Origin: Gemmata massiliana
Lineage (GTDB): Bacteria > Planctomycetota > Planctomycetia > Gemmatales > Gemmataceae
Reading direction: 5' to 3'
DNA length: 64,000 bases
Assembly (NCBI GenBank): GCA_000531095.1
Contig: HG799465.1
Span: 79,757 to 143,756 of the forward strand
Both the position numbers and the translations under genes were made by a program. Shown here in pieces: positions 1-64,000 of this stretch. Numbering within the stretch: position 1 is the stretch's first letter; the number at the start of each line of letters is the position of its first letter. The notes beneath the pieces are model-generated. The model had not been told where the DNA came from. It saw nothing but the letters and a program-made list of their open reading frames with translations, and did no database searches.

Positions 1-1857
1 CTTTTCACCGAGGGCTGTTTTTAGCAGCACGTCCCGGCGCTCAGTGAGTTTCGCGAGTTCGGACGCAGCGAGTTTCGGCCCCGCGGGGGCGAGGCCGTCG
101 GTGAGATTGCTCTTGCGCCATCGTGCGGGCGCCTCGATGCTATCGAGCGCGGTCACAGATTTATTCAACGCGCGGTTCGTGCCTCCCGCGTCGAGCGCTT
201 CGAGTTCCGCCAGTGCCAGCATGTAATCGTTCTGCCGCGGGGCCAGTACCGTTGCCGTCACGCGGACGTACCGCCCGACGTTGCCGCCCGCCTTCGCAGT
301 GTACGCGGCCATACCGGACGGCGGGTAGTCTTTCGTGGTTTCGTCCGCGAGCACCACGACATCGTTCTTGAAGGTCGCGTCGTCTGAAAGTTCGATCTTG
401 AAGCGCACTGGAAACCCGAACCCGGCGCCGATGTTGTTGAAGTCGTCGTGACACGGTTTCAGCACGATGCGGTCGAGTTTGATGTTCTCGCCGAGGTCAA
501 CCTGCACCCACTTGGCGTCGTCCCGCTTGGACGCGAGCTGGGAGTGGTAGCCGAACTCCGGCGGCTTGAGGGCCGATGTCGGTTTGGTCGCTTCGCGGAG
601 CTGCTTCTCCAGTTCCGCAAGCTCCGCACCCGCGAGTTTGCGAGCGTCCGCTTCCAGCGACGCGATCCGCGCGGTCGCGGCCTTCTTCTTCGCGTCCAGT
701 TCCGCGCGCTTCGAGGCGATTTTCGGGTCCGCGTCGTAGGTTCTGTCGGTGCGATCGAGGGCCGCGAACACCGCCTGAAGACGGTAGTAATCCTCCTGCG
801 CGATCGGGTCGAACTTGTGGTTGTGGCACTGCGCGCAATGGACCGTCAGCCCCATGAACGTGCCGATGGTGTTCGCGACAAAGTCGTCGCGGTCGAGGTG
901 GCGAGCGATTTTACCGTCGATTTTCGATTCGGGTACCTCGACGTGTCCGATGAAGTCCCACGGACCGGCCGCAAGGAACCCGAGTGCTTCGATTCCGTCC
1001 ACCGTGCCCGGGTACAGCACGTCGCCCGCGATCTGTTCGGCGATGAACCGGCCGTAGGGCTTGTCCGCGTTCAGCGCGCGGATGACGTAATCGCGGTAGG
1101 GCCACGCATTCGGGCGCGGTTGGTCCTTGTCGTAGCCGTGCGTTTCGCCAAAGTGGACCACGTCGAGCCAGTGCCGCGCCCAGCGCTCGCCGTATTGCGG
1201 CGCCGCGAGCAGCTTATCAACGAGCGCCTCGAAAGCCTTCGGGTTCTTGTCACCAACGAACGCTTCGACTTCCTCTGGTGTGGGCGGCAGCCCGATCAAG
1301 TCGAAGTACAACCGACGGACCAGCGTGCGCCGGTCCGCTTCTGGTGAGGGCGCCAGCCCCTTCTCCTTGAGCTTCGCGCGGACGAAGTGATCGATCGGGT
1401 TCGCATCCCCGGGCACAGCGGATTTCTTCAGCGGCTTGAAGCTCCACCAGTCCGCGGGGTTCGCGGTGGCGGAGCCGTCGTCGGGCCACTTCGCCCCGCC
1501 ATCGATCCACCGCTTCAGTGTGGCGATTTCTGCCGCGGTCAGTTGCGGCTTCTTCGGCGGCATTCGGCGGTCCGCGGCGTCGCTCGTCACGAGTTCGATG
1601 AGCAAGCTGTTCGCCGATTTACCGGGCGCGATGGCCTTCCCCGAATCGCCGCCCTGAAGCGCCTCGGCCCGGCGATCGAGCCGCAACCCGCCCTTCGATT
1701 TCTCCGCACCGTGACACGAAACGCAGTGCTTCGCGAAGATCGGCTTCACGTCGCGCTCGAAGTCCACCGGCTTCGGTGGATCGACCGCGAACGTACCCGT
1801 GGGCACCACGAGCAGTGCGGTCATTAGCGCGAAGTGAACGACGAAACGGGAGAGCAT
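1..1857 (-). CDS. PSCyt1/DUF1549 planctomycete cytochrome c protein (partial, C-terminus outside window)
   Basis: The reading frame is open from an ATG at 1857 to the window edge (619 codons), so the C-terminal part, where a DUF1553 domain normally sits, is not visible. A Sec signal peptide (about residues 1-24) is followed by a PSCyt1 module with the heme motif CVSCH at residues 45-49. A DUF1549 domain starts near residue 155 and holds a second CxxCH (CAQCH, about 341-345). A lysine/alanine-rich coiled stretch and a discoidin-like beta region (about 410-560) follow. Such proteins are abundant in planctomycetes, secreted, and usually paired with DUF1501 genes; their substrate is unknown. A GGAG ribosome site precedes the start. 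Family assignment is firm; function is not. Confidence 0.9.
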   Translation of the reverse strand, partial: MLSRFVVHFALMTALLVVPTGTFAVDPPKPVDFERDVKPIFAKHCVSCHGAEKSKGGLRLDRRAEALQGGDSGKAIAPGKSANSLLIELVTSDAADRRMPPKKPQLTAAEIATLKRWIDGGAKWPDDGSATANPADWWSFKPLKKSAVPGDANPIDHFVRAKLKEKGLAPSPEADRRTLVRRLYFDLIGLPPTPEEVEAFVGDKNPKAFEALVDKLLAAPQYGERWARHWLDVVHFGETHGYDKDQPRPNAWPYRDYVIRALNADKPYGRFIAEQIAGDVLYPGTVDGIEALGFLAAGPWDFIGHVEVPESKIDGKIARHLDRDDFVANTIGTFMGLTVHCAQCHNHKFDPIAQEDYYRLQAVFAALDRTDRTYDADPKIASKRAELDAKKKAATARIASLEADARKLAGAELAELEKQLREATKPTSALKPPEFGYHSQLASKRDDAKWVQVDLGENIKLDRIVLKPCHDDFNNIGAGFGFPVRFKIELSDDATFKNDVVVLADETTKDYPPSGMAAYTAKAGGNVGRYVRVTATVLAPRQNDYMLALAELEALDAGGTNRALNKSVTALDSIEAPARWRKSNLTDGLAPAGPKLAASELAKLTERRDVLLKTALGEK

Positions 1858-1989
1858 TGCGGAACTCCGGGCAGCCGGAAGCAAGCGGCGGGAAGTAGGT
1901 CTAGCGTACCCGATTACGATCGCGTTGCCAGCACGAGATTTGGGCAGCTGCGTGTTGTGTTGAATGGGCGTGTATAGTTCTTGGTTCGG

Positions 1990-2043
1990 TGGTACAGGCC
2001 TCTGGCCTGTGGTAGCGCCTCCACAGGCCAGAGGCCTGTACCA
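1990..2043. repeat. Perfect 23-bp inverted repeat hairpin
   Basis: Two exactly complementary 23-bp arms (1990-2012 and 2021-2043) are separated by 8 bp. The arms contain ACAGGCCTCTGGCCTGT-like self-complementary sequence, so each arm can also fold on itself. It lies between the 3' end of the MFS gene and the start of the PSCyt1 gene. There is no T tract, so it looks more like a dispersed palindromic repeat than a standard intrinsic terminator, though it could end MFS transcripts. Confidence 0.8.
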
Positions 2044-2079
2044 CGAGCAAAAGCATACGATCCAACGCGCGAGTGGAAT

Positions 2080-3423
2080 TCACCACTCTTCGCTTTCTTT
2101 CTGCGGTGGTGGCGACGGTTCCACGAGTGGCGTGAAGCGATACAACCACCACGCCCCCGCCGCACACACGAGCACGCACACGTATAAATCGATCAGTGGA
2201 TCCCACGCCGCGCGCGCCGTTAATCCGTGCAGTTTCTCCTGCCGATCGGTGAACCAGCCCACGAACTTCTGCGACACCATCGCCCCGAGCACGCCGGCGC
2301 CGTTCGCCAGGCCGAAAACCGTGCCGACGTGCTTGCCCGATTGCGGAATGATGACCGACCACCAGTTCGGGAGCGTGAGGTGCATCACGCAGAACGACGC
2401 GCCCCAGAAGAGTGCGAGCGACAGCGCGTCGTCGCACTGGACGCCCGAGTAAAGGAACCCGGCCGCAGTGAGGTACGCGACCACCCCGAGGTAGCGCCGG
2501 GCCGCGACCGGGTCGGCGGCGCGCTGCGGGATGCGGTCCGCGAGCCAGCCGCCGACGAGCATCCCGATTGCCGACCCGCCGAGCACGAGCGACGAGAGCC
2601 ACCCGGCCTCTTTGTTGTCTACTCCGCGTGCGTCGCGAAGGTATGTGGGGAGCCAGCCGTAGAAGAAGTAGGTGTAGAACGCCCCAAGAATCATGATGAG
2701 GCTGAGAACGAGGACGCCGCGGTTGGTCAGAACCGCCCGCCACGGCACCGGTCCCGGGTCGAGGGCGAGCGGGGCTTCTTCTGCGTGGATGCGCGCGAGT
2801 TCGGCTTCATTCACACTCGCGTGCTGTGACGGGTCGTTGCGGAACCACACCCAAAACCCGACCGCCCACACGATGCCGAGCGCGCCGAACAGGAAGAATG
2901 CCCAGCGCCATCCAGCCGCGTCGATGAGGTACGCGGCTCCGGCCGGCGCGATCACCGCACCGATTTGCGCGAACGCGAGCATAACGCCCTGCACGCGGCC
3001 CCGTTCGCTGTGCGGGAACCACCGCGACATCACCTTCGCCGCGCTCGGGAACGCGCCCGCTTCCGCTGCACCGAACAAGAACCGCACGACAAGCAACGTA
3101 GCGAGTCCGGTCGCGAGACCCGTGAGCGCGGTGAACACCGACCACACGAGCACAATGCCCCCGAGCACGGACCGCGGACCGAGCTTGTCCCCCAACCGGC
3201 CGACGGGCACCGCGAACATGCCGTAGGCCAGCGTGAACGCGGCCATCACGTCGCCCATCTGGTTCTTGGAAAGACCCAAATCATCGCAGATCGGCTTCAC
3301 CGCTTGCGACATGCAGATGCGATCGAGGTAGAGAATGGCAGCAAGCCCGCAGAGCCACGCGGCGACAACGAACCGCGTTTGTGTCGGCGGCTGAACTGGA
3401 GGTTCGAGATCCGGTGACGGCAT
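2080..3423 (-). CDS. MFS transporter, anion:cation symporter type
   Basis: This encodes a 447-residue inner-membrane secondary transporter with about 12 hydrophobic segments. After a proline-rich cytoplasmic N-terminus comes the first membrane segment ending in YLDRICMSQA, typical of the ACS/hexuronate-phthalate branch of the major facilitator family. Motif A is visible as GRLGDKLGPRS between helices 2 and 3. I chose the ATG at 3423; longer readings add a basic, non-hydrophobic leader. Substrates in this branch are usually organic acids or sugar acids, but none can be inferred here. The neighbours are unrelated. Confidence 0.9.
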   Translation of the reverse strand: MPSPDLEPPVQPPTQTRFVVAAWLCGLAAILYLDRICMSQAVKPICDDLGLSKNQMGDVMAAFTLAYGMFAVPVGRLGDKLGPRSVLGGIVLVWSVFTALTGLATGLATLLVVRFLFGAAEAGAFPSAAKVMSRWFPHSERGRVQGVMLAFAQIGAVIAPAGAAYLIDAAGWRWAFFLFGALGIVWAVGFWVWFRNDPSQHASVNEAELARIHAEEAPLALDPGPVPWRAVLTNRGVLVLSLIMILGAFYTYFFYGWLPTYLRDARGVDNKEAGWLSSLVLGGSAIGMLVGGWLADRIPQRAADPVAARRYLGVVAYLTAAGFLYSGVQCDDALSLALFWGASFCVMHLTLPNWWSVIIPQSGKHVGTVFGLANGAGVLGAMVSQKFVGWFTDRQEKLHGLTARAAWDPLIDLYVCVLVCAAGAWWLYRFTPLVEPSPPPQKESEEW

Positions 3424-3670
3424 GATCGCGCCGTGAGGGAGGGCAGAATTCGCACCAGTGTAACGGGGGTGAAATGAAAGAGGCGCGGAAAAGGCGGGCG
3501 AATGTTGCGGAAAGAAATGCGGTGTTCTCGTTGCCGGATGAGTTGCGGCAGTTGTTTGGAGCGCTCGGCGAGCGGGTTCGGTTTCGTGAAACCCAGGTGG
3601 CGCACCACCACACCGGGCCGAGCGCTCGCGGACCATTTCAACGCCACTACGAAGTAGAAGGTGCCGTGCG

Positions 3671-4453
3671 CTACGACGCAACCGGGACCGGTCGCTCGGC
3701 TCCGTCGAGCCGCGCACGGGCGGCGCCCTCGAGTGCCGCCCGTGCGCGGGCGGACCGGCGCTTGCGCAACGCCGGAACAGCCCACAAGTATATCCCAGTC
3801 AGCGTCAGCACGATGATACCAACGGCCACAAGGTCCACGAGCAGTTTGCCGGCGTCGCCACCGACCTTCCCCGTATGGAGATCCTTGAGTGCCTTCCCCC
3901 AATCCGTACCCTTCAGGGCCGGTGGGGCGCCGGTCACCGCATCGTTCGCGCCGGCCTTTTCGGGTTTCGGCTTCGCACCTTTGCCCTTTTCCCCCTTCGA
4001 TTCCTCGGCCCGCGGCTCCTTCTTCTCGCCCTTGAGTTCGGTGACCCCGGTGACCGCGTCTACCACCACCTCTGGCCCGCCGACGGCCTTCACTTTATAC
4101 ACCACGCGCCCGTGCTCGGGCTTCACCTCGACGCGCTCGACCGGGCGGTCCCCGAGGTGCGGCCCGGCCCGGTCCAGTGCCTGTGACAGAGCGATCGGCA
4201 GTGCCGCGAGTTCCCCCGCGGTCGTGCCCGGCTTACCAGACGGCCCCGCGTGCTCCTCCCCCTTGGGGGGCGCCCCCACGAGTTCCAGCACGGGTTGGAA
4301 CGTGTTCTTGTGGTTCAGGTAGATCCCGGTCGCGGCGATCACCACTAGGAAGATAGCCGCGAACAGACCGAACCAGGTGTGGAGCTTCCTGTACGTGAGC
4401 AACCGCGCGTTCGGGTTCGGCTTCACCTTCGCGGGGGACTCGGTCGGGGGCAT
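3671..4453 (-). CDS. PepSY-associated membrane protein
   Basis: This is a 260-residue protein with an N-terminal membrane helix (about 25-48, LHTWFGLFAAIFLVV) and a second helix near residues 205-230 followed by a basic cytoplasmic tail. The region between is periplasmic, with a PepSY-like fold candidate (VERVEVKPEHGRVVYKV and VVDAVTGV) and a long Lys/Glu/Pro/Ala linker. Family members often sit beside siderophore or metal uptake genes or modulate peptidases. It lies 30 bp downstream of the disrupted DUF1559 gene on the same strand, so the two may once have been co-transcribed. Family call is good; the specific role is unknown. Confidence 0.8.
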   Translation of the reverse strand: MPPTESPAKVKPNPNARLLTYRKLHTWFGLFAAIFLVVIAATGIYLNHKNTFQPVLELVGAPPKGEEHAGPSGKPGTTAGELAALPIALSQALDRAGPHLGDRPVERVEVKPEHGRVVYKVKAVGGPEVVVDAVTGVTELKGEKKEPRAEESKGEKGKGAKPKPEKAGANDAVTGAPPALKGTDWGKALKDLHTGKVGGDAGKLLVDLVAVGIIVLTLTGIYLWAVPALRKRRSARARAALEGAARARLDGAERPVPVAS

Positions 4454-5131
4454 GGCTGACCCTTCGTGGGGTGCAGGAGCGGGCTAGTAGTTGGGAACGA
4501 CCTCGCCGTTGGCGCGCGTCGCGAGCGCGGCCAGAACCTTGATGTCGAGCCTGTCGGAAAGGAACCGGACCGAGCCATCAAGGAACGCGGCGTTGGCCCC
4601 GCCCGTGTGCATTGCGTAAACGTTCTTCTCGTTCGTAGCGTTGACGGCGAGCGGCCCCCCGGACCGCTTCGTGCCCCCGGTCCCGACCTCGACGGTCCCG
4701 TCGGCGGTGGCCCCACTGACCTCGATCGCGTTCTCCTTCGCAGCCCACCCGCCGCCCTTGTTCACGTCGAGCGGTTTGGCCGGGTCGTTCCCCTTGTTCT
4801 TCGTGTACTCGGTGTTGAAGCGGAAGAACTTCGGCCGGCGGGCGCACTCCGAGAGCAGGAGCGTGTTCGACGCCCCGTCGGTCACCTGGGCGAGCCGGGT
4901 CGCGGTGGAATACTTGTTCTTGGCCGGATCCTTCTTGTCGACGTCGTCTCTTCCTTGTCCAGCGCCCCCACCCACTTAGTCTCCGGTTCTTTCCCGCCGT
5001 CGATGCAGGCGATGTAGGCCCCGGTCGCGTCGGTGCAGCGGGCCTTGGCGGGGTCCGCCAGATCCTTCTTCACGCCCTTGCACACGAAGTAGTCACCGCA
5101 CGAGGCGTAGTAGGTCTTCGCTTCGCCGTCG

Positions 5132-6013
5132 TCATCGGAATCGATGTAGTCGTCGAGCCGATCGGCCGGGAACGCGGACGGGCACTGGAAGATCTTGAGC
5201 GGCGTCGAAACGACGGCCCGGTTCGCCTCGTGCCACCACGTCACGTCGAAGCGGTACGGGGCCACGAGGCTCCCCTGTTCGATGTAAGAAGCGGTGGCGT
5301 AATGAGGTCAGATGCAACCACGCAAAGAACCGTTCGACCGGCCAACGATACTTCCCCAGCCCGCTCCCGTGCGTCGTCCGTCTTCGAGCGAACACCGGTT
5401 CGATGTGCCGACGACGCATCCGTTGGCGGTGAGGCTCCGAGTCGTAGGCTCGGTCCGCGTACAGTTTCTTCGGACGACGCTTTCGCCGACCTCGACGCTT
5501 CGGGCCGATTGCGGGTATGGCATCCACGACTTCCGGCAACGCGATCACGTCGGGCACGTTGGCCGCGGTCGTGATCGCACCCAGAGGCACACCGTTTGGA
5601 TCGACGACGGCATGGTGCTTGGACCCCGGGCGCCCACGATCCGTAGGGTTCGGACCGGTTCTCGTGCCCGCACCCAGGGCTCGAACACTCGATGAATCGA
5701 CCGCCCCTCTGGACCAGTCGATGGCCTTGGCATCATCCAACTCGGCCAACAACAGGGCGTAGAGTCGGTTCCAGACACCGGCTCGATGCCACGTCTTGAG
5801 GTAACGTCGGCATCGGCTGCCCGAACCCCAACCCAACTCGCACGGCAAATCGTTCCATCGGATTCCGGTCCGGAGCACGAAGAGGATTCCGGTAAGCACC
5901 TTGCGACGGTCCAACGGCTTGCGACCGGGGTGACGGAACCGACGACGTTTGGGGCGGGGCAAAAGCGGTTCGATTTTCACCCAGAGTTCGTCGGGTAGTA
6001 ACGGCTTGGACAT
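5132..6013 (-). CDS. IS5-family DDE transposase (reads out of the IS into host sequence)
   Basis: The transposase starts at an ATG with a GGAGG site 7 bp upstream. Helix-rich N-terminal sequence (LWVKIEPLLP, GIRWNDLPCELGWGS) is followed by the DDE triad: D106 in VDSSSV, D187 in YADRAYDS and E227 in PVERFFAWLH. This is the usual IS4/IS5 arrangement. Only 242 codons lie inside the element. No stop codon occurs before the terminal repeat, so the frame continues about 51 codons into the disrupted DUF1559 gene before stopping at 5132. The C-terminus is short compared with relatives. It may still be active; whether the host-derived tail matters is unknown. Confidence 0.9.
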   Translation of the reverse strand: MSKPLLPDELWVKIEPLLPRPKRRRFRHPGRKPLDRRKVLTGILFVLRTGIRWNDLPCELGWGSGSRCRRYLKTWHRAGVWNRLYALLLAELDDAKAIDWSRGAVDSSSVRALGAGTRTGPNPTDRGRPGSKHHAVVDPNGVPLGAITTAANVPDVIALPEVVDAIPAIGPKRRGRRKRRPKKLYADRAYDSEPHRQRMRRRHIEPVFARRRTTHGSGLGKYRWPVERFFAWLHLTSLRHRFLHRTGEPRGPVPLRRDVVARGEPGRRFDAAQDLPVPVRVPGRSARRLHRFR

Positions 6014-6088
6014 CGTTCAATCCTCCGAGGCGTTCCGGAGGAAGACGGTCGCGAAACCGATGCCGATCACTCATTACGTCACCGTTTC
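5288..6088 (-). mobile_element. IS5-family insertion sequence, 801 bp, with 19-bp inverted repeats and 3-bp TAA duplication
   Basis: The ends are imperfect inverted repeats: GAAGCGGTGGCGTAATGAG at 5288 and, reading inward from 6088, GAAACGGTGACGTAATGAG (17 of 19 match). Both ends are flanked by TAA (5285-5287 and 6089-6091), a 3-bp duplication of TNA form as used by some IS5 subgroups. The element contains one transposase gene on the minus strand. It inserted in the same orientation as the DUF1559 gene it interrupts. The ends and duplication are read directly; the subgroup is inference. Confidence 0.92.
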
Positions 6089-6369
6089 TAAGCGAGCGTG
6101 TACGGGGCCCACCCGTGCTCGATGTGGTACCCGGTGATCTTGTTGTGGAAGTTGTACTCGGCCGGGGGCAACTTCCCGTTGGCCGACTCGTAGTTCATCA
6201 CCCCGAGCGCGAGCTGCTTCAAATTGTTCTGACACTTGATCCGGGCCGCGGCCTCGCGCACCTTCTGAACCGCGGGCAGCAACAGTCCAATGAGAATCGC
6301 AATGATCGCGATCACGACGAGTAGCTCGACCAGTGTGAACGCGCGGTGGGTAGGGCGCGGGTGCGGCAT

Positions 6370-6715
6370 GGGTTCCTCGCTTCGGGTCGGCCGGCCTCTA
6401 GCACGCCGACCCGGAACCCCTGTAAACGAAGGGATTTCGGAGTTTACGCGGCGCACCAGAACGACGCACGGTGACCACCTGCGGTCACCCGGCACCAGAG
6501 CGCCAATTTTGGCGCTCGCGGCAATGCGGTATTCGGGTCGCGAGCCGCGTTGCGAGGTGGGTTCCACCGCCATATCGGGTGGAACCTGAATAGCGGAGCA
6601 GGCTGCGAATTAACTGAGACTTCATCTCAACAAATAACAACATAGTGGAGAGGAACCGCCCGTCAAGCCAATACTCAATCAAGACGTCGCTCGTGCAGAG
6701 GGGACGACATCAGAA
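6370..6715. other. Intergenic region upstream of the DUF1559 gene
   Basis: No convincing gene is seen. It should hold the promoter of the leftward DUF1559 gene and the 3' trailer of the ABC-F gene. A short palindrome (7-bp arms GAGCGCC/GGCGCTC, 6498-6517) lies in it and could be an operator or a weak terminator. There is no T tract. Confidence 0.5.
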
Positions 6716-8299
6716 TCATGGTTGCAACTCCAGCCGTCGTGTAATTCCTATGGCCTCCAGGAACGACTCGTCGTGACTCACCATCAGCAGGGCGCCGTCG
6801 TAGGCACGCAACCCGGCTTCGACGGCCTCGATCGAATCGATATCCAGGTGGTTCGTTGGCTCATCGAGGATCAGGAGCGGAGGCGGGGTCGCTCCCCCCA
6901 GCACGCAGGCGAGGCCGGCACGCAGGAGCTGGCCACCGCTGAGTGTGGATACGATTTGTAGCGCAGCTTCCGCGCGGAACATGAACCGAGCGAGTGCGGT
7001 CCGACACGCGAACTCGTCCGCGCGCGGATTGATCCGCAAGAAATTGTCGCGGATCGTGGTTGCTGGGTCGAGCACGCTCACCCGCTGGTCGAGCACGGCG
7101 AAATCGGTCATCACCTGAACGGTTCCGACCCAGGAACTCAGTTGACCGGTAACGAGCGCCAGCAGCGTCGTCTTCCCGGACCCGTTCGGTCCCGTAACGG
7201 CGATGCGTTCAGGTCCGATGACGATGACAGACAGTTCCCGAACGATCGGCCGATCCGGTTCGTAGCCCGCGGTGACGGCGTCGAGCTTCAGTACCGTTTT
7301 GTTGGCGGGCAGGTTCGTCGGTGGGAGTCGAACGGTGAGCGGTTGCAGGATCTCGATGCGCTCGCGAGCAGCGGACGCGGCTTCAAGAGCGTCTTCGCGC
7401 CGGCGCTCGGCGAGCCGGGCGTTCCCGCCGCTCGTGTCCTCGCTCCGGTCCTTCATCCCACCGAGAATGATGCGCGGCGTCCCGCCTTTCTCCCCCTTCC
7501 GCTGACCAGCGCGGCTCTTCCGCGCATGGCGCTCGGCCGTGACCTGGGCACTGCGGGCGACGTCCGCGATGCGCTTCTCGGCGTCCGCCAAGTCGCGTTT
7601 CGCGGCAGCCAGTTCCTGGGTCTTGAGGGCGCGGTACGTGCTCCAATTACCGCCGTACCGCGTGGCACCGAGCGTGGTTAGTTCCACGATCGCGTCGACG
7701 GTTTCGAGCAGTTCCCGGTCGTGGCTGACCACGATCACACCGGACCGCCAGCCGGCGAGCAATTCGATGACGGCTTCGCGCCCGTCACGGTCGAGGTTGT
7801 TGGTCGGCTCGTCCAACAAAAGGAAATCGGGGTCCGCGAAGACGAGCGCGGCGAGTCCGGCCCGCGTGCGTTGCCCGCCCGATAGAGTGGTGAGGGGTGT
7901 TTCGGAACGTGTTTCAAGCCCGACGCGACCGAGGGCAGAGGCGACACGCGCCTCCAAGGTCCAATCGGCATCGGCCAGCTCTTCGTCGGTGGCTTCACCG
8001 CGCTCGGCCCGGTTCAAAACGGCCAAAGCGTCTGTTACGCCGAACAAATCGGCAACCGTTTCGTCCGGGTTCACCTGAACTGCTTGACGCAGAACCCCCA
8101 GGGTACCGACGACGGACACGCTCCCCGACCGCGGGCGCAATTCACCGGCGATCAGTTTGAGCAGCGTCGTCTTCCCGACCCCGTTACGGCCAACGAACCC
8201 CGTCCGGGCCGGGCCAAAGTTCAGGTTCAGGCGCGAGAAGAGCGGCGGGCAATCGGGCGCGGCCCACGTGAGATCGAACAGACTAATGGAAGCAGGCAT
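6716..8299 (-). CDS. ABC-F family ATPase
   Basis: The 527-residue soluble protein has two ABC nucleotide-binding domains and no membrane segments, the ABC-F layout. Domain 1 has Walker A GRNGVGKTT (about 37-45), signature LSGGQRTRAG and Walker B LLLDEPTNNLD. Domain 2 has GPNGSGKTT, LSGGQLLRAG and LLILDEPTNHLD. A charged linker of about 100 residues between them contains RAGQRKGEKGGTPRIILGG. ABC-F proteins bind the ribosomal E site and act in translation control or antibiotic protection; which applies here cannot be told. The start at 8299 is supported by GGAGGG 8 bp upstream; the in-frame extension to 8359 lacks this. Confidence 0.92.
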   Translation of the reverse strand: MPASISLFDLTWAAPDCPPLFSRLNLNFGPARTGFVGRNGVGKTTLLKLIAGELRPRSGSVSVVGTLGVLRQAVQVNPDETVADLFGVTDALAVLNRAERGEATDEELADADWTLEARVASALGRVGLETRSETPLTTLSGGQRTRAGLAALVFADPDFLLLDEPTNNLDRDGREAVIELLAGWRSGVIVVSHDRELLETVDAIVELTTLGATRYGGNWSTYRALKTQELAAAKRDLADAEKRIADVARSAQVTAERHARKSRAGQRKGEKGGTPRIILGGMKDRSEDTSGGNARLAERRREDALEAASAARERIEILQPLTVRLPPTNLPANKTVLKLDAVTAGYEPDRPIVRELSVIVIGPERIAVTGPNGSGKTTLLALVTGQLSSWVGTVQVMTDFAVLDQRVSVLDPATTIRDNFLRINPRADEFACRTALARFMFRAEAALQIVSTLSGGQLLRAGLACVLGGATPPPLLILDEPTNHLDIDSIEAVEAGLRAYDGALLMVSHDESFLEAIGITRRLELQP

Positions 8300-8520
8300 G
8301 GAAGTGATCCCTCCGGCGACGGGGCGAAAAACGCAACGGTCTCGGAAGCGATCATCCACGTCATAGTGGCCTCCCAGTCAGAATGACTCGAACTTTGATT
8401 TAGACGCGCCGAACGTGTGCTCGGTTCGCGCCGACGAGCGATATGGCCACTCGACCACCTGGCGCGAAGAGCAATTTCAGCGAACTACGCGATTAAACTT
8501 CATTAAAGGGCTCGGTGTAG
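8300..8520. other. Intergenic region between the ABC-F gene and a transposase remnant
   Basis: No gene is recognised. It should contain the promoter of the leftward ABC-F gene. The part nearest 8520 adjoins degraded transposase sequence and may itself be decayed mobile DNA. Confidence 0.4.
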
Positions 8521-8712
8521 AACACCGACGAGTTCACCAGCTATAACGACGTCCAGAGCCACGGCAAGCACGTCCCCATCAATCACCAAGAGGCGTTCGG
8601 AATGGGGGCCGCACACATCAACGGGCGCGCCAGCCTCCACGAACCGCGAACTGACCTCCGTCTCGCAATTCTTATCCGGCTGGGCTGGACGCGAACCACG
8701 GTTTTGGGTTAG
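8521..8712 (+). pseudogene. Transposase fragment, IS1595/ISXO2-like
   Basis: A 63-codon open stretch without its own start reads NTDEFTSYNDVQSHGKHV then INHQEAFG and AAHING before diverging and stopping at 8712. The order TDE...Y...H...NH...H(I/V)N resembles the C-terminal catalytic part of ISXO2-like transposases (TDE, Y, H, VNH, HVN). The rest of the element is missing. It directly precedes recQ. Assignment rests on a short motif match only. Confidence 0.45.
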
Positions 8713-8761
8713 GGTACGGATGTTTATTTGAGCCGCGGTCCCGTTCCTCTCGAGGTTTATC

Positions 8762-11011
8762 GTGCCAGCCCCCGCTCCGCTGCCGCCCGCGTTGTTCGCC
8801 GCAGTCGCCAAACATTGGGGGTTCTCGTCGCTCCGCCCGATTCAGGAACAGGCTATCCGCGCGTCGCTCGCCGGGCGCGATTCGCTCGTCGTTATGCCCA
8901 CGGGCGGTGGGAAATCGCTCTGCTTTCAGGCCCCGGCGGTCGTTCGCGGGGGGCTGACGGTCGTGATCTCGCCGCTCATCGCGCTCATGAAGGACCAGGT
9001 CGATAACCTGACCCGCATCGGCGTGCCCGCGGCCCGGCTCGATAGCACGCTCACCGCGGCCGAGCGCGCGTCCACCGCCGAGGGCATCCGCAACGGTACC
9101 ACGCGGCTCGTCTTCACGTCTCCTGAGCGGCTCGTCAACACCGACGTGTTCCGGATGCTCCAAAACGCCGGGACCAACACGATCGCGGTGGACGAAGCCC
9201 ACTGCGTGAGTCACTGGGGGCACGACTTCCGGCCCGAGTACCGGCAACTCGCCCGGTTGCGCGAGTTCTTCCCCAAGGCCGCCGTTCACGCTTACACCGC
9301 AACGGCTACCGAACAAGTGCGCCGTGACATCGCGCAGCAACTCGGGTTGAAGCAACCCGAAATTTTGGTCGGCAACTTCGACCGGCCGAACCTGATATTC
9401 CGCGTGCTCCCCAGATTGGATTTGCAGACGCAAGTGCGCGAGGTGCTCAACCGGCACGCCGGCGACGCCGGGATCGTGTACTGTCTGCGCCGCAAGGACG
9501 TGGACGAGATGACCACCGCGCTAAAGGCCGCCGGGTACCGCGCGCTACCGTACCACGCCGGGATGGACAACGAGTCGCGCCGGGCCACGCAGGAAGCGTT
9601 CGCGGCTGAAGAAGCCGATATCGTGGTGGCGACGGTCGCGTTCGGCATGGGGATCGATCGCTCGAACGTGCGGTTCGTCGTCCACGCCGCGATGCCCAAG
9701 ACTATCGAGCACTACCAGCAGGAAACCGGGCGCGCCGGGCGCGACGGGTTGCAGTCCGAGTGCGTGCTGCTCCACTCCGGCGCGGACTTCGTCTCGCTCA
9801 AGGCGATCATCGAGAAATCGGCGGAAGAGGCGCAGACCGCGGCTGAGTACGTCACCGCGAGTATCAAGCACCTCGACGAGATGGCCCGGTACTGCCGCGG
9901 GGCCGTGTGTCGGCACAAGGCGCTCGTTCAGCACTTCGGCCAAACTTACGACGCGCCCAACTGCGGCGCGTGCGATTTGTGCCTCGGCGACACGCAGGAA
10001 GTTCCGGACGCGGTGACTGTTGCGAAGAAGATCCTCTCGTGCGTCGCGCGCGTAAAAGAAAGTTTCGGCATCGCGCACGTAATCGACGTCCTTCGCGGGG
10101 CCGATACTGCCACGATCCGCGCACGCGGGCACCACGAGCTGAGTACGCACGGACTGCTGAAGACCTCCTCTTTCGTCATCCACTCCCACGGGTACAGTTT
10201 GAAGCACCGGTTGATCGGAAACCCGGTGTTGTCCACGAACACGCGGCGCGGGCGGTCGTACCCGATGTCGGTGACGTCGATGAACGAGGTCTTCGCACCG
10301 GCCTGGATCGCGACGTCGCGCATGTATTCCGCGGTGATGTAGTCCTCGGGCGTGTCCAGTTTGGTCATCGCGGCGAAATGGATCGGGCCGCCCGCCGGGG
10401 CCGATGCCAAACTGTTCGAGGCGCTTCGTCAGCTCCGCCGACAGGAGGCGTCGCGTGCGGGCGTGAAGCCGGAACAGGTGTTCCCCGACACGGTGCTGGC
10501 GGAAATGGCGCGCGGCCGGCCGACCACCGAAGACGCCCTTCGGCGCATCTCCGGTGTCGGCGATTACCGGCTCCAGTCTTATGGTCGGGCCTTCCTGAAG
10601 GCGATCATCGCGTACTGTTTGCGTACCGGGCTCATGAACGACGTGCCGCTGCCAAAAAGTGCGCTTGCACCGAGGACCGCGCCGGTCGCCTTACCTCCCG
10701 CAACGACCAAACCGGGAGGGAAGAAAGAACTCGCGTTCAAGATGTTCCGCGCTGGGGCGGCGATTACAGATGTCGTGAACAAGACCGAGTTGACCGCCCC
10801 AACGATCACCGACTACCTCGCGGAGTTCGTCCGGACGGAAAAGCCGGCGTCGATCTTTGGCTGGGTGCCCGAAGACGTGTGCGAGCGAGTTGCGGCCGCC
10901 GCAGAGATCCACGGCACCGCCAAACTCAAGCCAGTGTTCCTCGAACTCAACGGTGAAGTGAGTTACGACGCGATCCGCGTGGTGTTCGCGCTCCTCGATA
11001 CGCAAGCCTAA
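8762..11011 (+). pseudogene. recQ: RecQ-type ATP-dependent DNA helicase, internal segment replaced
   Basis: Residues 1-467 are a good RecQ: the QxxAI region, Walker A PTGGGKS (K51), DEAH at 144-147, the helicase C domain with TATAT and QETGRAGRDG, and the zinc cluster CRGAVC...CGACDLC. The winged-helix region begins (RGHHELSTHGLLK) but stops matching at about 10162. The next 225-240 bp match a different gene on the opposite strand and bring a TAG at 10340. From about 10390 RecQ resumes in the same frame with an HRDC domain (DAKLFEALRQLRR) and a C-terminal helix-turn-helix (LAFKMFRAGAAITDVV), ending at 11011. The helicase core could still be made, but without HRDC. The gene overlaps the convergent SprT-like gene by 4 bp. 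Confidence 0.85.
10163..10395 (-). pseudogene. Fragment of a glutathionylspermidine synthase-type gene embedded in recQ
   Basis: Read on the minus strand this segment encodes GGPIHFAAMTKLDTPEDY, then AEYMRDVAIQAGAKTSFIDV, VFVDNTG and CFKLYPWEWMTKEEV. That is the conserved order of the GSP_synth ATP-grasp family (EDxxTxxYLxxxAxxAG ... FVDxxGxxI ... FKLYPWEWM). Only about 75 residues of a protein of roughly 380 are present, with no start or stop of their own. The boundaries are set by where the RecQ match stops (10162) and resumes (10385-10410), so they are accurate to about 15 bp. No flanking direct repeat was seen. Confidence 0.78.
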
Positions 11012-11502
11012 CTCGACTCCGCTTCGCGCCACTGCAACTGCCCGCGATTCCGGCCGCAAGGTCGGCAATACCACCCCTCTGCGCGGGCCGGGCGCCGGTG
11101 CCGGTCGTACTCCGCGGCACACCCCGGACACAGCGCCCGCCAACGACCACGCGGCATCTCGATCTCTTCGCCGTAACACGCTTCCGGGCGTGCGCCGATC
11201 GCGCGACACTTCGCCCGCCAAACCGCATCGTGCCCGTGCCTCGGACCGACCAGTGCGTGCGCGATTTCGTGGAGCAGTGTGTCGAGCACTTCCTCGTCGG
11301 TGTTTCGCGCTGCGAAATGGACCGACAGTTCGATGCGCCCGGGTTCGCCCGCGTGTGGGTAGAAGCACACGCCGGCGCGCCGCACGTTCGCGTTAAACCC
11401 GAACTCCCACGCGGTCAACCCGTGGGAATTCAGCAACGCGCGGGCCTGGGTGCGAATGCGCGCCGCGCGTTCGGTCAGCCGAAACGGAACCTCGACCTCC
11501 AT
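11008..11502 (-). CDS. SprT-like zinc metallopeptidase
   Basis: This 164-residue protein has the zinc motif HEIAHALVG followed by H (HGHDAVW), as in the SprT/Spartan family. The C-terminal part carries paired cysteines (CPGCAAEY and CRPCGRNRG) that form a small zinc ribbon. The start at 11502 has GGAGG 8 bp upstream, preferred over an upstream in-frame start at 11538. SprT-like domains in eukaryotes cut DNA-protein crosslinks; the bacterial role is not settled. It is convergent with recQ and overlaps it by 4 bp. Confidence 0.88.
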   Translation of the reverse strand: MEVEVPFRLTERAARIRTQARALLNSHGLTAWEFGFNANVRRAGVCFYPHAGEPGRIELSVHFAARNTDEEVLDTLLHEIAHALVGPRHGHDAVWRAKCRAIGARPEACYGEEIEMPRGRWRALCPGCAAEYDRHRRPARAEGWYCRPCGRNRGQLQWREAESS

Positions 11503-11732
11503 CCGAATTCCTCCCGCGCGAAAAACGCTCTCACACAACTTTACTCAGCGGTCCGCGTACCCACTTTTGCGGCGCGAGGCTTCGGTCCGGGGGGCGCGGC
11601 GTGCGGGGCCGTGCCGTCCGCGTATTCGCTTCGATCGGTACGCGAGATTCCTTTTGGCGCGGGAGCGTGGCGCGCGTACAACGGAGAAACTGCCTGAAAC
11701 ACGAGCACTGAACCGCTAAGGGAACCTACCTT

Positions 11733-12536
11733 ATGAGCCGTTCGAGTTTGGCTGCTGTTCTTGCCCTCGCGCTCCTCGGAATACCCGCGATCGCACACGA
11801 CACCTGGGTTCAAACGAACGCCCACATCATTCGGACCGGCGACGCCGTTCACATTGATCTGCTGCTCGGCAACCACGGCAACGATCACCGCGACTTCAAG
11901 ATCGCGGGGAAACTCCCGAGCGAGTCCGTGGGGGCGTTGGTTGTGGTAGGGCCGGACGGCAAGAGCTACGATCTGAAGCCCGATCTGGCGGATCTCGGAT
12001 ACGCGCCCAAAGAAGGCTTTCACACCGCGAAGTTCGCACCCGCGAAGGCCGGGCTGTACGTCGCCGCGCAGAGTTCCGACACCGTCGTGAACCACGGCAA
12101 GCCGGTGCGGGCCGTTCGCAGCGCCAAGACGTACTTCGTGGTTTCCAACTCGCTCGACAAGGTGCCCGCCAACCTGACCGGCTTCGACAAGCCGCTCGGC
12201 CACAAACTGGAACTGGTGCCCGAGGTGAACCCGGTCGCCCCGATGGGGCCGGGAACCGCCCTCAAGGTGAAGCTGCTCCTCGCCGGGAAGCCGCTCGCGG
12301 GGGCGCGCGTGAGCTTCGTCCCGCGCGGGGTCGCACTCAAGGAGGGAACCGACCCCACTTACGACCGCACCACGGACAAGGACGGGCGCGCGAGCTTCAC
12401 CCCGAAGACCGGCAACTACTACCTCGTCGTGGCGCACCACGAGACGGATGAGAAGGGTGACAAGTACGAGGCGACCAAGTTCGCCGCCACGCTCACCGTG
12501 TTCGTGCCGGACAAGTGCCCCTGCTGCGACGAGTAG
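11733..12536 (+). CDS. Secreted DUF4198 protein
   Basis: The 267-residue protein has a signal peptide ending at AIAHDTWVQ; the HD(T/S)W start right after cleavage is typical of DUF4198, a family of periplasmic beta-sandwich proteins related to nickel/cobalt uptake components. The C-terminal half has the Ig-like pattern GKPLAGARVSFVPRG ... TDKDGRASFTPKTGNYY. The protein ends in CPCCDE, a possible metal-binding tail. It stands alone between divergent and co-directional neighbours. Metal handling is suggested by family and by the cysteines, but not proven. Confidence 0.82.
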   Translation: MSRSSLAAVLALALLGIPAIAHDTWVQTNAHIIRTGDAVHIDLLLGNHGNDHRDFKIAGKLPSESVGALVVVGPDGKSYDLKPDLADLGYAPKEGFHTAKFAPAKAGLYVAAQSSDTVVNHGKPVRAVRSAKTYFVVSNSLDKVPANLTGFDKPLGHKLELVPEVNPVAPMGPGTALKVKLLLAGKPLAGARVSFVPRGVALKEGTDPTYDRTTDKDGRASFTPKTGNYYLVVAHHETDEKGDKYEATKFAATLTVFVPDKCPCCDE

Positions 12537-12591
12537 GCTGGGCCGGCGCGCGCAATCGAATGAAGATTTTTGACAGAATTAACAAGGATTC

Positions 12592-12610
12592 CAGGGGTTT
12601 CAACCCCTGG
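12592..12610. terminator. Short hairpin after the DUF4198 gene
   Basis: CCAGGGGTT and AACCCCTGG form a 9-bp perfect stem (about 12591-12610) 55 bp after the stop codon. It is preceded by TTTTTGACAGAATTAACAAGGATT-like sequence (12576-12590 region), a pattern seen as dispersed intergenic repeats in many genomes. It may work as a terminator, but there is no following T tract. The same CCAGGGGT core recurs at 21970-22070. Confidence 0.45.
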
Positions 12611-12672
12611 ATGCGAGACTGCCTTACACCGGTCGAACTGGTTCCCCCATACCCAACACGAGCCCCTTACTC

Positions 12673-14505
12673 ATGCGACGACTCGCCTCGGCTCTTTTTG
12701 CGCTCCTTGTTACCACCGCGACTTTATACGCACAACAGCCGAAAACCGACACCCGGTTCGAGCGCACGGAAGCGATGATCCCGATGCGCGACGGGAAGAA
12801 ACTGTTCACCACGGTTCACGTGCCGAAAGCCCCGAAGGGGCCGGTCGCCATCGTTCTGCTCCGCACACCCTACGGCATCGACGGGCGCACGGAGCGGTTA
12901 TTCCGGGACTACTTCAAGGAGATGATCGACGACGGGTACGCCTTCGTTCTTCAGGACATTCGCGGGCGCTTCAAGTCGGAGGGGATGTTCGTGATGACGC
13001 GCCCGGCGCGCGACCCGCAAGACCCGAAAGCCGTGGACGAGGCGTCCGACACGAGCGACACCATCGACTGGCTGCTGAAGGAGGTGAAGAACAACAACGG
13101 GCGCGTCGGGATGCTCGGGATCAGCTACCCCGGCTGGCTCGCGGCCGTCGCGATGCTCGACCCGCACCCGGCACTCAAGGCGGTTTCCCCACAAGCGTCG
13201 CCGGTGGACATGTTCCTCGGCGACGATTTCCACCACAACGGCGCGTTCCGGCTCAGCTACGGGTTCGAGTACGTCGCGATGATGGAGACGGACAAGAGCA
13301 ACTTCAGCTTCAAGTTCGACAAGTACGACACTTACGAGTGGTACCTGAAACTCGGCGCGCTCTCGAACGTGAACCGGCTGCACTTCAAGAACACGCTCCC
13401 GACGTGGAACGACTTTGTCGCGCACCCGAACTACGACGCCTTCTGGAAAACGCAATCGCTCGAACCGCGGCTCACGAAGGTCACGGTGCCGACGCTGAAC
13501 GTGGCGGGCTGGTACGATCAGGAGGATTTTCGCGGGCCGCTGAAGATCTACGAGTTGCTGGAGAAGCACGACACCAAGAACCAGAATTTCCTCGTGGTCG
13601 GTCCGTGGAACCACGGCGGGTGGGGCGGCGGTAGGGCCGACAAGTTGGGGCGCATCCCGTTCGATTCGGCCACCGGCGCGCACTTCCGAAAAGAGATACA
13701 GGCTCCGTTCTTCGCGCACTACTTGAAGGACATCGGCAAGGGCGCGCCGCCCGAAGCGCGCATGTTCCAGACCGGGGCGAACAAGTGGGAGACGTATGAT
13801 TCTTGGCCCCCGAAGGGCGTCGTATCGCGAAAACTGCACTTTCACCCGAAGGGCAAGTTGAGCTTCGATCCGCCGGCGGAAGGAGCGGCCGAAGCGGACG
13901 AATACGTCTCCGATCCCGCGAACCCGGTTCCGTACCGCCCGCGCCCGGTGCGCCCGACGTACCCCGGTCCCGAGTGGCCCGAGTGGATGGTGCAGGACCA
14001 GCGATTCGCGCACGGGCGCCCGGACGTGCTCTCTTACGAGACGGAAGCGCTCGCGGAAAACGTGATCGTAGCCGGTTCGATGAAGGTGAAGCTGTTCGGC
14101 TCAACGTCCGGCACGGACTGTGACTGGATCGTTCGGTTGATTGACGTGTACCCCGACGACTACACGAAGCCCGCAGACCTGGCCGGTTCCCAACTGCTCA
14201 TCGCGGGCGAGCCGGTTCGGGCGCGGTTCCGCAAGAGTTTGGAGAAGCCCGAGCCCGTGAAGCCCGGCGCGGTGGAGGAGTACACGATCGACCTGAACTG
14301 GGGGCACCACCGGTTCCGCAAGGGGCACAAGATCATGGTGCAGGTGAGCAGTACGTGGTTCCCGGTGATCGACCGGAACCCGCAGAAGTTCGTCCCGAAC
14401 ATCTTCGAGGCCGTGGATAGCGACTTCCAGAAGGCGACGCAGCGCGTCTACCACACGCCGAAGTTCGCGTCGCACATCGCTCTGGACGTGCTGAAGGCGA
14501 AGTGA
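12673..14505 (+). CDS. CocE/NonD-family serine hydrolase (X-Pro dipeptidyl-peptidase S15 type)
   Basis: The 610-residue protein carries a signal peptide (cleavage near residue 20, TLYAQQP). The alpha/beta-hydrolase core follows: RTPYG and QDIRGRF strands, nucleophile elbow GISYPG (Ser about 152), a helical cap, then the acid region VAGWYD and the histidine in GPWNHGGW. The C-terminal third is the jelly-roll domain (PX-Pro_C), with MKVKLFGSTSGTDCDW. This layout matches CocE, glutaryl acylases and alpha-amino ester hydrolases, which cleave esters or amides of acyl substrates. The likely location is the periplasm. The substrate is unknown. Confidence 0.92.
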   Translation: MRRLASALFALLVTTATLYAQQPKTDTRFERTEAMIPMRDGKKLFTTVHVPKAPKGPVAIVLLRTPYGIDGRTERLFRDYFKEMIDDGYAFVLQDIRGRFKSEGMFVMTRPARDPQDPKAVDEASDTSDTIDWLLKEVKNNNGRVGMLGISYPGWLAAVAMLDPHPALKAVSPQASPVDMFLGDDFHHNGAFRLSYGFEYVAMMETDKSNFSFKFDKYDTYEWYLKLGALSNVNRLHFKNTLPTWNDFVAHPNYDAFWKTQSLEPRLTKVTVPTLNVAGWYDQEDFRGPLKIYELLEKHDTKNQNFLVVGPWNHGGWGGGRADKLGRIPFDSATGAHFRKEIQAPFFAHYLKDIGKGAPPEARMFQTGANKWETYDSWPPKGVVSRKLHFHPKGKLSFDPPAEGAAEADEYVSDPANPVPYRPRPVRPTYPGPEWPEWMVQDQRFAHGRPDVLSYETEALAENVIVAGSMKVKLFGSTSGTDCDWIVRLIDVYPDDYTKPADLAGSQLLIAGEPVRARFRKSLEKPEPVKPGAVEEYTIDLNWGHHRFRKGHKIMVQVSSTWFPVIDRNPQKFVPNIFEAVDSDFQKATQRVYHTPKFASHIALDVLKAK

Positions 14506-14555
14506 TTGGGTTGATCCTGGGACCGCGGTTATTCCGCCCGTGGTCCCGAGGACGG

Positions 14556-15935
14556 TCACAGCAACTCGCTGATCGGTTCGGGATCGTCGAGCACGTTGAC
14601 GGGTCGACCGCTCGGGTCGAGTAGTTGTAGCTTCGGGTCGATGCCGAGAACCTGGTAAATCGTGGCGTGGATGTTCGAGGGTGTGACTGCGCGGGTGTGC
14701 GGGCGCTGGCCGAGGCGGTCCGTCGAGCCGACGACCTGCCCGCCCTTCACGCCGCCGCCACCCATAAGGCAGAACATCGCGCTGCCCCAGTGGTCGCGCC
14801 CCGGCGTGCCCTGGCTCATCGGCGCGCCGCCGTTTCCGCCGTCGTTCATCTTCGGGGTGCGGCTGAACTCGCCGCACAGAACTACGAGCGTTGTGTCGAG
14901 TAGTCCGCGGTCGTCGAGGTCGGTGAACAGCGCGGAGACCGCGCGATCGACCTTCGGTAAGTAGTTCTCGTAACCGGTCTTCAGATCCCAGTGGTGGTCC
15001 CACCCACCGAAGTGGACCGTAACAAACGTCGAACCGGCCTCGACCAGCCGACGGGCGAGGAGCGTGGATTGACCCCACGTGTCGCGCCCGTACCGGTCGC
15101 GGAGCCGGGTGCTTTCCTTACTAATGGCGAACGCTTCGCGCGCGGTCGGCCCCGTCACGAACTCATACGCCTCGCGCCCGAACCGGTCCATTGCTTGAGC
15201 CGTCGGGTGCGTGTCCAGGTGCTTGCGCTTATTGTCGAAGTGCGTGAGCAGTGACCGACGGTCCTCCATCTTCTCCAGCGTCAGCCCGTTCGCGAGGTTC
15301 AGGTTCGGCACCTGGAAGTTCGCGACGCTCGGGTCGCCGGTTAAGAACGGGTCGTGTTGCGCGCCGAGCATGTGGGCGCCGAAATACCCGGGTGCGATCC
15401 CGATGCTGGCCGCGTGCGGGGTCGCAGTGTAGCCCGGCATCCCGTTCACGCGCGAACCGAGTTCGCGGTTCACGATGGCGCCAATGCCCGGGAACTTCTG
15501 CGCGTTGTTCGCCCCGGACACGCCCATGTCTTTGGTCGTCAGCATCCGGTGCCCGCCGGCGAAGTGGTCGCCGGTGTCGTGGTACAGCGAGCGCACCATC
15601 GAGAACTTGTCGGTCACCTGCGCCTGCTTGGGGAACAGCTCGGTGATGTCGAAACCGGGCACCTTAGTGCGAATCGGCTTCCAGATCCCGCGGTACTCGG
15701 CCGGCGCGTCCGGCTTCATGTCGTACATGTCCATGTGCCCGGGGCCACCGTCGAGCCAGATCAGGATCACGGACGTATTCTTGCTGCTCGTCGGAGATTG
15801 AGCCGAGGTCGCCTTCGCACGCAGCACGTCCGGCAGCCCCAAACTCGCCATCCCCGCGACGCCGATCCGGAGGAAGTCGCGGCGCGAGGCACCGTCGCAG
15901 TAACGGCCAGAAGAACCGAGATCGAGGCTGAACAT
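14556..15935 (-). CDS. DUF1501 protein with Tat signal
   Basis: This is a 459-residue sulfatase/alkaline-phosphatase-fold protein of the DUF1501 family. A Tat-type signal SRRDFLRIGVAG lies at about residues 18-29. Conserved segments include WLDGGPGHMDMYDMKP, FGGWDHHWD, LCGEFSRTPKMN and GRDHWG. The start at 15935 has a GGAGG site; the upstream in-frame extension is basic and unlike the family. DUF1501 genes usually pair with PSCyt1/DUF1553 genes in planctomycetes, but here no such partner is adjacent. The enzymatic activity of this family is unproven. Confidence 0.92.
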   Translation of the reverse strand: MFSLDLGSSGRYCDGASRRDFLRIGVAGMASLGLPDVLRAKATSAQSPTSSKNTSVILIWLDGGPGHMDMYDMKPDAPAEYRGIWKPIRTKVPGFDITELFPKQAQVTDKFSMVRSLYHDTGDHFAGGHRMLTTKDMGVSGANNAQKFPGIGAIVNRELGSRVNGMPGYTATPHAASIGIAPGYFGAHMLGAQHDPFLTGDPSVANFQVPNLNLANGLTLEKMEDRRSLLTHFDNKRKHLDTHPTAQAMDRFGREAYEFVTGPTAREAFAISKESTRLRDRYGRDTWGQSTLLARRLVEAGSTFVTVHFGGWDHHWDLKTGYENYLPKVDRAVSALFTDLDDRGLLDTTLVVLCGEFSRTPKMNDGGNGGAPMSQGTPGRDHWGSAMFCLMGGGGVKGGQVVGSTDRLGQRPHTRAVTPSNIHATIYQVLGIDPKLQLLDPSGRPVNVLDDPEPISELL

Positions 15936-16134
15936 GATGGGGCCTCCGAGACGGGCACGGGTGGTGGGAAGAACTCGGCGGGTGGGTGCGCGTGGCGCGC
16001 TCGTGCAGCAATCAAACTGTCGCATACCCGCGGCCCGCGGTCAAGAACGCTGTGCCGCGGGTTATTGGGAATAGCACTGCGTAGCACAGCCGCGATCGTG
16101 GGCGATGGGCCGCGTATTGCCCCTTCAAAGACTA

Positions 16135-16779
16135 TTATCGACCCACGAACGGACGTAGTTGCTCTGCGGTCAGTTTTTCGGCCAGGGTGTACTTCTCGCC
16201 GACGGCGTACCCGCCTTTGGTGGGAGCGTCCTTTTCATACGCCCAAACATCGTCGGTGATCGCCGCGCCCCAGCGCACGACCACGCGCCCGGAGCGGATC
16301 GCGTCCATTCCTTTGTTCACCGTCGCCAGCGGGCTCGCTGCGGCTGCCGCTTCGTTCGCGGGGAGTCGCTCACCCGCACCGACGGCGGCAAACAGAAGAG
16401 CGTAGACGTCGTTCAGCGCGTTGATCCGGTCCCGGTCTTGCATGACGCGGTCCGCGTCTTTCTTCTGCTCGGCCCATTTCGCGTCGGTCCGCGCTTTCTC
16501 CGCGGCTTGTTCTTCTTCCGTCAGGACGCGCGGGGCGCCCTGGTGTTCGATCCGCGTGACTTTGTTGTTGCTGAAACCGATCCGGAGCTTGCCCTTCTCG
16601 GTGGTCCACTCGTACTGGTCCGCTCCGTCCTTTCGGCCCGAGCCGAGAATCGCCTCGACCTCGGACAGCGTCATGCCCGGCTGCACCTTTTTGGCGTTCT
16701 CCTCGGACACCTTTTTCGTGCACCCTCCGAGCAGAGTAATCAGGACAACTAAACAGAGGCATTTCGCCGGACCGCGCAT
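16135..16779 (-). CDS. Lipoprotein with BamE/SmpA-like domain
   Basis: The 214-residue lipoprotein has the lipobox LLGGC (Cys about 20). It is followed by KVQPGMTLSEVEAILGSG, a pattern shared by BamE/SmpA-like domains (MTxxEVxxxLG) and the DUF4124-type small envelope modules. A strand pair, YEWTTEKGKLRIGFSNNKVT, completes that domain. The rest has a Glu/Lys-rich helix and an uncharacterised C-terminal domain with VVVRWGAAITDDVWAYEKD. The start at 16779 is the only one placing a lipoprotein signal at the N-terminus. The role is unknown; an envelope location is likely. Confidence 0.8.
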   Translation of the reverse strand: MRGPAKCLCLVVLITLLGGCTKKVSEENAKKVQPGMTLSEVEAILGSGRKDGADQYEWTTEKGKLRIGFSNNKVTRIEHQGAPRVLTEEEQAAEKARTDAKWAEQKKDADRVMQDRDRINALNDVYALLFAAVGAGERLPANEAAAAASPLATVNKGMDAIRSGRVVVRWGAAITDDVWAYEKDAPTKGGYAVGEKYTLAEKLTAEQLRPFVGR

Positions 16780-17271
16780 GACAACCCTCGGGAGAGTGGG
16801 ACCGATGATTCGCAGGTGCTTGCCAGTTTCGGGCCGCTTGGGGCATCCATGTCCCCGACCGCTCCGCCTGGGGCACGTTGGTACGGCTGACCGGCGACGC
16901 AAGCGACAGGTCGTATTATAATTGCCAAATCATTTAATTAAATTGCATATTTAAATGCCCGCCGAAAATTGGCTTGTTCAACGGCCTCTAAATGCCGCAC
17001 CGTACCGGCGGTCGAGTCAGACACGCAGAACAGAACGGCCATCTCGTTGGTCGCATGCTGGGCAACCAGATAAAGGCCAGTGGTCGAGAAACCGAAGCTA
17101 TCGCCGATGTCTGTTTACGCCCCGGCCGATCGAGACCCCGAAAAGGGTCGCACCCGCGGAAAGATGCGCCGGTGTCCGTGCTATGTCGCTCCTTGACGAA
17201 TTCCTGAATCTACGAAGCAATCAATACGTGCCGATTCTGTTAGAGCGGCGGTTCTCCTCGTAGCGATCGAT
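16780..17271. other. Intergenic region with AT-rich core
   Basis: No recognisable gene. The segment 16911-16957 is strongly AT-rich against a GC-rich background and contains a TATAAT box on the minus strand (16915-16920), about 135 bp upstream of the lipoprotein start, but no good -35 box. The stretch 16960-17260 has open frames in several phases that match nothing I know. Confidence 0.5.
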
Positions 17272-18504
17272 TTACTTGAAGGTGTCTTTCGTCCGCACGT
17301 GTTCGGGCCGAATTCCGATTCCAACGAGCCGCGCCGGGATGCGCCGCAAGATCGGGAACCGCTGAAGAAGGCGCGCCGCGGTGGGCACCTTCAATGACCT
17401 GTGAGCCGACAGCGCGCGTGTAATCACTTTCTTCTGCACTTGGACCTGAATCCACTGCGTCAGTTGTGTTGGAAGAGTCCTGCGCCGTTGCACCGCGGCG
17501 AGATCCGCTCCGGTTACGGTCCCGGCGCGGAGTTTCTCTGCGAGAATATTCGCGGTCGCGACCGCGTCCTGAATCGCGAGGTTGATCCCGACTCCGCCAA
17601 CGGGCGACATCGCGTGGGCCGCGTCGCCGATGCACAGCACCCCGGGGCGCCACCACTTCCGCAACCGGTCTACCGTAACGGTGAGCAGCTTCACATCGTC
17701 CCAGCTCTGCAATTCCTGCACGCGATCCGCAAGAAACGGTGCCACAGAGACGATGTCGGCGCGGAATGCTTCGAGTCCGCGTGCCATCACCGCAGCGTGA
17801 TCGCCCTTCGGAATCACGAACCCGCACTGCCAGTAGTCGCCGCGATAGATCATCACGAAGATGCGCCCGCGGTCGAACCGCCCCACGGGGCGCTCACCGT
17901 CCGCCGGCTTGCGCGATAGGCGCATCCAGAGCACGTCCATCGGCGCGCCGAAATCTTGTACGGGTAGCCCGGCGCGAGCGCGAATCGTGGAGTGCCGGCC
18001 GTCCGCACCGACGGTGAGGTCCGCCCGAACTTCGAGCGCCCCTTCGGGCGTTGTCGCCCGCGCGCCGAGTACCCGCCCGCTCTCCTCGATCAGGTCCGTG
18101 ACCGCGGCGCGCATCACGAGCCGAAACGTCGGGTACTTCTTCGCGTGCGCGCTCACGAAATCCAGAAAATCCCATTGCGGCATCAGCGCGATGAACTTGC
18201 ATTTGGTCGGGAGGTGCGCGAAATCGGCGAGCGGGAACTCGGCGCCCGCGACGTTACCCGCGAGCACGCGCGCTTCCTGGTGCGGGTGGCGGAGGAACTC
18301 GTCGAGCAGCCCGAGTTCGTGGACCACTTCGAGCGTCGACGGGTGGATGGTGTCGCCGCGAAAGTCGCGGAGGAAATCGGCGTGCTTCTCCAGAACGACG
18401 ACCTCGACCCCGGCTCGTGCGAGGAGGAGACCGAGCACCATCCCTGCAGGTCCGCCGCCGGCGATGCAGCACTTCGCGCGAATCACTTCCGGGGCATTTG
18501 ACAT
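17272..18504 (-). CDS. FAD-dependent monooxygenase (PHBH/UbiH-like)
   Basis: This 410-residue flavoprotein shows the three class A hydroxylase motifs: the dinucleotide-binding GGGPAGMVLG at about residues 15-24, the middle GADGRHSTIRARAG (DG motif), and GVLCIGDAAHAMSPVGGVG (GD motif). It has a UbiH/PHBH-type C-terminal helix region and no signal peptide. Such enzymes hydroxylate aromatic or polyketide substrates using NAD(P)H and oxygen. The start at 18504 is supported by the Rossmann strand beginning about 12 residues later. It lies downstream of the small Arc-like gene on the same strand. The substrate cannot be deduced. Confidence 0.9.
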   Translation of the reverse strand: MSNAPEVIRAKCCIAGGGPAGMVLGLLLARAGVEVVVLEKHADFLRDFRGDTIHPSTLEVVHELGLLDEFLRHPHQEARVLAGNVAGAEFPLADFAHLPTKCKFIALMPQWDFLDFVSAHAKKYPTFRLVMRAAVTDLIEESGRVLGARATTPEGALEVRADLTVGADGRHSTIRARAGLPVQDFGAPMDVLWMRLSRKPADGERPVGRFDRGRIFVMIYRGDYWQCGFVIPKGDHAAVMARGLEAFRADIVSVAPFLADRVQELQSWDDVKLLTVTVDRLRKWWRPGVLCIGDAAHAMSPVGGVGINLAIQDAVATANILAEKLRAGTVTGADLAAVQRRRTLPTQLTQWIQVQVQKKVITRALSAHRSLKVPTAARLLQRFPILRRIPARLVGIGIRPEHVRTKDTFK

Positions 18505-18548
18505 GAGCGCTCCCGACCGAATGGAGTGACGGCCGGGGTATTGTAGCT

Positions 18549-18740
18549 TCAAGTATCCGCGTCGGGCGCTTTCTCGTCGGCGTCGGTCAGCTTGACGCCG
18601 CGCTTCACGAGCGCCTGGCGCAGAATGAACTCGATCTGCCCGTTCAAGCTGCGCAAATCTTCCTCGGCCCAGCGCTGTACCGCCGCGTGGACGCGCGGGT
18701 CGAGTCGCAGCAGGAACGGTTTCACGTCTTTCTTGGCCAT
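18549..18740 (-). CDS. Small Arc/ribbon-helix-helix-like DNA-binding protein
   Basis: The 63-residue protein begins MAKKDVKPFLLRLDPRVHAA, which fits the beta-strand plus first helix of Arc/MetJ-type ribbon-helix-helix regulators (FxLRLDPxVHxAVQRWA). SLNGQIEFILRQALVKRG provides the second helix. The acidic tail is short. It is 45 bp upstream of the monooxygenase gene on the same strand. It may be a local repressor or an orphan antitoxin-like protein; no toxin gene is adjacent. Confidence 0.82.
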   Translation of the reverse strand: MAKKDVKPFLLRLDPRVHAAVQRWAEEDLRSLNGQIEFILRQALVKRGVKLTDADEKAPDADT

Positions 18741-18776
18741 ACCCCAATGTCCTCGGTGAGCGGGCGCCCCAACTCT

Positions 18777-19736
18777 CTATTTCCCACCCAACGATTTCTG
18801 GAAGAACCCCACGAGTTCCGGCATCAGCTTCGGGTGCAGCGGCAGTGCCGGGTCCGAATAGCTCGGGAGCTGCTCCGCCCGATCGGTTTTGGGCACCGTC
18901 TTCAGCACGTGGTTCATGCCCTCAATGGTCACAACCTTGGCACTCGTGTTGGCATCGCTCAAGCACTTCGCGTCCGTGGCCGAAACTTGAATGTCGGTCG
19001 ATCCGGACACGATTAGAAAGGGTGCTTTCACCCCAGTTGCCAGCTTCGCCGGGTCGTTCTTGAACATCGAAATCAGGTACGGCTGAACGCTTGGTCGGAA
19101 CAACGCGGCCAGTGTTTTGGGCGTGTCTTTGACCGTGTGCCCGGCTTCTAGTTCTCTCAGAATTGTGTCGCTCTGCTTGTACAGTTCGTCCGGCAGTCCC
19201 CGTTTCAGTTGCTCGCGAAGAACTGTTTGAAGCGGGCGCCCCGGACCACACAGAGAAACGATCGCGTCGAACTTCGCGTCCTTCGCCGCGACCAACCCGA
19301 TGAGTGCGCCCTCGCTGTGACCGATGTAACCGAGCTTCGTGAATCGCGCATCTTTGCGGAGCAATCCCGCCCACGCGAGCACATCAGTCGCGTAGGTCTC
19401 GACCCGCACGTCTTCCTCTTTCGCCAGTGCGGGAGTGCTTGCGCCCACTCCACGCTTGTCGATCCGCAACACCGCGATCCCCTTCGCGGCGAGCGCCCGG
19501 CCGACCATCTTGAGATTGTCGGTGCGAGTGAGCGGTCCGTTCCCGTCACGATTTGTTGGCCCCGAGCCGGCATGAAGCAGCACCACCGGCCACGGCCCGG
19601 TCTTCTCGGGCAGATCGAGCGTGCCATACAGCACGCCAGTGTCGGTCTTCAGTTCCACCAGTTCGCTGAGCAGTCGCGGCGCGGGGACGTCCGCGGCGGG
19701 TGGAGCGGCTAGAACCAGAGCGAGTGCAAGGTACAT
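18777..19736 (-). CDS. Secreted alpha/beta hydrolase (serine aminopeptidase-like)
   Basis: The 319-residue protein has a short signal peptide (MYLALALVLAAPPAADV). The alpha/beta-hydrolase core shows the oxyanion strand VVLLHAGSGPTNRDGN, the RIDKRGVGAS loop, the nucleophile elbow GYIGHSEGALIG (Ser about 149), the acid strand PFLIVSGSTDIQV and the terminal histidine in EGMNHVLK. This organisation matches secreted esterase/aminopeptidase-like hydrolases (hydrolase_4). It is 37 bp upstream of the Arc-like gene on the same strand, so co-transcription is possible. The substrate is unknown. Confidence 0.9.
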   Translation of the reverse strand: MYLALALVLAAPPAADVPAPRLLSELVELKTDTGVLYGTLDLPEKTGPWPVVLLHAGSGPTNRDGNGPLTRTDNLKMVGRALAAKGIAVLRIDKRGVGASTPALAKEEDVRVETYATDVLAWAGLLRKDARFTKLGYIGHSEGALIGLVAAKDAKFDAIVSLCGPGRPLQTVLREQLKRGLPDELYKQSDTILRELEAGHTVKDTPKTLAALFRPSVQPYLISMFKNDPAKLATGVKAPFLIVSGSTDIQVSATDAKCLSDANTSAKVVTIEGMNHVLKTVPKTDRAEQLPSYSDPALPLHPKLMPELVGFFQKSLGGK

Positions 19737-19747
19737 GCGTGGCTCCT

Positions 19748-19922
19748 GAAGAACCTACCCCCCGACCCCCTCCCTAAAGGGAAGGGGAGAAAGGCGGACC
19801 TAACCCCCTAACCCCTTCCCTAAGAAGGAAGGGGGAACAGAACCAAATACAACCGACACGAAATATCTGCGACCGTTTTAAGCCCCTCCCTTTTTAGGGG
19901 AGGGGTTGGGGAGAGGTTCTTC
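19748..19922. repeat. C-rich/G-rich intergenic repeat with inverted halves
   Basis: The spacer contains three related units: ACCCCCTCCCTAAAGGGAAG at about 19766, CCCCTTCCCTAAGAAGGAAG near 19814, and the inverted partner CCCTTTTTAGGGGAGGGGTT near 19888. The outermost bases (GAAGAACCT and AGGTTCTTC) are also complementary, so the whole spacer can fold into one large hairpin. Such spacers are common between genes in this lineage. No gene is present. Confidence 0.7.
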
Positions 19923-20879
19923 TCAGTTGTACAGCGTGCCAGTGTTGAGCACGGGTTGCGGGGCGTTGTGCCCGCAGAGCACTACGAGCAGGTTGCTCAC
20001 CATCGCGGCCCGGCGCTCGGCGTCCAGTTCGATGATGTTCTTCTCGCTGAGCATCTGGAGCGCGTGCTCCACCATCCCCACGGCTCCCTCGACGATCTTC
20101 GCACGGGCCGCGATGATGGCCCCGGCCTGTTGCCGCTGGAGCATCGCGGACGCGATCTCGCGTGCGTAGGCCAAGTAGCTGATGCGCGCCTCCTGAACTT
20201 CCACTCCGGCTTGCCGCATTCGCGCCTGGAGTTCGAGCTTCAACTGGCTCGCCACTTCCTCGATGTGCCCGCGGAGCGAGTGCGCATCGGTGTCGGGCGC
20301 GTCGTAGCTGTAGCGGCTCGCAAGATTACGCAGAGCCGCGTCCGCCTGGAGCTTCACGAACTCCTCGTAGTCATCCACCTGGAACACCGCTTCGGCCGCG
20401 TTCACCACCTTCCACAGCACCACAGCCGCGATCTCGATCGGCGTACCGTCGTGATCGTTCACCTTGAGCGGCTCGCGGTGCGACGTCGCCTGCGTGATGA
20501 CCCGCCCGGTCGCGTCCTTCGTTTCGTCCGTCTTGTTCATCCCCGTTTCAAACACCTGCACCCGCAGGCTCACCCGCGTGCGCCAGTAGAACGGGTTGCC
20601 GTAGAAGAACCCGGTTTTGCGCAGCGTGCCGACGTAGCTACCGAACAGTTGCACCACGCGCGCCTGATTCGGTCCGTTCACGATGAACCCCGCCAGAGAA
20701 ATCACCCACAGAAGCGACAGCGGAACGATCGCCCACACCAACTTCGGCTCCTTCCACTGTGAGGCCAGCACGATGAGTGCGATGATCGCACCCAAACCGA
20801 CCAGCACTCCGAACAGCCCGAGCCAACCCGACCACAGTTTCAGCTCACGGTCTTCCACGACACGCCCTCCGATATCCAA
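19923..20879 (-). CDS. SPFH/band 7 domain membrane protein
   Basis: This is a 318-residue protein with two N-terminal membrane helices (about 15-40 and 45-66). The SPFH domain follows (GPNQARVVQLFGSYVGTLRK, NPFYWRTRVSLRVQ, IEIAAVVLWKV), then a long alpha-helical coiled region with EVQEARISYLAYAREIASAM and QAGAIIAARAKIVEGA. It resembles the slipin/flotillin-like proteins that scaffold membrane microdomains or protease complexes. No NfeD or protease partner is next to it. The start at 20879 has no strong ribosome site, but the extension upstream is not hydrophobic. Confidence 0.9.
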   Translation of the reverse strand: MDIGGRVVEDRELKLWSGWLGLFGVLVGLGAIIALIVLASQWKEPKLVWAIVPLSLLWVISLAGFIVNGPNQARVVQLFGSYVGTLRKTGFFYGNPFYWRTRVSLRVQVFETGMNKTDETKDATGRVITQATSHREPLKVNDHDGTPIEIAAVVLWKVVNAAEAVFQVDDYEEFVKLQADAALRNLASRYSYDAPDTDAHSLRGHIEEVASQLKLELQARMRQAGVEVQEARISYLAYAREIASAMLQRQQAGAIIAARAKIVEGAVGMVEHALQMLSEKNIIELDAERRAAMVSNLLVVLCGHNAPQPVLNTGTLYN

Positions 20880-20976
20880 GTGATATCACATTGAAATCGT
20901 AATATCTACCCGTGTTTTCGACAAGTGAATCGATGGATTTCGCGGATTCGCCCGAATTCGGGCCAAAACCAAAGAC

Positions 20977-21096
20977 ACACCGGGCTTCCGCCCTGTGCTA
21001 CGAACGCCGGCCGCTCCGCGGCGTGAAAGGCATTGAGGGTCTTGGTCTTCGCCCTGGAGGGGCCGACTTCCGTAGCACAGGGCGGGAGCCCGGTGT
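20977..21096. repeat. Imperfect inverted repeat, 28-bp arms
   Basis: The left arm (20977-21004) and right arm (21068-21096) are complementary apart from one mismatch and one extra base. Both contain the core GTAGCACAGGGCGG on the right and its complement on the left. The 63-bp loop is not coding. The element lies in the spacer between the divergent SPFH and ligase genes. Confidence 0.75.
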
Positions 21097-21129
21097 CTCC
21101 GCGTGCCATCGGATCGGTAAAATACCGTC

Positions 21130-21867
21130 ATGAGCCAAACCATCCGCTTGTTGCCGTTCGCCGGCGCCGACGGCGCCACGAATATGTCCGCAGACGAAGC
21201 GATGCTGGAGTCCGCTGTGGGCGGGGTCGCGTCGCTGCGGTTTTACACCTGGACCGAGCCGACGCTCTCACTCGGGTACTTCCAACACACCGAGGAACGT
21301 GGCGCCAACGCGAACCTCGCGGGGCTGCCGTGGGTCCGTCGATCGACCGGAGGCGCGGCGATCGTCCACCACCACGAGCTGACCTACGCCCTCGCGTTAC
21401 CGCCGGGTAAAGAGTGGGTGTCGCAAGAGCACTGGATTTGCCGGTTCCACCACGTTGTGCAGGGGGTGCTGAAGGAACACGGCGTGAAGACGCACGCGGT
21501 CGTTTGCGGCGAGGAACAGAAGCTCGGCGCGCTCGTGTGCTTCCTGCACCAGACGCCCGGCGATCTGCTCCTGAACGGCTCGAAGGTAGCGGGAAGCGCC
21601 CAGCGGAAGATGCGCGGCGCGATGTTGCAACACGGTAGCATCCTGCTCCACCGCAGCGAGTTCGCTCCGCAGCTTCCGGGCGTGTGCAACGATGCGGGCG
21701 CGCCGAAATTCGCTCCCGAACCTCTCGCGCAGATGCTAACGGAAGCGTTCGCGATCGATACGGGCTGGACGATAGTTCCGGGCAAATGGACCACAGAGGA
21801 ACAAGAACGCACCCCGGCCATTCGTGCGGAGAAATACGCCAACCGTTCGTGGAACGAAAAGAGATGA
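21130..21867 (+). CDS. Lipoyl/octanoyl transferase, biotin/lipoate ligase fold
   Basis: The 245-residue protein has the LplA/LipM/LipB fold: ADEAMLESA near the start, RRSTGGAAIVHHHELTYAL (lipoate-binding loop), and NGSKVAGSAQRKMRGAMLQH followed by GSILL. A cysteine in ALVCFLHQTPGD sits where octanoyltransferase LipM has its catalytic Cys. The lysine of GSKVAGSAQRK is the ligase-type lysine. The protein could therefore be a LipM-type octanoyltransferase or an LplA-type ligase; I favour LipM. It is monocistronic, between two palindromic spacers. Confidence 0.82.
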   Translation: MSQTIRLLPFAGADGATNMSADEAMLESAVGGVASLRFYTWTEPTLSLGYFQHTEERGANANLAGLPWVRRSTGGAAIVHHHELTYALALPPGKEWVSQEHWICRFHHVVQGVLKEHGVKTHAVVCGEEQKLGALVCFLHQTPGDLLLNGSKVAGSAQRKMRGAMLQHGSILLHRSEFAPQLPGVCNDAGAPKFAPEPLAQMLTEAFAIDTGWTIVPGKWTTEEQERTPAIRAEKYANRSWNEKR

Positions 21868-21876
21868 GACAAAACT

Positions 21877-22163
21877 CGCCGCGGATGAACGCAGAAAACG
21901 CAGAACAAGACAAAAAGCAGAGATCAGAAGACAGTACGTTTGTAGCCCCGTTAGGGGCGAAGGCGAGTAGCCAGGGGTGAAGCGCAGCGCAACCCCTGGC
22001 GGACCTCCGCAAACCCCGGTGTGAGGATTCCTGGCTGGCTCGGCAACCCGCCAGGGGTGAAGCTGCGCTTCACCCCTGGCTACCCGCCTTCGCCCCTAGC
22101 GGGGCTACAAACGCATCTGCCCTTTGCCTTGATCCGTGTTTTCTGTGTTCATCCGTGGCGCAT
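21877..22163. repeat. Nested long palindromic spacer
   Basis: Three complementary layers are visible. The outer GCGGATGAACGCAGAAAACG (about 21880) pairs with GTTTTCTGTGTTCATCCG (about 22137). The middle TTTGTAGCCCCGTTAGGGGC (21939) pairs with GCCCCTAGCGGGGCTACAAA (22093-22112). The inner units CCAGGGGTGAAGC...CCCCTGG occur twice, at about 21972-22000 and 22050-22080, each able to fold alone. It fills the spacer between two rightward genes and has no coding content. Confidence 0.8.
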
Positions 22164-22181
22164 TCTTGCCCCCCGAGTGTC

Positions 22182-23318
22182 ATGAGTGTTCCACGTTACA
22201 CCGTTCGCCAGTTGGGGTGGTACCAGGCTCCGCACGGCGACCCGTACACGCGGCGCGTACCCACGACCGTTCCCGTTGCTACTCTCGACACGTTTGACGA
22301 CGCCGAAGCACACCGTCGCGAGTGCGAATCGGCCGCGCGCGAGTCCGAGAACCCGTTCCGCTTCGGCGGGCGCTCCGTGTTCTTCCAGTCGTCCCTCGAC
22401 GGCCCGCGGCTCCACGACTGGCTCATGGACGCGGGCATCGAGCCGCCCGTCAGCGAGTTGCGCCACGACGACTGGCGCGCATGGTGGGAGGCGTTCGCTC
22501 ACACCTGGAGCGCGGACCAACTGGCCCACGCCTGGGCCGCGTTCGACAAGGTGCGGTTCTTCGACGTGGTCGAGGAGCAAAAGAACACGGTGCTCCCGCT
22601 GATCCAGGAGATCCGCTTCGTGGACCGTGAATCCTGGTTCCCGATCGAGACGTTCTACGGGACGTTCGATGTACCGGCCCACCCCGGCATGGCCGTCGGC
22701 GAGTCGGACGACGAGGGCGGGTTCCCGTTGCGCGCGTACCGAACCGCGAGGCGCGCCGCGGAGATGTGCGAGGAGATGAACCACAACCCGTTCCGGCGCC
22801 CGGAGTACCTGACACAGTTCCGCTGGCTCCGGACCACCCGCGTCCGTCAGTCCGGGCGCTCGGGTACGTTTGAGGTTACTGAGGTGCCGGGGGACGTGCC
22901 CCCGCGTGCGGGCGTCGCGTTCTTGGTGCAGCGCCGCGCGTTCGGTGCGTCCGGGCACATCTGCCACGGGCGCCGCGGGAGCGACACCGGGTCACGGGTA
23001 CCGATCCGGTTGTTCGCCGACCATTCCGCGGCCCTGGCTTATCGCGACGAACTCGCGGCCGCGGTCGTTGAACTGATGAACCCGTTTCAGGTGTACACGC
23101 CGCCCATGACCGGCCTGACGGAAGCGAGGTTCTTCGCTGCCGTGGCAGCCCTGGAACCGCCGCTGCCGTGGCCCACGGGGTTCCGGCTTCTGGATTGGGT
23201 GGAGTGGTGGGACTTGTGCCAGGACGAAGCCACAGACGCCCAACGCGCGGGCGCGTGGGCACTGTTCGCGAATCAGCCGTTCTTCGAGGTGACCCGCGTG
23301 GAGGTTAGCGATGAGTGA
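22182..23318 (+). CDS. Uncharacterised modular protein with internal repeats
   Basis: The 378-residue soluble protein has no recognised domain. It contains repeated units: a pattern F.D...A..YR.E......NPF occurs near residues 38-60 (TFDDAEAHRRECES..ENPF), 195-216 (FPLRAYRTARRAAEM..NPF) and 280-302 (FADHSAALAYRDEL..NPF). In the first and third units this is followed by a tryptophan-rich segment (WRAWWEAF; LLDWVEWWDLC) and a closing (R/P)FF(D/E)V. Length and composition match neighbouring genes. It may be a lineage-specific family. The start at 22182 is chosen because the frame upstream lies inside the palindromic spacer. Confidence 0.65.
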   Translation: MSVPRYTVRQLGWYQAPHGDPYTRRVPTTVPVATLDTFDDAEAHRRECESAARESENPFRFGGRSVFFQSSLDGPRLHDWLMDAGIEPPVSELRHDDWRAWWEAFAHTWSADQLAHAWAAFDKVRFFDVVEEQKNTVLPLIQEIRFVDRESWFPIETFYGTFDVPAHPGMAVGESDDEGGFPLRAYRTARRAAEMCEEMNHNPFRRPEYLTQFRWLRTTRVRQSGRSGTFEVTEVPGDVPPRAGVAFLVQRRAFGASGHICHGRRGSDTGSRVPIRLFADHSAALAYRDELAAAVVELMNPFQVYTPPMTGLTEARFFAAVAALEPPLPWPTGFRLLDWVEWWDLCQDEATDAQRAGAWALFANQPFFEVTRVEVSDE

Positions 23319-23338
23319 CGCCGCTTGTTGCTACCTCC

Positions 23339-24037
23339 TCAAGCGGAGTACCCTGCACGGCGGCGCAATTCCGTGACGAACGCCGCGTGTTCCGGGCTCC
23401 CTTGCCCCAATTGAGCAACGGTTAAAACGCGGGCCGCGTCCCCGGCAACAGTTGCGGCCGGATCGAGCCACAGACCCGGGAACACTTCGCTGCGGATGAT
23501 GCCGTCTGCGCTGGGAGCGAGCGGCCAGTAGTACCCGTTGCGCAACACGAACCAGTCCAGCGCCCGGTCCGCGACTCGCCACACGATGTACTCTTGCACC
23601 CCGAACCGTCGGTACACGTCGCGCTTCGCCCCGATGTCCTCGTCGGCCGTGGTGTTCGCGATTTCGACAACCAGCTCGGGGCCGCCTTCCAAATATCGAT
23701 CGCGCGTTACGCGGCACCGCCCGCCGTGCGATTCGAGGACACGCAACAGCGCGTCCGGTTGCACCATATTGTCATCATCGAACCGGACGCTCGCGTTGTC
23801 GGCTCCCTCGGTACCCGGCGTGAGAGTCTGGTACATCCACAGCCACCCGATCAGGCCGAAGTGGGGCACGCCGTGGTCGCGCGAGAGGGCGGGCATGTAA
23901 ACCACTCCGTCGACGAGTTCGGCCTTCTTCACCTCCGGCATTGCGTCCCAGCGGCGCTCGAATTCGGTGCGCGTGAGCCGATCCCCGTCGCGGAGCGGCG
24001 GTACTTCCGTCGATAGCGCGGTAACGTCCGTAGCCAT
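23339..24037 (-). CDS. Uma2-family (DUF820) PD-(D/E)XK nuclease-like protein
   Basis: The 232-residue protein has the Uma2 pattern: RLTRTEFERRWDAM, AELVDGVVYMP, then the PD-(D/E)XK core with QPDALLRVL, GGPELVVEIANTT and AKRDVYRRFGVQEYIVW (the Glu, the Lys and a Tyr/Arg helix). These genes are abundant in planctomycetes and cyanobacteria and are of unknown function; nuclease activity is predicted from the fold only. It is convergent with the unknown modular gene, 20 bp apart. Confidence 0.9.
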   Translation of the reverse strand: MATDVTALSTEVPPLRDGDRLTRTEFERRWDAMPEVKKAELVDGVVYMPALSRDHGVPHFGLIGWLWMYQTLTPGTEGADNASVRFDDDNMVQPDALLRVLESHGGRCRVTRDRYLEGGPELVVEIANTTADEDIGAKRDVYRRFGVQEYIVWRVADRALDWFVLRNGYYWPLAPSADGIIRSEVFPGLWLDPAATVAGDAARVLTVAQLGQGSPEHAAFVTELRRRAGYSA

Positions 24038-24095
24038 AAACCCTCCGTTCTCGACTTCATTGTCACAGAGGAGAATGAGGGGCGGAAACTCAGTG

Positions 24096-25370
24096 CTACC
24101 CCTTCAGCCCGAAGAGTTTCCGGAGGGCTTCGCGGAGGCCCCCGCTGTGCCCCTCGCTGCTGGCCTCGCGCAGAGCGGCGATCGGGCCGTGCAGGAGCCG
24201 GTTCTGGAACAGGCGGAATGCGCCCTCAATGTCCGACTTGTCCTTGTCCGTGAGCTTACCGTTCAGCTTACCGAGCAGCGGACCCAGCACCGAGTCACGG
24301 ACCCGGTCTACTTCGGCTGTCAGTTGGCCGATTACAGGACCGTTCGCACGGCGGTTCCATTCCGCCACGAACTTCTCGACTTCTGACTCGACGATGCGTT
24401 CTGCCGATGACAGGTGCCGTTTGCGCTCGCCCATGCTGCGGTCGGCCTCGCGCGCGAGGTCGTCCACGTTGAACACGCTCACGGTGTCGCCGTCGTGGAT
24501 GCGCGCGTCGAAGTCGCGCGGCACGGCCATGTCGAACACCACGAGTGGCCGACCCGCGCGCTGCGGGCGCACCCGCTCGTCGAACCGGCCCGCGCTCACA
24601 ACCGGCTCCGGCGCTCCCGTCGTACTGAGCACGATGTCGGCGCGCACTAGCGCATCGTCCAACTGTGCCCAGGGCACCACCACTCCACCGCACTCGCGGG
24701 CGACGGCCGTCGCCCGGTCCGCGTTGCGGTTCGTCACCAGGATCGCCGCGGGTTCCAGTTCCGCGAGGTGCTTCAGCGTGAGCCGGCCCATCTTCCCGGC
24801 GCCGATCACGAGCACAGTTTTATCGGTGAACGTGTCGAACACCTGGCGCACGAAGTCCACCGCGGCGCTCGAAACGGAGACGTGTCCGTGCGCGATGCCG
24901 GTTTCGGTCCGCACGCGCTTCGACACCCGTAGAGCCGTCGGGAACAGCACGTTAAGAAGCGGACCGGTCGCGGTGGATTTGTGCGCGGACTCGTAAGCGT
25001 CTTTCACCTGCCCCGCGATCTGCCCCTCGCCGAGTACCACGCTGTCCAGGCCGGACGCGACACGGAACAGGTGCCGCGCGGCAGCGGAGTCCGCGTGCTC
25101 GTAGAGGTGCGGAACGATCTCGGCCGGGGCCACGCCGTGAACTTCCGACAGGAACTCGGCCATGAGCGGGATGTGTAGTGGCGCGACCGTTTCCTGGCGC
25201 GACAGATAGATCTCGACGCGGTTACACGTGTCGAGAATCACCGCCTCGGCCGCGAACCGAGAGTTCAGTTCGGCGAGCGCTTTTTGGGTCTTCTCGGGGT
25301 TGAACGCGAGCCGTTCGCGTAACTCGACCGCGGCGGACGCCACGTTACAGCCGATCGCACGGAGGTTCAT
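24096..25370 (-). CDS. hemA: Glutamyl-tRNA reductase
   Basis: The enzyme (424 residues) reduces glutamyl-tRNA to glutamate-1-semialdehyde, the first step of C5 tetrapyrrole synthesis. The catalytic domain has the active cysteine in LDTCNRVEIYLS (C49) and VLGEGQIAGQVKDAYESA. The NADPH domain has VLVIGAGKMG, and the C-terminal dimerisation helices end near LRKLFGLKG. The start at 25370 has GGAGGGGTGA just upstream. The gene overlaps the 3' end of the upstream hemX-like gene by 4 bp, indicating translational coupling. Length and order of domains are normal. Confidence 0.96.
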   Translation of the reverse strand: MNLRAIGCNVASAAVELRERLAFNPEKTQKALAELNSRFAAEAVILDTCNRVEIYLSRQETVAPLHIPLMAEFLSEVHGVAPAEIVPHLYEHADSAAARHLFRVASGLDSVVLGEGQIAGQVKDAYESAHKSTATGPLLNVLFPTALRVSKRVRTETGIAHGHVSVSSAAVDFVRQVFDTFTDKTVLVIGAGKMGRLTLKHLAELEPAAILVTNRNADRATAVARECGGVVVPWAQLDDALVRADIVLSTTGAPEPVVSAGRFDERVRPQRAGRPLVVFDMAVPRDFDARIHDGDTVSVFNVDDLAREADRSMGERKRHLSSAERIVESEVEKFVAEWNRRANGPVIGQLTAEVDRVRDSVLGPLLGKLNGKLTDKDKSDIEGAFRLFQNRLLHGPIAALREASSEGHSGGLREALRKLFGLKG

Positions 25371-26203
25371 TTCACCCCTCCGATCGCGAACGGGTGCGAC
25401 GCCGCGAGCGCCACGAGCAACAGACCGAACGCCGCGATCGAAAAGAGCGCGAGGCGCCGGGCCGGAACGTGGGCACCGTACCGCAGGTAGAGGAGCACCA
25501 GGAATTCGAGCCACAAACCCGCTGTGGAGAGCACTTTGAGCGACAGCCAGTTGTCGCCGAACGAGAGCCCGTGCGGGAGGAGCAGCGTGCCGACGAGTAG
25601 CCCTGCCGTGAGGAGCGGGAACGCGATGTTCAGCGCCCGCCGGTTCATCGTTTCGAGCCGCTCCAGGCTGAGCATCGGCACCACGGTCCCCGGGCTGACC
25701 TTGTTCCTCAATCGTCGTGCCTGAATCAGATACATCATGCTTGCAAGAAAACTCACACTCACACCCACCGACGCGAACAGAATTAACAGGCCGTGTACAG
25801 CGCCCCAGAGGCGCTCACCGGACGCCCACTCGCCGACATCGAACGCCGCGGGTTCGGGTTCGGCGCTGAGCAAAATGCGCGACACCGCGACCAGCCCAAT
25901 AACAACGGGCAGTACGAACACGGCCCACGCCTGTTTCGCGTGGTGAACGGTGCCGCGGAAGTAAAAGAGCGCGAGCACCCACGCGAGCAGGAGCACCGAG
26001 CCGGACGGCACCGCGGGCGACGGCTGGTGAACGAGCAGGTAAACGGTATGCGCGAACAGTCCGGCCGCACCGAACACCAGCCCCGCGACCCGCCAGCCCC
26101 GCGCCGGCCACAGCAGCCGGGCGATTTCGAGCAGGAAGGCGCACAGGTAACTGAGGCCGATGCAGTAGTGGTGGATGTTCTTTACGATTTCTGTTGTCGT
26201 CAT
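25367..26203 (-). CDS. hemX: HemX/CcsA-type cytochrome c assembly membrane protein
   Basis: The 278-residue inner-membrane protein has about eight hydrophobic helices and conserved histidines in the first helices (NIHHYCIGLSY, AHTVYLLVHQ) and in the core (VHGLLILFASVGVSVSF). It resembles the CcsA/CcmC heme-handling family, and specifically HemX, whose gene often precedes hemA. HemX is reported to affect GluTR level in Bacillus. The 4-bp overlap with hemA supports a shared role. A cytochrome c maturation function is the alternative; no other ccs genes are near. Confidence 0.85.
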   Translation of the reverse strand: MTTTEIVKNIHHYCIGLSYLCAFLLEIARLLWPARGWRVAGLVFGAAGLFAHTVYLLVHQPSPAVPSGSVLLLAWVLALFYFRGTVHHAKQAWAVFVLPVVIGLVAVSRILLSAEPEPAAFDVGEWASGERLWGAVHGLLILFASVGVSVSFLASMMYLIQARRLRNKVSPGTVVPMLSLERLETMNRRALNIAFPLLTAGLLVGTLLLPHGLSFGDNWLSLKVLSTAGLWLEFLVLLYLRYGAHVPARRLALFSIAAFGLLLVALAASHPFAIGGVK

Positions 26204-26437
26204 GCGCTCAACGCGGGTCGAATCGGCGGCTCTTGCATCCCCTCATTGTAAGCACAATTCCGCGCGCCGCACGGTCTTCGTACCCCTCAAACCGTGTGAG
26301 AGCACAGTTCAAGGAGCATTGCGATACGGGCGCGGGGGAATTGGGAGCGGGATTTCGCGCAAAAAGGTGCGGAGCGAGGTGCATGAATCGGGGGATTGCG
26401 GGCGTTTCGAGGCGCCCGCGTGACAAGTGGGCGCGAG

Positions 26438-27649
26438 TTACTGATCGAGCGCGAGCCATTCGGGGAGCGGGTCGTTGATTTGTGCCCACGCGATTGGCCC
26501 GCCGCACATCTCGGCTTCCGTCATCAGCGCGGCATCGAGAGCGGCGCGAATGGCGACCTGATCGAGCGATTGCCCGATAAAGACCAGCTCTTGTCGACGG
26601 TCGCCGTATTCGCCCTCAAAGGTTGCCAGGATCTCGGCTCGTTCATCCGAGTCGGTGGGCCACTGGTCGCGCGGGACATCGGCCCACCACACGGCTTGCG
26701 GCGACAACTCCACCACGCGCCCGGCCTGCGACCACAGAGCGGCCCACTGCGGTCGGGTCGCGATCCACATCAACCCCTTTGAACGGAGCAAAGAATCGGT
26801 CAACTCGTCATTCACCATAAACTGGTGCAGGCGCCCGGGATGAAACGGCTTCCGGGCACGGTAGGTGAAGCTGCAGATGCCGTATTCTGCCGTTTCGGGT
26901 TGCTCGTCGCCGCGCAGCACGGCCATCCAGCCCGGCGCGTTCGCTGCACGGTCGAAATCGAAGCACCCCGTGTTGAGGACTTCGTTCAGTGGAACGCGCC
27001 CTCGCTCCGAGCGAATGATCTTCGCGGACCCGTTCAGCGCGTGGACCACGGCTTCGAGTTGGTTGAGTTTCTCGGAAGAGACGAGATCGGTCTTGTTCAG
27101 AACAATCACGTCAGCGAATTCGACCTGATCGACCAACAGGTTCACCACATCCCGGTCGTCTTCCGCGCTAAGAGCAAGGTTCCGGTCCGTTAGTGACGCG
27201 GGCGAGAAATAGTCGTCGAGAAAGTTGGCCGCGTCCACCACGGTGACCATTGTGTCGAGCCGGGCGACCGCCGAAAGTGCGTGCCCGGTTTCGTCCTCGA
27301 ACGTGAACGTCTCGGCAACCGGGAGTGGTTCCGAAACGCCCGTGGATTCGATCAGCAGGTAATCAAAGCGGCCCTCCTTGGCCAACCGCGCTACCTCCTG
27401 TAGCAGATCCTCGCGAAGTGTGCAGCAGATACACCCATTCTGCATTTCCACTAGCTTCTCGTCGGTACGCGAAAGCGCCGCGCCACCGGTTTTGATCAGT
27501 GCGCCATCGATGTTCACTTCGGACACGTCGTTAACGATCACCGCGACTCTCAAGCCCTCGCGGTTCGCGAGAACGTGATTCAGCAGAGTCGTCTTCCCGG
27601 CTCCTAAAAAGCCTGAAAGAACCGTCACCGGCAACGGAGCACCACTCAT
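26438..27649 (-). CDS. CobW/COG0523-family GTPase (metal chaperone)
   Basis: This is a 403-residue G3E GTPase. Walker [16 protein letters not shown] is near residue 14; the metal-binding motif [12 protein letters not shown] (CxCC) is at about 74-85. The switch region is [14 protein letters not shown], the guanine motif NKTDLV, and the C-terminal CobW_C domain starts near [16 protein letters not shown]. Length and C-terminus suggest the YeiR/ZigA-like branch that supplies zinc under limitation, but no Zur box or zinc genes are adjacent. The start at 27649 excludes an upstream in-frame leader overlapping a palindrome. Confidence 0.92.
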
Positions 27650-27679
27650 ACGATCTCGCTTTGATGGCTTTCTAGAACT

Positions 27680-27730
27680 GGCCGCAGTGAGTTCGGGGAC
27701 TAATGTTGGTGTCCCGGACTCACTGCGGCC
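27680..27730. terminator. 20-bp-arm hairpin downstream of the DUF1501 gene
   Basis: GGCCGCAGTGAGTTCGGGGA and its near-complement (27711-27730) form a strong stem with a 10-base loop. It sits 30 bp past the 3' end of the leftward five-gene cluster and upstream of the CobW start. It probably ends the cluster transcript, although there is no T run. Confidence 0.6.
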
Positions 27731-27758
27731 GACCGCGGAAGACGCGCACAACTCGTTG

Positions 27759-28976
27759 TCACGCGAGGCACGGGAGCGGCTGGAACTCCCCGCTCAGAAT
27801 CGACTTCGGGTCCGCCTTGAACCAGTTCGCGAGAACGGTCGCGTACACGCGGCGGAAGTCCGTTCCGAATTTCAGATCACCTTCATCGAGATCGGTCAAG
27901 TTCGGTCGCACGCCGTGAATGCCGGCTTTCACATTCCCACCGGCCAGGAACATCACGCCCGCGGTGCCGTGGTCGGTTCCTTGCTGCTCGTTCTCCGCGA
28001 CCCGCCGACCGAACTCGCTGAACGTCATCACCAGCGTGCGATCGAGGTGCCCCAGAGCCTTCAAGTCCTTCACGAAGCTCCCGAGACCCTGGCTCAGTTC
28101 CTGGAGCAATCCGGCGTGCCGGCCGACTTGCGTGACGTGCGTATCGAACCCGCCGAGCGAGACGTAGTACACGCGCGTCGGCACGTCCGCGGCGATCATC
28201 TGCGCGACCACTTTGAGCGACTGCGAGAAATTGAACGGCGCGTACTCGGTCGCGGTCCGCGTGTCCTTCAGTGCGTCCTGAATCTTCTTCGAGAGCGTGA
28301 GCGTGTCGTTCGCCGTGCGCTGGAGGAAGTCGAGCTGATCGTTCCCCGTCGCGCGCACGCGGTTCAGTCGATCCATCGCGTGGCCGGTGGTGCCGGTGTC
28401 CCACTGGAACAGGCGCGGATTGGTGAGCGTAACGGCCCGGCTCTTGGCGTGCGCGAAGGTGAGTGCGGGCTTTTCGCCGAGTTGCAGTCCGAGCATCGGC
28501 GATGCGATCCCGCGGCACTCCGCGTCGAAGTATCGCCCGACCCAACCCGTCAGCACGTCCTTCTCTGGGGTCGCTGTTTCCCAGATTTCGGTGGCCCGGA
28601 AGTGCGAGCGATTCGGGTTCGGGTAGCCGACACTGCTGACGATGCCGAGTTGCCCGTCGTCGTGAAGGGCACGCAGTTCCTTCATTTCGGGGTGCAGCGC
28701 GAACTCGTCAGTCACTTTCAGCGTTTTGTCCCGCGCGATCGCGATTTTGGGGCGTGCCTTGTAGTACGCATCGTCGCGGAACGGCACAAGTGTGTTCAGC
28801 CCGTCGTTGCCGCCCGCCAGTTGAATCACGACCAACACGCGGTCCTTGTTCGCCGCGAGCGACGGAGTTCGGTCGTCACCCGCGATCAGTCGGCCGGTTT
28901 CGGACAGGAAGCCGGGCACGGTCGCGGTGAGCGCCCCGACACTCAGGAGCCGCCTGCGATCAATTGAGGGAAACAT
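27759..28976 (-). CDS. DUF1501 protein, partner of DUF1800
   Basis: The 405-residue protein starts with a twin-Arg-like leader ([17 protein letters not shown]). It carries the short DUF1501 form with [59 protein letters not shown] and [20 protein letters not shown]. This subgroup typically pairs with a DUF1800 gene in Gram-negative bacteria, as it does here (11 bp spacing). The product is likely exported. A GGAG site supports the start at 28976. Biochemical activity is not established. Confidence 0.93.
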
Positions 28977-28987
28977 GAAAATCTCCG

Positions 28988-30556
28988 TTAGGCGAGTTGG
29001 TATTCGGGGGTCACGAGGATCAGCCGGCACGCGAGCTTCACGCGCTCGGCCGGTTCGACCTGGTTGACGGCATCGACGAGTGCGGCCTTCGTGTCGGGGC
29101 GCGGGGGAACCGCGAGGAGCCGGGCCAGAAGCACGTCGACCAGCACTTCAGCCTTCTCCGGAACTTTCTCACCAAAAGCTTTTGCGGGGGTGAAGGTTAC
29201 TTTGAACCCGTCTTTCTTGCGCTCGGTCTTTCGCAACTGGTCGGCCGCTTGGATGCGCTTGATGAGATCGCGGCGCGCGGTTTCGTCGGCAGGGAGTGCG
29301 AAGAACCGGTCAGTCGCGAGCGGCTCGAACCCGCCCGGCTCCGTGCCGTCGAACAGTGCTTCCGGCAGGTGGTAGCGGACGGCCAGCGTCCCCGAACTGA
29401 TCCAGTCCCGACCGCCCGGCCAGCCCTTTACGTTCGGCGGGTTGAACAGTTCCTGTCCCATCGCGGCCGTGACTTGTGCCAGACTCGGCGTGGTGGTGAC
29501 ATCGAGATCGAGCAACCGGCAGGTGCCGACGAGCAAATGCACCGGCGACTTGATGAGCGTTCCGCGGCTCTCCTTCGCGAAGAACTCCGGCGACGTGAGC
29601 AACGCGGCCAGCGCCGAGGCGATGTTCCCCTTCGACGCCACGAACGCTTCAGCCACTCGGTCCCGGAGTTCGTTCTTCGAGTCTGCGGCGCCGAAGAACG
29701 CGACCAACTTGCCCGCTACGAACTTCGCGGTTGCAGAGTGGGCCGCAACGATATCGAGAACCTCCTTCGTCCCGAATCGCCCGGTTTTGCCGAGAACTGT
29801 TTTTTCGCCCGCGTCGTGCTTCTCCTTCACGAACGTCGGCACCAACCCGTCGCGGCAGAAGGCACGCGGTGCGCCCTCAACGAGTGGCCGTGTTTTGGTT
29901 CCGGGCGGGGCGCTGAGCGTCCAGCCTGTGAGCGCTCGCGCGATCTCCTTGATGTCGGTTTCGGAATAATTGCCGATCCCGAGCGTGAACAGTTCGAGTA
30001 GCTCGCGGGCGAAGTTCTCGTTCGGCTTCTTCGCGTCGCTGTCCTCCATGTTGAGGTACATCATCATCGCCGCGTCGAGCGTCACCGCTTCGAGCAGGTC
30101 GCGGAAACTGCCCAGTGCGTGTGCCCGGAGCGCCGCATTCTGGGTGTAGAGCGGCTGAGCAACGGACATCCGGCGCGCTTCGGTGGTGAAGTGCCCGTGC
30201 CAGAACAGAGTCATCACCTCACGTAGTGGCGCAGGCGTGCGGATCGCGTGGTCGATCCACCAGCACCGGAGTTCGTTCCGCTCGCGGGACTGGCGCTCGC
30301 CCGCCTTGCGGTGGTTCTCCATTCGCTCTTCGTTGGTCGTCTCCGGGTACACGCGCTCGGTGTTCACCCACGGTTCTTTCACCCACGCGGGCTTCCGCGG
30401 TGCGGAGGCCCGCTGGGCCTCTTCGATGAGCGCGGAAACCGCGTCCTTGAGCGGGCGCGCGGCCAGTCGCTCGGCTTGCTGCGGGGTACCACCGAAACTG
30501 GTGCGGCTGAGTAAGTGGGACGCGGCCGACACGTCCCACATCGGTTCACGGGTCAT
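28988..30556 (-). CDS. DUF1800 protein
   Basis: This 522-residue protein matches DUF1800: HLLSRTSFGGTPQQAERL at the start, RNELRCWWIDHAIRTPAPLREVMTLFWHGHF, NENFARELLELFTLGIGNYSETDIKEIARALTGW, and NPPNVKGWPGGRDW (family landmarks, each quoted here only in part). No signal peptide is obvious. It is 11 bp upstream of its usual partner DUF1501 and 33 bp downstream of a secreted DUF4198 gene. The function of the DUF1800/DUF1501 pair is unknown; a role in an exported structure has been suggested by context only. Confidence 0.92.
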   Translation of the reverse strand: MTREPMWDVSAASHLLSRTSFGGTPQQAERLAARPLKDAVSALIEEAQRASAPRKPAWVKEPWVNTERVYPETTNEERMENHRKAGERQSRERNELRCWWIDHAIRTPAPLREVMTLFWHGHFTTEARRMSVAQPLYTQNAALRAHALGSFRDLLEAVTLDAAMMMYLNMEDSDAKKPNENFARELLELFTLGIGNYSETDIKEIARALTGWTLSAPPGTKTRPLVEGAPRAFCRDGLVPTFVKEKHDAGEKTVLGKTGRFGTKEVLDIVAAHSATAKFVAGKLVAFFGAADSKNELRDRVAEAFVASKGNIASALAALLTSPEFFAKESRGTLIKSPVHLLVGTCRLLDLDVTTTPSLAQVTAAMGQELFNPPNVKGWPGGRDWISSGTLAVRYHLPEALFDGTEPGGFEPLATDRFFALPADETARRDLIKRIQAADQLRKTERKKDGFKVTFTPAKAFGEKVPEKAEVLVDVLLARLLAVPPRPDTKAALVDAVNQVEPAERVKLACRLILVTPEYQLA

Positions 30557-30589
30557 CTTTGGTCCTCGTGGGGTGTTGGGGGTGGGTGA

Positions 30590-31258
30590 TTACTTGACGA
30601 CGTCGGCCACGAGCGTGGCGTAGTGGCGAACTTCCTCGAATTTCTTGCCGTCGTGTTCTCCCGCTCGGGTTTCAGCGTGACGGAACCACGCAGCGAACCG
30701 CCCGCTCCCTTCAAAGGCGGCCGTGTAACCGTCCTTGTCGGTCGTCACCTTTTCCTTCTTCCCGTCCGGCAGCAGCACGTTCCCCTCCGAGCCGGCGACC
30801 GGCTTCCCCTTCGCGAGCAGCCGGAACCGCGTCTTGCCGCCTTCCGTGACCGGCACCACTTCCAGCGCGGCGGATTCTCCCACGGTCGCCTTGGTGCCGG
30901 TCGCGCTACCTGTCACCGCTTTCGGGTGGTACACGAGCAGCGTCGGTTTCTCGCTCTTGGTCATGAGGCCGTAAATGACATCGCCAGAAACAACCGCGGT
31001 CCCGGCGGGTAGAGTGGCCGTGAACTGGTGCGGCTCCCGTTTGGCTTCGATAGCAACGCTCTTGCCATCGGTCGTATGGCCGGTCAGTTTCAGCCCGGCG
31101 AGTTTGTCGGTCGTCACCTTCGTGTCGGGATCAAGCGTGTCACTGAACACAACAACGATGGCCTTCCCGTCTGCGCCGGGCACGACGTAAACCATGTGGG
31201 CTGTTGCCACGAACGGAGCCGCGACGAGCGCTGTGAGAACGAGTAGAGAGCGGATCAT
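30590..31258 (-). CDS. Secreted DUF4198-like protein
   Basis: The 222-residue protein has a clear signal peptide (cleavage near FVATAHMVYV). As in other DUF4198 proteins, the mature N-terminus begins with a His next to the cleavage site. Two beta-sandwich portions follow, ending with LLPDGKKEKVTTDKDGY and GRFAAWFRHAETRAGEHDGK, the family's typical C-terminal pattern. It is the third gene of the leftward cluster. A metal-related periplasmic role is possible from family membership. Confidence 0.8.
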   Translation of the reverse strand: MIRSLLVLTALVAAPFVATAHMVYVVPGADGKAIVVVFSDTLDPDTKVTTDKLAGLKLTGHTTDGKSVAIEAKREPHQFTATLPAGTAVVSGDVIYGLMTKSEKPTLLVYHPKAVTGSATGTKATVGESAALEVVPVTEGGKTRFRLLAKGKPVAGSEGNVLLPDGKKEKVTTDKDGYTAAFEGSGRFAAWFRHAETRAGEHDGKKFEEVRHYATLVADVVK

Positions 31259-31309
31259 GGGTCGGTCCTTTCGGTCGGTTGGTAGTTGGAAACAAAATCG
31301 GGGCGAAAA

Positions 31310-31516
31310 TCACTTCTTCTTGCGGCCGGCTTCGGTCCGCTTTTTCTTGGCCTCGTCGTCGAGGTTGTCCACGACGTAGGGGTCGTCCTTCTGCTCGGCG
31401 TCCATCTTCTGGTACTCGGACCAGGTGATCTTCCTGGCCGGTTCGCCCGTTGCGGGGGCGGACGACCCGCACCCGACCGATACGAGGGCGATTGCCAACA
31501 ACGCGAACCGTTTCAC
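31310..31516 (-). CDS. Small lipoprotein
   Basis: The 68-residue product has a lipoprotein signal with lipobox SVGC at residue 16 and a short mature part rich in Lys, Asp and Glu (KITWSEYQKMDAEQKDDPYV) ending in a basic GRKKK tail. It lies 12 bp after the DUF1559 gene and 51 bp before the DUF4198 gene. Short lipoproteins in this position are common next to DUF1559 genes in planctomycetes. No function is assignable. Confidence 0.8.
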   Translation of the reverse strand: MKRFALLAIALVSVGCGSSAPATGEPARKITWSEYQKMDAEQKDDPYVVDNLDDEAKKKRTEAGRKKK

Positions 31517-31528
31517 GCACGCACTCCG

Positions 31529-32509
31529 TTAGTAGTTGCCGATCACTTCTCCACCCGCGCGGCTGCCAAGTGCCTTGTAGGTCGCCATCGGGATCGATTG
31601 ACTGATGAACCGGACCGAGCCGTCGCAGAGGAGAAAGTTCACCCCGCCGATGTGGGAGCTGCGGAAGCTGTACTTGCCGTCTTCTGCGGTGCGGGCCGGG
31701 TCGTAAGCCCAGCTCGCGACCTGTTGGGTGTTCATCGGGGTTTCGGTGTACTGGTAACTGAAGTAGATGTGCCCGTAGTTCCACGTCGTGTCGCCGGTCC
31801 GCGCCTGCCCCGCGAGCGGGCCGCTCGTGAACGAGTACCCCTTGAGCGTGTGGTGCCCCTCGCCGGCGAGGAACGTGTTCGACGTGCCGTCGGTGATGCT
31901 CAGCAGGGTCACGCGAGCGCCTTCTTTTCCGGGGAGGATAACCCCGTCGGAGGGCGTGAACCCGTCGGCCCCCGTACCCGGTTGCCCGACGCCCTGGTAG
32001 CGGCGGTTGCCCGAGCACCAGTAGTAGCTCGACCATCCCGGGTACTGCACCGCGGTGGGTTGCGGGTCGGCAGGCGCCACGAAGGTCTTCAGTGGCATGT
32101 TCGAGATCATCTGATTGGTGAACCCGTCGCCGTCCGGGTCGGTGGTGTCGAACGGGTGCAGCTTGGGGTTGTACCGGCGGGCCATGTTGTCCTGCTCGAT
32201 GTACGGGAGGATCACGGACCACCCGCTGCTGATGACGTGGAAGTTCGGGTCGACCGACGTGTACGTGCCGTCGGGGTTCGCGGTCTGCGGGTAGTAGTTG
32301 GCCAGCGGGAACGAGTTGTTCACGCCCAGGAAGTTGTGCGTCGCCAGCCCGATCTGCTTGAGATTGTTTTGACTGCTCATGCGTGCGGCGGCTTCGCGGA
32401 CCTTTTGGACCGCGGGCAGGAGCAAACCGATGAGGATCGCAATAATCGCGATCACCACCAGCAATTCGATCAAGGTGAACGCCGAACGGCGTGACGGTAG
32501 AGCGCCCAT
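31529..32509 (-). CDS. DUF1559 pilin-like protein with H-X9-DG tail
   Basis: This intact 326-residue protein has the prepilin-type leader [19 protein letters not shown] (about 10-28) with the Glu at mature position 5, followed by [15 protein letters not shown]. The body contains [14 protein letters not shown] and [14 protein letters not shown]. The C-terminal [18 protein letters not shown] is the H-X9-DG motif. GAGGAG precedes the start. It heads a five-gene leftward cluster whose upstream spacer is AT-rich. These proteins are probably pseudopilin-like components of the planctomycete envelope. Confidence 0.93.
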
Positions 32510-32794
32510 TTAAAGCTCCTCGATTGGGAACAGGGACGGGAACCACAGCAGGCCGGCGACAGAAGTTATAAATAATAAAACTTAATATTCCACAGGATAA
32601 CCGTATTTAATAATGAAATATCACGCAACCCTCAGCCTCGTCGGAGCTTGGGTGCGTGAAAATTGTTGTGATCTGGTCGCGGCAGACGCGACGGTCTGCA
32701 ACCCGAGGAGTGGACGGATGGGGCTAGTGCATGTAGGCGGTACCGATTCCGGGCCGATAGTTTAGCGGGCTCCCTCGGAGGTTTGCCGCGCTAC
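32510..32794. other. AT-rich spacer upstream of the five-gene cluster
   Basis: The first 110 bp (about 32560-32625) are strikingly AT-rich (TTATAAATAATAAAACTTAA), in contrast to the GC-rich surroundings, and probably contain the promoter of the leftward DUF1559 cluster. No gene is seen. The right part leads into the transposase remnant. Confidence 0.5.
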
Positions 32795-33580
32795 CGCGCC
32801 ACGCGATCTCGGACATCGATTGGGAGCGGATCAAGGGTTTGCTCCCCGCGCACGGTCCGAAGAAAGGTACGCGCCGGTTCGTGGATGCGGTGCTGTTCGT
32901 GGCCCGCACGGGTATCCCGTGACGCGACGTGCCGGAACGGTTCTGGCACTGGAACGCGGTGTGGCGGCGGTTCGGGCGGTGGTCCCGGGTGGGGATCTGG
33001 AAGAACGTGTTCGAGGCGCTCCAAGATCCGGACCGGGAGTGGCTGATTCTCGCCCCCACGGTGATCCGCGCCCACCCTCCGCCACCGGATCCCCCCCAAA
33101 GCCGGTGGTACATGGCGCAATCGGGGCGAATTCGGGACCAAGATCCACGGCCGCGTGAATGCGGCTCGAACTGCTTTTCGGTGGGTACCGGTAGCGGGTC
33201 GATTACACGGGACCAAGATCCACGGCCGCGTGAATGCGGCTCGGGTTACCGACGCGGTTCGTGCCGAGTGCGGGCCAAGAGGCCGACATCACCTACGCCC
33301 CAGCTCAGTTGGAGCGAGTTCTGGCAGCGGTGGTGATTAGTGACAAGGGGTACGACCAGCAGGAACTCGTGAACGCGGTCGAGGCTCGTGGCGGTGAGGC
33401 CGTGATCCCGAGTTGGGAGAACCGGACCGTGCCACGGACCGGTACAAGGGCCGCAACTTGGTCGAGCGGTTCTGGGCCAAGGCCAAACAGTACCGCCGGA
33501 TCGCCACCCGTTACGAGGAAACCGCTCGCAACTTCCTCGCATTCGTTCAAGTGGCGTCCATCATAATCCTGCTCCGGTAG
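32795..33580 (+). pseudogene. Degenerate IS5-family transposase
   Basis: Pieces of one transposase appear in order but in shifting frames: DWERIKGLLPAHGPKKG, RRFVDAVLFVARTGIP, an in-frame TGA where Trp is expected, RDVPERFWHWNAVWRRFGRW, then LPTRFVPSAGQEADITYAP, VVISDKGYDQQELVNAVEAR and LVERFWAKAKQYRRIATRYE, ending at 33580. A 36-bp direct duplication (33133-33168 and 33208-33243) lies in the middle. The terminal repeats were not located. The element is dead. It is from a different IS5 subgroup than the intact element at 5288. Confidence 0.85.
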
Positions 33581-33737
33581 ACTGACGGTCCGTCTGTGCG
33601 GCCTAGAAAAACAAATTTGAATTCAAGGCCCTGACCGGTGGTGCCGATAAGTGGGGTACGGCTCGCCGGGCGGTTGTCAGCGTGGGGGACGCGGACGCCG
33701 TGCGGCGAGCAGCGTACACAGCGCACGGAGGCCGGAC

Positions 33738-33974
33738 ATGGTCCGCAAATTCATCTTCCGCAAACTACTACTGGCGTTGATCGCGGCCACCGCGCTGACC
33801 GCTAATAGCGGTTGCCTACTCAACCAGTATTCCAGCGATCCGAACATCCGGATGCAGCAATTGCTGTATCAATCGGAAGATTTGCGGCAGATCCAGAACG
33901 AGTGGCGCCGCTTCTGGTTCAACGACCAGCCCAGCCACCTGACGCCCGAGCGCGTCCACGGCGGTATCTACTAA
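33738..33974 (+). CDS. Small exported protein, possible lipoprotein
   Basis: The 78-residue protein starts at an ATG with GGAGG 7 bp upstream. The N-terminus is basic plus hydrophobic (RKLLLALIAATALTANSGC), with Cys at about 26 in a weak lipobox (ANSGC). The mature part, MQQLLYQSEDLRQIQNEWRR followed by FWFNDQPSHLTPERVHGGIY, is helical and polar. I recall similar short proteins in Gemmata relatives, but cannot name a family. A strong hairpin follows. Confidence 0.75.
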   Translation: MVRKFIFRKLLLALIAATALTANSGCLLNQYSSDPNIRMQQLLYQSEDLRQIQNEWRRFWFNDQPSHLTPERVHGGIY

Positions 33975-34009
33975 GATCGCGCCTGCGGTTCCAACGGCTT
34001 CAACAGACG

Positions 34010-34049
34010 CGGGTACGGCACCGAGTGATTTGACTCGGCGCCGTACCCG
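34010..34049. terminator. Bidirectional hairpin between convergent genes
   Basis: CGGGTACGGCACCGAGT and ACTCGGCGCCGTACCCG form a 17-bp stem with one mismatch and a 6-base loop (GATTTG). It sits 36 bp after the small exported protein and 34 bp after the PVC cytochrome gene on the other strand, so it can serve both. Confidence 0.7.
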
Positions 34050-34082
34050 TGGAACTTGAAACTTCAGGAACCCGGAACGTGG

Positions 34083-37000
34083 TCACTGCCCGCCGGTGCC
34101 GCTGGTCGGGGCCGTGTCCGGCCGAGCCGCTGTGCGCAGGCCGTCGCCGGTCACGCGCACGCCCAGCGTCGCGGGCTTCCCACTGTTCACCACCTTCACC
34201 AGAATCACGTTCCAGCCCTGTTTCAGTTCGACCTCGAACGTCTCCACGGGGGCCGCGGTCGACCCGTTGACCCACGCGCGCCAGGGGTTCGTGCTGTCCA
34301 GGGCGATAGCCGCCTTTTGCTTCTTCGGTGCGAACACATACGCCCGCACGTAAACGGCCGGGGTGTTCGTCGGCGCGAACGCGGCCTTCAGGTCCATTTT
34401 GCCGTTCGGCTCGGCCGCGAGGGGCTTCCACTTATCTTCCGTGATCGGGTCGATCTTGCTGCCGCTCATATCGGCCGGGAACGGTCCCGCGACCGTCGAA
34501 TCGACCACCAACCCACGCAGCGATTCCTGTTCGGCCTTGCTCTTGAGGAACGCGAGCAGGTCGATGAACTGCTCGAACGTGATCTGCGACACCACGTTAT
34601 CGGGCATCAGCGAGAGCTTGCTCGGCGTCAGGGCCTCGATCTCGTCCTTCGCGATGCGGTTATCGCGCCCGTTAGCGTCACGGATGACGACTTCCTTCGC
34701 GTCGTCCTTGACCTTCAGGCCCGTGTACACCTTACTGTCGGCCGTTACGAGCCGGTACGTCTGGAACCCCTCCTTGATTTCCTTGCTCGGATCGACGATC
34801 GACTCGAGCAGTTTCTCGACGGTGTGCGTGTCCCACACGCGCGTCAAGTCCGGGCCGACCGCGCCGCCCACGCCCTCGACCCGGTGGCAGGTAGCGCATG
34901 CGAGCACCTTCGTGTTGAGGTACAATTCCTTACCCTTCTTCGCGTCCCCCTTCGAGTTCACCAGAACACGGATCTTATCCACTTGCCCCGGTTCCAGCGA
35001 AAGGAGCAGGCCGCCGCGGAGCACGTCGGCGCGGAGCTTGGCGAACGCGGGGTCGTCCGCGAACTTGTTGATCGCGTCGTTCACCTGCGCAAAGAACTCG
35101 CGCGGCAACTTCTTCGCCACGAACCGCTCGCCGATCAGCTTCGCGCCGGGCTTGGTCGCGGCCAATACGGTGACGGCTTCCGTCAGGAGCGTCGGGTCGG
35201 GTTGGTCGAGTAGCGGTTCGGCCGCCGTGCGCGCCGACACGATGTCGAGTGCGGCGAGCGCCCGGAGCGATTCGGCCTTCAGGAGCGCGGGGTGCTGGCC
35301 ACTGAGCAGCGTCTTGATCGGCCCGACCGCGGCCTTATCACCGAGCACGCGGAGCGCCTTCACCGCCGCAACCCGTTCCACCTGCGTGCGGTTGGAATCG
35401 CCAACGAACTCGATCAGCTTCGGGGTCGCTTCCTTGACGCGAGCCGATTCGATCGCGACGATCGCGGAGAGGCGGGTCATTTCGTCCGGGCGCGAGAGCA
35501 AATCGAGCACGAGATTCACCGCACGCGGAGCGAGAGCCGTACCGCTTGCCGTGAACACATCGACCGCGGCGAGCAGCACGTTCGCCGGCTCGTTGGGGCG
35601 CTTCGTGAGATAATTCGCGAGCGGATCGAGCGAAACGGGCGGATCGAACTGATAGTTTGTGTACGATCGCACGAGGGCCTCGCGCTGGGCGGGCGTCACG
35701 TGCGGGTGGAGCAGGATTTCGGGGATCGCGTCGGCCGCGGGCTTGGTCCGCAGCCCGAGGAACACTTCAACCGCAAGGTTCGCGCCCTTGTCGCTGGTCT
35801 GGGCGAGCGTCAACAGGGCGTCGATGCCGGGCTTACCAAGGCGCTCGATCGCCCGGACGTAAGCGTCCTTCAGGTACGCATCCGCTTCGGCGTCCTGACG
35901 CAGCGAGTTGACGAGCGTTTCACCCGACCCGTCGGCGCCGAGACGCCCGAGCCCCAGCGCGGCCGCCCGGCGCACCGCCGGTTCACGATCGCCAAGCGCC
36001 TTCAGAATCGCCTCGTACACGCGCTGGTCTTTCGGCTTCGCGTTGTACGCGAGACCGTCCACGGCGAGTCGGCGCACGTCGCCCGATTCGTCGTTCATCA
36101 ACAGGCGGAACAGGTCTTCGACTTCGGGCGACCAGTTCGCTTGCAGCACGCCGAGCGCCACGAGCCGGGCGTCGCCGTCCAGCGCCCCGGAAATGAACTT
36201 CTTCAACACGAGGTCGCGCGCCTTCGGTCCGCGGCGCACCAGTTCCTTGCGGGCCTCGACGCGGTCGGTCAGGTCCGGCGCCGCGAGCGTCTTCAGCAGG
36301 TCCGCATCGGACTGCTTGCTGATCTTCGACCACGAATCCATTCCGCGGCGCGCGAGTGCGGGTTGCTCGGTGGTACCGGCCCAAGTCACGCGGTAGATGC
36401 GGCCGTTGGTCCCGTCGCCGGAGAGCTTCCCGGCGCCACCAGAGTTGGTGCGCCAGTCGCAGACGTAAATGGCCCCGTCCGGACCGGTCATCATCTGGCA
36501 CGGGCGGAAGAGCGGGTCGTCGCTCTTCATGAACTCCAACTCGTTGGTGATCTTGAACGTGCTGCCGTCCGGCGCGACCTTGTACGCGCGAACCAGTTTT
36601 CGGTAGACGTCCGGGTAGTACATCAGCCCGCGGTACTGTTCCGGGATGCGGGTGTCGTGGTAGATCAGCATCCCGGCCGGCGACCCGCGCCCGGTCTTAA
36701 TCATCGGGGGCACCTTACCCGGCAACTCGCCCGCGACCGCGCCGCGAACGAAGTCCGTTTGGCAGCACCGCGCACCGATCCGGAGGCGCCAGCCGAAGTC
36801 CGCGCCCTCCGCCACGTGCATGATGCGGCAGCCCTGGAACTTGCTGCCGTCTTCCTGGTCGTTGTCGGTGTGGAACAGGTTGAACTTGTCGTCGTAAGCG
36901 ATGTCGCGGTACGGGTTCCGGTAGCCGATGGAGTAGGTTTCCATCTTCGAGCCGTCGGGCCGGCACCGGAAGACCGCACCGGTGCGCAGCACGGTCGCGC

Positions 37001-37715
37001 GGCTCCCGTCCGAGCCTTCCACGAAGTTGTCGTCGTCACCGCTCGTGAGGTAGAGCATCCCGTCGTTCCCGAGCGTGAGGCCGGAAACTTGGTGGTGGTG
37101 GAACCCGCAGAAACCCTGCGCGACCGTTTCGCGCACGTCCCACGGGCCGTTCGGCTTCGACTGCTTCCACCGGCGCACGGTCCCGCGCCCGGTCACGTAG
37201 AGCCAGCCCTCGTGGTAGAGGATGCTCGACGGTAGTTCTTCCGAAATGATGATCTGCGGCTTCTCGAACTTCCCGGTGCTCGGGGAGTATTTGAACATCT
37301 TGATGAGGTCGGTGGTGAACTTCTTCATCGTCGCGACCTGCCGCACGGTGCCGTCGCGGTAGCGGAAGGTCTCTTTCACCTCGAACCACCGGTCGCCGGT
37401 CACCGCGTCGGGGCGCCATTCCATCACGTACAGGTTGCCCTCGGGATCGAAGGTCATGCCGACGGGGTTGATGGCGTCCGGGGCTTCAACAACGATTTCC
37501 GCTTTGAAACCCTCGGGCAAATACGTGCCCTTGAGCTTCGGGTCGAACGTGCCCTGATCGACCATTTTCACCGGAAACGGCGTCGGTTTCGTCGGCGTTT
37601 GATTCGGCGCGAACTCCGGCGGGGCGGGGGGCGGGGGGGCCGCGGTCGCGTCCGGTGTGTTGGGCATTAGCCCCGTAAGAACGAGCACAAGCGACGCAAG
37701 GGAGAGCGTGCGCAT
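34083..37715 (-). CDS. PVC-type dehydrogenase/cytochrome c protein with HEAT repeats
   Basis: The 1,210-residue exported protein has a signal peptide (cleavage near residue 25) and a six/seven-bladed propeller of the PQQ/sorbosone-dehydrogenase kind (about 60-430: PVGMTFDPEGNLYVMEWRPD, FCGFHHHQVSGLTLGNDGML). A HEAT-repeat solenoid follows (about 460-880: EPAVRRAAALGLGRLGADG). The cytochrome c module has CATCHRVEG near residue 939 with distal LMPDNV (Met ligand). A C-terminal carbohydrate-binding-like domain ends with LKQGWNVILVKVVNSG. This architecture is found in Planctomycetes and Verrucomicrobia and is thought to oxidise sugars or alcohols in the periplasm. It is monocistronic. Confidence 0.92.
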   Translation of the reverse strand: MRTLSLASLVLVLTGLMPNTPDATAAPPPPAPPEFAPNQTPTKPTPFPVKMVDQGTFDPKLKGTYLPEGFKAEIVVEAPDAINPVGMTFDPEGNLYVMEWRPDAVTGDRWFEVKETFRYRDGTVRQVATMKKFTTDLIKMFKYSPSTGKFEKPQIIISEELPSSILYHEGWLYVTGRGTVRRWKQSKPNGPWDVRETVAQGFCGFHHHQVSGLTLGNDGMLYLTSGDDDNFVEGSDGSRATVLRTGAVFRCRPDGSKMETYSIGYRNPYRDIAYDDKFNLFHTDNDQEDGSKFQGCRIMHVAEGADFGWRLRIGARCCQTDFVRGAVAGELPGKVPPMIKTGRGSPAGMLIYHDTRIPEQYRGLMYYPDVYRKLVRAYKVAPDGSTFKITNELEFMKSDDPLFRPCQMMTGPDGAIYVCDWRTNSGGAGKLSGDGTNGRIYRVTWAGTTEQPALARRGMDSWSKISKQSDADLLKTLAAPDLTDRVEARKELVRRGPKARDLVLKKFISGALDGDARLVALGVLQANWSPEVEDLFRLLMNDESGDVRRLAVDGLAYNAKPKDQRVYEAILKALGDREPAVRRAAALGLGRLGADGSGETLVNSLRQDAEADAYLKDAYVRAIERLGKPGIDALLTLAQTSDKGANLAVEVFLGLRTKPAADAIPEILLHPHVTPAQREALVRSYTNYQFDPPVSLDPLANYLTKRPNEPANVLLAAVDVFTASGTALAPRAVNLVLDLLSRPDEMTRLSAIVAIESARVKEATPKLIEFVGDSNRTQVERVAAVKALRVLGDKAAVGPIKTLLSGQHPALLKAESLRALAALDIVSARTAAEPLLDQPDPTLLTEAVTVLAATKPGAKLIGERFVAKKLPREFFAQVNDAINKFADDPAFAKLRADVLRGGLLLSLEPGQVDKIRVLVNSKGDAKKGKELYLNTKVLACATCHRVEGVGGAVGPDLTRVWDTHTVEKLLESIVDPSKEIKEGFQTYRLVTADSKVYTGLKVKDDAKEVVIRDANGRDNRIAKDEIEALTPSKLSLMPDNVVSQITFEQFIDLLAFLKSKAEQESLRGLVVDSTVAGPFPADMSGSKIDPITEDKWKPLAAEPNGKMDLKAAFAPTNTPAVYVRAYVFAPKKQKAAIALDSTNPWRAWVNGSTAAPVETFEVELKQGWNVILVKVVNSGKPATLGVRVTGDGLRTAARPDTAPTSGTGGQ

Positions 37716-37940
37716 GGTAGGAGGGTCTCCGCCAAATGGATGCGCGAGAAGGCAGGTGGGATGGGTAAAGATTACTGCGCGACGGGGTCAACGAGGAAGG
37801 CTAATCCGCGCGAACGGGAGCGGTTCAAGGAAGATTGGGGCGATTGAGCGGGTTATCCCGGGTCGAAGTGAGCGCACAAAAATGTCGTCGGTCTCGCGCC
37901 CGCCCATAACGGACCGGCGCGAAACCACAGAGCAGTCACA

Positions 37941-39476
37941 TTACAGGAGCTTGGCGAGTACCACGGCGATAATGATCGCGACGCCAATAATCACGCCGGC
38001 ACCGAGAGTCGCCCAGGGCGATTTCTTCGCGGGTGGTGTGGTCGTTTGCGGGCTAACTTCGCCGCCGAACGGGTTGGACGGCGTGAACGGCTCTCGCTGT
38101 GTTGCGGGTGTTTGAGCCTCGGGCGCCTCCGATCGCGGGGGTGCGGACGGGAGCGGCGCCAACACCGGGCGCGAACCCGGTTTGGCGAGCGGGTTCACCG
38201 GGGGAAGTCGCGGACCGGTTCCCCACGGCGACGCATTCGGTGCCCCGAACGGGTTGAGGGCCGGGGGCGTCAACACCGCGGCGGCGGACGCAGCTTTCAC
38301 CTGGCTGCCGACCGGCGCGTTCAGCGTCGCGGCGGTATCGAGCGGCGTTTCGATGACCGCTTCGCACTCTTCCTCAGTGGTCATTCCTTCCATCGCGGCC
38401 GGACTGAGCACCGGCATCTCCTCGGCGGCCGGGAGCGGCACGCCCGTCGACACGAAGGCCTCCAGTTCGGCGACGATCTGGGCCGGCGTCTGGTACCGCG
38501 CTTTCGGGTCTTTGGCCATCATCTTCCCGACGATGACGGCCAACCCCTCGGGTACCTCGGGCCGGATCTGTCGGATCGGAGCCGGTTCCTTGGTCCGGTG
38601 CCAGAGGAGCTTTTGCGACACCGTGCCCGTGGGGAACGGCGGGTGCCCGGCGAGCAGGAAGTAGAACGTCGATCCCAGGCCGTAGATGTCCGCGCGAATG
38701 TCCACCGAGTGACTGTTCGCGACCTGTTCCGGCGCCACGTAGTCGGCCGTACCGAGCACGATCTTGTCGTCGTACTTGATGGTGAGTTGGTCGGTGTGGT
38801 CGTTCAGGAACCGGGCCAACCCCATGTCCAGAATGCGCGCGACGCCCTTGCGGTCGATGAGGATGTTGCCCGGTTTGATGTCGCGGTGAATAAGTTTGTT
38901 GCGGAAAGCGTATTCCAGCCCCCCGGCGACCTGGCGCACGTAGCTCACCGCGCGCTGGAGGTCCATCGGGCCGAACCGCTTCACCACGTCGAGCAGGTTC
39001 GGCCCGTCCACGTAGTCCATCACGATGAAGTGGAGGTTACCGTCCTGGTCGATGTCGTGCGTGCGGATGATGTTCGGGTGATCGAGGCTCCCGGCGGCGC
39101 GGGCCTCGCGGTAGAACCGCCCCAACGCAGCGGGTTGCTCGGCCTTCGCGGGGGGGAGCACCTTCACCGCGACCCGGCGGCGCATGAACATGTGCTCGCA
39201 CAGGAACACCTGCCCCATGCCGCCGACCCCGACGCGCTCCAGGAGCTTGTACTTCCCGATCGTGAACCCGCGCCACTTCCCGAGCAGGAACTGTTCGGAC
39301 TGGAAGTAGGTCAGCACCCCGTCCTGAACGAGTTCCTCGGCGAGTTCGCGCGGATCGACCGACGCCCCGCGCGTCAGTTGGCGCCGCTGGAGGTACCCCG
39401 AGAGCCTCGTCTCTTCCACCATGCCGCTCTTGCGGATCAACTGCAAAAGCTCTTCGATCGAGGAAGGTACGGACAT
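37941..39476 (-). CDS. Membrane-anchored Ser/Thr protein kinase
   Basis: The 511-residue protein has a 75-residue N-terminal helical region, then a Hanks-type kinase domain (about 76-345): glycine loop GVGGMGQV, catalytic Lys105 in VAVKVLPP, HRDIKPGN with Asp199, then DMG (217-219) in place of the usual DFG, and APEQ. A Pro-rich linker of about 140 residues leads to a single C-terminal membrane helix (about 490-511). The catalytic residues are intact, so activity is likely. The N-terminal segment recurs in planctomycete kinases. No phosphatase or FHA gene is adjacent. Confidence 0.94.
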   Translation of the reverse strand: MSVPSSIEELLQLIRKSGMVEETRLSGYLQRRQLTRGASVDPRELAEELVQDGVLTYFQSEQFLLGKWRGFTIGKYKLLERVGVGGMGQVFLCEHMFMRRRVAVKVLPPAKAEQPAALGRFYREARAAGSLDHPNIIRTHDIDQDGNLHFIVMDYVDGPNLLDVVKRFGPMDLQRAVSYVRQVAGGLEYAFRNKLIHRDIKPGNILIDRKGVARILDMGLARFLNDHTDQLTIKYDDKIVLGTADYVAPEQVANSHSVDIRADIYGLGSTFYFLLAGHPPFPTGTVSQKLLWHRTKEPAPIRQIRPEVPEGLAVIVGKMMAKDPKARYQTPAQIVAELEAFVSTGVPLPAAEEMPVLSPAAMEGMTTEEECEAVIETPLDTAATLNAPVGSQVKAASAAAVLTPPALNPFGAPNASPWGTGPRLPPVNPLAKPGSRPVLAPLPSAPPRSEAPEAQTPATQREPFTPSNPFGGEVSPQTTTPPAKKSPWATLGAGVIIGVAIIIAVVLAKLL

Positions 39477-39569
39477 CGGTCACCGTGCGTGCGGGGGCAC
39501 CGCCGCCCGGAGTTCCGTTCGGGCGGGGACGTGATTTCCGCCCAACACTAGGACAGGTTCAGGTGAGAC

Positions 39570-39662
39570 GCAAACTTCACTCGAAGCGCGGAATGCGGAG
39601 CGTGGAACGCGAAACACAAAGGGCATTTTTGCCTTCCGCGTTCCGCGCTCCACGCTCCGCGT
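39570..39662. repeat. Inverted repeat of GGAGCGTGGAACGCG-type units
   Basis: GCGGAGCGTGGAACGCGAAA on the left (about 39587) is complementary to a near-copy on the right (TTCCGCGCTCCACGCTCCGC, about 39642-39660), with the loop around 39615. It lies between the kinase start and the 3' end of the next leftward gene. No gene content. Confidence 0.65.
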
Positions 39663-39665
39663 TGG

Positions 39666-40276
39666 TCAAGCCCGCGATCCGAAGTACCCGGCGACGACCG
39701 CGATGATGATCCCCTCCCAGATTTTCAGTGCTTCCAAGTTCTTCTCCGCCACATTGGGGAGCACGAGGAACTGGAGGATCGTCTCCACGAACAGAAGCAT
39801 CATGGCGACCGTACCGACCCAGGCGCGGATCGAGAGAAACAGGTTGTGGTTGCGCCCGATAACGAACCGGAGAAAGAGAGCAACCCCGAACCCCCGGCCA
39901 GGCACCCGAGAAGCACCGGCCACTGCGAGATTTCGTTCGTGCCGGGCGTGAGCCGGGCCGCCGCGAGTTCCGGATCCTTCCAGATCGCGAACGCGACCAC
40001 CGCGGCGCTGCCGCCCACGAAGACCACGCGCATCAGCCACGGGAGCACGGCCGACGTTCGCGCGTCCGTTCCCGGGTGCGACGCGAAGGCCAAAAACACC
40101 AGCGTGAGCAGGAAGAAGTGCCCCAGCGGGACCGTTATCGTGGTACCGGCCGGGAACAGGAGCACGATCCAGAAGAACGAGCAAATCAGCACCGATAAGA
40201 TACCGCGGATCGAACCGGACGGGAGACCGAACGTCGGGTACTCGTGCGGCGGAGCGAGAGCGGGCGCAACGGCCAT
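39666..40276 (-). pseudogene. Small polytopic membrane protein, single-base frameshift
   Basis: The first part (40276 to about 39895) encodes MAVAPALAPPHEYPTFGLPS, then GILSVLICSFFWIVLLFPAG and two more membrane segments, and runs up to WPVLLGCLAG. The continuation (FGVALFLRFVIGRNHNLFLS, VGTVAMMLLFVETILQFLVL, IIIAVVAGYFGSRA) is in another frame and ends at 39666. The switch lies in a C/G run near 39885-39900 and equals one missing base. Joined, the product is about 203 residues with 5-6 membrane helices and no recognised family. GGAGG sits 5 bp before the start. It may be a sequencing error rather than a dead gene. Confidence 0.65.
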
Positions 40277-40464
40277 GACGTCCTCCATTGGGTGACTTCG
40301 TCAACACATTTCTGTGACTACTGAGTGATTCGGGCGCGGCCCCTGGCTCTTTCCATTTTCCGGCGTTCGAGACGCCGCGTGCGCGGACCGGAGCCTCGTG
40401 AAGACTCGGTCCCGGGCGCTTCTGTTTCAAGGCTCGGAACTTGGAACTACCCATTGTAGCGGAC

Positions 40465-40492
40465 TTGACGGCCGGACCCGGCGACGTAGCAT
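40465..40492 (+). promoter_or_regulatory. Possible sigma-70-type promoter for rplM-rpsI
   Basis: TTGACG (40465-40470) and TAGCAT (40487-40492) are 16 bp apart and about 80 bp upstream of the rplM start. The match is moderate (5 of 6 and 4 of 6). The rest of the spacer 40277-40571 shows no gene. Confidence 0.35.
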
Positions 40493-40571
40493 GATAGTCT
40501 TCCGGCGCCGACGAAGCGTCGCGTATTCTGTTTTTGTCACCCCGGCCCGGGCCGGAAGCGGATTGCAAACG

Positions 40572-41003
40572 ATGTCCACAACTCTCGCGAACGCGGCGAC
40601 CGTCCAACAGAACTGGGTCGTCATCGACGCCACCGATCTCGTCGTCGGCCGCCTCGCGGTCACGATCGCGAACGTCCTCCGCGGCAAGCACAAGGTGACC
40701 TACACCCCGCACTGCGACACCGGTGACTTCGTCGTGGTGGTGAACGCGGAGAAGGTGCAGTTCACCGGTAAGAAGTGGGACCAGAAGGAATACCAGGACT
40801 ACTCCCACTACGCCGGCGGGCAGAAGATCACCTCCGCGAAGGAGATGCTCGCCCGCAAGCCGGAAGAGATCATCCGCCGCGCCGTGAAGCGCATGATGCC
40901 GCGCGGCCCGCTCGGCTACAAGCAGCTCGGCAAGCTGAAGATCTACACCGGCAACCAGCACCCGCACCAGGCCCAACAGCCGCAAGAACTCAAACTCAAA
41001 TGA
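40572..41003 (+). CDS. rplM: 50S ribosomal protein L13
   Basis: The 143-residue protein is of normal length and carries the L13 landmarks: WVVIDATDLVVGRLA, GKHKVTYTPHCDTGDFVVV, KPEEIIRRAVKRMMPRGPLG and LKIYTGNQHPHQAQQP. The start at 40572 gives the usual short N-terminus; an in-frame extension to 40398 is not L13-like. It is 83 bp upstream of rpsI, the universal partner. Confidence 0.97.
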   Translation: MSTTLANAATVQQNWVVIDATDLVVGRLAVTIANVLRGKHKVTYTPHCDTGDFVVVVNAEKVQFTGKKWDQKEYQDYSHYAGGQKITSAKEMLARKPEEIIRRAVKRMMPRGPLGYKQLGKLKIYTGNQHPHQAQQPQELKLK

Positions 41004-41086
41004 TTTCGGCGGGCGAAACGTAACTGGTTCCGCCCGGTTCCGATCACCGAGATACCCCACCGGCATCGTTCAAGGACTCACTGACA

Positions 41087-41719
41087 ATGGCCGAGAAGAA
41101 GCCCGCGAAAGCCCCGAAAGCGCACCGCACCTACTACATCGCCACCGGCCGGCGCAAGACCGCCGTGGCCCGGGTCCGGGTCACCGAGGGCAAGGGGCAA
41201 GTGCTCATCAACGGCAAGCCGTTCGACCAATACTTCAACGAAGACAAGGACCGCGGCGCGGTCCTCGGGCCGTTGAAGATCACCGACCAACTGACCCGCG
41301 TGGACGTGTTCGTGACCGCCAAGGGCGGCGGCATCACCGGCCAGGCCGGGGCCGTGTCGCAGGGCCTCGCCCGCGCGATGAAGACCATGTTCAGCCCGGC
41401 GGACGAGCAGAAGGCCAAGGTCTTCGGCACCACGACCGTCATCAAGGCCCTCCGCGACGAGAAGAAGGAACAGGCCCGGGCGAAGGCCATCGCGCCGAAG
41501 CCGGCCGCACCCGCGGCCCCGGTGAACGAAGGCACGCCGCTCATCCCGGTAGGCACCGCGCCGGCAGCAGCGGCTCCCGCGTCGCCGGCCGACATCGCCA
41601 GCGGCATGGTGAAGAAGCTCCGCGACTCGGGCTACCTCACCCGCGACGCCCGCATGAAGGAACGTAAGAAGTACGGTCTCCGCGGCGCCCGCCGTGGGAC
41701 GCAGTTCTCGAAGCGCTAA
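41087..41719 (+). CDS. rpsI: 30S ribosomal protein S9 with internal insertion
   Basis: The protein is 210 residues against about 130 in most bacteria. The N-terminal half is typical: YIATGRRKTAVARVRVTEG and GGGITGQAGAVSQGLARAM. The C-terminus is typical too: LRDSGYLTRDARMKERKKYG and the rRNA-contacting tail GTQFSKR. Between them (about residues 103-172) lies an extra Ala/Pro/Lys-rich segment (KKEQARAKAIAPKPAAPAAP, then TAPAAAAPASPADIA). The insertion falls in the solvent-side helical region, before the last helix. A strong terminator hairpin follows at 41745. Confidence 0.96.
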   Translation: MAEKKPAKAPKAHRTYYIATGRRKTAVARVRVTEGKGQVLINGKPFDQYFNEDKDRGAVLGPLKITDQLTRVDVFVTAKGGGITGQAGAVSQGLARAMKTMFSPADEQKAKVFGTTTVIKALRDEKKEQARAKAIAPKPAAPAAPVNEGTPLIPVGTAPAAAAPASPADIASGMVKKLRDSGYLTRDARMKERKKYGLRGARRGTQFSKR

Positions 41720-41744
41720 AGCCTTCGAGATGGTGGTTATCACG

Positions 41745-41800
41745 AGCCGTGTGGCAGAGGTCGGTTACAACCAACCTCTGCCACATGGCTTGGTTGTTAT
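41745..41800 (+). terminator. Intrinsic terminator after rpsI
   Basis: GCCGTGTGGCAGAGGTCGGT pairs with ACCAACCTCTGCCACATGGC through a 20-21-bp stem with two G-U-type mismatches and a tiny loop. TTGGTTGTTATTT follows. It starts 26 bp after the rpsI stop. Confidence 0.8.
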
Positions 41801-41876
41801 TTGGGATGTTTACAGTATAGCGAGTCAGACCAAGCACCGGCCGGCTCACGCCAGCCGTTCGCCTTCCGCACGCAAT

Positions 41877-43115
41877 TCATTGCCCGAGTGCGGTTGCTGG
41901 TTGCTCTACCAATCGCGCGTTGCCCCAATTCACATCCGCTTGCACGTCTCCGGCTGGTCCGAAATCGATCACGAGCGCAAGTTCTTTCGCTCCGCGGACA
42001 TCGACCTTCACCGGGATCGCGTTGCCGGCCGCGAGAGCCTTCAGTTCGGGAAGCGGAACCTCTTGACCATCGACGCGAACGCGCACGTCCGCGAGCCCCC
42101 GTTTCCCAGTTACAGCATCGAGTCCAACAACCGCCTCAAAGCGGCCGTATTTCCCCGCGAGATCGTATGTCAGCACCGTCTTCGGGTGCGTTCCGAGCCC
42201 CTTATCGAACGTCTCCTCCCCTTCCCCCGACTGAAGGAACAGCGGGTTCCCACGTACCGTGCGGTCAGCGGCCCATGCCCAGCCGTCACCGAGAAATCCG
42301 ACCGTTTCCGCCTTCTTCGGCTTCAGGTCGGAGAGGTACACCGCCGGGCCTTGAAATACGTTAAGAGCCACCAGCTTCGTGAGCGGTACTTCGATCGCCG
42401 GACCGCACGCGGCCTTGCAAACGAGGGCGTTTCCCTTCAACGCGACCTCGTTCACATTTAATCGCGTACCGTCGGTGAGCACGAGGCCGGCATACGGCCC
42501 CTTCGGTCTGCGCGGGCGCACGAAACGCGGGTTGAAGCCAATAGCTGCGAGGTCCGCTAGTGGCACGTCACGCGCTGCTCCGCCGTCCGGTGTGAACTTC
42601 ACGCCCGTAGCCGTGAAGCCCGTGAGCGTGCCGCGAACCGTGTCGCCGTTGCGGTACAGCAGCGCGTCGCGGGTCGGTGTACCCGCCAGCCAGGTGTATT
42701 TGGCCGGATCGGACGGGGTATCGGCTGCCGGCGGTTTCAACCACACGGCAGCGACCGCGTCGAGCGCGATCGACCAGCTCTCGTCGGTCGTTGCGTGCGT
42801 GAAGTACAGTGCTTTCGCGTCGCCGCCCGTGACTTTCCCGGGTACGCGATCCCCGACCGCGGTGATGATGTGCGCCCCGGTCGGGAACGGTGGAAGGGCG
42901 GTATTGGGCTTTCGTAGTGCAACCAAGCGCGGCACCGTCTGCGAACCACCGGTCGTGGCGACTTCCGCCCCAAGTGTGAGCGACACCGCCCGGAGTTTCC
43001 CGGTGGGGGCGCGCTCCGTAGTACCGATGACCGTGAACGCGAGCGGGTCCGATGGAGCAGAAAGAGCCAGGGACAACACGAGCGGCAGCATCATCAGCTC
43101 CGGAGCGAACGTCAC
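41877..43115 (-). CDS. Secreted NPCBM-domain protein
   Basis: The 412-residue protein has a signal peptide (MMLPLVLSLALSAPSDP). A repeated small beta-module follows: DRVPGKVTGGDAKALYFTHA, NGDTVRGTLTGFTATGVKFT and DGTRLNVNEVALKGNALVCK look like three copies of the same roughly 60-residue unit. The C-terminal NPCBM domain (about 265-405) has GLGTHPKTVLTYDLAGKYGR, FEAVVGLDAVTG and LALVIDFGPAGDVQADVNWG. NPCBM binds sugars. The upstream spacer carries the CTAAC repeats. The exact start could be the Met at residue 8 or 9. Confidence 0.85.
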   Translation of the reverse strand: MTFAPELMMLPLVLSLALSAPSDPLAFTVIGTTERAPTGKLRAVSLTLGAEVATTGGSQTVPRLVALRKPNTALPPFPTGAHIITAVGDRVPGKVTGGDAKALYFTHATTDESWSIALDAVAAVWLKPPAADTPSDPAKYTWLAGTPTRDALLYRNGDTVRGTLTGFTATGVKFTPDGGAARDVPLADLAAIGFNPRFVRPRRPKGPYAGLVLTDGTRLNVNEVALKGNALVCKAACGPAIEVPLTKLVALNVFQGPAVYLSDLKPKKAETVGFLGDGWAWAADRTVRGNPLFLQSGEGEETFDKGLGTHPKTVLTYDLAGKYGRFEAVVGLDAVTGKRGLADVRVRVDGQEVPLPELKALAAGNAIPVKVDVRGAKELALVIDFGPAGDVQADVNWGNARLVEQPATALGQ

Positions 43116-43727
43116 CTGATCGAGGCGTCTGGACAGATAGGTTACGGTGCCACTCCCCCACTCCTCAAGAGATCCCCGCGCCCGTAGTTATGAGCGACCC
43201 TAACAATCGCTAACATTTTGGGGCCGCATCAGTGAACGGAGCACCGTTCCGAGTGAAAGAGTTCTAACTACTAATATTTCAAATACTTCTGACACATCTC
43301 CCCTTCGGCAATCGCGAAAACAATCACTAACAACGGCTAACATTTCGCTAACAAGCCCCCTCACGTGTGCACCCAAAGTACCGGCACGTTCTGCGAGAAG
43401 TGCTCCGGCCAACACACTCATTATACACAACATGAACAAAAGAATACCGTCTTGCAACCGGAATTGGCTAACTGCTTGCGTTTGCCTTGGTTCGGATCGC
43501 GGCGGTCGGCAGTAGGCTTTCAGCAAGCGAGCGAGCGATTAGCGCCTGATCGGGTTACGAAATGGAACACGAAAATAATCAAGAGTTACCAATTATATAT
43601 CAATTAATATTATGATTAACAGCCCATAACACCACGACACTGCCACGCAATTTTTCCCACGCGGCTTCGATAAGAGCATGCGGGGAAGACTCGCTCCCCA
43701 CCCGCGAAGACAATAGGGGCCGCGCCG
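43116..43727. other. Long intergenic region with CTAAC repeats and an AT-rich block
   Basis: No convincing gene; the open frames on both strands have atypical composition. It holds CTAAC motifs at 43200, 43210, 43264, 43327, 43337 and 43348, and a very AT-rich block at 43564-43622 (TTATATATCAATTAATATTA). It should contain the promoter of the leftward NPCBM gene. Confidence 0.55.
43200..43352 (+). promoter_or_regulatory. Array of CTAAC motifs at 10-11-bp spacing
   Basis: Two CTAAC copies start at 43200 and 43210; three more start at 43327, 43337 and 43348 (CTAACAACGGCTAACATTTC, then GCTAAC). Intervals of 10 and 11 bp place them on the same face of the helix. The array lies 85-237 bp upstream of the NPCBM gene start. 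It is likely a protein-binding array, but this is inference. Confidence 0.5.
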
Positions 43728-44453
43728 TCAGTACCGGATCGCGAACCCGGCTCCCGTGAAGAAATCGTCCGCGTGCTTGTTCAGTCCCACACCGAACCGG
43801 ATGTCGAGCTGGAAGTTGGGCGTGACTTGGTAGAGAAAACCGCCGTTGTAGTAGTACTCCGGCCCGACCTGTGTCGGTGTCGCGCCCGAAGGAAAAAGGG
43901 CGAAGCACTCGGTGTACGCACTGAGGCGCTTGGTGAGCGTGTACCCGACCGAAAGCGACTGAGCATACGAAAAGTACCCGTGGTCGTCCTCTTCCGCGTT
44001 CGCGAACACGCTGCTCCCGGCGAGTGAGATGCGGTCCGGGATGACGTCCCACGAGTACAGGAACAGTAGCCCGGGCAGCACCTTGTTGGACCCTTGTTCG
44101 CGCGACCCGGTCGGGAGGGTCATTTGAAGGGTCACGGCCGTTTCGGGCAAAATGCCGTCCTGCTTCGTCAGAGCAAACTTGGACGCCAAATAAAGGTCCT
44201 GGGGACCGGTTTGGAGATTGACCCCGGCGGGGTTCGCGGGGTCCGCGGCGCGCGTGTGCAAGAAGTTTTGCCCGATTTGGACCTCGAACCAGTCGGCAAA
44301 TATCCCGACCCGCACCAGTGCCTCCAAGAAAGCGTGCGAGTTCATGCGACTCGCGCCGCGGCCGTCCGAGGTGAACGTGTACCCGCTTTCGAGCTGAATC
44401 CGATTCCGACCGATGGTCCGACTCGAATTGGTAAAGTCCGGGCGCTCGGTCAC
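43728..44453 (-). CDS. Outer-membrane beta-barrel protein (phenol-degradation transporter-like), N-terminus missing in frame
   Basis: The 241-residue open frame reads TERPDFTNSSRTIGRNRIQL, then ESGYTFTSDG, with alternating strands such as LFLYSWDVIPDRISLAGSSV and FQLDIRFGVGLNKHADDFFT, ending in AGFAIRY. The terminal aromatic and alternating hydrophobic strands are barrel features; the TxRPDFT start is typical of the MetA-pathway/transporter family in planctomycetes. The only start in this frame is a GTG at 44453, which gives no signal peptide. Upstream in the same frame is an acidic linker (DEDDKKEPDKNEAGGKEPGD) without a start. The leader of the ORF ending at 44572 probably belongs to this gene through a frameshift. 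Confidence 0.7.
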   Translation of the reverse strand: MTERPDFTNSSRTIGRNRIQLESGYTFTSDGRGASRMNSHAFLEALVRVGIFADWFEVQIGQNFLHTRAADPANPAGVNLQTGPQDLYLASKFALTKQDGILPETAVTLQMTLPTGSREQGSNKVLPGLLFLYSWDVIPDRISLAGSSVFANAEEDDHGYFSYAQSLSVGYTLTKRLSAYTECFALFPSGATPTQVGPEYYYNGGFLYQVTPNFQLDIRFGVGLNKHADDFFTGAGFAIRY

Positions 44454-44567
44454 GATGGGGTCCGGCTCCTCCGACTTCTTCTCTCCACCGTTTTTGTCCC
44501 CGTTCGGCTCGTCGTCGCCGGGCTCCTTGCCCCCGGCCTCGTTCTTGTCGGGTTCTTTTTTGTCGTC

Positions 44568-44615
44568 CTCGTCAGGCGCTCTTCTCGCCCTTCCACGAGA
44601 AGAGCGCCTGACGAG
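44568..44615. repeat. Perfect 20-bp inverted repeat inside coding sequence
   Basis: CTCGTCAGGCGCTCTTCTCG (44568-44587) and its exact complement (44596-44615) are separated by 8 bases. The T tract on the left side (GGTTCTTTTTTG) is on the plus strand, so it does not make a terminator for the leftward transcript. Confidence 0.85.
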
Positions 44616-44706
44616 TGCGGTACTCCGGTAACGGGCGGTTGACGGCCATACACCCGGTGCAGAGTAAGAGAACCGTCATCAGAATTACGACCAGCCTTCG
44701 GTCCAC
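44572..44706 (-). CDS. Short lipoprotein-like leader ORF (possible 5' part of the barrel gene)
   Basis: A GTG at 44706 with GGAGG 6 bp upstream begins a 44-residue product: a hydrophobic lipoprotein signal (VVILMTVLLLCTGC) followed by MAVNRPLPEYRTRQALFSWK. The TGA falls inside a perfect 20-bp inverted repeat. It is either a true micro-lipoprotein or the signal part of the downstream barrel gene, separated by a shift of one base. Confidence 0.5.
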   Translation of the reverse strand: MDRRLVVILMTVLLLCTGCMAVNRPLPEYRTRQALFSWKGEKSA

Positions 44707-44937
44707 GGGGCGCCTCCGGTCCGATGATGCCGATTGTGTGGGTAACTACGACTGCCGAATTTGAATCAATTGTGACGCTCTGGCGGATATCGACTTTTTG
44801 GGCGCACGGCTCCATGTAAATGACCGCAGATCGCGGTCCGGAACCGCGTGTGATTGTTCTCCCCGGGCCGAGCGGGACGTTCCCGCCAGCTCCGACGATC
44901 GGTTGGTTCCGCCCCCCTGGGAGAAGGAGAGTTCGTA

Positions 44938-46914
44938 ATGAGCTGGTTTCGTAATCTGAAAATGGCAGCGAAGCTGGGTATCAGCTTCGCCATCCTGGTT
45001 CTCCTGGTCGCGTGTACCGGGGGGCTCGGGTTGCAAGGGTTGGGACAAGTCAACGACCGCGCCGAAGACATCGCCAAGCACGCCGACGGCCTCAACCACG
45101 TTCAGGAAGCCAACGGGGAACTGCTCCGGATCTCGCGCGCCGTCCGGAACGCGATCCTGGACACCGACGCGGCCGGCGTCGATAAACGGGCGGCCGACAT
45201 CCGCCGGGCGGACCAGCGGTTCCGGACCGAGTTTGAAGAGTACCGGCGAACGATCGTCAAAAACGACACGAAAGTCAAAGCGGCCGAAGTCGAGCGGCAG
45301 TTCAACGAGCTGCGCCCGCTCCAGGACGAAATCGTGACCCTGGCACGGGCACAGAAAGACGAGGAGGCCAAGGCCCGGCTCCCGCGCATCCGGGCGATCG
45401 CCGATTCGATGGAAGAAAAGATCAATGCGCTGGTCGAGTCGAAGCAGGAACTCATCAAACAGGCCCAGACCGACGCGAGCGCGACCTACGCCCAACTCCG
45501 CGGGATCGTGACGACCGTTGTGATCGGGGCGTGCGCCCTGGCCGTAGCCCTCGGGGTCGGGCTGTCGCGGCTCACCGCCCGTCCGCTCCAGAAAACGATG
45601 CACGTCCTCGAAGCCGTGGCGAAGGGCGACCTCACGCACCGGGCCGAAGTCACGTCCGTGGACGAGATCGGGCAAATGTCCGCGGCGCTGAACGTCGCCA
45701 TTGGCGCGCTCGTGGCCGCCAAGGAAGCCGAGCGCGCCCAGGTCGAACGGGACCGCGAGCGCGCCGCGCGGGAAGCGGGCGAGGCGCGCGAGCGCACCGA
45801 GCGCGAGGCCGCGGCCACCCGCGCGCAAGCCGAACTGGAGCGGGCGCAAGCGGCCGAACTCAAGAGCCGGATCGACACGATCATTACGACGGTTAGCTCC
45901 CTGGCCGCAGGGGACTTCACGCAAGAGATCCCGGACCTGGGTACCGACTCGGTCGGGCAAATGGCGCACTCACTGAACAAGGCCGTCGTTTCGGTGCGAA
46001 CCGCTCTGGAAGGTGTGCGCGAGGTGTCCGAGCAACTCGCCGACGCCTCGGGCCAACTGTCCGCGGCCAGCGACGAGATCTCCACCGGCGCCCAGGAACA
46101 AGCGAGCAGCCTCGAAGAAACCGCCAGCACGCTCGAAGAGATCACCGCCACCGTGCGCCAGAACTCCGACAGCGCACAGCAGGCCCGGCAGTTGGCGAGC
46201 AACTCCAAGGAGATCGCGGAGCGCGGGGGCCAAGTCGTCGGCAACGCGGTTGACGCGATGAGCGAGATCAATCAGTCCTCGAAGAAGATTGCGGACATTA
46301 TTACGACCATCGACGAAATCGCGTTCCAAACCAACCTGCTCGCGCTCAACGCCGCCGTCGAAGCCGCACGAGCCGGCGAGCAGGGGCGCGGGTTCGCCGT
46401 CGTCGCATCCGAAGTCCGAAACCTCGCCCAGCGCTCCGCGACCGCAGCGAAGGAAATCAAGTCGCTGATTGAGGACTCGGTGAAGAAGGTCGACGCGGGC
46501 ACCGAACTCGTCAACCGCTCGGGCTCGACGCTCGGCGACATCGTGACGAGCGTGAAGCGCGTGACCGATCTCATCACCGAGATCGCGGCCGCGGGCAAGG
46601 AGCAGTCGGTGGGGATCGAACAGGTGAACAAGGCCGTGTCGCAGATGGACTCGGTCACCCAGCGCAACGCCTCGCAGACCGAAGAGATGTCGGCGACCGC
46701 CCAGACCCTCACCGATCAAGCCTCGCAGCTCCGAGACCTCGTCGCTCGGTTCAAACTCAGCGACGCGCGCCCCGTTCCGCGTTCCACGAGCAAGCCCGTT
46801 TGTGCGAAGGCCCCGGCCACCAAGCCCCGGCCCGCGGTCGCTCGGGCCATGAGCAAGACCCACGAACGTGAATCGTTCAGTGGTACTGGTAGTGACGAAT
46901 TTACCGAGTTCTAA
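44938..46914 (+). CDS. Methyl-accepting chemotaxis protein
   Basis: The 658-residue receptor has a membrane helix at about 11-32, a four-helix-bundle sensor to about 185, a second helix (about 186-206), a HAMP domain ([20 protein letters not shown]), a coiled stretch, and a second HAMP-like unit ([20 protein letters not shown]). The signalling domain has the hairpin tip [20 protein letters not shown] followed by [20 protein letters not shown]. The flexible C-terminus ends in DEFTEF. A GGAG site precedes the start. No che genes are nearby. A strong terminator follows. Confidence 0.95.
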
Positions 46915-46939
46915 CGCCCGCACCATCGTGTATCATGGT

Positions 46940-46996
46940 GAGCAGTCGGGGCTTCGGGAGGGAGCTGTTTCTTCACTCCCGAAGCCCCGATTGCTC
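46940..46996 (+). terminator. Terminator hairpin after the first chemoreceptor
   Basis: The 21-bp arms (46940-46960 and 46976-46996) match with one mismatch; the core is TCGGGGCTTCGGGAG. The stem is 26 bp past the stop codon. The remaining spacer to 47196 shows no gene and should hold the promoter of the next receptor. Confidence 0.75.
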
Positions 46997-47196
46997 GCGT
47001 CATTGAATCGCGGTTTCTTGCCTTAGCTGATTTCTCAGCCGTCTCATTAGCTCAACCGCCCATCAAGATAAAAGATTCGACCGCACGAGCGATTGCGAGC
47101 TAGAGATTAAGTGGATTCACCAAAGACAATATTTCGCCCCCGGCCGCAACGCGGATCGGGTTACGCGAGAACATATTTTTCGGGCGGGACCAAACC

Positions 47197-49437
47197 ATGA
47201 AAACGTTCAACAACCTGGGGGTCGGTACCCGTCTGATTGTGGGGTTCCTCCTACTCGCCGTGGCCAGCGCCGGTGTCGGCTACTTCGCTCTCACGTCCAT
47301 GAGCGACATGAACGCGGCGCTGGAGAACGCGAACGCGAACCTGATCCCCTCGATTAACGCGCTGAACGACATGCGCGGGAAGGGCGTCAACACGATCCAG
47401 CGCAACGAGCGCACCCTGATCCTGTCGGCCCGGAGCAAGAACGAAGAAGCGTACCGCGGCGCTGTAACCGGTCTGGAAAAGGCCTGGGTCAACATCCGGG
47501 ACGGGTACACGCGGTACGAATCGTATCCCATGATCGAGAGGGAAAAGCAGCTCTGGGGCGAGTTCCGCCCGCGCCTGGAGGAGTTCCGCCGGGACCACGA
47601 AGCGACGATGGCGGCCCTTAAATCCGGTGATCTCGATAAGGCCGAGAAGCTGTGCCTCGGATCGACCGCGAACGCGAACAAGATGGGCGACGCCTTGGAC
47701 GCCCTCATCGACCTCCAAAAAGAAGTTGGTGAGAAAGATGCGGGCGAAGCGCGCAAGGAGTACGCCGCGGCCCGGACGACGATGTTCGTGGTGATCGGGG
47801 GCGCGATGCTCGCGGCCCTGGGGTTGGGAATCTTCTTCCGGGGGTTGGTCGTGCGCCCGTTGGCCGCGACCGTACAGGTGCTCCGGGCCGTATCCACCGG
47901 CGACCTGACGCAGAAGGCCGTAGTAACCTCGACCGACGAGTTCGGGCAGATGGGCGCGGCCCTCAACGCCACGGTCCAGGGCATCCACATCGCGCTCCAA
48001 CAAGACAAGGTGAGCTGGGAAGCCGTCGGTAAGCAGCGCGAACAGAACGCGGACTTCGCGGCTCAAATTGTGGCTATTGGCAAGTCCCAGGCGGTAATCG
48101 AGTTCAAGCTCGATGGGACCATCGTGAGCGCCAACGAAAACTTCCTGCGCACGGTGGGGTACAGTCAGCCCGAGATCCAGGGGCGCCACCACAGCATGTT
48201 TGTACCCCCGGCCCTTGCCTCCGGTTCCGAGTACCGCGATTTCTGGAGCCGGCTCAACCGCGGGGAATCCGTCGCGGGCGAGTTCAAGCGCATCGGCAAG
48301 GGGGGCAAGGAGGTCTGGATTCAGGCCTCGTACAACCCGATCCCGGACCTCAACGGCAAGCCGTACAAGGTCGTCAAGTACGCCACCGACATCACCGCCG
48401 CCAAGAACATGGAGCACAAGGTCAAAGAGGACACGATCGAGCTGAAACAGAAGGTCGCGACCATCATGACCGCGGTCAACGCACTGGCCGCGGGGGACTT
48501 CACCCAAGAGGCCCCGGACCTGGGCACCGACGAAATCGGCCAAATGTCCGCCGCGCTCAACAAAGCCATGATCTCGGTGCGCGAAGCCCTGGAGGGCGTG
48601 CGCGAGGTGTCCGAGCAGCTCGCCGACGCCTCGGGTCAACTGTCCTCGGCCAGCGACGAGATTTCCACCGGCGCCCAGGAACAAGCGAGCAGCCTCGAAG
48701 AAACCGCCAGCACGCTCGAAGAAATCACCGCGACCGTGCGCCAGAACTCGGACAGCGCCCAACAAGCCCGCCAACTCGCCAGCAACTCCAAGGAAATCGC
48801 CGAGAAGGGAGGGCAGGTTGTGGGGCACGCGGTGGGCGCGATGAGCGAGATCAACGAGGCCTCGAAGAAGATCGCGGACATCATCACGACGATTGATGAG
48901 ATCGCGTTCCAGACCAACCTACTCGCGCTCAACGCCGCCGTCGAAGCCGCACGAGCCGGCGAGCAAGGGCGCGGGTTCGCCGTCGTCGCATCCGAAGTCC
49001 GCAACCTCGCTCAACGCTCCGCGACCGCGGCCAAGGAAATCAAGTCTTTGATCGAGGACTCGGTGAAGAAGGTCGATGCGGGTACGGAACTGGTGAACCA
49101 GTCCGGTTCCACACTCGGAGATATCGTAACGAGCGTGAAGCGCGTGACGGACATCATCACGGAGATCGCGGCGGCCAGCAAAGAACAGTCCACGGGCATC
49201 GACCAGGTCAACAAGGCCGTTTCGCAGATGGACTCCGTCACCCAGCGCAACGCCTCGCAGACCGAAGAAATGTCGGCCACGGCTCAAACGCTTACGGATC
49301 AGGCCGGACAACTTCGCGACCTCGTCGCCCGGTTCAAACTCGGGCACGACGAGCGCCCCGCCCCCAGGCCCACCCACAAGGCCCCCGGAGCAAGCCCTCG
49401 AACCCTAAGCCCCGGCCCGCGGTCGCCCGGGCCATGA
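47197..49437 (+). CDS. Methyl-accepting chemotaxis protein with PAS domain (C-terminal tail frameshifted)
   Basis: This is a 746-residue receptor with a membrane helix (about 10-31), a four-helix-bundle sensor ([20 protein letters not shown]), a second helix (about 189-208) and HAMP ([20 protein letters not shown]). A PAS domain (about 290-410) contains [20 protein letters not shown] and [21 protein letters not shown] second HAMP unit and the signalling domain ([20 protein letters not shown]) follow. The encoded end SPGPRSPGP is out of phase: in another frame from about 49385 to 49508 the DNA reads [15 protein letters not shown] and ends in DDGFTEF, like the other receptors. One base seems missing in a C run near 49345-49385. 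Confidence 0.93.
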
Positions 49438-49555
49438 GCAAGACCCACGAGCTCGACCGGCTCGGTGGCGGTGGCGGTGGTGGAGACGACGGCTTCACGG
49501 AGTTCTAAGGTCGTCCGCCCCGCATTGAGTTGTCCCCGAAGTTGAGGAACCCGTT

Positions 49556-50104
49556 GTGAAGTGTGGAGGGTGGATCGCGTTCGGATGCTGGTTAGCCGCA
49601 CTGGTGGGGGGCGTGGGCTTTTTATCGGCCCACCAGTTCACCCCGGGCCAGAGCGGACCGGCCCCGCGCCAGTTGAGTGAAGCGGAAACCGGTACGAAGC
49701 GGGCCGAGCGCCCGCGCGTGATGATGTTCGTCCACCCGCACTGTCCGTGCAGCCCGGTTTCCCTGCGCAACTTCGCGAAGGCGGTCGCGGGAACCGGGGC
49801 CGAGGCCGTGATTTACGTAACCGCAGAAGACCCGGCCGCGACCCCGAACGGCCGGGTCGCACGGGTTTGCGCGGCCGAGTTGCGCGCCGACCCGGACGGG
49901 GCGGTCGCCAAACAGTTCGGGGCCATGACGTCCGGCCACGTGCTCCTGTACGGCGCCGACGGGCGCCTGGTGTTCGAGGGCGGCATCACCGACGGGCGCG
50001 GGCACGAGGGGGACAACCCCGGCCTGCGTGCCGTCACCGCCCGATTGTCCGGAACCGAAAACGAACCGGTGTCGTTCCCCGTATTCGGCTGTCCCCTACA
50101 GTAA
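49556..50104 (+). CDS. RedB-type membrane-anchored thioredoxin-like protein
   Basis: The 182-residue protein has one N-terminal membrane helix (about 5-25) followed by a thioredoxin-like domain. The landmark [16 protein letters not shown] has the CxC pair, then [32 protein letters not shown] and the terminal VFGCPL. These match proteins annotated as RedB in planctomycetes and acidobacteria. It is 9 bp upstream of the third chemoreceptor gene, so co-expression is very likely. The function is unknown; a redox role is inferred from the cysteines. Confidence 0.82.
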
Positions 50105-50113
50105 ATTCCCGCC

Positions 50114-52116
50114 ATGAGTGCCGCACCGCTAAAGCCCGCCCCCACCGCCCACGCCGAAGAACTGTTCCGCACCGCGGTGGCCAGCAACCGCGCCCGCGCC
50201 GACCGGCTCTTCGCCGGCCTCATGGTGGCGCAGTGGGTGCTGGTGATCGTGCTGGCCGTGGTCGTCAGCCCGCGCGCCTGGGCCGGGGCCGAATCGGGAA
50301 CGCACCCCCACATATGGGTAGCGGTTCTGCTCGGCGCGGTGTGCGCGGCGGCGCCCGCGTACCTCGCGGTCAACAAGCCCGGGGACATGGCGAACGGGTT
50401 CGTGGTCGCCGTCTCCCAGATGGTCATGGGCATCCTGATTATGCACCTGACCGGCGGGCGCATCGAGTCGCACTTCCACGTGTTCGCGTCCATCGGGATG
50501 CTCGCCGTGTACCGCGACTGGCGCGTGCTCGTGCTGGCCGTGGGGGTCGCGGCGGTGGACCACATCGCCCGCGGGTTCCTCTGGTGGCAGTCGGCTTACG
50601 GGTCCAGCCCGTACAGCAACTGGCTGTGGCTGGAGCACGCGGCCTGGGCGCTGTTCTCGATGCCCGTTCTGGCCTGGATGTGCGTGCTCAGCACGGACGA
50701 AATGCGCACGCAGGCGACGCGCGAGGCCGCGCTCCCAACGCGGGTTCCCTGGCTCTTCAGCAAGCCCTCCAGGGCGCAGGCGCGCGCACTACGGTGTCAG
50801 GCCTGTGGAAGGTTCCGGTCGTGGAGACGCGGGCGCTGATGGCCGAGTTCTACAAGAACCTCTGGGCGCGCGAGGCCGCGCTCGCCGAAGCGGAACGCGC
50901 GTCGGGCGCCAATCTGCAAGCGATCGCCGCCCAAGCGCAGGAAATTCGCGAGCGCACGGAGCGCGAGACCGCCGAGCGGACCGCGCGCGAAGCCGAGGCC
51001 GAACGGGTCCGCCAAACCGAGCGCCAGCAGGCGGAAGACCTGCGGCGCAAGGCCGATATCATCCTGACCGGGATCACCGCCCTGGCCGCAGGGGACTTCA
51101 CGCACCAGACGCCCGAAATGGGCACCGACGTTATTGGTCAGATGGCCGCGGCACTGAGCAAGGCCGTCGTTTCCGTGCGCGAAGCCCTGGAGGGCGTGCG
51201 CGAGGTGTCCGAGCAACTCGCCGATGCCTCGAGCCAGCTCTCCTCGGCCAGTGAAGAGATCTCCACGGGCGCCCAGGAGCAGGCGTCGAGCCTCGAAGAA
51301 ACCGCCAGCACCCTCGAACAGATCACGGCCCGCGTGCGCCAGAACTCCGACAGCGCGCAACAGGCCCGGCAACTCGCCAACAACTCCAAGGAGATCGCCG
51401 AGCGCGGGGGCCAAGTCGTCGGCAGCGCGGTCACCGCTATGAATGCGATCAACCAGTCGTCGAAAAAGATCGCGGACATCATCACGACGATCGATGAGAT
51501 CGCGTTCCAGACCAACCTGCTCGCGCTCAACGCCGCCGTCGAAGCCGCGCGAGCCGGGGAGCAGGGCCGCGGGTTCGCCGTCGTCGCGTCCGAGGTCCGT
51601 AACCTCGCTCAGCGCTCCGCGACCGCGGCGAAAGAAATCAAAGACCTGATCGAGGACTCGGTCAAGAAGGTCGACGCGGGTACCGAACTCGTGAACCGGT
51701 CGGGTGCTACGCTCGGGGACATTGTGACTTCGGTCACGCGCGTGACGGACCTCGTCACGGAGATCGCCGCCGCGGGCAAGGAGCAGTCCACCGGTATCGA
51801 TCAGGTCAGCAAAGCCGTCTCGCAAATGGACGAAGTCACCCAGCGCAACGCGGCCCAAACCGAAGAAATGTCGGCCACGGCCCAAACGCTTACGGACCAG
51901 GCCGGCCAGCTCCGCGACCTCGTCACCCGGTTCAGGCTCAGCCACAACGAAAGTAGCGCCCCGGCCCGGCCCACACGAGGCACGCGCCCTAAAGCCAAAC
52001 CCAAAGCGCCGGTTCACAAGCCGCGCCCCGGCGCGAGCCGCCCGGTGAAGAGCAAACACACCCACGAACTCGACCGACTCGGTTCGGGCGGCGACGACGG
52101 CTTCACCGAGTTCTGA
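50114..52116 (+). pseudogene. Chemoreceptor with RedB-associated membrane sensor domain, interrupted by a 149-bp insertion
   Basis: The N-terminal part (50114-50734) encodes a five- to six-helix membrane domain ([40 protein letters not shown]). After TREAAL a 149-bp foreign stretch shifts the frame; the first frame stops at 50839. The second part from 50867 encodes [17 protein letters not shown], a coiled region, a HAMP unit ([20 protein letters not shown]) and a full signalling domain ([20 protein letters not shown]), ending GDDGFTEF at 52116. Deleting the insertion restores one frame of about 617 codons. As it stands, no membrane-linked receptor can be made. An ATG at 50839 might allow a soluble signalling fragment. 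Confidence 0.88.
50735..50883 (+). pseudogene. 149-bp fragment of a CHAT-domain gene, flanked by 17-bp direct repeats
   Basis: The segment reads [20 protein letters not shown], then [23 protein letters not shown], the conserved C-terminal block of CHAT (caspase-like) domains (SLALQ.AF..AGA..VV.SLWKV...T..LM..FY..LW). The sequence CGCGCGAGGCCGCGCTC occurs at 50718-50734 and again at 50867-50883, exactly 149 bp apart. It has no start, stop or element ends of its own. Confidence 0.85.
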
Positions 52117-52129
52117 TCATTGAATCGCA

Positions 52130-53239
52130 TCACTCCGGCGCGGGTAGCGAGAGCATCCACACCGCGAACGACGCGAGCCAGTGCTCGCCCGCGTAGTCCC
52201 CGCTCGAAACGTGCTTTAACCCGGCCTCGGCGTGCTTCGCGGCGGAAGCGGCCAGCGCCTTGCGCGCCGGGTCGTCTTTCGGGAGCGCGGTGATGATGCC
52301 GCGCAAGCACCACGCGCGACTGAGGTTCAGGCCGTCGAGGTGAACGAGTTGCGGGTCGGTGCGGTCGGTAACGGTCGCGGGGCCGAACAGGTTCGCGGGT
52401 TCGCCTTTGACCGCGCCGGGCAGGTACCTGTGGAACCACGCGGCGAACTCGGCCGGTGGAAGTACCCGGCGCATGAGGTCCGCTTCGCACAAACTCGGGG
52501 AGAGGAAGTCGGCCCCGTCCGGTTCCCAGCGCGCGGGCGCGTCCGCGTCCTTCGCGTAGTACGCCTTCGCCCGTTCCTCGATCAGCTCTTGTAGCTTCTT
52601 GTTTCCGGTCGCCTTTGCGTAGTCGTGCGCGAACGTGAGGCCGAACGCGGTGTTCGAGTGAACCCCGGCGCGGATCGGGTACGTCTGCTTCGGGAAGTAT
52701 TCGATGTACCGGTTGGCGATCAGTTCCGCGAGCGGACGCAGGTTCTCGGCCCACGCCTTCGCGTCCGGGTCGTCCCAAGTGTGCAGCTCTTCCGAGAGTT
52801 TTAGCAACCACGCCCAGCCGTAGGGACGCTCGAACGACTTCGCTTCTGGTCGATTGAAATACTCGACTTCGGTCTTAATGTTTGCCGCAGTCAGGTGTTC
52901 CGCGAGAACGGCGCGAATATCCTTCGCTTGCGGGAGCGTCGGGTGCGCCCGCAGCACGCGGACCAGCATCCAGTGCCCGTGAACGGCGGAGTGCCAGTCG
53001 TAACAGCCGTAGAACGCGGGGTGCAGCGCCTTGGGCGTCTTGGTGTCCTTGTCGTCGAGCAGCACGTGCCCCGGCTTGTTGGGGAACTCCTTCTTCGCCC
53101 CCTTCAGCGCGAGTTTGGCGAACGCGGACGCCCACTCCGGGGTGAGCGTCTCGCCTTTCGGTGTCGCGGGCGGTTCGGCCGCTGGCATGGCGCTGAGTAC
53201 CACTAAAGGAAGTAGGAGCAACAACAGGATACGCGACAT
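52130..53239 (-). CDS. Secreted DUF2891 protein
   Basis: The 369-residue protein has a signal peptide (LLLLLLPLVVLSAMPAA). The family landmarks are ALHPAFYGCYDWHSAVHGHW, RPYGWAWLLKLSEEL, IRAGVHSNTAFGLTFAHDYA, DFLSPSLCEADLMRRVL and HLDGLNLSRAWCLRGI. The fold is an alpha/alpha barrel as in other DUF2891 proteins, whose activity is unknown. The start at 53239 places the signal peptide at the N-terminus. It follows the beta-lactamase-like gene on the same strand, 47 bp away, so they may be co-transcribed. Confidence 0.9.
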   Translation of the reverse strand: MSRILLLLLLPLVVLSAMPAAEPPATPKGETLTPEWASAFAKLALKGAKKEFPNKPGHVLLDDKDTKTPKALHPAFYGCYDWHSAVHGHWMLVRVLRAHPTLPQAKDIRAVLAEHLTAANIKTEVEYFNRPEAKSFERPYGWAWLLKLSEELHTWDDPDAKAWAENLRPLAELIANRYIEYFPKQTYPIRAGVHSNTAFGLTFAHDYAKATGNKKLQELIEERAKAYYAKDADAPARWEPDGADFLSPSLCEADLMRRVLPPAEFAAWFHRYLPGAVKGEPANLFGPATVTDRTDPQLVHLDGLNLSRAWCLRGIITALPKDDPARKALAASAAKHAEAGLKHVSSGDYAGEHWLASFAVWMLSLPAPE

Positions 53240-53286
53240 AGCAGCTTTCGTTTGTGTGCAGCGACCAGAACCGCGATCGTCTTCCG

Positions 53287-54468
53287 TCACTTACCGTAGA
53301 TGTCTGCGGCGGCTTTCTCGAACGCCGAGCGCGCCTTCGCGCCGTCTCCCGGGAAGCCCGCGTGCTGGACCATGTACACTGTTACGAGCTTTTTGTCTGG
53401 ATCGATCCACACGTTCGTAGCGAACGCCCCGCCGTGACCGCACGGCCCCGCGACCGCCGGGCCGTCCTTCTTCGACTTGCGCGTCGTGCTCAGACCCAAG
53501 CCGTAACCGCTCTCCCCCTTCGCCTTGTCGAGCAGCGTGTCGGTTTGGGTGCCGGTCATTGCGCGAATCGAATCTTCGGAAAGCAAGCGCTTTTCGCCGT
53601 GCGTACCGCCGCGCAGGACCATCTGCCCGAACGCGGCCACGTCCCGCGCCGTGGAGAACAACCCACCGCCCGGGCACGGGTGCCGCGTCGAGTCGCTGAG
53701 CGGGTACGCCAGCGGCGAAATGGGCATCGCTTCCAGTCCCTTGCCGTCCTTACTCGGGCGGTAGGTCTTCGCGAGCCGCTTCAGTTGCTCGCTCGTGGGG
53801 CGCCAGGTCGTTTCGGTCATCCCGAGCGGCCCGAACAGCCGCTTCGCCATGAACTCTTCGTAGGAAAGGCCGCTGGCCACTTCGATGATGCGCCCCGCGG
53901 TGTTGATGCCCGCGTTCGAGTACACGTATTTCGCGCCCGGCTCGTACTGGAGCGGCGTGATGGCGTAACTGCCCACCGCGTCCTTGAGCAGCAATTTGTC
54001 GATGGTCGGAGTTTCGAGCGCGGAACCGAACGGCATTCCGCTCGTGTGGCGCAGGCAATCCCGGATCGTGGGCACGCGGCCCGGCTTCTTTAACAGCACC
54101 GTGTCCTTGTCCTGGAACACGGCCATCCACTGCGTTTTGAATTCCGGCAGGTACTTCTCGATCGGGTCGTCGAGCGCGACCTTCCCCTCGTCGACGAGCA
54201 TCATGAGCCCCGCGGCCGTCATGGGCTTGGTCATCGACGCGATCCAGAACAGGTCGTCCGGCTTCATCGCGATCTTGGCCTCGCGATCGGCGAAGCCCAC
54301 GGTTTCGACGGTCAGCACCTTGTCCGGCGACGCGACCAACACGACCGCGCCCGCGAGCTGGTTCTTTTCGACGAACGGTTGCAGGCTGTCCGCGACCCGC
54401 GGATCAGCGGCGCGAGCGGACGGGGCGAACACGAGCAGCGCGAACAGGAACGCGCGAGAGAGGCGCAT
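53287..54468 (-). CDS. Serine beta-lactamase-fold hydrolase (class C/esterase type)
   Basis: The 393-residue protein has a signal peptide ending at ARAAD. The catalytic SxxK is in WIASMTKPMT (Ser78, Lys81), the YxN is in KYVYSNAGIN, and the third motif is GPCGHGGAF (HGG). This combination is that of the beta-lactamase/transpeptidase-like family, which includes esterases and D-aminopeptidases. True resistance activity is not implied. The upstream spacer contains CTAAC motifs and a long palindrome. Confidence 0.92.
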   Translation of the reverse strand: MRLSRAFLFALLVFAPSARAADPRVADSLQPFVEKNQLAGAVVLVASPDKVLTVETVGFADREAKIAMKPDDLFWIASMTKPMTAAGLMMLVDEGKVALDDPIEKYLPEFKTQWMAVFQDKDTVLLKKPGRVPTIRDCLRHTSGMPFGSALETPTIDKLLLKDAVGSYAITPLQYEPGAKYVYSNAGINTAGRIIEVASGLSYEEFMAKRLFGPLGMTETTWRPTSEQLKRLAKTYRPSKDGKGLEAMPISPLAYPLSDSTRHPCPGGGLFSTARDVAAFGQMVLRGGTHGEKRLLSEDSIRAMTGTQTDTLLDKAKGESGYGLGLSTTRKSKKDGPAVAGPCGHGGAFATNVWIDPDKKLVTVYMVQHAGFPGDGAKARSAFEKAAADIYGK

Positions 54469-54561
54469 CGGTGGAACCTTGGGTTCGTGGGTAGGTGGCC
54501 GGCCCCACGCAGATTACGGGATGTCCCGAACGTTTGCAGCCATTTTCGCCCCACCGCGATC

Positions 54562-54653
54562 GTTAGCCCCGCGCGGCTAACATTTGCTAACGTTTCCGCC
54601 CCAGCCGCCTCAACGGTGCGTTTTCCCAGGCGTTTTTCACACCCGCGGCTAAC
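54562..54653 (+). promoter_or_regulatory. CTAAC motif cluster
   Basis: GGCTAACATTTGCTAACGTT (54575-54594) has two CTAAC copies 10 bp apart; the preceding GTTAGCC makes a 7-bp-arm palindrome with GGCTAAC (54562-54581). A further CTAAC starts at 54649. The same 20-mer occurs on the other strand at about 59010. Confidence 0.5.
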
Positions 54654-54719
54654 ATTCGATGAATGCGCGCACCCTAGTTTTTGGGCGAACAACCAGCGCG
54701 AGCGACGCACGTTGCCCCA

Positions 54720-54835
54720 CCCGCTCGTTAACACTCGCGGTTCGCCCGCGCCTCTTGGCAAACAGACGGTGCAAGGCGGCCGGTGGAGAGCGACTCGCGT
54801 GCAACCCCGGCGAACCGCGAGTGTTAACGAGCGGG
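54720..54835. repeat. Inverted repeat with perfect 27-bp arms
   Basis: The left arm (54720-54746) begins CCCGCTCGTTAACACTCGCG; the right arm (54809-54835) is its exact complement. The 62-bp middle has no coding content. The arm sequence recurs at 61741-61805. Confidence 0.85.
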
Positions 54836-55033
54836 CGGCAGCGACTACACCAGTCACTCGCCAAGCACTCGGCTCGCAATATGAACATAAATACATTATA
54901 CGCACATCTCGGTGCGGCGCAACCGAAATAAGCCGAACGATTACCCCAAAATAACGGGAGTAACCCACGGTCCGTTCACTCTTTACAGTTTGCCCTGGAC
55001 GCGCGTCTGAGGAAAGGGCGTATACTAACGGCA

Positions 55034-55606
55034 ATGGCACAGGACGAACCCATGACCCCGCGCCGCAAGAAGCCGCCCGTTCCGCTCCCGCCGCTGGACG
55101 GCCCGTTCGTGGCGATCGACTTCGAGACGGCCGACAACGGCCCCGATAGCGCCTGCGCGGTGGGGGTAGTTCGAGTGGAAAACTCGAAGATCGTTCACCG
55201 CGAAGCAATACTGATCCGCCCGCCGCGCGAGCGCATTCTGTTCACTTACGTTCACGGCATCACGTGGCCGATGGTGAAAAGCGCGCCGGTCTTCAAAGAT
55301 GTGTGGTCGAAGGTCGCCCCGGTACTCGAAGGGGTGAAGTTCCTCGCCGCACACAACGCCCCGTTCGACCGGCGCGTGCTGTCCGCGTGCTGCGCCGCGG
55401 CGGAACTGGCGGCCCCCGCCCTGCCCTTCGTCTGCACAGTTCAGCTCGCGCGCCGAAAGTGGGCGCTCAAACCCGCGAACCTGCCCGCGGTGTGTCGGCG
55501 TCTTGGGATCGGCCTGATGCACCACGACGCCGGGTCCGACGCCGAAGCGTGCGCCCGGATCGTGATCGCCGCCGCGTTCCCTGGAAGCGATCACGACCAT
55601 TCTTGA
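55034..55606 (+). CDS. DEDDh 3'-5' exonuclease (DNA polymerase III epsilon-like)
   Basis: The 190-residue protein has the three exonuclease motifs: FVAIDFET (Asp29, Glu31), AHNAPFDRRVLSACC (Asp) and LMHHDAGSDAEACARI (His and Asp). It is an exonuclease-only protein about as long as stand-alone epsilon-like nucleases and lacks the polymerase-binding C-terminus of DnaQ. VHGITWPMVKSAP is the usual epsilon-family loop. It may proofread or take part in repair or RNA trimming. It is monocistronic. Confidence 0.9.
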   Translation: MAQDEPMTPRRKKPPVPLPPLDGPFVAIDFETADNGPDSACAVGVVRVENSKIVHREAILIRPPRERILFTYVHGITWPMVKSAPVFKDVWSKVAPVLEGVKFLAAHNAPFDRRVLSACCAAAELAAPALPFVCTVQLARRKWALKPANLPAVCRRLGIGLMHHDAGSDAEACARIVIAAAFPGSDHDHS

Positions 55607-55734
55607 GTTTGGTCCGCTCGCGGAGCGAGCGGTTGGCTACCGTGGGCTACAGGCAAATCCATCACCAGGAAATCCAAGCCCCGCTCGCGGGCTAACGCAG
55701 GCCAACACCGGACAGGCCGCCCGCGGTCCCAGGT

Positions 55735-56679
55735 TCATTCCAGCATGAGGGCCGCGAGCGCGAGCGTGCCGAGGCCGTAGAACGTGTACTCCACATCAGT
55801 GTGTTCGTCCCACAACCCACCGCGGAACCCGCCGATGGGTCGCTCGCACTCTTCGGCGTAGCGCTGGATCGCGTCCCAGTCGAGCTTGTTCGCATGGCCG
55901 AGTTGGTCCAACGTCCAGCTCCCGGTGAACGTCGAGAGCAGGTCCGCTGCGGGGATACGATCGTTTGCTCGAAGCCCGCCCTCGAACGGCGAAGGGAGCG
56001 CCGCGAGGAACGTCGCGGTGCCGGTGCGGGCCGTGTCGTCGAGTGCGCCGAGGATCTGGAGCAACCCCACGCCCGCGGCGGTGGGGTTCGTACCGCTCCG
56101 CTTCATCGCGGAGATTTCCACGTACCCGCCGTCGTCGCGCCGGCGCGATTTCACGAACGCGGCCAGTTTCTCCGCATCCGGGGAGGAGCGCCCAAGAAGC
56201 TGCAAACAGAGCGTGACGAGGAAACTGGTGTAAGTGCTGCCGTACAGCGCGCCGGGCGTTTTACCGTAGCCTCCGTCTGGGGTGCGAAACGTTTCGAGCG
56301 TGGCCGCGACGCGCTCAGGCCAGTCGGCAGGGGCGTCTGCCAACACATCGGGACCGCCACCCAACGGAACCAGATAGCAACTCACGACGAGCGAGAAGAA
56401 GTCCACCACGCCCGCGCTGCCGGTCATCTTCGTGCGGAGGAAGTTCGCGGCCTTGTTGCAGACGTCTTCGTTCAGTGCTTGAAGCACTGCCAGCGAGCGC
56501 AGCGCGAACCCGGTGTAATAAAGATCGGACCCGCCCTCGCGCCCGGAGAACCCGCCGTCCGGGTTCTGGGCTTCGAGCAGGTACGTGGTGTTCCGCTCGC
56601 GCTGGTCCGCGGGCAAGCGCTCGATCCCTGCGAGCAACCGGGTCGTGAGGCGCACCAGGTACGGTTCTACTTCGGTCAC
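55735..56679 (-). CDS. Prenyltransferase-beta/terpene-cyclase-fold protein, likely without zinc ligands
   Basis: The 314-residue protein contains five or six alpha-alpha hairpin repeats marked GGF/GGY/GGL: AQNPDGGFSGREGGSDLYYT, FRTPDGGYGKTPGALYGS, RRRDDGGYVEI, PFEGGLRAN and PIGGFRGGLWDEHTD. This is the barrel of protein geranylgeranyltransferase beta subunits and squalene cyclases. The expected zinc ligands Cys (in DVC) and His (in DxxHTxFG) seem to be replaced (STFTGSW and DVEYTFYG), so a standard transferase reaction is doubtful. The GTG start at 56679 overlaps the thioesterase stop (GTGA), showing coupling. Confidence 0.75.
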   Translation of the reverse strand: MTEVEPYLVRLTTRLLAGIERLPADQRERNTTYLLEAQNPDGGFSGREGGSDLYYTGFALRSLAVLQALNEDVCNKAANFLRTKMTGSAGVVDFFSLVVSCYLVPLGGGPDVLADAPADWPERVAATLETFRTPDGGYGKTPGALYGSTYTSFLVTLCLQLLGRSSPDAEKLAAFVKSRRRDDGGYVEISAMKRSGTNPTAAGVGLLQILGALDDTARTGTATFLAALPSPFEGGLRANDRIPAADLLSTFTGSWTLDQLGHANKLDWDAIQRYAEECERPIGGFRGGLWDEHTDVEYTFYGLGTLALAALMLE

Positions 56680-57095
56680 AGTTGCCCTTCCAGGATCTCG
56701 CGCACGCGGGCCGGGATCTCCAGGGACTCGATCTGGTCCGAGTTGGTGCCCCGACAATACACCGAGGTCATGCGCCCGACCGCGATCGGTTCGCCGCGCT
56801 GGTTCGTGAAGTCGAACCGGTAGCCCACGGACTTCTTCCCGAGCTTCTCCAGGCGCACCGCGATCGTCAGCACGTCCGAGAACTTCGCCGGTTTCTGATA
56901 GTCACACGTCACCGAAACGCGCGGGAACCCCCACTTCACGCCGTCCTCGATCCAACTCACGGACAATCCTCGTGCGCGGAGGAAGTCCGTCTCCGCTACT
57001 TCCATAAAGCGGAAGAAGTTCGAGAAGTGCATGATGCCGGCCATGTCGGTGTCCCCGAACTCGACGCGGCGCGTGATGCTGAATGGGGTCGTCAT
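56676..57095 (-). CDS. 4HBT acyl-CoA thioesterase (YbgC/FadM-like)
   Basis: The 139-residue hot-dog-fold protein reads VEFGDTDMAGIMHFSNFFRF near the N-terminus; the Asp in DTDMAGIMHF is the catalytic acid of the YbgC/4HBT group. VSVTCDYQKPAKFSDVL and GYRFDFTNQRGEPIA are strand signatures. It hydrolyses acyl-CoA or acyl-ACP. It overlaps the glycosyltransferase by 4 bp (ATGA) and the prenyltransferase-like gene by 4 bp (GTGA), forming a tightly coupled trio. Confidence 0.92.
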   Translation of the reverse strand: MTTPFSITRRVEFGDTDMAGIMHFSNFFRFMEVAETDFLRARGLSVSWIEDGVKWGFPRVSVTCDYQKPAKFSDVLTIAVRLEKLGKKSVGYRFDFTNQRGEPIAVGRMTSVYCRGTNSDQIESLEIPARVREILEGQL

Positions 57096-58399
57096 ACGGG
57101 AGTCGGTGCCTGGGTGCGGACGAACTGGTTCAGGAGCGCGACGGTGTCGCGTGCCATCGTGTCGGCGGTGAAGCGCTCGCGCACAGCGGTTTCGCCCGCG
57201 CGCCCGGCGCGCCCGCGGAACTCGTGATCGGTCAGCACGCGGTGCAGCCCGCCGGCGAGTTCATCGATCGAGTCCGGGTCCACGAGCAACCCGCCGCTGG
57301 TAGACTCGACCAGTTCCGGGAACGAGCCGTGTGCGGGCAGCACAACGGGCACGCCGTTGGCCCACGCTTCGAGCACGTACAGCCCCTTCGGTTCGCGGTA
57401 CACCGTGGGCACGCAGAGCACATCGATGTTGCGCATGAATCGCACTTTGTCTTCGTGCGTAGGACTCTCGACGTGCTCGAAATCGGCGATCAGCCCCGCG
57501 CTCGTGAGGCGCTTGATCTGCTCCTCGAAGTACGGCCGGTTGTTCTCGCCCATCCACCCGCTGGCCCGGAGCTTCGCGTCCGGTGCGCCGGGCGTTTGGC
57601 GCAACCGAATGAACGCTTCCACAACGCGGTGGAACCCTTTTTCTGGGCAGATCCGGGCGAAGTACCCGATCGTGAGCGGGCGCGTGGGGTTCGCGTCCGC
57701 GGGTCCACCGTGACCCGTGAGGCTGATGCCAGGCGGAACGACGTAGATGTTCTCGCGGGCCACTCCCATGTACCCGGCCATGTGATCGGCGTAGTACGCG
57801 CTCGTGCTGATGTACGCATCCACGGAGCGCCCGTTCTCGCGAATCAGCTCGAAACACTTCTGCCGTTCGTGCTCCGAGAGCTCGTCCAGGAAGATGTCGT
57901 CGCCCTGGAGCGTGACGAACACCGGTACCCCGAGCGCTTGCTTCACCGAGGGAATGGCGCCGGACAGCAGCGCGTTGGTGAACAGCACCACGTCCGGTTT
58001 CTCGTCCCGGAGGTACTCCACCAATTTCTCGACCTCTTTGGCCTGATTTCCGCGTGCGCCGCGCAGCATCGAAATAGTGAGCTCGGCCTGCTCGCTGTAC
58101 TTCGCGCGCACGGCGAACCGCGACACCCACTTCAGGAGCCAACGGAAGTTGAACAGCCGATCGAGGAACCGCGGCGTGTGGCGGAACAGCCAGAACTTCT
58201 GTTCGAGGTAGATGTTCACGCCGCCGAAGAAGACCTTTTGCTGCGACGCATCCGGCTCGTCCACTTTGATGGGCATGTACGCGGGGATGAGCAGCGCGTC
58301 GTGCCCGAGGCGCCGGAGCGCGGTGACGAGCGTGTTGTCCCGCATGCAACTGCCGCAATACATGCCCGCGGCGCCGGCGGTGATGAACGCGATTCGCAT
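57092..58399 (-). CDS. Glycosyltransferase family 4 protein
   Basis: The 435-residue GT-B enzyme starts with RIAFITAGAAGMYCGSCMRD, an unusual Cys-containing glycine loop, followed by DNTLVTALRRLGHD. The C-terminal domain has RPLTIGYFARICPEKGFHRV and the GT4 E-x7-E motif in EPKGLYVLEAWANGVPVV. The donor is a nucleotide sugar; the acceptor is unknown. It leads the operon with a thioesterase and a prenyltransferase-like protein, suggesting a lipid-linked or lipid-modified glycan product, which is inference. Confidence 0.92.
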   Translation of the reverse strand: MRIAFITAGAAGMYCGSCMRDNTLVTALRRLGHDALLIPAYMPIKVDEPDASQQKVFFGGVNIYLEQKFWLFRHTPRFLDRLFNFRWLLKWVSRFAVRAKYSEQAELTISMLRGARGNQAKEVEKLVEYLRDEKPDVVLFTNALLSGAIPSVKQALGVPVFVTLQGDDIFLDELSEHERQKCFELIRENGRSVDAYISTSAYYADHMAGYMGVARENIYVVPPGISLTGHGGPADANPTRPLTIGYFARICPEKGFHRVVEAFIRLRQTPGAPDAKLRASGWMGENNRPYFEEQIKRLTSAGLIADFEHVESPTHEDKVRFMRNIDVLCVPTVYREPKGLYVLEAWANGVPVVLPAHGSFPELVESTSGGLLVDPDSIDELAGGLHRVLTDHEFRGRAGRAGETAVRERFTADTMARDTVALLNQFVRTQAPTPV

Positions 58400-58783
58400 G
58401 GCCCGCCCGGGGTGAACGATACTTCACGTTTTCTTACGGCGGATACCGGACCGCGGCGAACGGCTTTCAGAGTGGGAGTACGGAAGGCAAATCAGTAAGC
58501 GGAACCGCGGATCACGCAGATAACGCGGATCAGACAACGGAAGAATGCGTATTTGGTTTACAGGGCCGTTTAGTTCTCGCGGATGCGTCACTCCACCCGC
58601 TCTTCCTGCGCCTCGAACGCGCGAAGGAGTAACGCGCGGTGGATCGTTGAGTGTGCAAAAGTAAACAGGCACGGGAAGCACGCGCGAGTGCCAACGAGCG
58701 GGTGGAGTAAAGGCCCTGTGACCCGCGGATTTCTTCTGGATAACCAACCTGTTAATGCGTATACTTTAGCAGGAGAGTTCCCG

Positions 58784-58897
58784 ATGGCCCGACCGCGTCA
58801 ACGAAACGTGGCCACCGGATTTGCGCGAGTGGCTCGTTTTGAGGGATTCGCGGGCGAAATTTGGTCGAATCTGTCGTCTGCGTTAGCCGAATGTTAG
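58784..58897 (+). CDS. Candidate 37-residue small protein
   Basis: An ATG with AGGAGAG 8 bp upstream and TATACT at 58760-58765 starts a short frame, MARPRQRNVATGFARVARFE, then GFAGEIWSNLSSALAEC. It is basic at the N-terminus and amphipathic later. There is no homology I recognise. The stop lies inside one of the CTAAC-type motifs. It may be chance. Confidence 0.25.
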   Translation: MARPRQRNVATGFARVARFEGFAGEIWSNLSSALAEC

Positions 58898-59026
58898 CAG
58901 AAATCGGCCCAAAAACGGTGAATTGAGAGCGGTTTTGGAGCCGGAAGTAACAGGGAAACAAGCAGTTGGCGCGTATCGGCGAAGAGGGACACGGGGCCGG
59001 TTTCCCAAAACGTTAGCAAATGTTAG
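58882..59026 (-). promoter_or_regulatory. CTAAC motif clusters (reverse sense)
   Basis: GTTAG occurs at 58882 and 58893 (11 bp apart) and at 59012 and 59022 (10 bp apart). The second pair, read on the minus strand, is GGCTAACATTTGCTAACGTT, identical to 54575-54594. It ends about 22 bp before the SRPBCC gene start. Confidence 0.5.
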
Positions 59027-59047
59027 CCCCGCTGCCCGATCCACCCC

Positions 59048-59521
59048 GTGGAGACTTTTGTGCCCGTTCACCGCATCAGCGCCGAAGCCACGATTTCGGC
59101 TCCCGCGTCGATGGTTTACGCCACCATCGCGGACTACCGCGACGGGCACCCGCTCATCCTTCCGCGCCCGCCGTTCGTGTCCCTGGACGTGGAGCAAGGC
59201 GGTATCGGCGCCGGCACTGTTATTCGGTTCCAGATGCGCATGCTCGGCGCCACGCGCACCATGCGGGCCACGATCTCGGAGCCGGAACCCGGGCGCGTGC
59301 TCGTGGAGACGGACGTGGAGGGCAAGATCGTCACGACGTTCACGGTCGATCCGGTCGAGGGCGGGCAGAAGGCGCGCGTGACGATCGCGACCGACATGAA
59401 GGTTCACGGGTGGCCGGTCGGCTGGCTCGAACGGCGCCTCGTCACGCGACTGTTGCAACCGGTGTACGCTCGGGAAATCGCGCAACTCGGCGCTGTGGCA
59501 ACGGATCGGGCGAAAACGTGA
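59048..59521 (+). CDS. SRPBCC-family (polyketide cyclase/START-like) protein
   Basis: The 157-residue protein has the helix-grip fold: ISAEATISAPASMVYATIAD at the N-terminus, GAGTVIRFQMRMLGATRTMR, VLVETDVEGKIVTTFTVDPV and a long C-terminal helix (WLERRLVTRLLQPVYAREIA). It probably binds a hydrophobic ligand. The start may be the GTG at 59048 or the GTG at 59060; neither has a clear ribosome site. CTAAC motifs lie immediately upstream. Confidence 0.85.
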   Translation: METFVPVHRISAEATISAPASMVYATIADYRDGHPLILPRPPFVSLDVEQGGIGAGTVIRFQMRMLGATRTMRATISEPEPGRVLVETDVEGKIVTTFTVDPVEGGQKARVTIATDMKVHGWPVGWLERRLVTRLLQPVYAREIAQLGAVATDRAKT

Positions 59522-59611
59522 TCGGAGATGATCTTCTGAACTCGTGGGTCCGCGCTCGCCGATAGTAGCGAGTCACGACCGAATCTCTCTATCGCGCTGG
59601 ATCCCGGACCG

Positions 59612-60271
59612 ATGCCCGAACTGACTCTGAACCGCAACGACCGCCGCCCGGTCCCGATGGTGTGCATGTACTGCGGCGCGACCGCCACCACGAAACAGGA
59701 ATGGCGGGTCGTCAATCACAAGCCGAGCCAAGGCGGGGGCGGTGGAGGTGATCTGTCGGTGGTTCCACTCGGCGATGATCCCATTTCGGCGGTGTTCGGG
59801 CTACTCATGCTGCCGTTCGTGCTGTGGGAACTGCTGAAGGGGATTGTGTCGGCGATCGGTGCGCTCGTCGGGTTCGTGACAAAGCCCCGAAGTGCAGCGA
59901 CGCCCGCGCCCAAACCGGCCGCGCCGGTCGATCCACCGACGATGCTCGTCGCGGTCACGACTTGCGACCGGCACCGCCGGTTCCGCGACCGGTTCGTGTG
60001 GATCGGCTTCGTGATGTCGCTTGGGCTGGTCGCACTGTGGGCGTGGGCGATTGTTGTCACGCGACGGGTGATGGGCACCGAGAACACGGACCTGGCCGTC
60101 ACGCTGGTGATGACGGCGATCTTCTCAACAGTTGTGCTGCCGCTCGCGCTGTCGGTTTGGTACGTATTTGCCGGTCCTGTACTCGTGGACCGCGTGACCG
60201 AGAACGAAGTGGTGCTCGATCGGGTGCGCCAGTCGTACTTCGATGCGACCGGCACCGCGCCGAAGGGGTAG
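59612..60271 (+). CDS. Uncharacterised membrane protein with N-terminal zinc-ribbon half
   Basis: The 219-residue protein starts with VPMVCMYCGATATTKQEWRV, a CxxC knuckle, followed by a Gly-rich loop and a hydrophobic hairpin (LLMLPFVLWELLKGIVSAIG). A Pro/Ala linker leads to TTCDRHRRFRDRFVW, with another Cys and His that could complete the metal site. Two more membrane helices follow (about 130-150 and 163-185), and the C-terminus is cytoplasmic. I do not recognise the family. It is convergent with the glycosyltransferase gene. Confidence 0.72.
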   Translation: MPELTLNRNDRRPVPMVCMYCGATATTKQEWRVVNHKPSQGGGGGGDLSVVPLGDDPISAVFGLLMLPFVLWELLKGIVSAIGALVGFVTKPRSAATPAPKPAAPVDPPTMLVAVTTCDRHRRFRDRFVWIGFVMSLGLVALWAWAIVVTRRVMGTENTDLAVTLVMTAIFSTVVLPLALSVWYVFAGPVLVDRVTENEVVLDRVRQSYFDATGTAPKG

Positions 60272-60282
60272 GACATACGGAT

Positions 60283-60326
60283 GTCGCCGTTGAACTCCGC
60301 CCTTGCGGACGAAGTTCAACGGCGAC
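60283..60326. terminator. Bidirectional hairpin between convergent genes
   Basis: GTCGCCGTTGAACT (60283-60296) pairs exactly with AGTTCAACGGCGAC (60313-60326); the inner CCGC/GCGG extends the stem. It lies 12 bp after the membrane protein and 28 bp after the glycosyltransferase stop on the other strand. Confidence 0.75.
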
Positions 60327-60353
60327 GGTGGGGAATCGTGCTTGTGGTGCGGT

Positions 60354-61637
60354 TCACGCCGCGGCGCGGGTTTCCGTGCTCGTGACCGCGTCCGCCGGCA
60401 GGAAGCCGTGCTTCGCGAGCGCGCCGCGGAGCTTGCGCATGGCTTCCGTCCAACTGAACGACGGGGCACGCTGAGCGGCGGCGGTGCCGAACCGGTCGGC
60501 AGTGGCGCGGTCGGCGAACACCTCGCGCATCCGGGCGATGAGGTGGTCGTTGTCCGGGTCGGCCCACATGCCGGAGTAGATCTTGTTCTTGGCTTCGATG
60601 AGCTTGTAGCCGACCTCGTAGCCGACGGCCGAATCGAAGACCTCGCCGACGGCGCTGAACGTAGTGCTCACGAGCGGCACCCCGCACCCCATCGCTTCGA
60701 GCAGGTGCAGCCCGAACCCCTCGCCGTAGGAGGCGTTCACGTAGCACGTGAGCGAGCGGTACCAGTCGGCCAGTTCGTGCGGCGTGAGGCTGCCGTGGAC
60801 GACCTCGATGCGCGAGTCGCCGTGGGTCTTCACCATCGGCGAGCGCGGGGTGATCTTCACCTTGAGGCGCACGTCGCGCTGGTTCGGGAACGCCTTCACG
60901 AACAGGTCGATAACGCGCTGGACGTTCTTGCGCAGCCCGCCCTCGTCGAGCGCGCCGGCGGTGCCGAACGTGCAGATCTCCGGGCCGCTGTTAGCCGGGC
61001 GCGGGGAGAACACCTCGGGGTCGTAGCCCAGCGGCACGACCTCCATCGGCACCGTGACGCCGTTGGCCCGGAAGCTGTCCACGCCCCACTGACTCGGGAT
61101 GAGCAGCAGGCCACACTTGTTCAGGTACTTCGCGGACCCGTGCGGCAGCGTATCGGTTTCCCACATGGTCCAGGCCGCGGTGCGCACGCCCGGGCGGAAC
61201 CGGTGGAGCAGGTGCGGCGGGATGATCGCGAGGCGCGGCTCGTCGAACGTGTACATCCGCTCGGTGGGGACGGCCTCGTCCGGCACGAACTTCGGGTTCA
61301 TGAACGCGCGCGGGTCGCGGAACACGTGGATGTTGGACGCGGTCAGCCCGACGAGCGTCTTCAGCACGACGTGGTCGTACCCGCCGTGGCCGTGGATGTG
61401 GCCGGCGAGGTACAGCGGCGGGCCGGTGCGGACCGGCACGAAGAACCCGGCCGGGCGCAGCCCGTGGCGCGGGGAGCGCAACTTGTTGAAGAACCGGCTG
61501 AACTGCCCGGAGGCGAGCCAGCTCGCCGCGCGGCACGACGCACGGAACGCCCCGCGAAAGTCCCGCGTGTACATCAACAGGTTGAGTTTCGTGCGAATCG
61601 CGGGGATCAGCCCGGCGCGGCCGGTCGCGTCTGCCAT
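60354..61637 (-). CDS. Glycosyltransferase (GT4-type)
   Basis: The 427-residue protein belongs to the GT-B glycosyltransferases. The C-terminal domain has CTFGTAGALDEGGLRKNVQR, VRLKVKITPRSP, and YVNASYGEGFGLHLLEAMGC, which holds the E-x7-E-like catalytic/donor motif (EGFGLHLLEAM). The N-terminal domain has FVPVRTGPPLYLAGHIHGHG in place of a standard glycine loop. It is a single gene. It is unrelated in sequence detail to the GT at 57092. Acceptor unknown; possibly envelope polysaccharide. Confidence 0.88.
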   Translation of the reverse strand: MADATGRAGLIPAIRTKLNLLMYTRDFRGAFRASCRAASWLASGQFSRFFNKLRSPRHGLRPAGFFVPVRTGPPLYLAGHIHGHGGYDHVVLKTLVGLTASNIHVFRDPRAFMNPKFVPDEAVPTERMYTFDEPRLAIIPPHLLHRFRPGVRTAAWTMWETDTLPHGSAKYLNKCGLLLIPSQWGVDSFRANGVTVPMEVVPLGYDPEVFSPRPANSGPEICTFGTAGALDEGGLRKNVQRVIDLFVKAFPNQRDVRLKVKITPRSPMVKTHGDSRIEVVHGSLTPHELADWYRSLTCYVNASYGEGFGLHLLEAMGCGVPLVSTTFSAVGEVFDSAVGYEVGYKLIEAKNKIYSGMWADPDNDHLIARMREVFADRATADRFGTAAAQRAPSFSWTEAMRKLRGALAKHGFLPADAVTSTETRAAA

Positions 61638-61740
61638 TTCGGTACTCCATTACCGGGACGGCGGATGGTAAAGTTGCGCCCGAAAAAATCAAGCCGAACT
61701 GCGAACCGAGGGGAGATGAGGTGCGTGTGGAAGTGCCACG

Positions 61741-61805
61741 CCCGCTCGTTAACACTCGCGGTTCGCCAAGAGCCTCTTGGCGAACCGCGAGTGTTAACAA
61801 GCGGG
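61741..61805. repeat. 65-bp near-perfect palindrome, 27-bp family arm
   Basis: The left arm (61741-61767) begins CCCGCTCGTTAACACTCGCG and matches the right arm (61779-61805) with one mismatch. The loop AAGAGCCTCTT is itself complementary, so the stem spans nearly the whole element. The arm is identical to that at 54720-54746. Confidence 0.88.
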
Positions 61806-61858
61806 TGTAGTGAGTGACGCAGCTAGCAGAACCCAGCTCCAACGGCGAACGGTCCGAT

Positions 61859-62983
61859 TTACTTCGGCGCGATGGTGATCTGCGCCTTGGGCTTCATCAT
61901 CGTGATGACGGACTCGCGGAGCCGCATCGCGTAGAGCATCTGCACGTCTTCCTTCACGCCCTTGTCCTCGAACTTCTTGGGCGCGCCCTGGCGCCGCGAG
62001 GTCACGAGGATCAGGTGGTAGCCGAACTCGGTGGCGACCACGTCGCTCATCTCATACGGTTTGAGCCCGAACGCGGTCTTCGCGAACGGCTCGACCATCG
62101 CCCCGGCGCGCGGGAAGAAGTTCAAGTCGCCGCCGTCCTTCTTGGACGGGCAGGTGGAGTACTCCTTCGCGTAGGCCGCGAACAGTTCGTCGGTCTTGTT
62201 GGTCCGGGCCTGTTCCTTCGCGAGCGCGTCCGCGGTGGGCGGCAGCGCGGCGACGGCCTTGGCCGCTTCCTGCTCCACCACCTGCTTGATCCCGCGCAGC
62301 TTCTGGGCCGCGTCCTTCTGCTTGGCCTCGTCCGTGCCCGGCGTCATGAGGATGTGGCGCGCGCGGACCATCGTGCCGTCGAACACCTCGGGGCTGCTGT
62401 CGAACAGTTGCTTGAGGGCCGCGTCGGTGCCCTGCTGCTGGACGAACTTCTCCCACTTCATCTGGGCCGTCACCTCGGTCCGGAACTCGGCCTCGGTGAG
62501 CATCATCGCTTCGAGTTCTTTGGTGTAGTCCTTCTTCGCGTCGGTCAGCTCCTTCTTCAGGTCGCCGATGAGCTTGTTCACGTCCTTCTCGTCGACCGTC
62601 ACCTTGAGGAGGGTGAGGTACTCGTCGATAAGGGCGTTCTCGATCAGGTGAGCCATGATCTCTTTGCGGGCCATCTCCTTGTGCGCGTCCGGGAACTGGC
62701 GCAGCGCGCGGTAAACGGCGACCTCGGGAATGGCCTTCCCGTTAACAGTGGCAGCGGTCCCGGTGGGGCGCACTTCGGGCGCCTTGGCCGCGGGCGTCAC
62801 GGACGGGGCCACACCGGGGAGTCCGGCAGCGGCGCCGGGTGCCCCACCGACCGGCGGGGTCGCGGGTACACCTGCGGGCGGGGTAGCGGGCGGCGCGCCC
62901 GGCGCCGGCGGTTGGGCCGCGGCCGACGCGGTCAGGGCCGAACCGAGAACCAGGGCCGCGGCCCCGCGAATCGACTTGCGCAT
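61859..62983 (-). CDS. Exported parvulin-type peptidylprolyl isomerase (SurA/PrsA-like)
   Basis: The 374-residue protein has a signal peptide (cleavage near TASAAAQPP) and an Ala/Pro/Gly-rich linker of about 55 residues. A SurA-type N-terminal helical domain follows (ATVNGKAIPEVAVYRALRQF, ALIDEYLTLLKVTV). The parvulin domain has VRARHILMTPGTDEAK, GGDLNFFPRAGAMVEPF and FGYHLILVTSRR. It probably assists folding of outer-membrane or secreted proteins. The start at 62983 has GGAGG 9 bp upstream. Confidence 0.92.
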   Translation of the reverse strand: MRKSIRGAAALVLGSALTASAAAQPPAPGAPPATPPAGVPATPPVGGAPGAAAGLPGVAPSVTPAAKAPEVRPTGTAATVNGKAIPEVAVYRALRQFPDAHKEMARKEIMAHLIENALIDEYLTLLKVTVDEKDVNKLIGDLKKELTDAKKDYTKELEAMMLTEAEFRTEVTAQMKWEKFVQQQGTDAALKQLFDSSPEVFDGTMVRARHILMTPGTDEAKQKDAAQKLRGIKQVVEQEAAKAVAALPPTADALAKEQARTNKTDELFAAYAKEYSTCPSKKDGGDLNFFPRAGAMVEPFAKTAFGLKPYEMSDVVATEFGYHLILVTSRRQGAPKKFEDKGVKEDVQMLYAMRLRESVITMMKPKAQITIAPK

Positions 62984-63142
62984 CTCGGACTTCCTCCAGG
63001 CGAATCGGGTGCCCATATCGCCCCCCAAGGCACCCCGGGTTCACAAAGGCCGAGGTGATAGCGTGGGTAAGCGGAGGCGTCAAGTCAGAGTTGCGGGCGG
63101 ATTCAGGGCCGTTGAACGCCTGGTCTTGGTGAGCCGCGCGTG

Positions 63143-63976
63143 CTAGCGAGCGGCTGGGGACTTCCCGCGCTTGTCGTAGCGCACGTAGCGGTACGGCGAC
63201 TTCCGGAACACGTCGTCGATCAGCTCGAACAGGTCCGGGTCGTACTTAGCGAGTTTCTCGCGCGTGTTGATGTCGTTGTGGACACCCGCGTTCGGCGGGC
63301 TATTGCAGTCAAAGTAAGATTGCACACCCTCGGCGAAATACTCGCTGGCGTTGGTCGCGGCGTAGGTGTCCTTCCATAACCCTCGCTCGATCGCCCGTGT
63401 GTAGGTCGCACGGAGTCTGGCCTCGAACTTCGGTTCCGCCGTGCGCAGACCGTACTGGTGGATACAGTGGCCGAACTCGTGGATCAGAATGTTCTCGCGC
63501 GGGTACCGGTCGCCTCGCAGGTTCAACAGGTTCTCCTCGCCGCACGACGTGACGCGCCCGCCCAACCCGCGTGCGCGCTTGTCCCAGTAGTCTTTGGGCG
63601 TCATGTTCCGCTGTTCGGGTACGTCCGTGGTCATTTCGGTGGGCGCCATCACGACGAACCGGCAATTGGCCTTCACGAGCGCCCGAGTGACGTCGTCACG
63701 GTCCGCGAGCATCATCCCAATGAGGTACCGGGCCTCTGCGAGCGCAGCGTCCGATACTTTTTCCGACGCGAGAATGGGAAGCCCTTTATAATCGGCTGCT
63801 TTCGCGTAAAAGGGATCGAGTTTAAGTGCTTTGCGGAGCTCCTCCAACACCGGACGGACGATCGCCCGCGGCGCCGGTGCGACGTCACGCGGTTCGGACG
63901 CTCCGGCAACGGGCGACAGCAGCGATGCGTGCAGCACGAGAACCGCAACCACAGCGAACCAACGCACGGGGCGCAT
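63143..63976 (-). CDS. Exported zinc metallopeptidase-like protein (HExxH)
   Basis: The 277-residue protein has a signal peptide (cleavage near PVAGASEPR). The zinc motif HEFGHCIHQYG (His166, Glu167, His170) and a downstream NASEYFAEGVQSYFDCN (Glu as third ligand) give a gluzincin-like site, related to the M34/anthrax-lethal-factor-like clan. RVTSCGEENLLNLRGDRYPR is conserved in similar planctomycete proteins as far as I recall. The substrate is unknown. It is complete in the window, 159 bp upstream of the PPIase on the same strand. Confidence 0.85.
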   Translation of the reverse strand: MRPVRWFAVVAVLVLHASLLSPVAGASEPRDVAPAPRAIVRPVLEELRKALKLDPFYAKAADYKGLPILASEKVSDAALAEARYLIGMMLADRDDVTRALVKANCRFVVMAPTEMTTDVPEQRNMTPKDYWDKRARGLGGRVTSCGEENLLNLRGDRYPRENILIHEFGHCIHQYGLRTAEPKFEARLRATYTRAIERGLWKDTYAATNASEYFAEGVQSYFDCNSPPNAGVHNDINTREKLAKYDPDLFELIDDVFRKSPYRYVRYDKRGKSPAAR

Positions 63977-64000
63977 GGCGATCGTCTCCGGTTCGTAACG

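Follow-up and report, generated by a model that had tools for sequence, protein, structure and literature searches.

A CHAT-gene fragment between short direct repeats in a Gemmata massiliana chemoreceptor gene is very probably an artefact of assembly

Double-strand breaks can be closed with templated sequence insertions that leave a target duplication; such insertions are known mainly from eukaryotes, and our search of the literature found no report of such an insertion in bacteria. In draft genomes, a known kind of scaffolding error leaves overlapping contig ends as direct repeats around a gap, which is then wrongly filled. Here we examine a chemoreceptor gene of the Gemmata massiliana assembly (G000) that holds a short piece of a CHAT-domain gene between two copies of a direct repeat. 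We consider it very probable that this insertion is an assembly artefact at a contig join, and unlikely that any real event in the cell stands behind it. The window, that is, the whole stretch of DNA analysed (64,000 bases), lies on contig C4 of this assembly, and the two relatives named below, G008 and G002, belong to the same genus.

Three chemoreceptor-type genes lie closely spaced and in the same direction at 44854-52116 of the window. The product of the interrupted gene is, in its C-terminal part, 79% and 75% identical to the other two receptors over 345 and 400 aligned positions, respectively. This gene (50114..52116, + strand) was recognized as encoding a chemoreceptor of the methyl-accepting type from the list of open reading frames, from orthologues in G008 and G002, and from an MCPsignal domain (PF00015, E 3.5e-56) that is found downstream of the insert. 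The insert cuts the frame: in the ORF listing, translation from the ATG at 50114 runs to a stop at 50839, and the resulting 241 amino acids match no Pfam family. The first-pass annotation had claimed that collapsing the two repeats rebuilds the receptor, and indeed, when 149 bp were omitted by script, a single frame stayed open from 50114 through to the gene's usual end (617 amino acids plus stop). Its claim of a perfect 17-bp direct repeat was likewise borne out, as exact copies of CGCGCGAGGCCGCGCTC stand at 50718..50734 and 50867..50883 on the + strand with a spacing of 149. The "149-bp scrap" that it described is a gene fragment, as it said, but a shorter one: the foreign part is 132 bp (50735..50866, + strand), the other 17 bp being the second copy of the repeat. 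We regard the left copy, which is single in two relatives, as genuine target sequence; the right copy most likely represents bases of overlapping contig ends that were counted twice, and the insert most likely the false filling of a gap.

All 132 bp of the insert are internal CHAT sequence and match G000:C5:835626-835759(-) at 100%. The identity with the donor spans 134 bp (window 50734-50867), 1 base being common at each end, which is no more than expected by chance. The donor, on contig C5, is an intact open reading frame of 451 amino acids that contains a complete CHAT domain (PF12770, E 8.4e-51); the earlier reading of the insert as CHAT sequence is thus correct, and the donor search that the first-pass annotation had suggested ends at an intact gene. 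Among 40 relatives, for each of which few candidates were scored, 5 gave matches to the donor gene, all of them short and weak. The insert carries no transposase, and not one pair of inverted repeats of at least 12 bp occurs in 50600-51000, in agreement with the earlier statement that both transposase and inverted ends are absent. A transposon or insertion sequence was rejected on account of the missing inverted ends and of the distribution of the insert sequence, which has two matches in the genome among the 40 of 104 first-look candidates that were scored, one of them inside the intact CHAT gene.

The insert runs in the sense direction of the receptor, which would suit a real retro-insertion, in which one of the strain's reverse transcriptases copied part of a CHAT mRNA into a nicked target and left a target-site duplication. 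So would the presence in G000 of six reverse-transcriptase genes above the family cut-off (L114-L119). By best PADLOC profile four of them are retron XIII-like and one is Drt9-like, and one is of group II intron type by its best NCBIfam profile, at a score below that profile's cut-off. To our knowledge, however, no retro-insertion activity of such kind has been described for these reverse transcriptases, the agreement in orientation is an even chance, and the fragment comes from inside the CHAT gene and, on inspection by eye, shows neither a tail nor an intron end nor retron sequence. We therefore regard retro-insertion as extremely improbable.

Besides G000, 40 relatives were searched, and both sides of the receptor matched at one place in two of them, each of which consists of one contig: G008, with 93% identity on the left side and 82% on the right, and G002, with 84% and 73%. 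In the remaining relatives the receptor matches were partial, weak or absent. In both G008 and G002 the match on the left runs 18 bp into the one on the right, which corresponds to one repeat copy without any insert, and the comparison with orthologues that had been proposed accordingly finds the gene uninterrupted. Because both relatives have a single copy at the orthologous place, the 17-bp repeat is not a chance resemblance within the gene, and its single-copy state in two genomes of one contig each argues for an assembly artefact in G000. A conserved in-frame insertion was rejected, since the insert is absent from both relatives. When 22 kb of collinear window sequence were compared with G008, the CHAT-fragment insertion was the sole insertion flagged by our rule; a second difference in the same comparison, of 185 versus 69 bases, falls outside the rule.

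The single-copy empty site in two relatives would also be expected of a real and recent templated insertion, in which end joining without Ku sealed a staggered break, its 17-nt overhangs being filled in, and captured the 132-bp CHAT fragment in doing so. The exact 17-bp target duplication, the 100% identical donor and the junctions that share just 1 bp speak for such an event as well. Against it, the Ku family (PF02735) has no match at E 0.001 in G000, a genome rated 96.5% complete, in a search whose Bacillus subtilis control was positive. Together with two further points given below, this leads us to judge a templated insertion very unlikely.

A different line of evidence comes from the assembly itself. 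A loxP-type sequence surfaced in the list of direct repeats, and we take it to be the circularization linker of 454 Titanium mate-pair libraries. Its 24-nt core has 40 exact copies in the whole of G000 (e.g., C5:600552 and C4:181065), whereas the core pattern read backwards, used as a control, has 0, and there are 0 copies in the single-contig relatives G008 and G002. That such linkers run through G000 and are absent from both relatives argues for the artefact. At 20 of 30 examined linker loci (of the 40 sites) there is no N within 100 bp, and some linkers adjoin N-runs. Linkers have thus been built into seemingly finished sequence, and the absence of N at the insertion site proves little. The window itself immediately follows a linker and an N-gap of 114 bases, and its opening 208 bp (1-208, C4:79757-79964) are a 97.6% copy of C4:79400-79605, which is likely a false duplication.

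Two observations on the linkers count against the artefact. First, the insertion site bears neither linker nor N: the window contains no N, the insert is free of linker, and on the examined part of C4 the nearest linker or N mark is about 50 kb from the site. Second, the majority of linker sites are without flanking repeats. At 26 of the 30 loci no repeat of at least 12 bp occurs on both sides within 300 bp, and the same is true at a threshold of at least 11 bp within 400 bp for 14 of the 17 linker sites in a sample of 1.663 Mb, which covers 18% of the genome, includes the window and leaves donors outside it invisible. For these 17 sites as many as 6 errors in 26 nt were allowed; 11 are exact, and the two weakest, with 5 and 6 errors, may be remnants or have arisen by chance. 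With the two weakest omitted, 15 sites were examined for genome scraps abutting the linker, with donors sought within the sample only and 6 of the 30 sides being too short, and scraps were found at four. Three are 100% copies: two, 123 and 35 bp long, come from 2.4 kb away and one of 35 bp from 4.0 kb away. The fourth (C5:89028-89205; 178 bp, 99.4%, donor 687 kb away) was set aside, because adjacent sequence pairs too and it may be a true paralogue. Three other linker sites have repeat copies on both sides of the linker, and the linker site at C5:853404 falls in a multi-copy region when compared with G008.

Repeats also mark the gaps of the assembly. Of the 39 N-gaps in the sample, 8 have the two copies of an exact direct repeat (20-121 bp) immediately at their edges, compared with 3 of 20,000 random placements in the control. 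These are probably overlapping contig ends that were scaffolded apart, and some could be true repeats. The closest counterpart to our locus lies at C5:701325 and 701414, where a 45-bp repeat encloses a 44-bp insert that is mostly linker and contains no N; in G008, the left and right parts of this site fall on one place, with 52 bp in common and no sequence between them. This site has the anatomy of the CHAT-fragment insertion, its filler being laboratory sequence. The recurrence of the repeat-plus-filler geometry here and at the 8 of 39 N-gaps argues for the artefact, and the same geometry with linker as filler weighs against a templated insertion. The biological capture that the first-pass annotation had inferred is therefore left unsupported, as the G000 assembly makes similar structures artificially.

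The history of the draft agrees with this reading. According to the paper on the G. massiliana draft, which names project PRJEB621, 454 Titanium reads at 22.4x, from a 3-kb paired-end library and from shotgun sequencing, were assembled by Newbler 2.8 with the overlap set to 40 bp, giving 417 contigs in 22 scaffolds (9,249,437 bp) (PMC4672568). The two variants mentioned there are cell-size variants and irrelevant here (PMC4672568). With 22 contigs, 9,269,192 bp and the linker in its sequence, G000 is probably the strain of the published draft. An overlap of 17 bp at the receptor would be below Newbler's 40-bp setting. However, five of the eight gap-touching repeats are at least 40 bp long, which the setting fails to explain, and it is hence not the whole story. 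The paper gives 17 PCR cycles for the paired-end library (PMC4672568), which would agree with template switching, in which a polymerase, in the cell or in library PCR, strayed from the receptor into the CHAT gene for 132 bp and resumed 17 bp upstream of its point of departure. Template switching yields the same sequence, but each junction shares just 1 bp, and in the cell it would be equally without parallels; we hold it to be highly improbable. Switching in the PCR would itself be a variant of the artefact.

The assembly artefact could have arisen as follows. We infer that two contigs were joined at the insertion site and that a chimeric read supplied the 132-bp filler. Two contig ends within the chemoreceptor gene would truly overlap by 17 bp; if they were scaffolded apart, the 17 bp would be kept twice, and the false space between them might then have been filled by 132 bp from a chimeric read with a piece of the CHAT gene. 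The location of the donor on another contig counts against this, since the CHAT piece is then not the simple mate of the receptor.

To what extent comparable scraps recur was surveyed in two ways. For the 1.663-Mb sample, we looked for direct repeats of at least 9 bp flanking 452 of 989 self-matches (non-tandem, 40-4000 bp), a pair counting from either side, and two passed: the CHAT-fragment insertion and an intergenic dispersed repeat (C4:604659 and 604744; 30-bp repeat, 55-bp spacer). The latter is ambiguous and was left out of the count; in G008 both of its flanks match at one place, and the repeat stretch does not. Over about 232 kb aligned to G008, five insertions of at least 25 bp were picked out by the rule, among which the CHAT-fragment insertion has the longest overlap, 18 bp, and the second-longest, 12 bp, is in an intergenic repeat. 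We note a 131-bp insertion relative to G008 at C4:265541-265671 (G000), which has a 12-bp overlap and contains a CCCCTTCCCTAAGAAGGAAGGGG-type repeat, and one of 60 bp with a 4-bp overlap at 22008-22067 of the window (C4:101764-101823). A perfect 157-bp pair adjoining an N-gap (C4:445908-446064) is a multi-copy element and was rejected as a parallel.

Neither the sample nor the roughly 232 kb aligned to G008 holds a clear second scrap that is free of linker and N and has both an abutting repeat and a donor. This weighs against a templated insertion and, as regards the sample, against retro-insertion. It also means that, for the assembly artefact, the particular sub-type at the receptor is deduced from its linker-bearing and N-bearing cousins. 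A broader biological proposal is that a planctomycete without Ku closes staggered breaks with short copies of its own genes, via reverse transcriptase or alternative end joining, with target duplication and without the marks of mobile elements. We consider this distinctly unlikely; if real, the locus would be a rare case of a bacterium making a templated insertion without Ku.

The G000 draft may serve as a warning that linkers and gap-touching repeats can be mistaken for target-site duplications, disrupted genes or gene capture, and scans for insertions with duplication should be screened first for linkers and gap-abutting repeats. Set beside known systems, the locus resembles insertion sequences and miniature transposons in having a target-site duplication of plausible length, but it has no inverted ends and no transposase, and its donor is an ordinary internal piece of a gene. 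With templated insertions at double-strand breaks it shares a short donor copy, a small target duplication and the lack of mobile-element ends; it differs from them in that it occurs in a draft assembly, with no Ku match and no clear second case. As with untrimmed 454 mate-pair (loxP) linkers that carry mate scraps, pieces of the genome are spliced in elsewhere, although the site here is without a linker and the donor is on another contig instead of 2-4 kb away. From scaffolding artefacts it departs in that the filler is genomic and free of linker and N, whereas it agrees with them in its perfect short direct repeat, single in the relatives, and in a filler that is unrelated to the gene.
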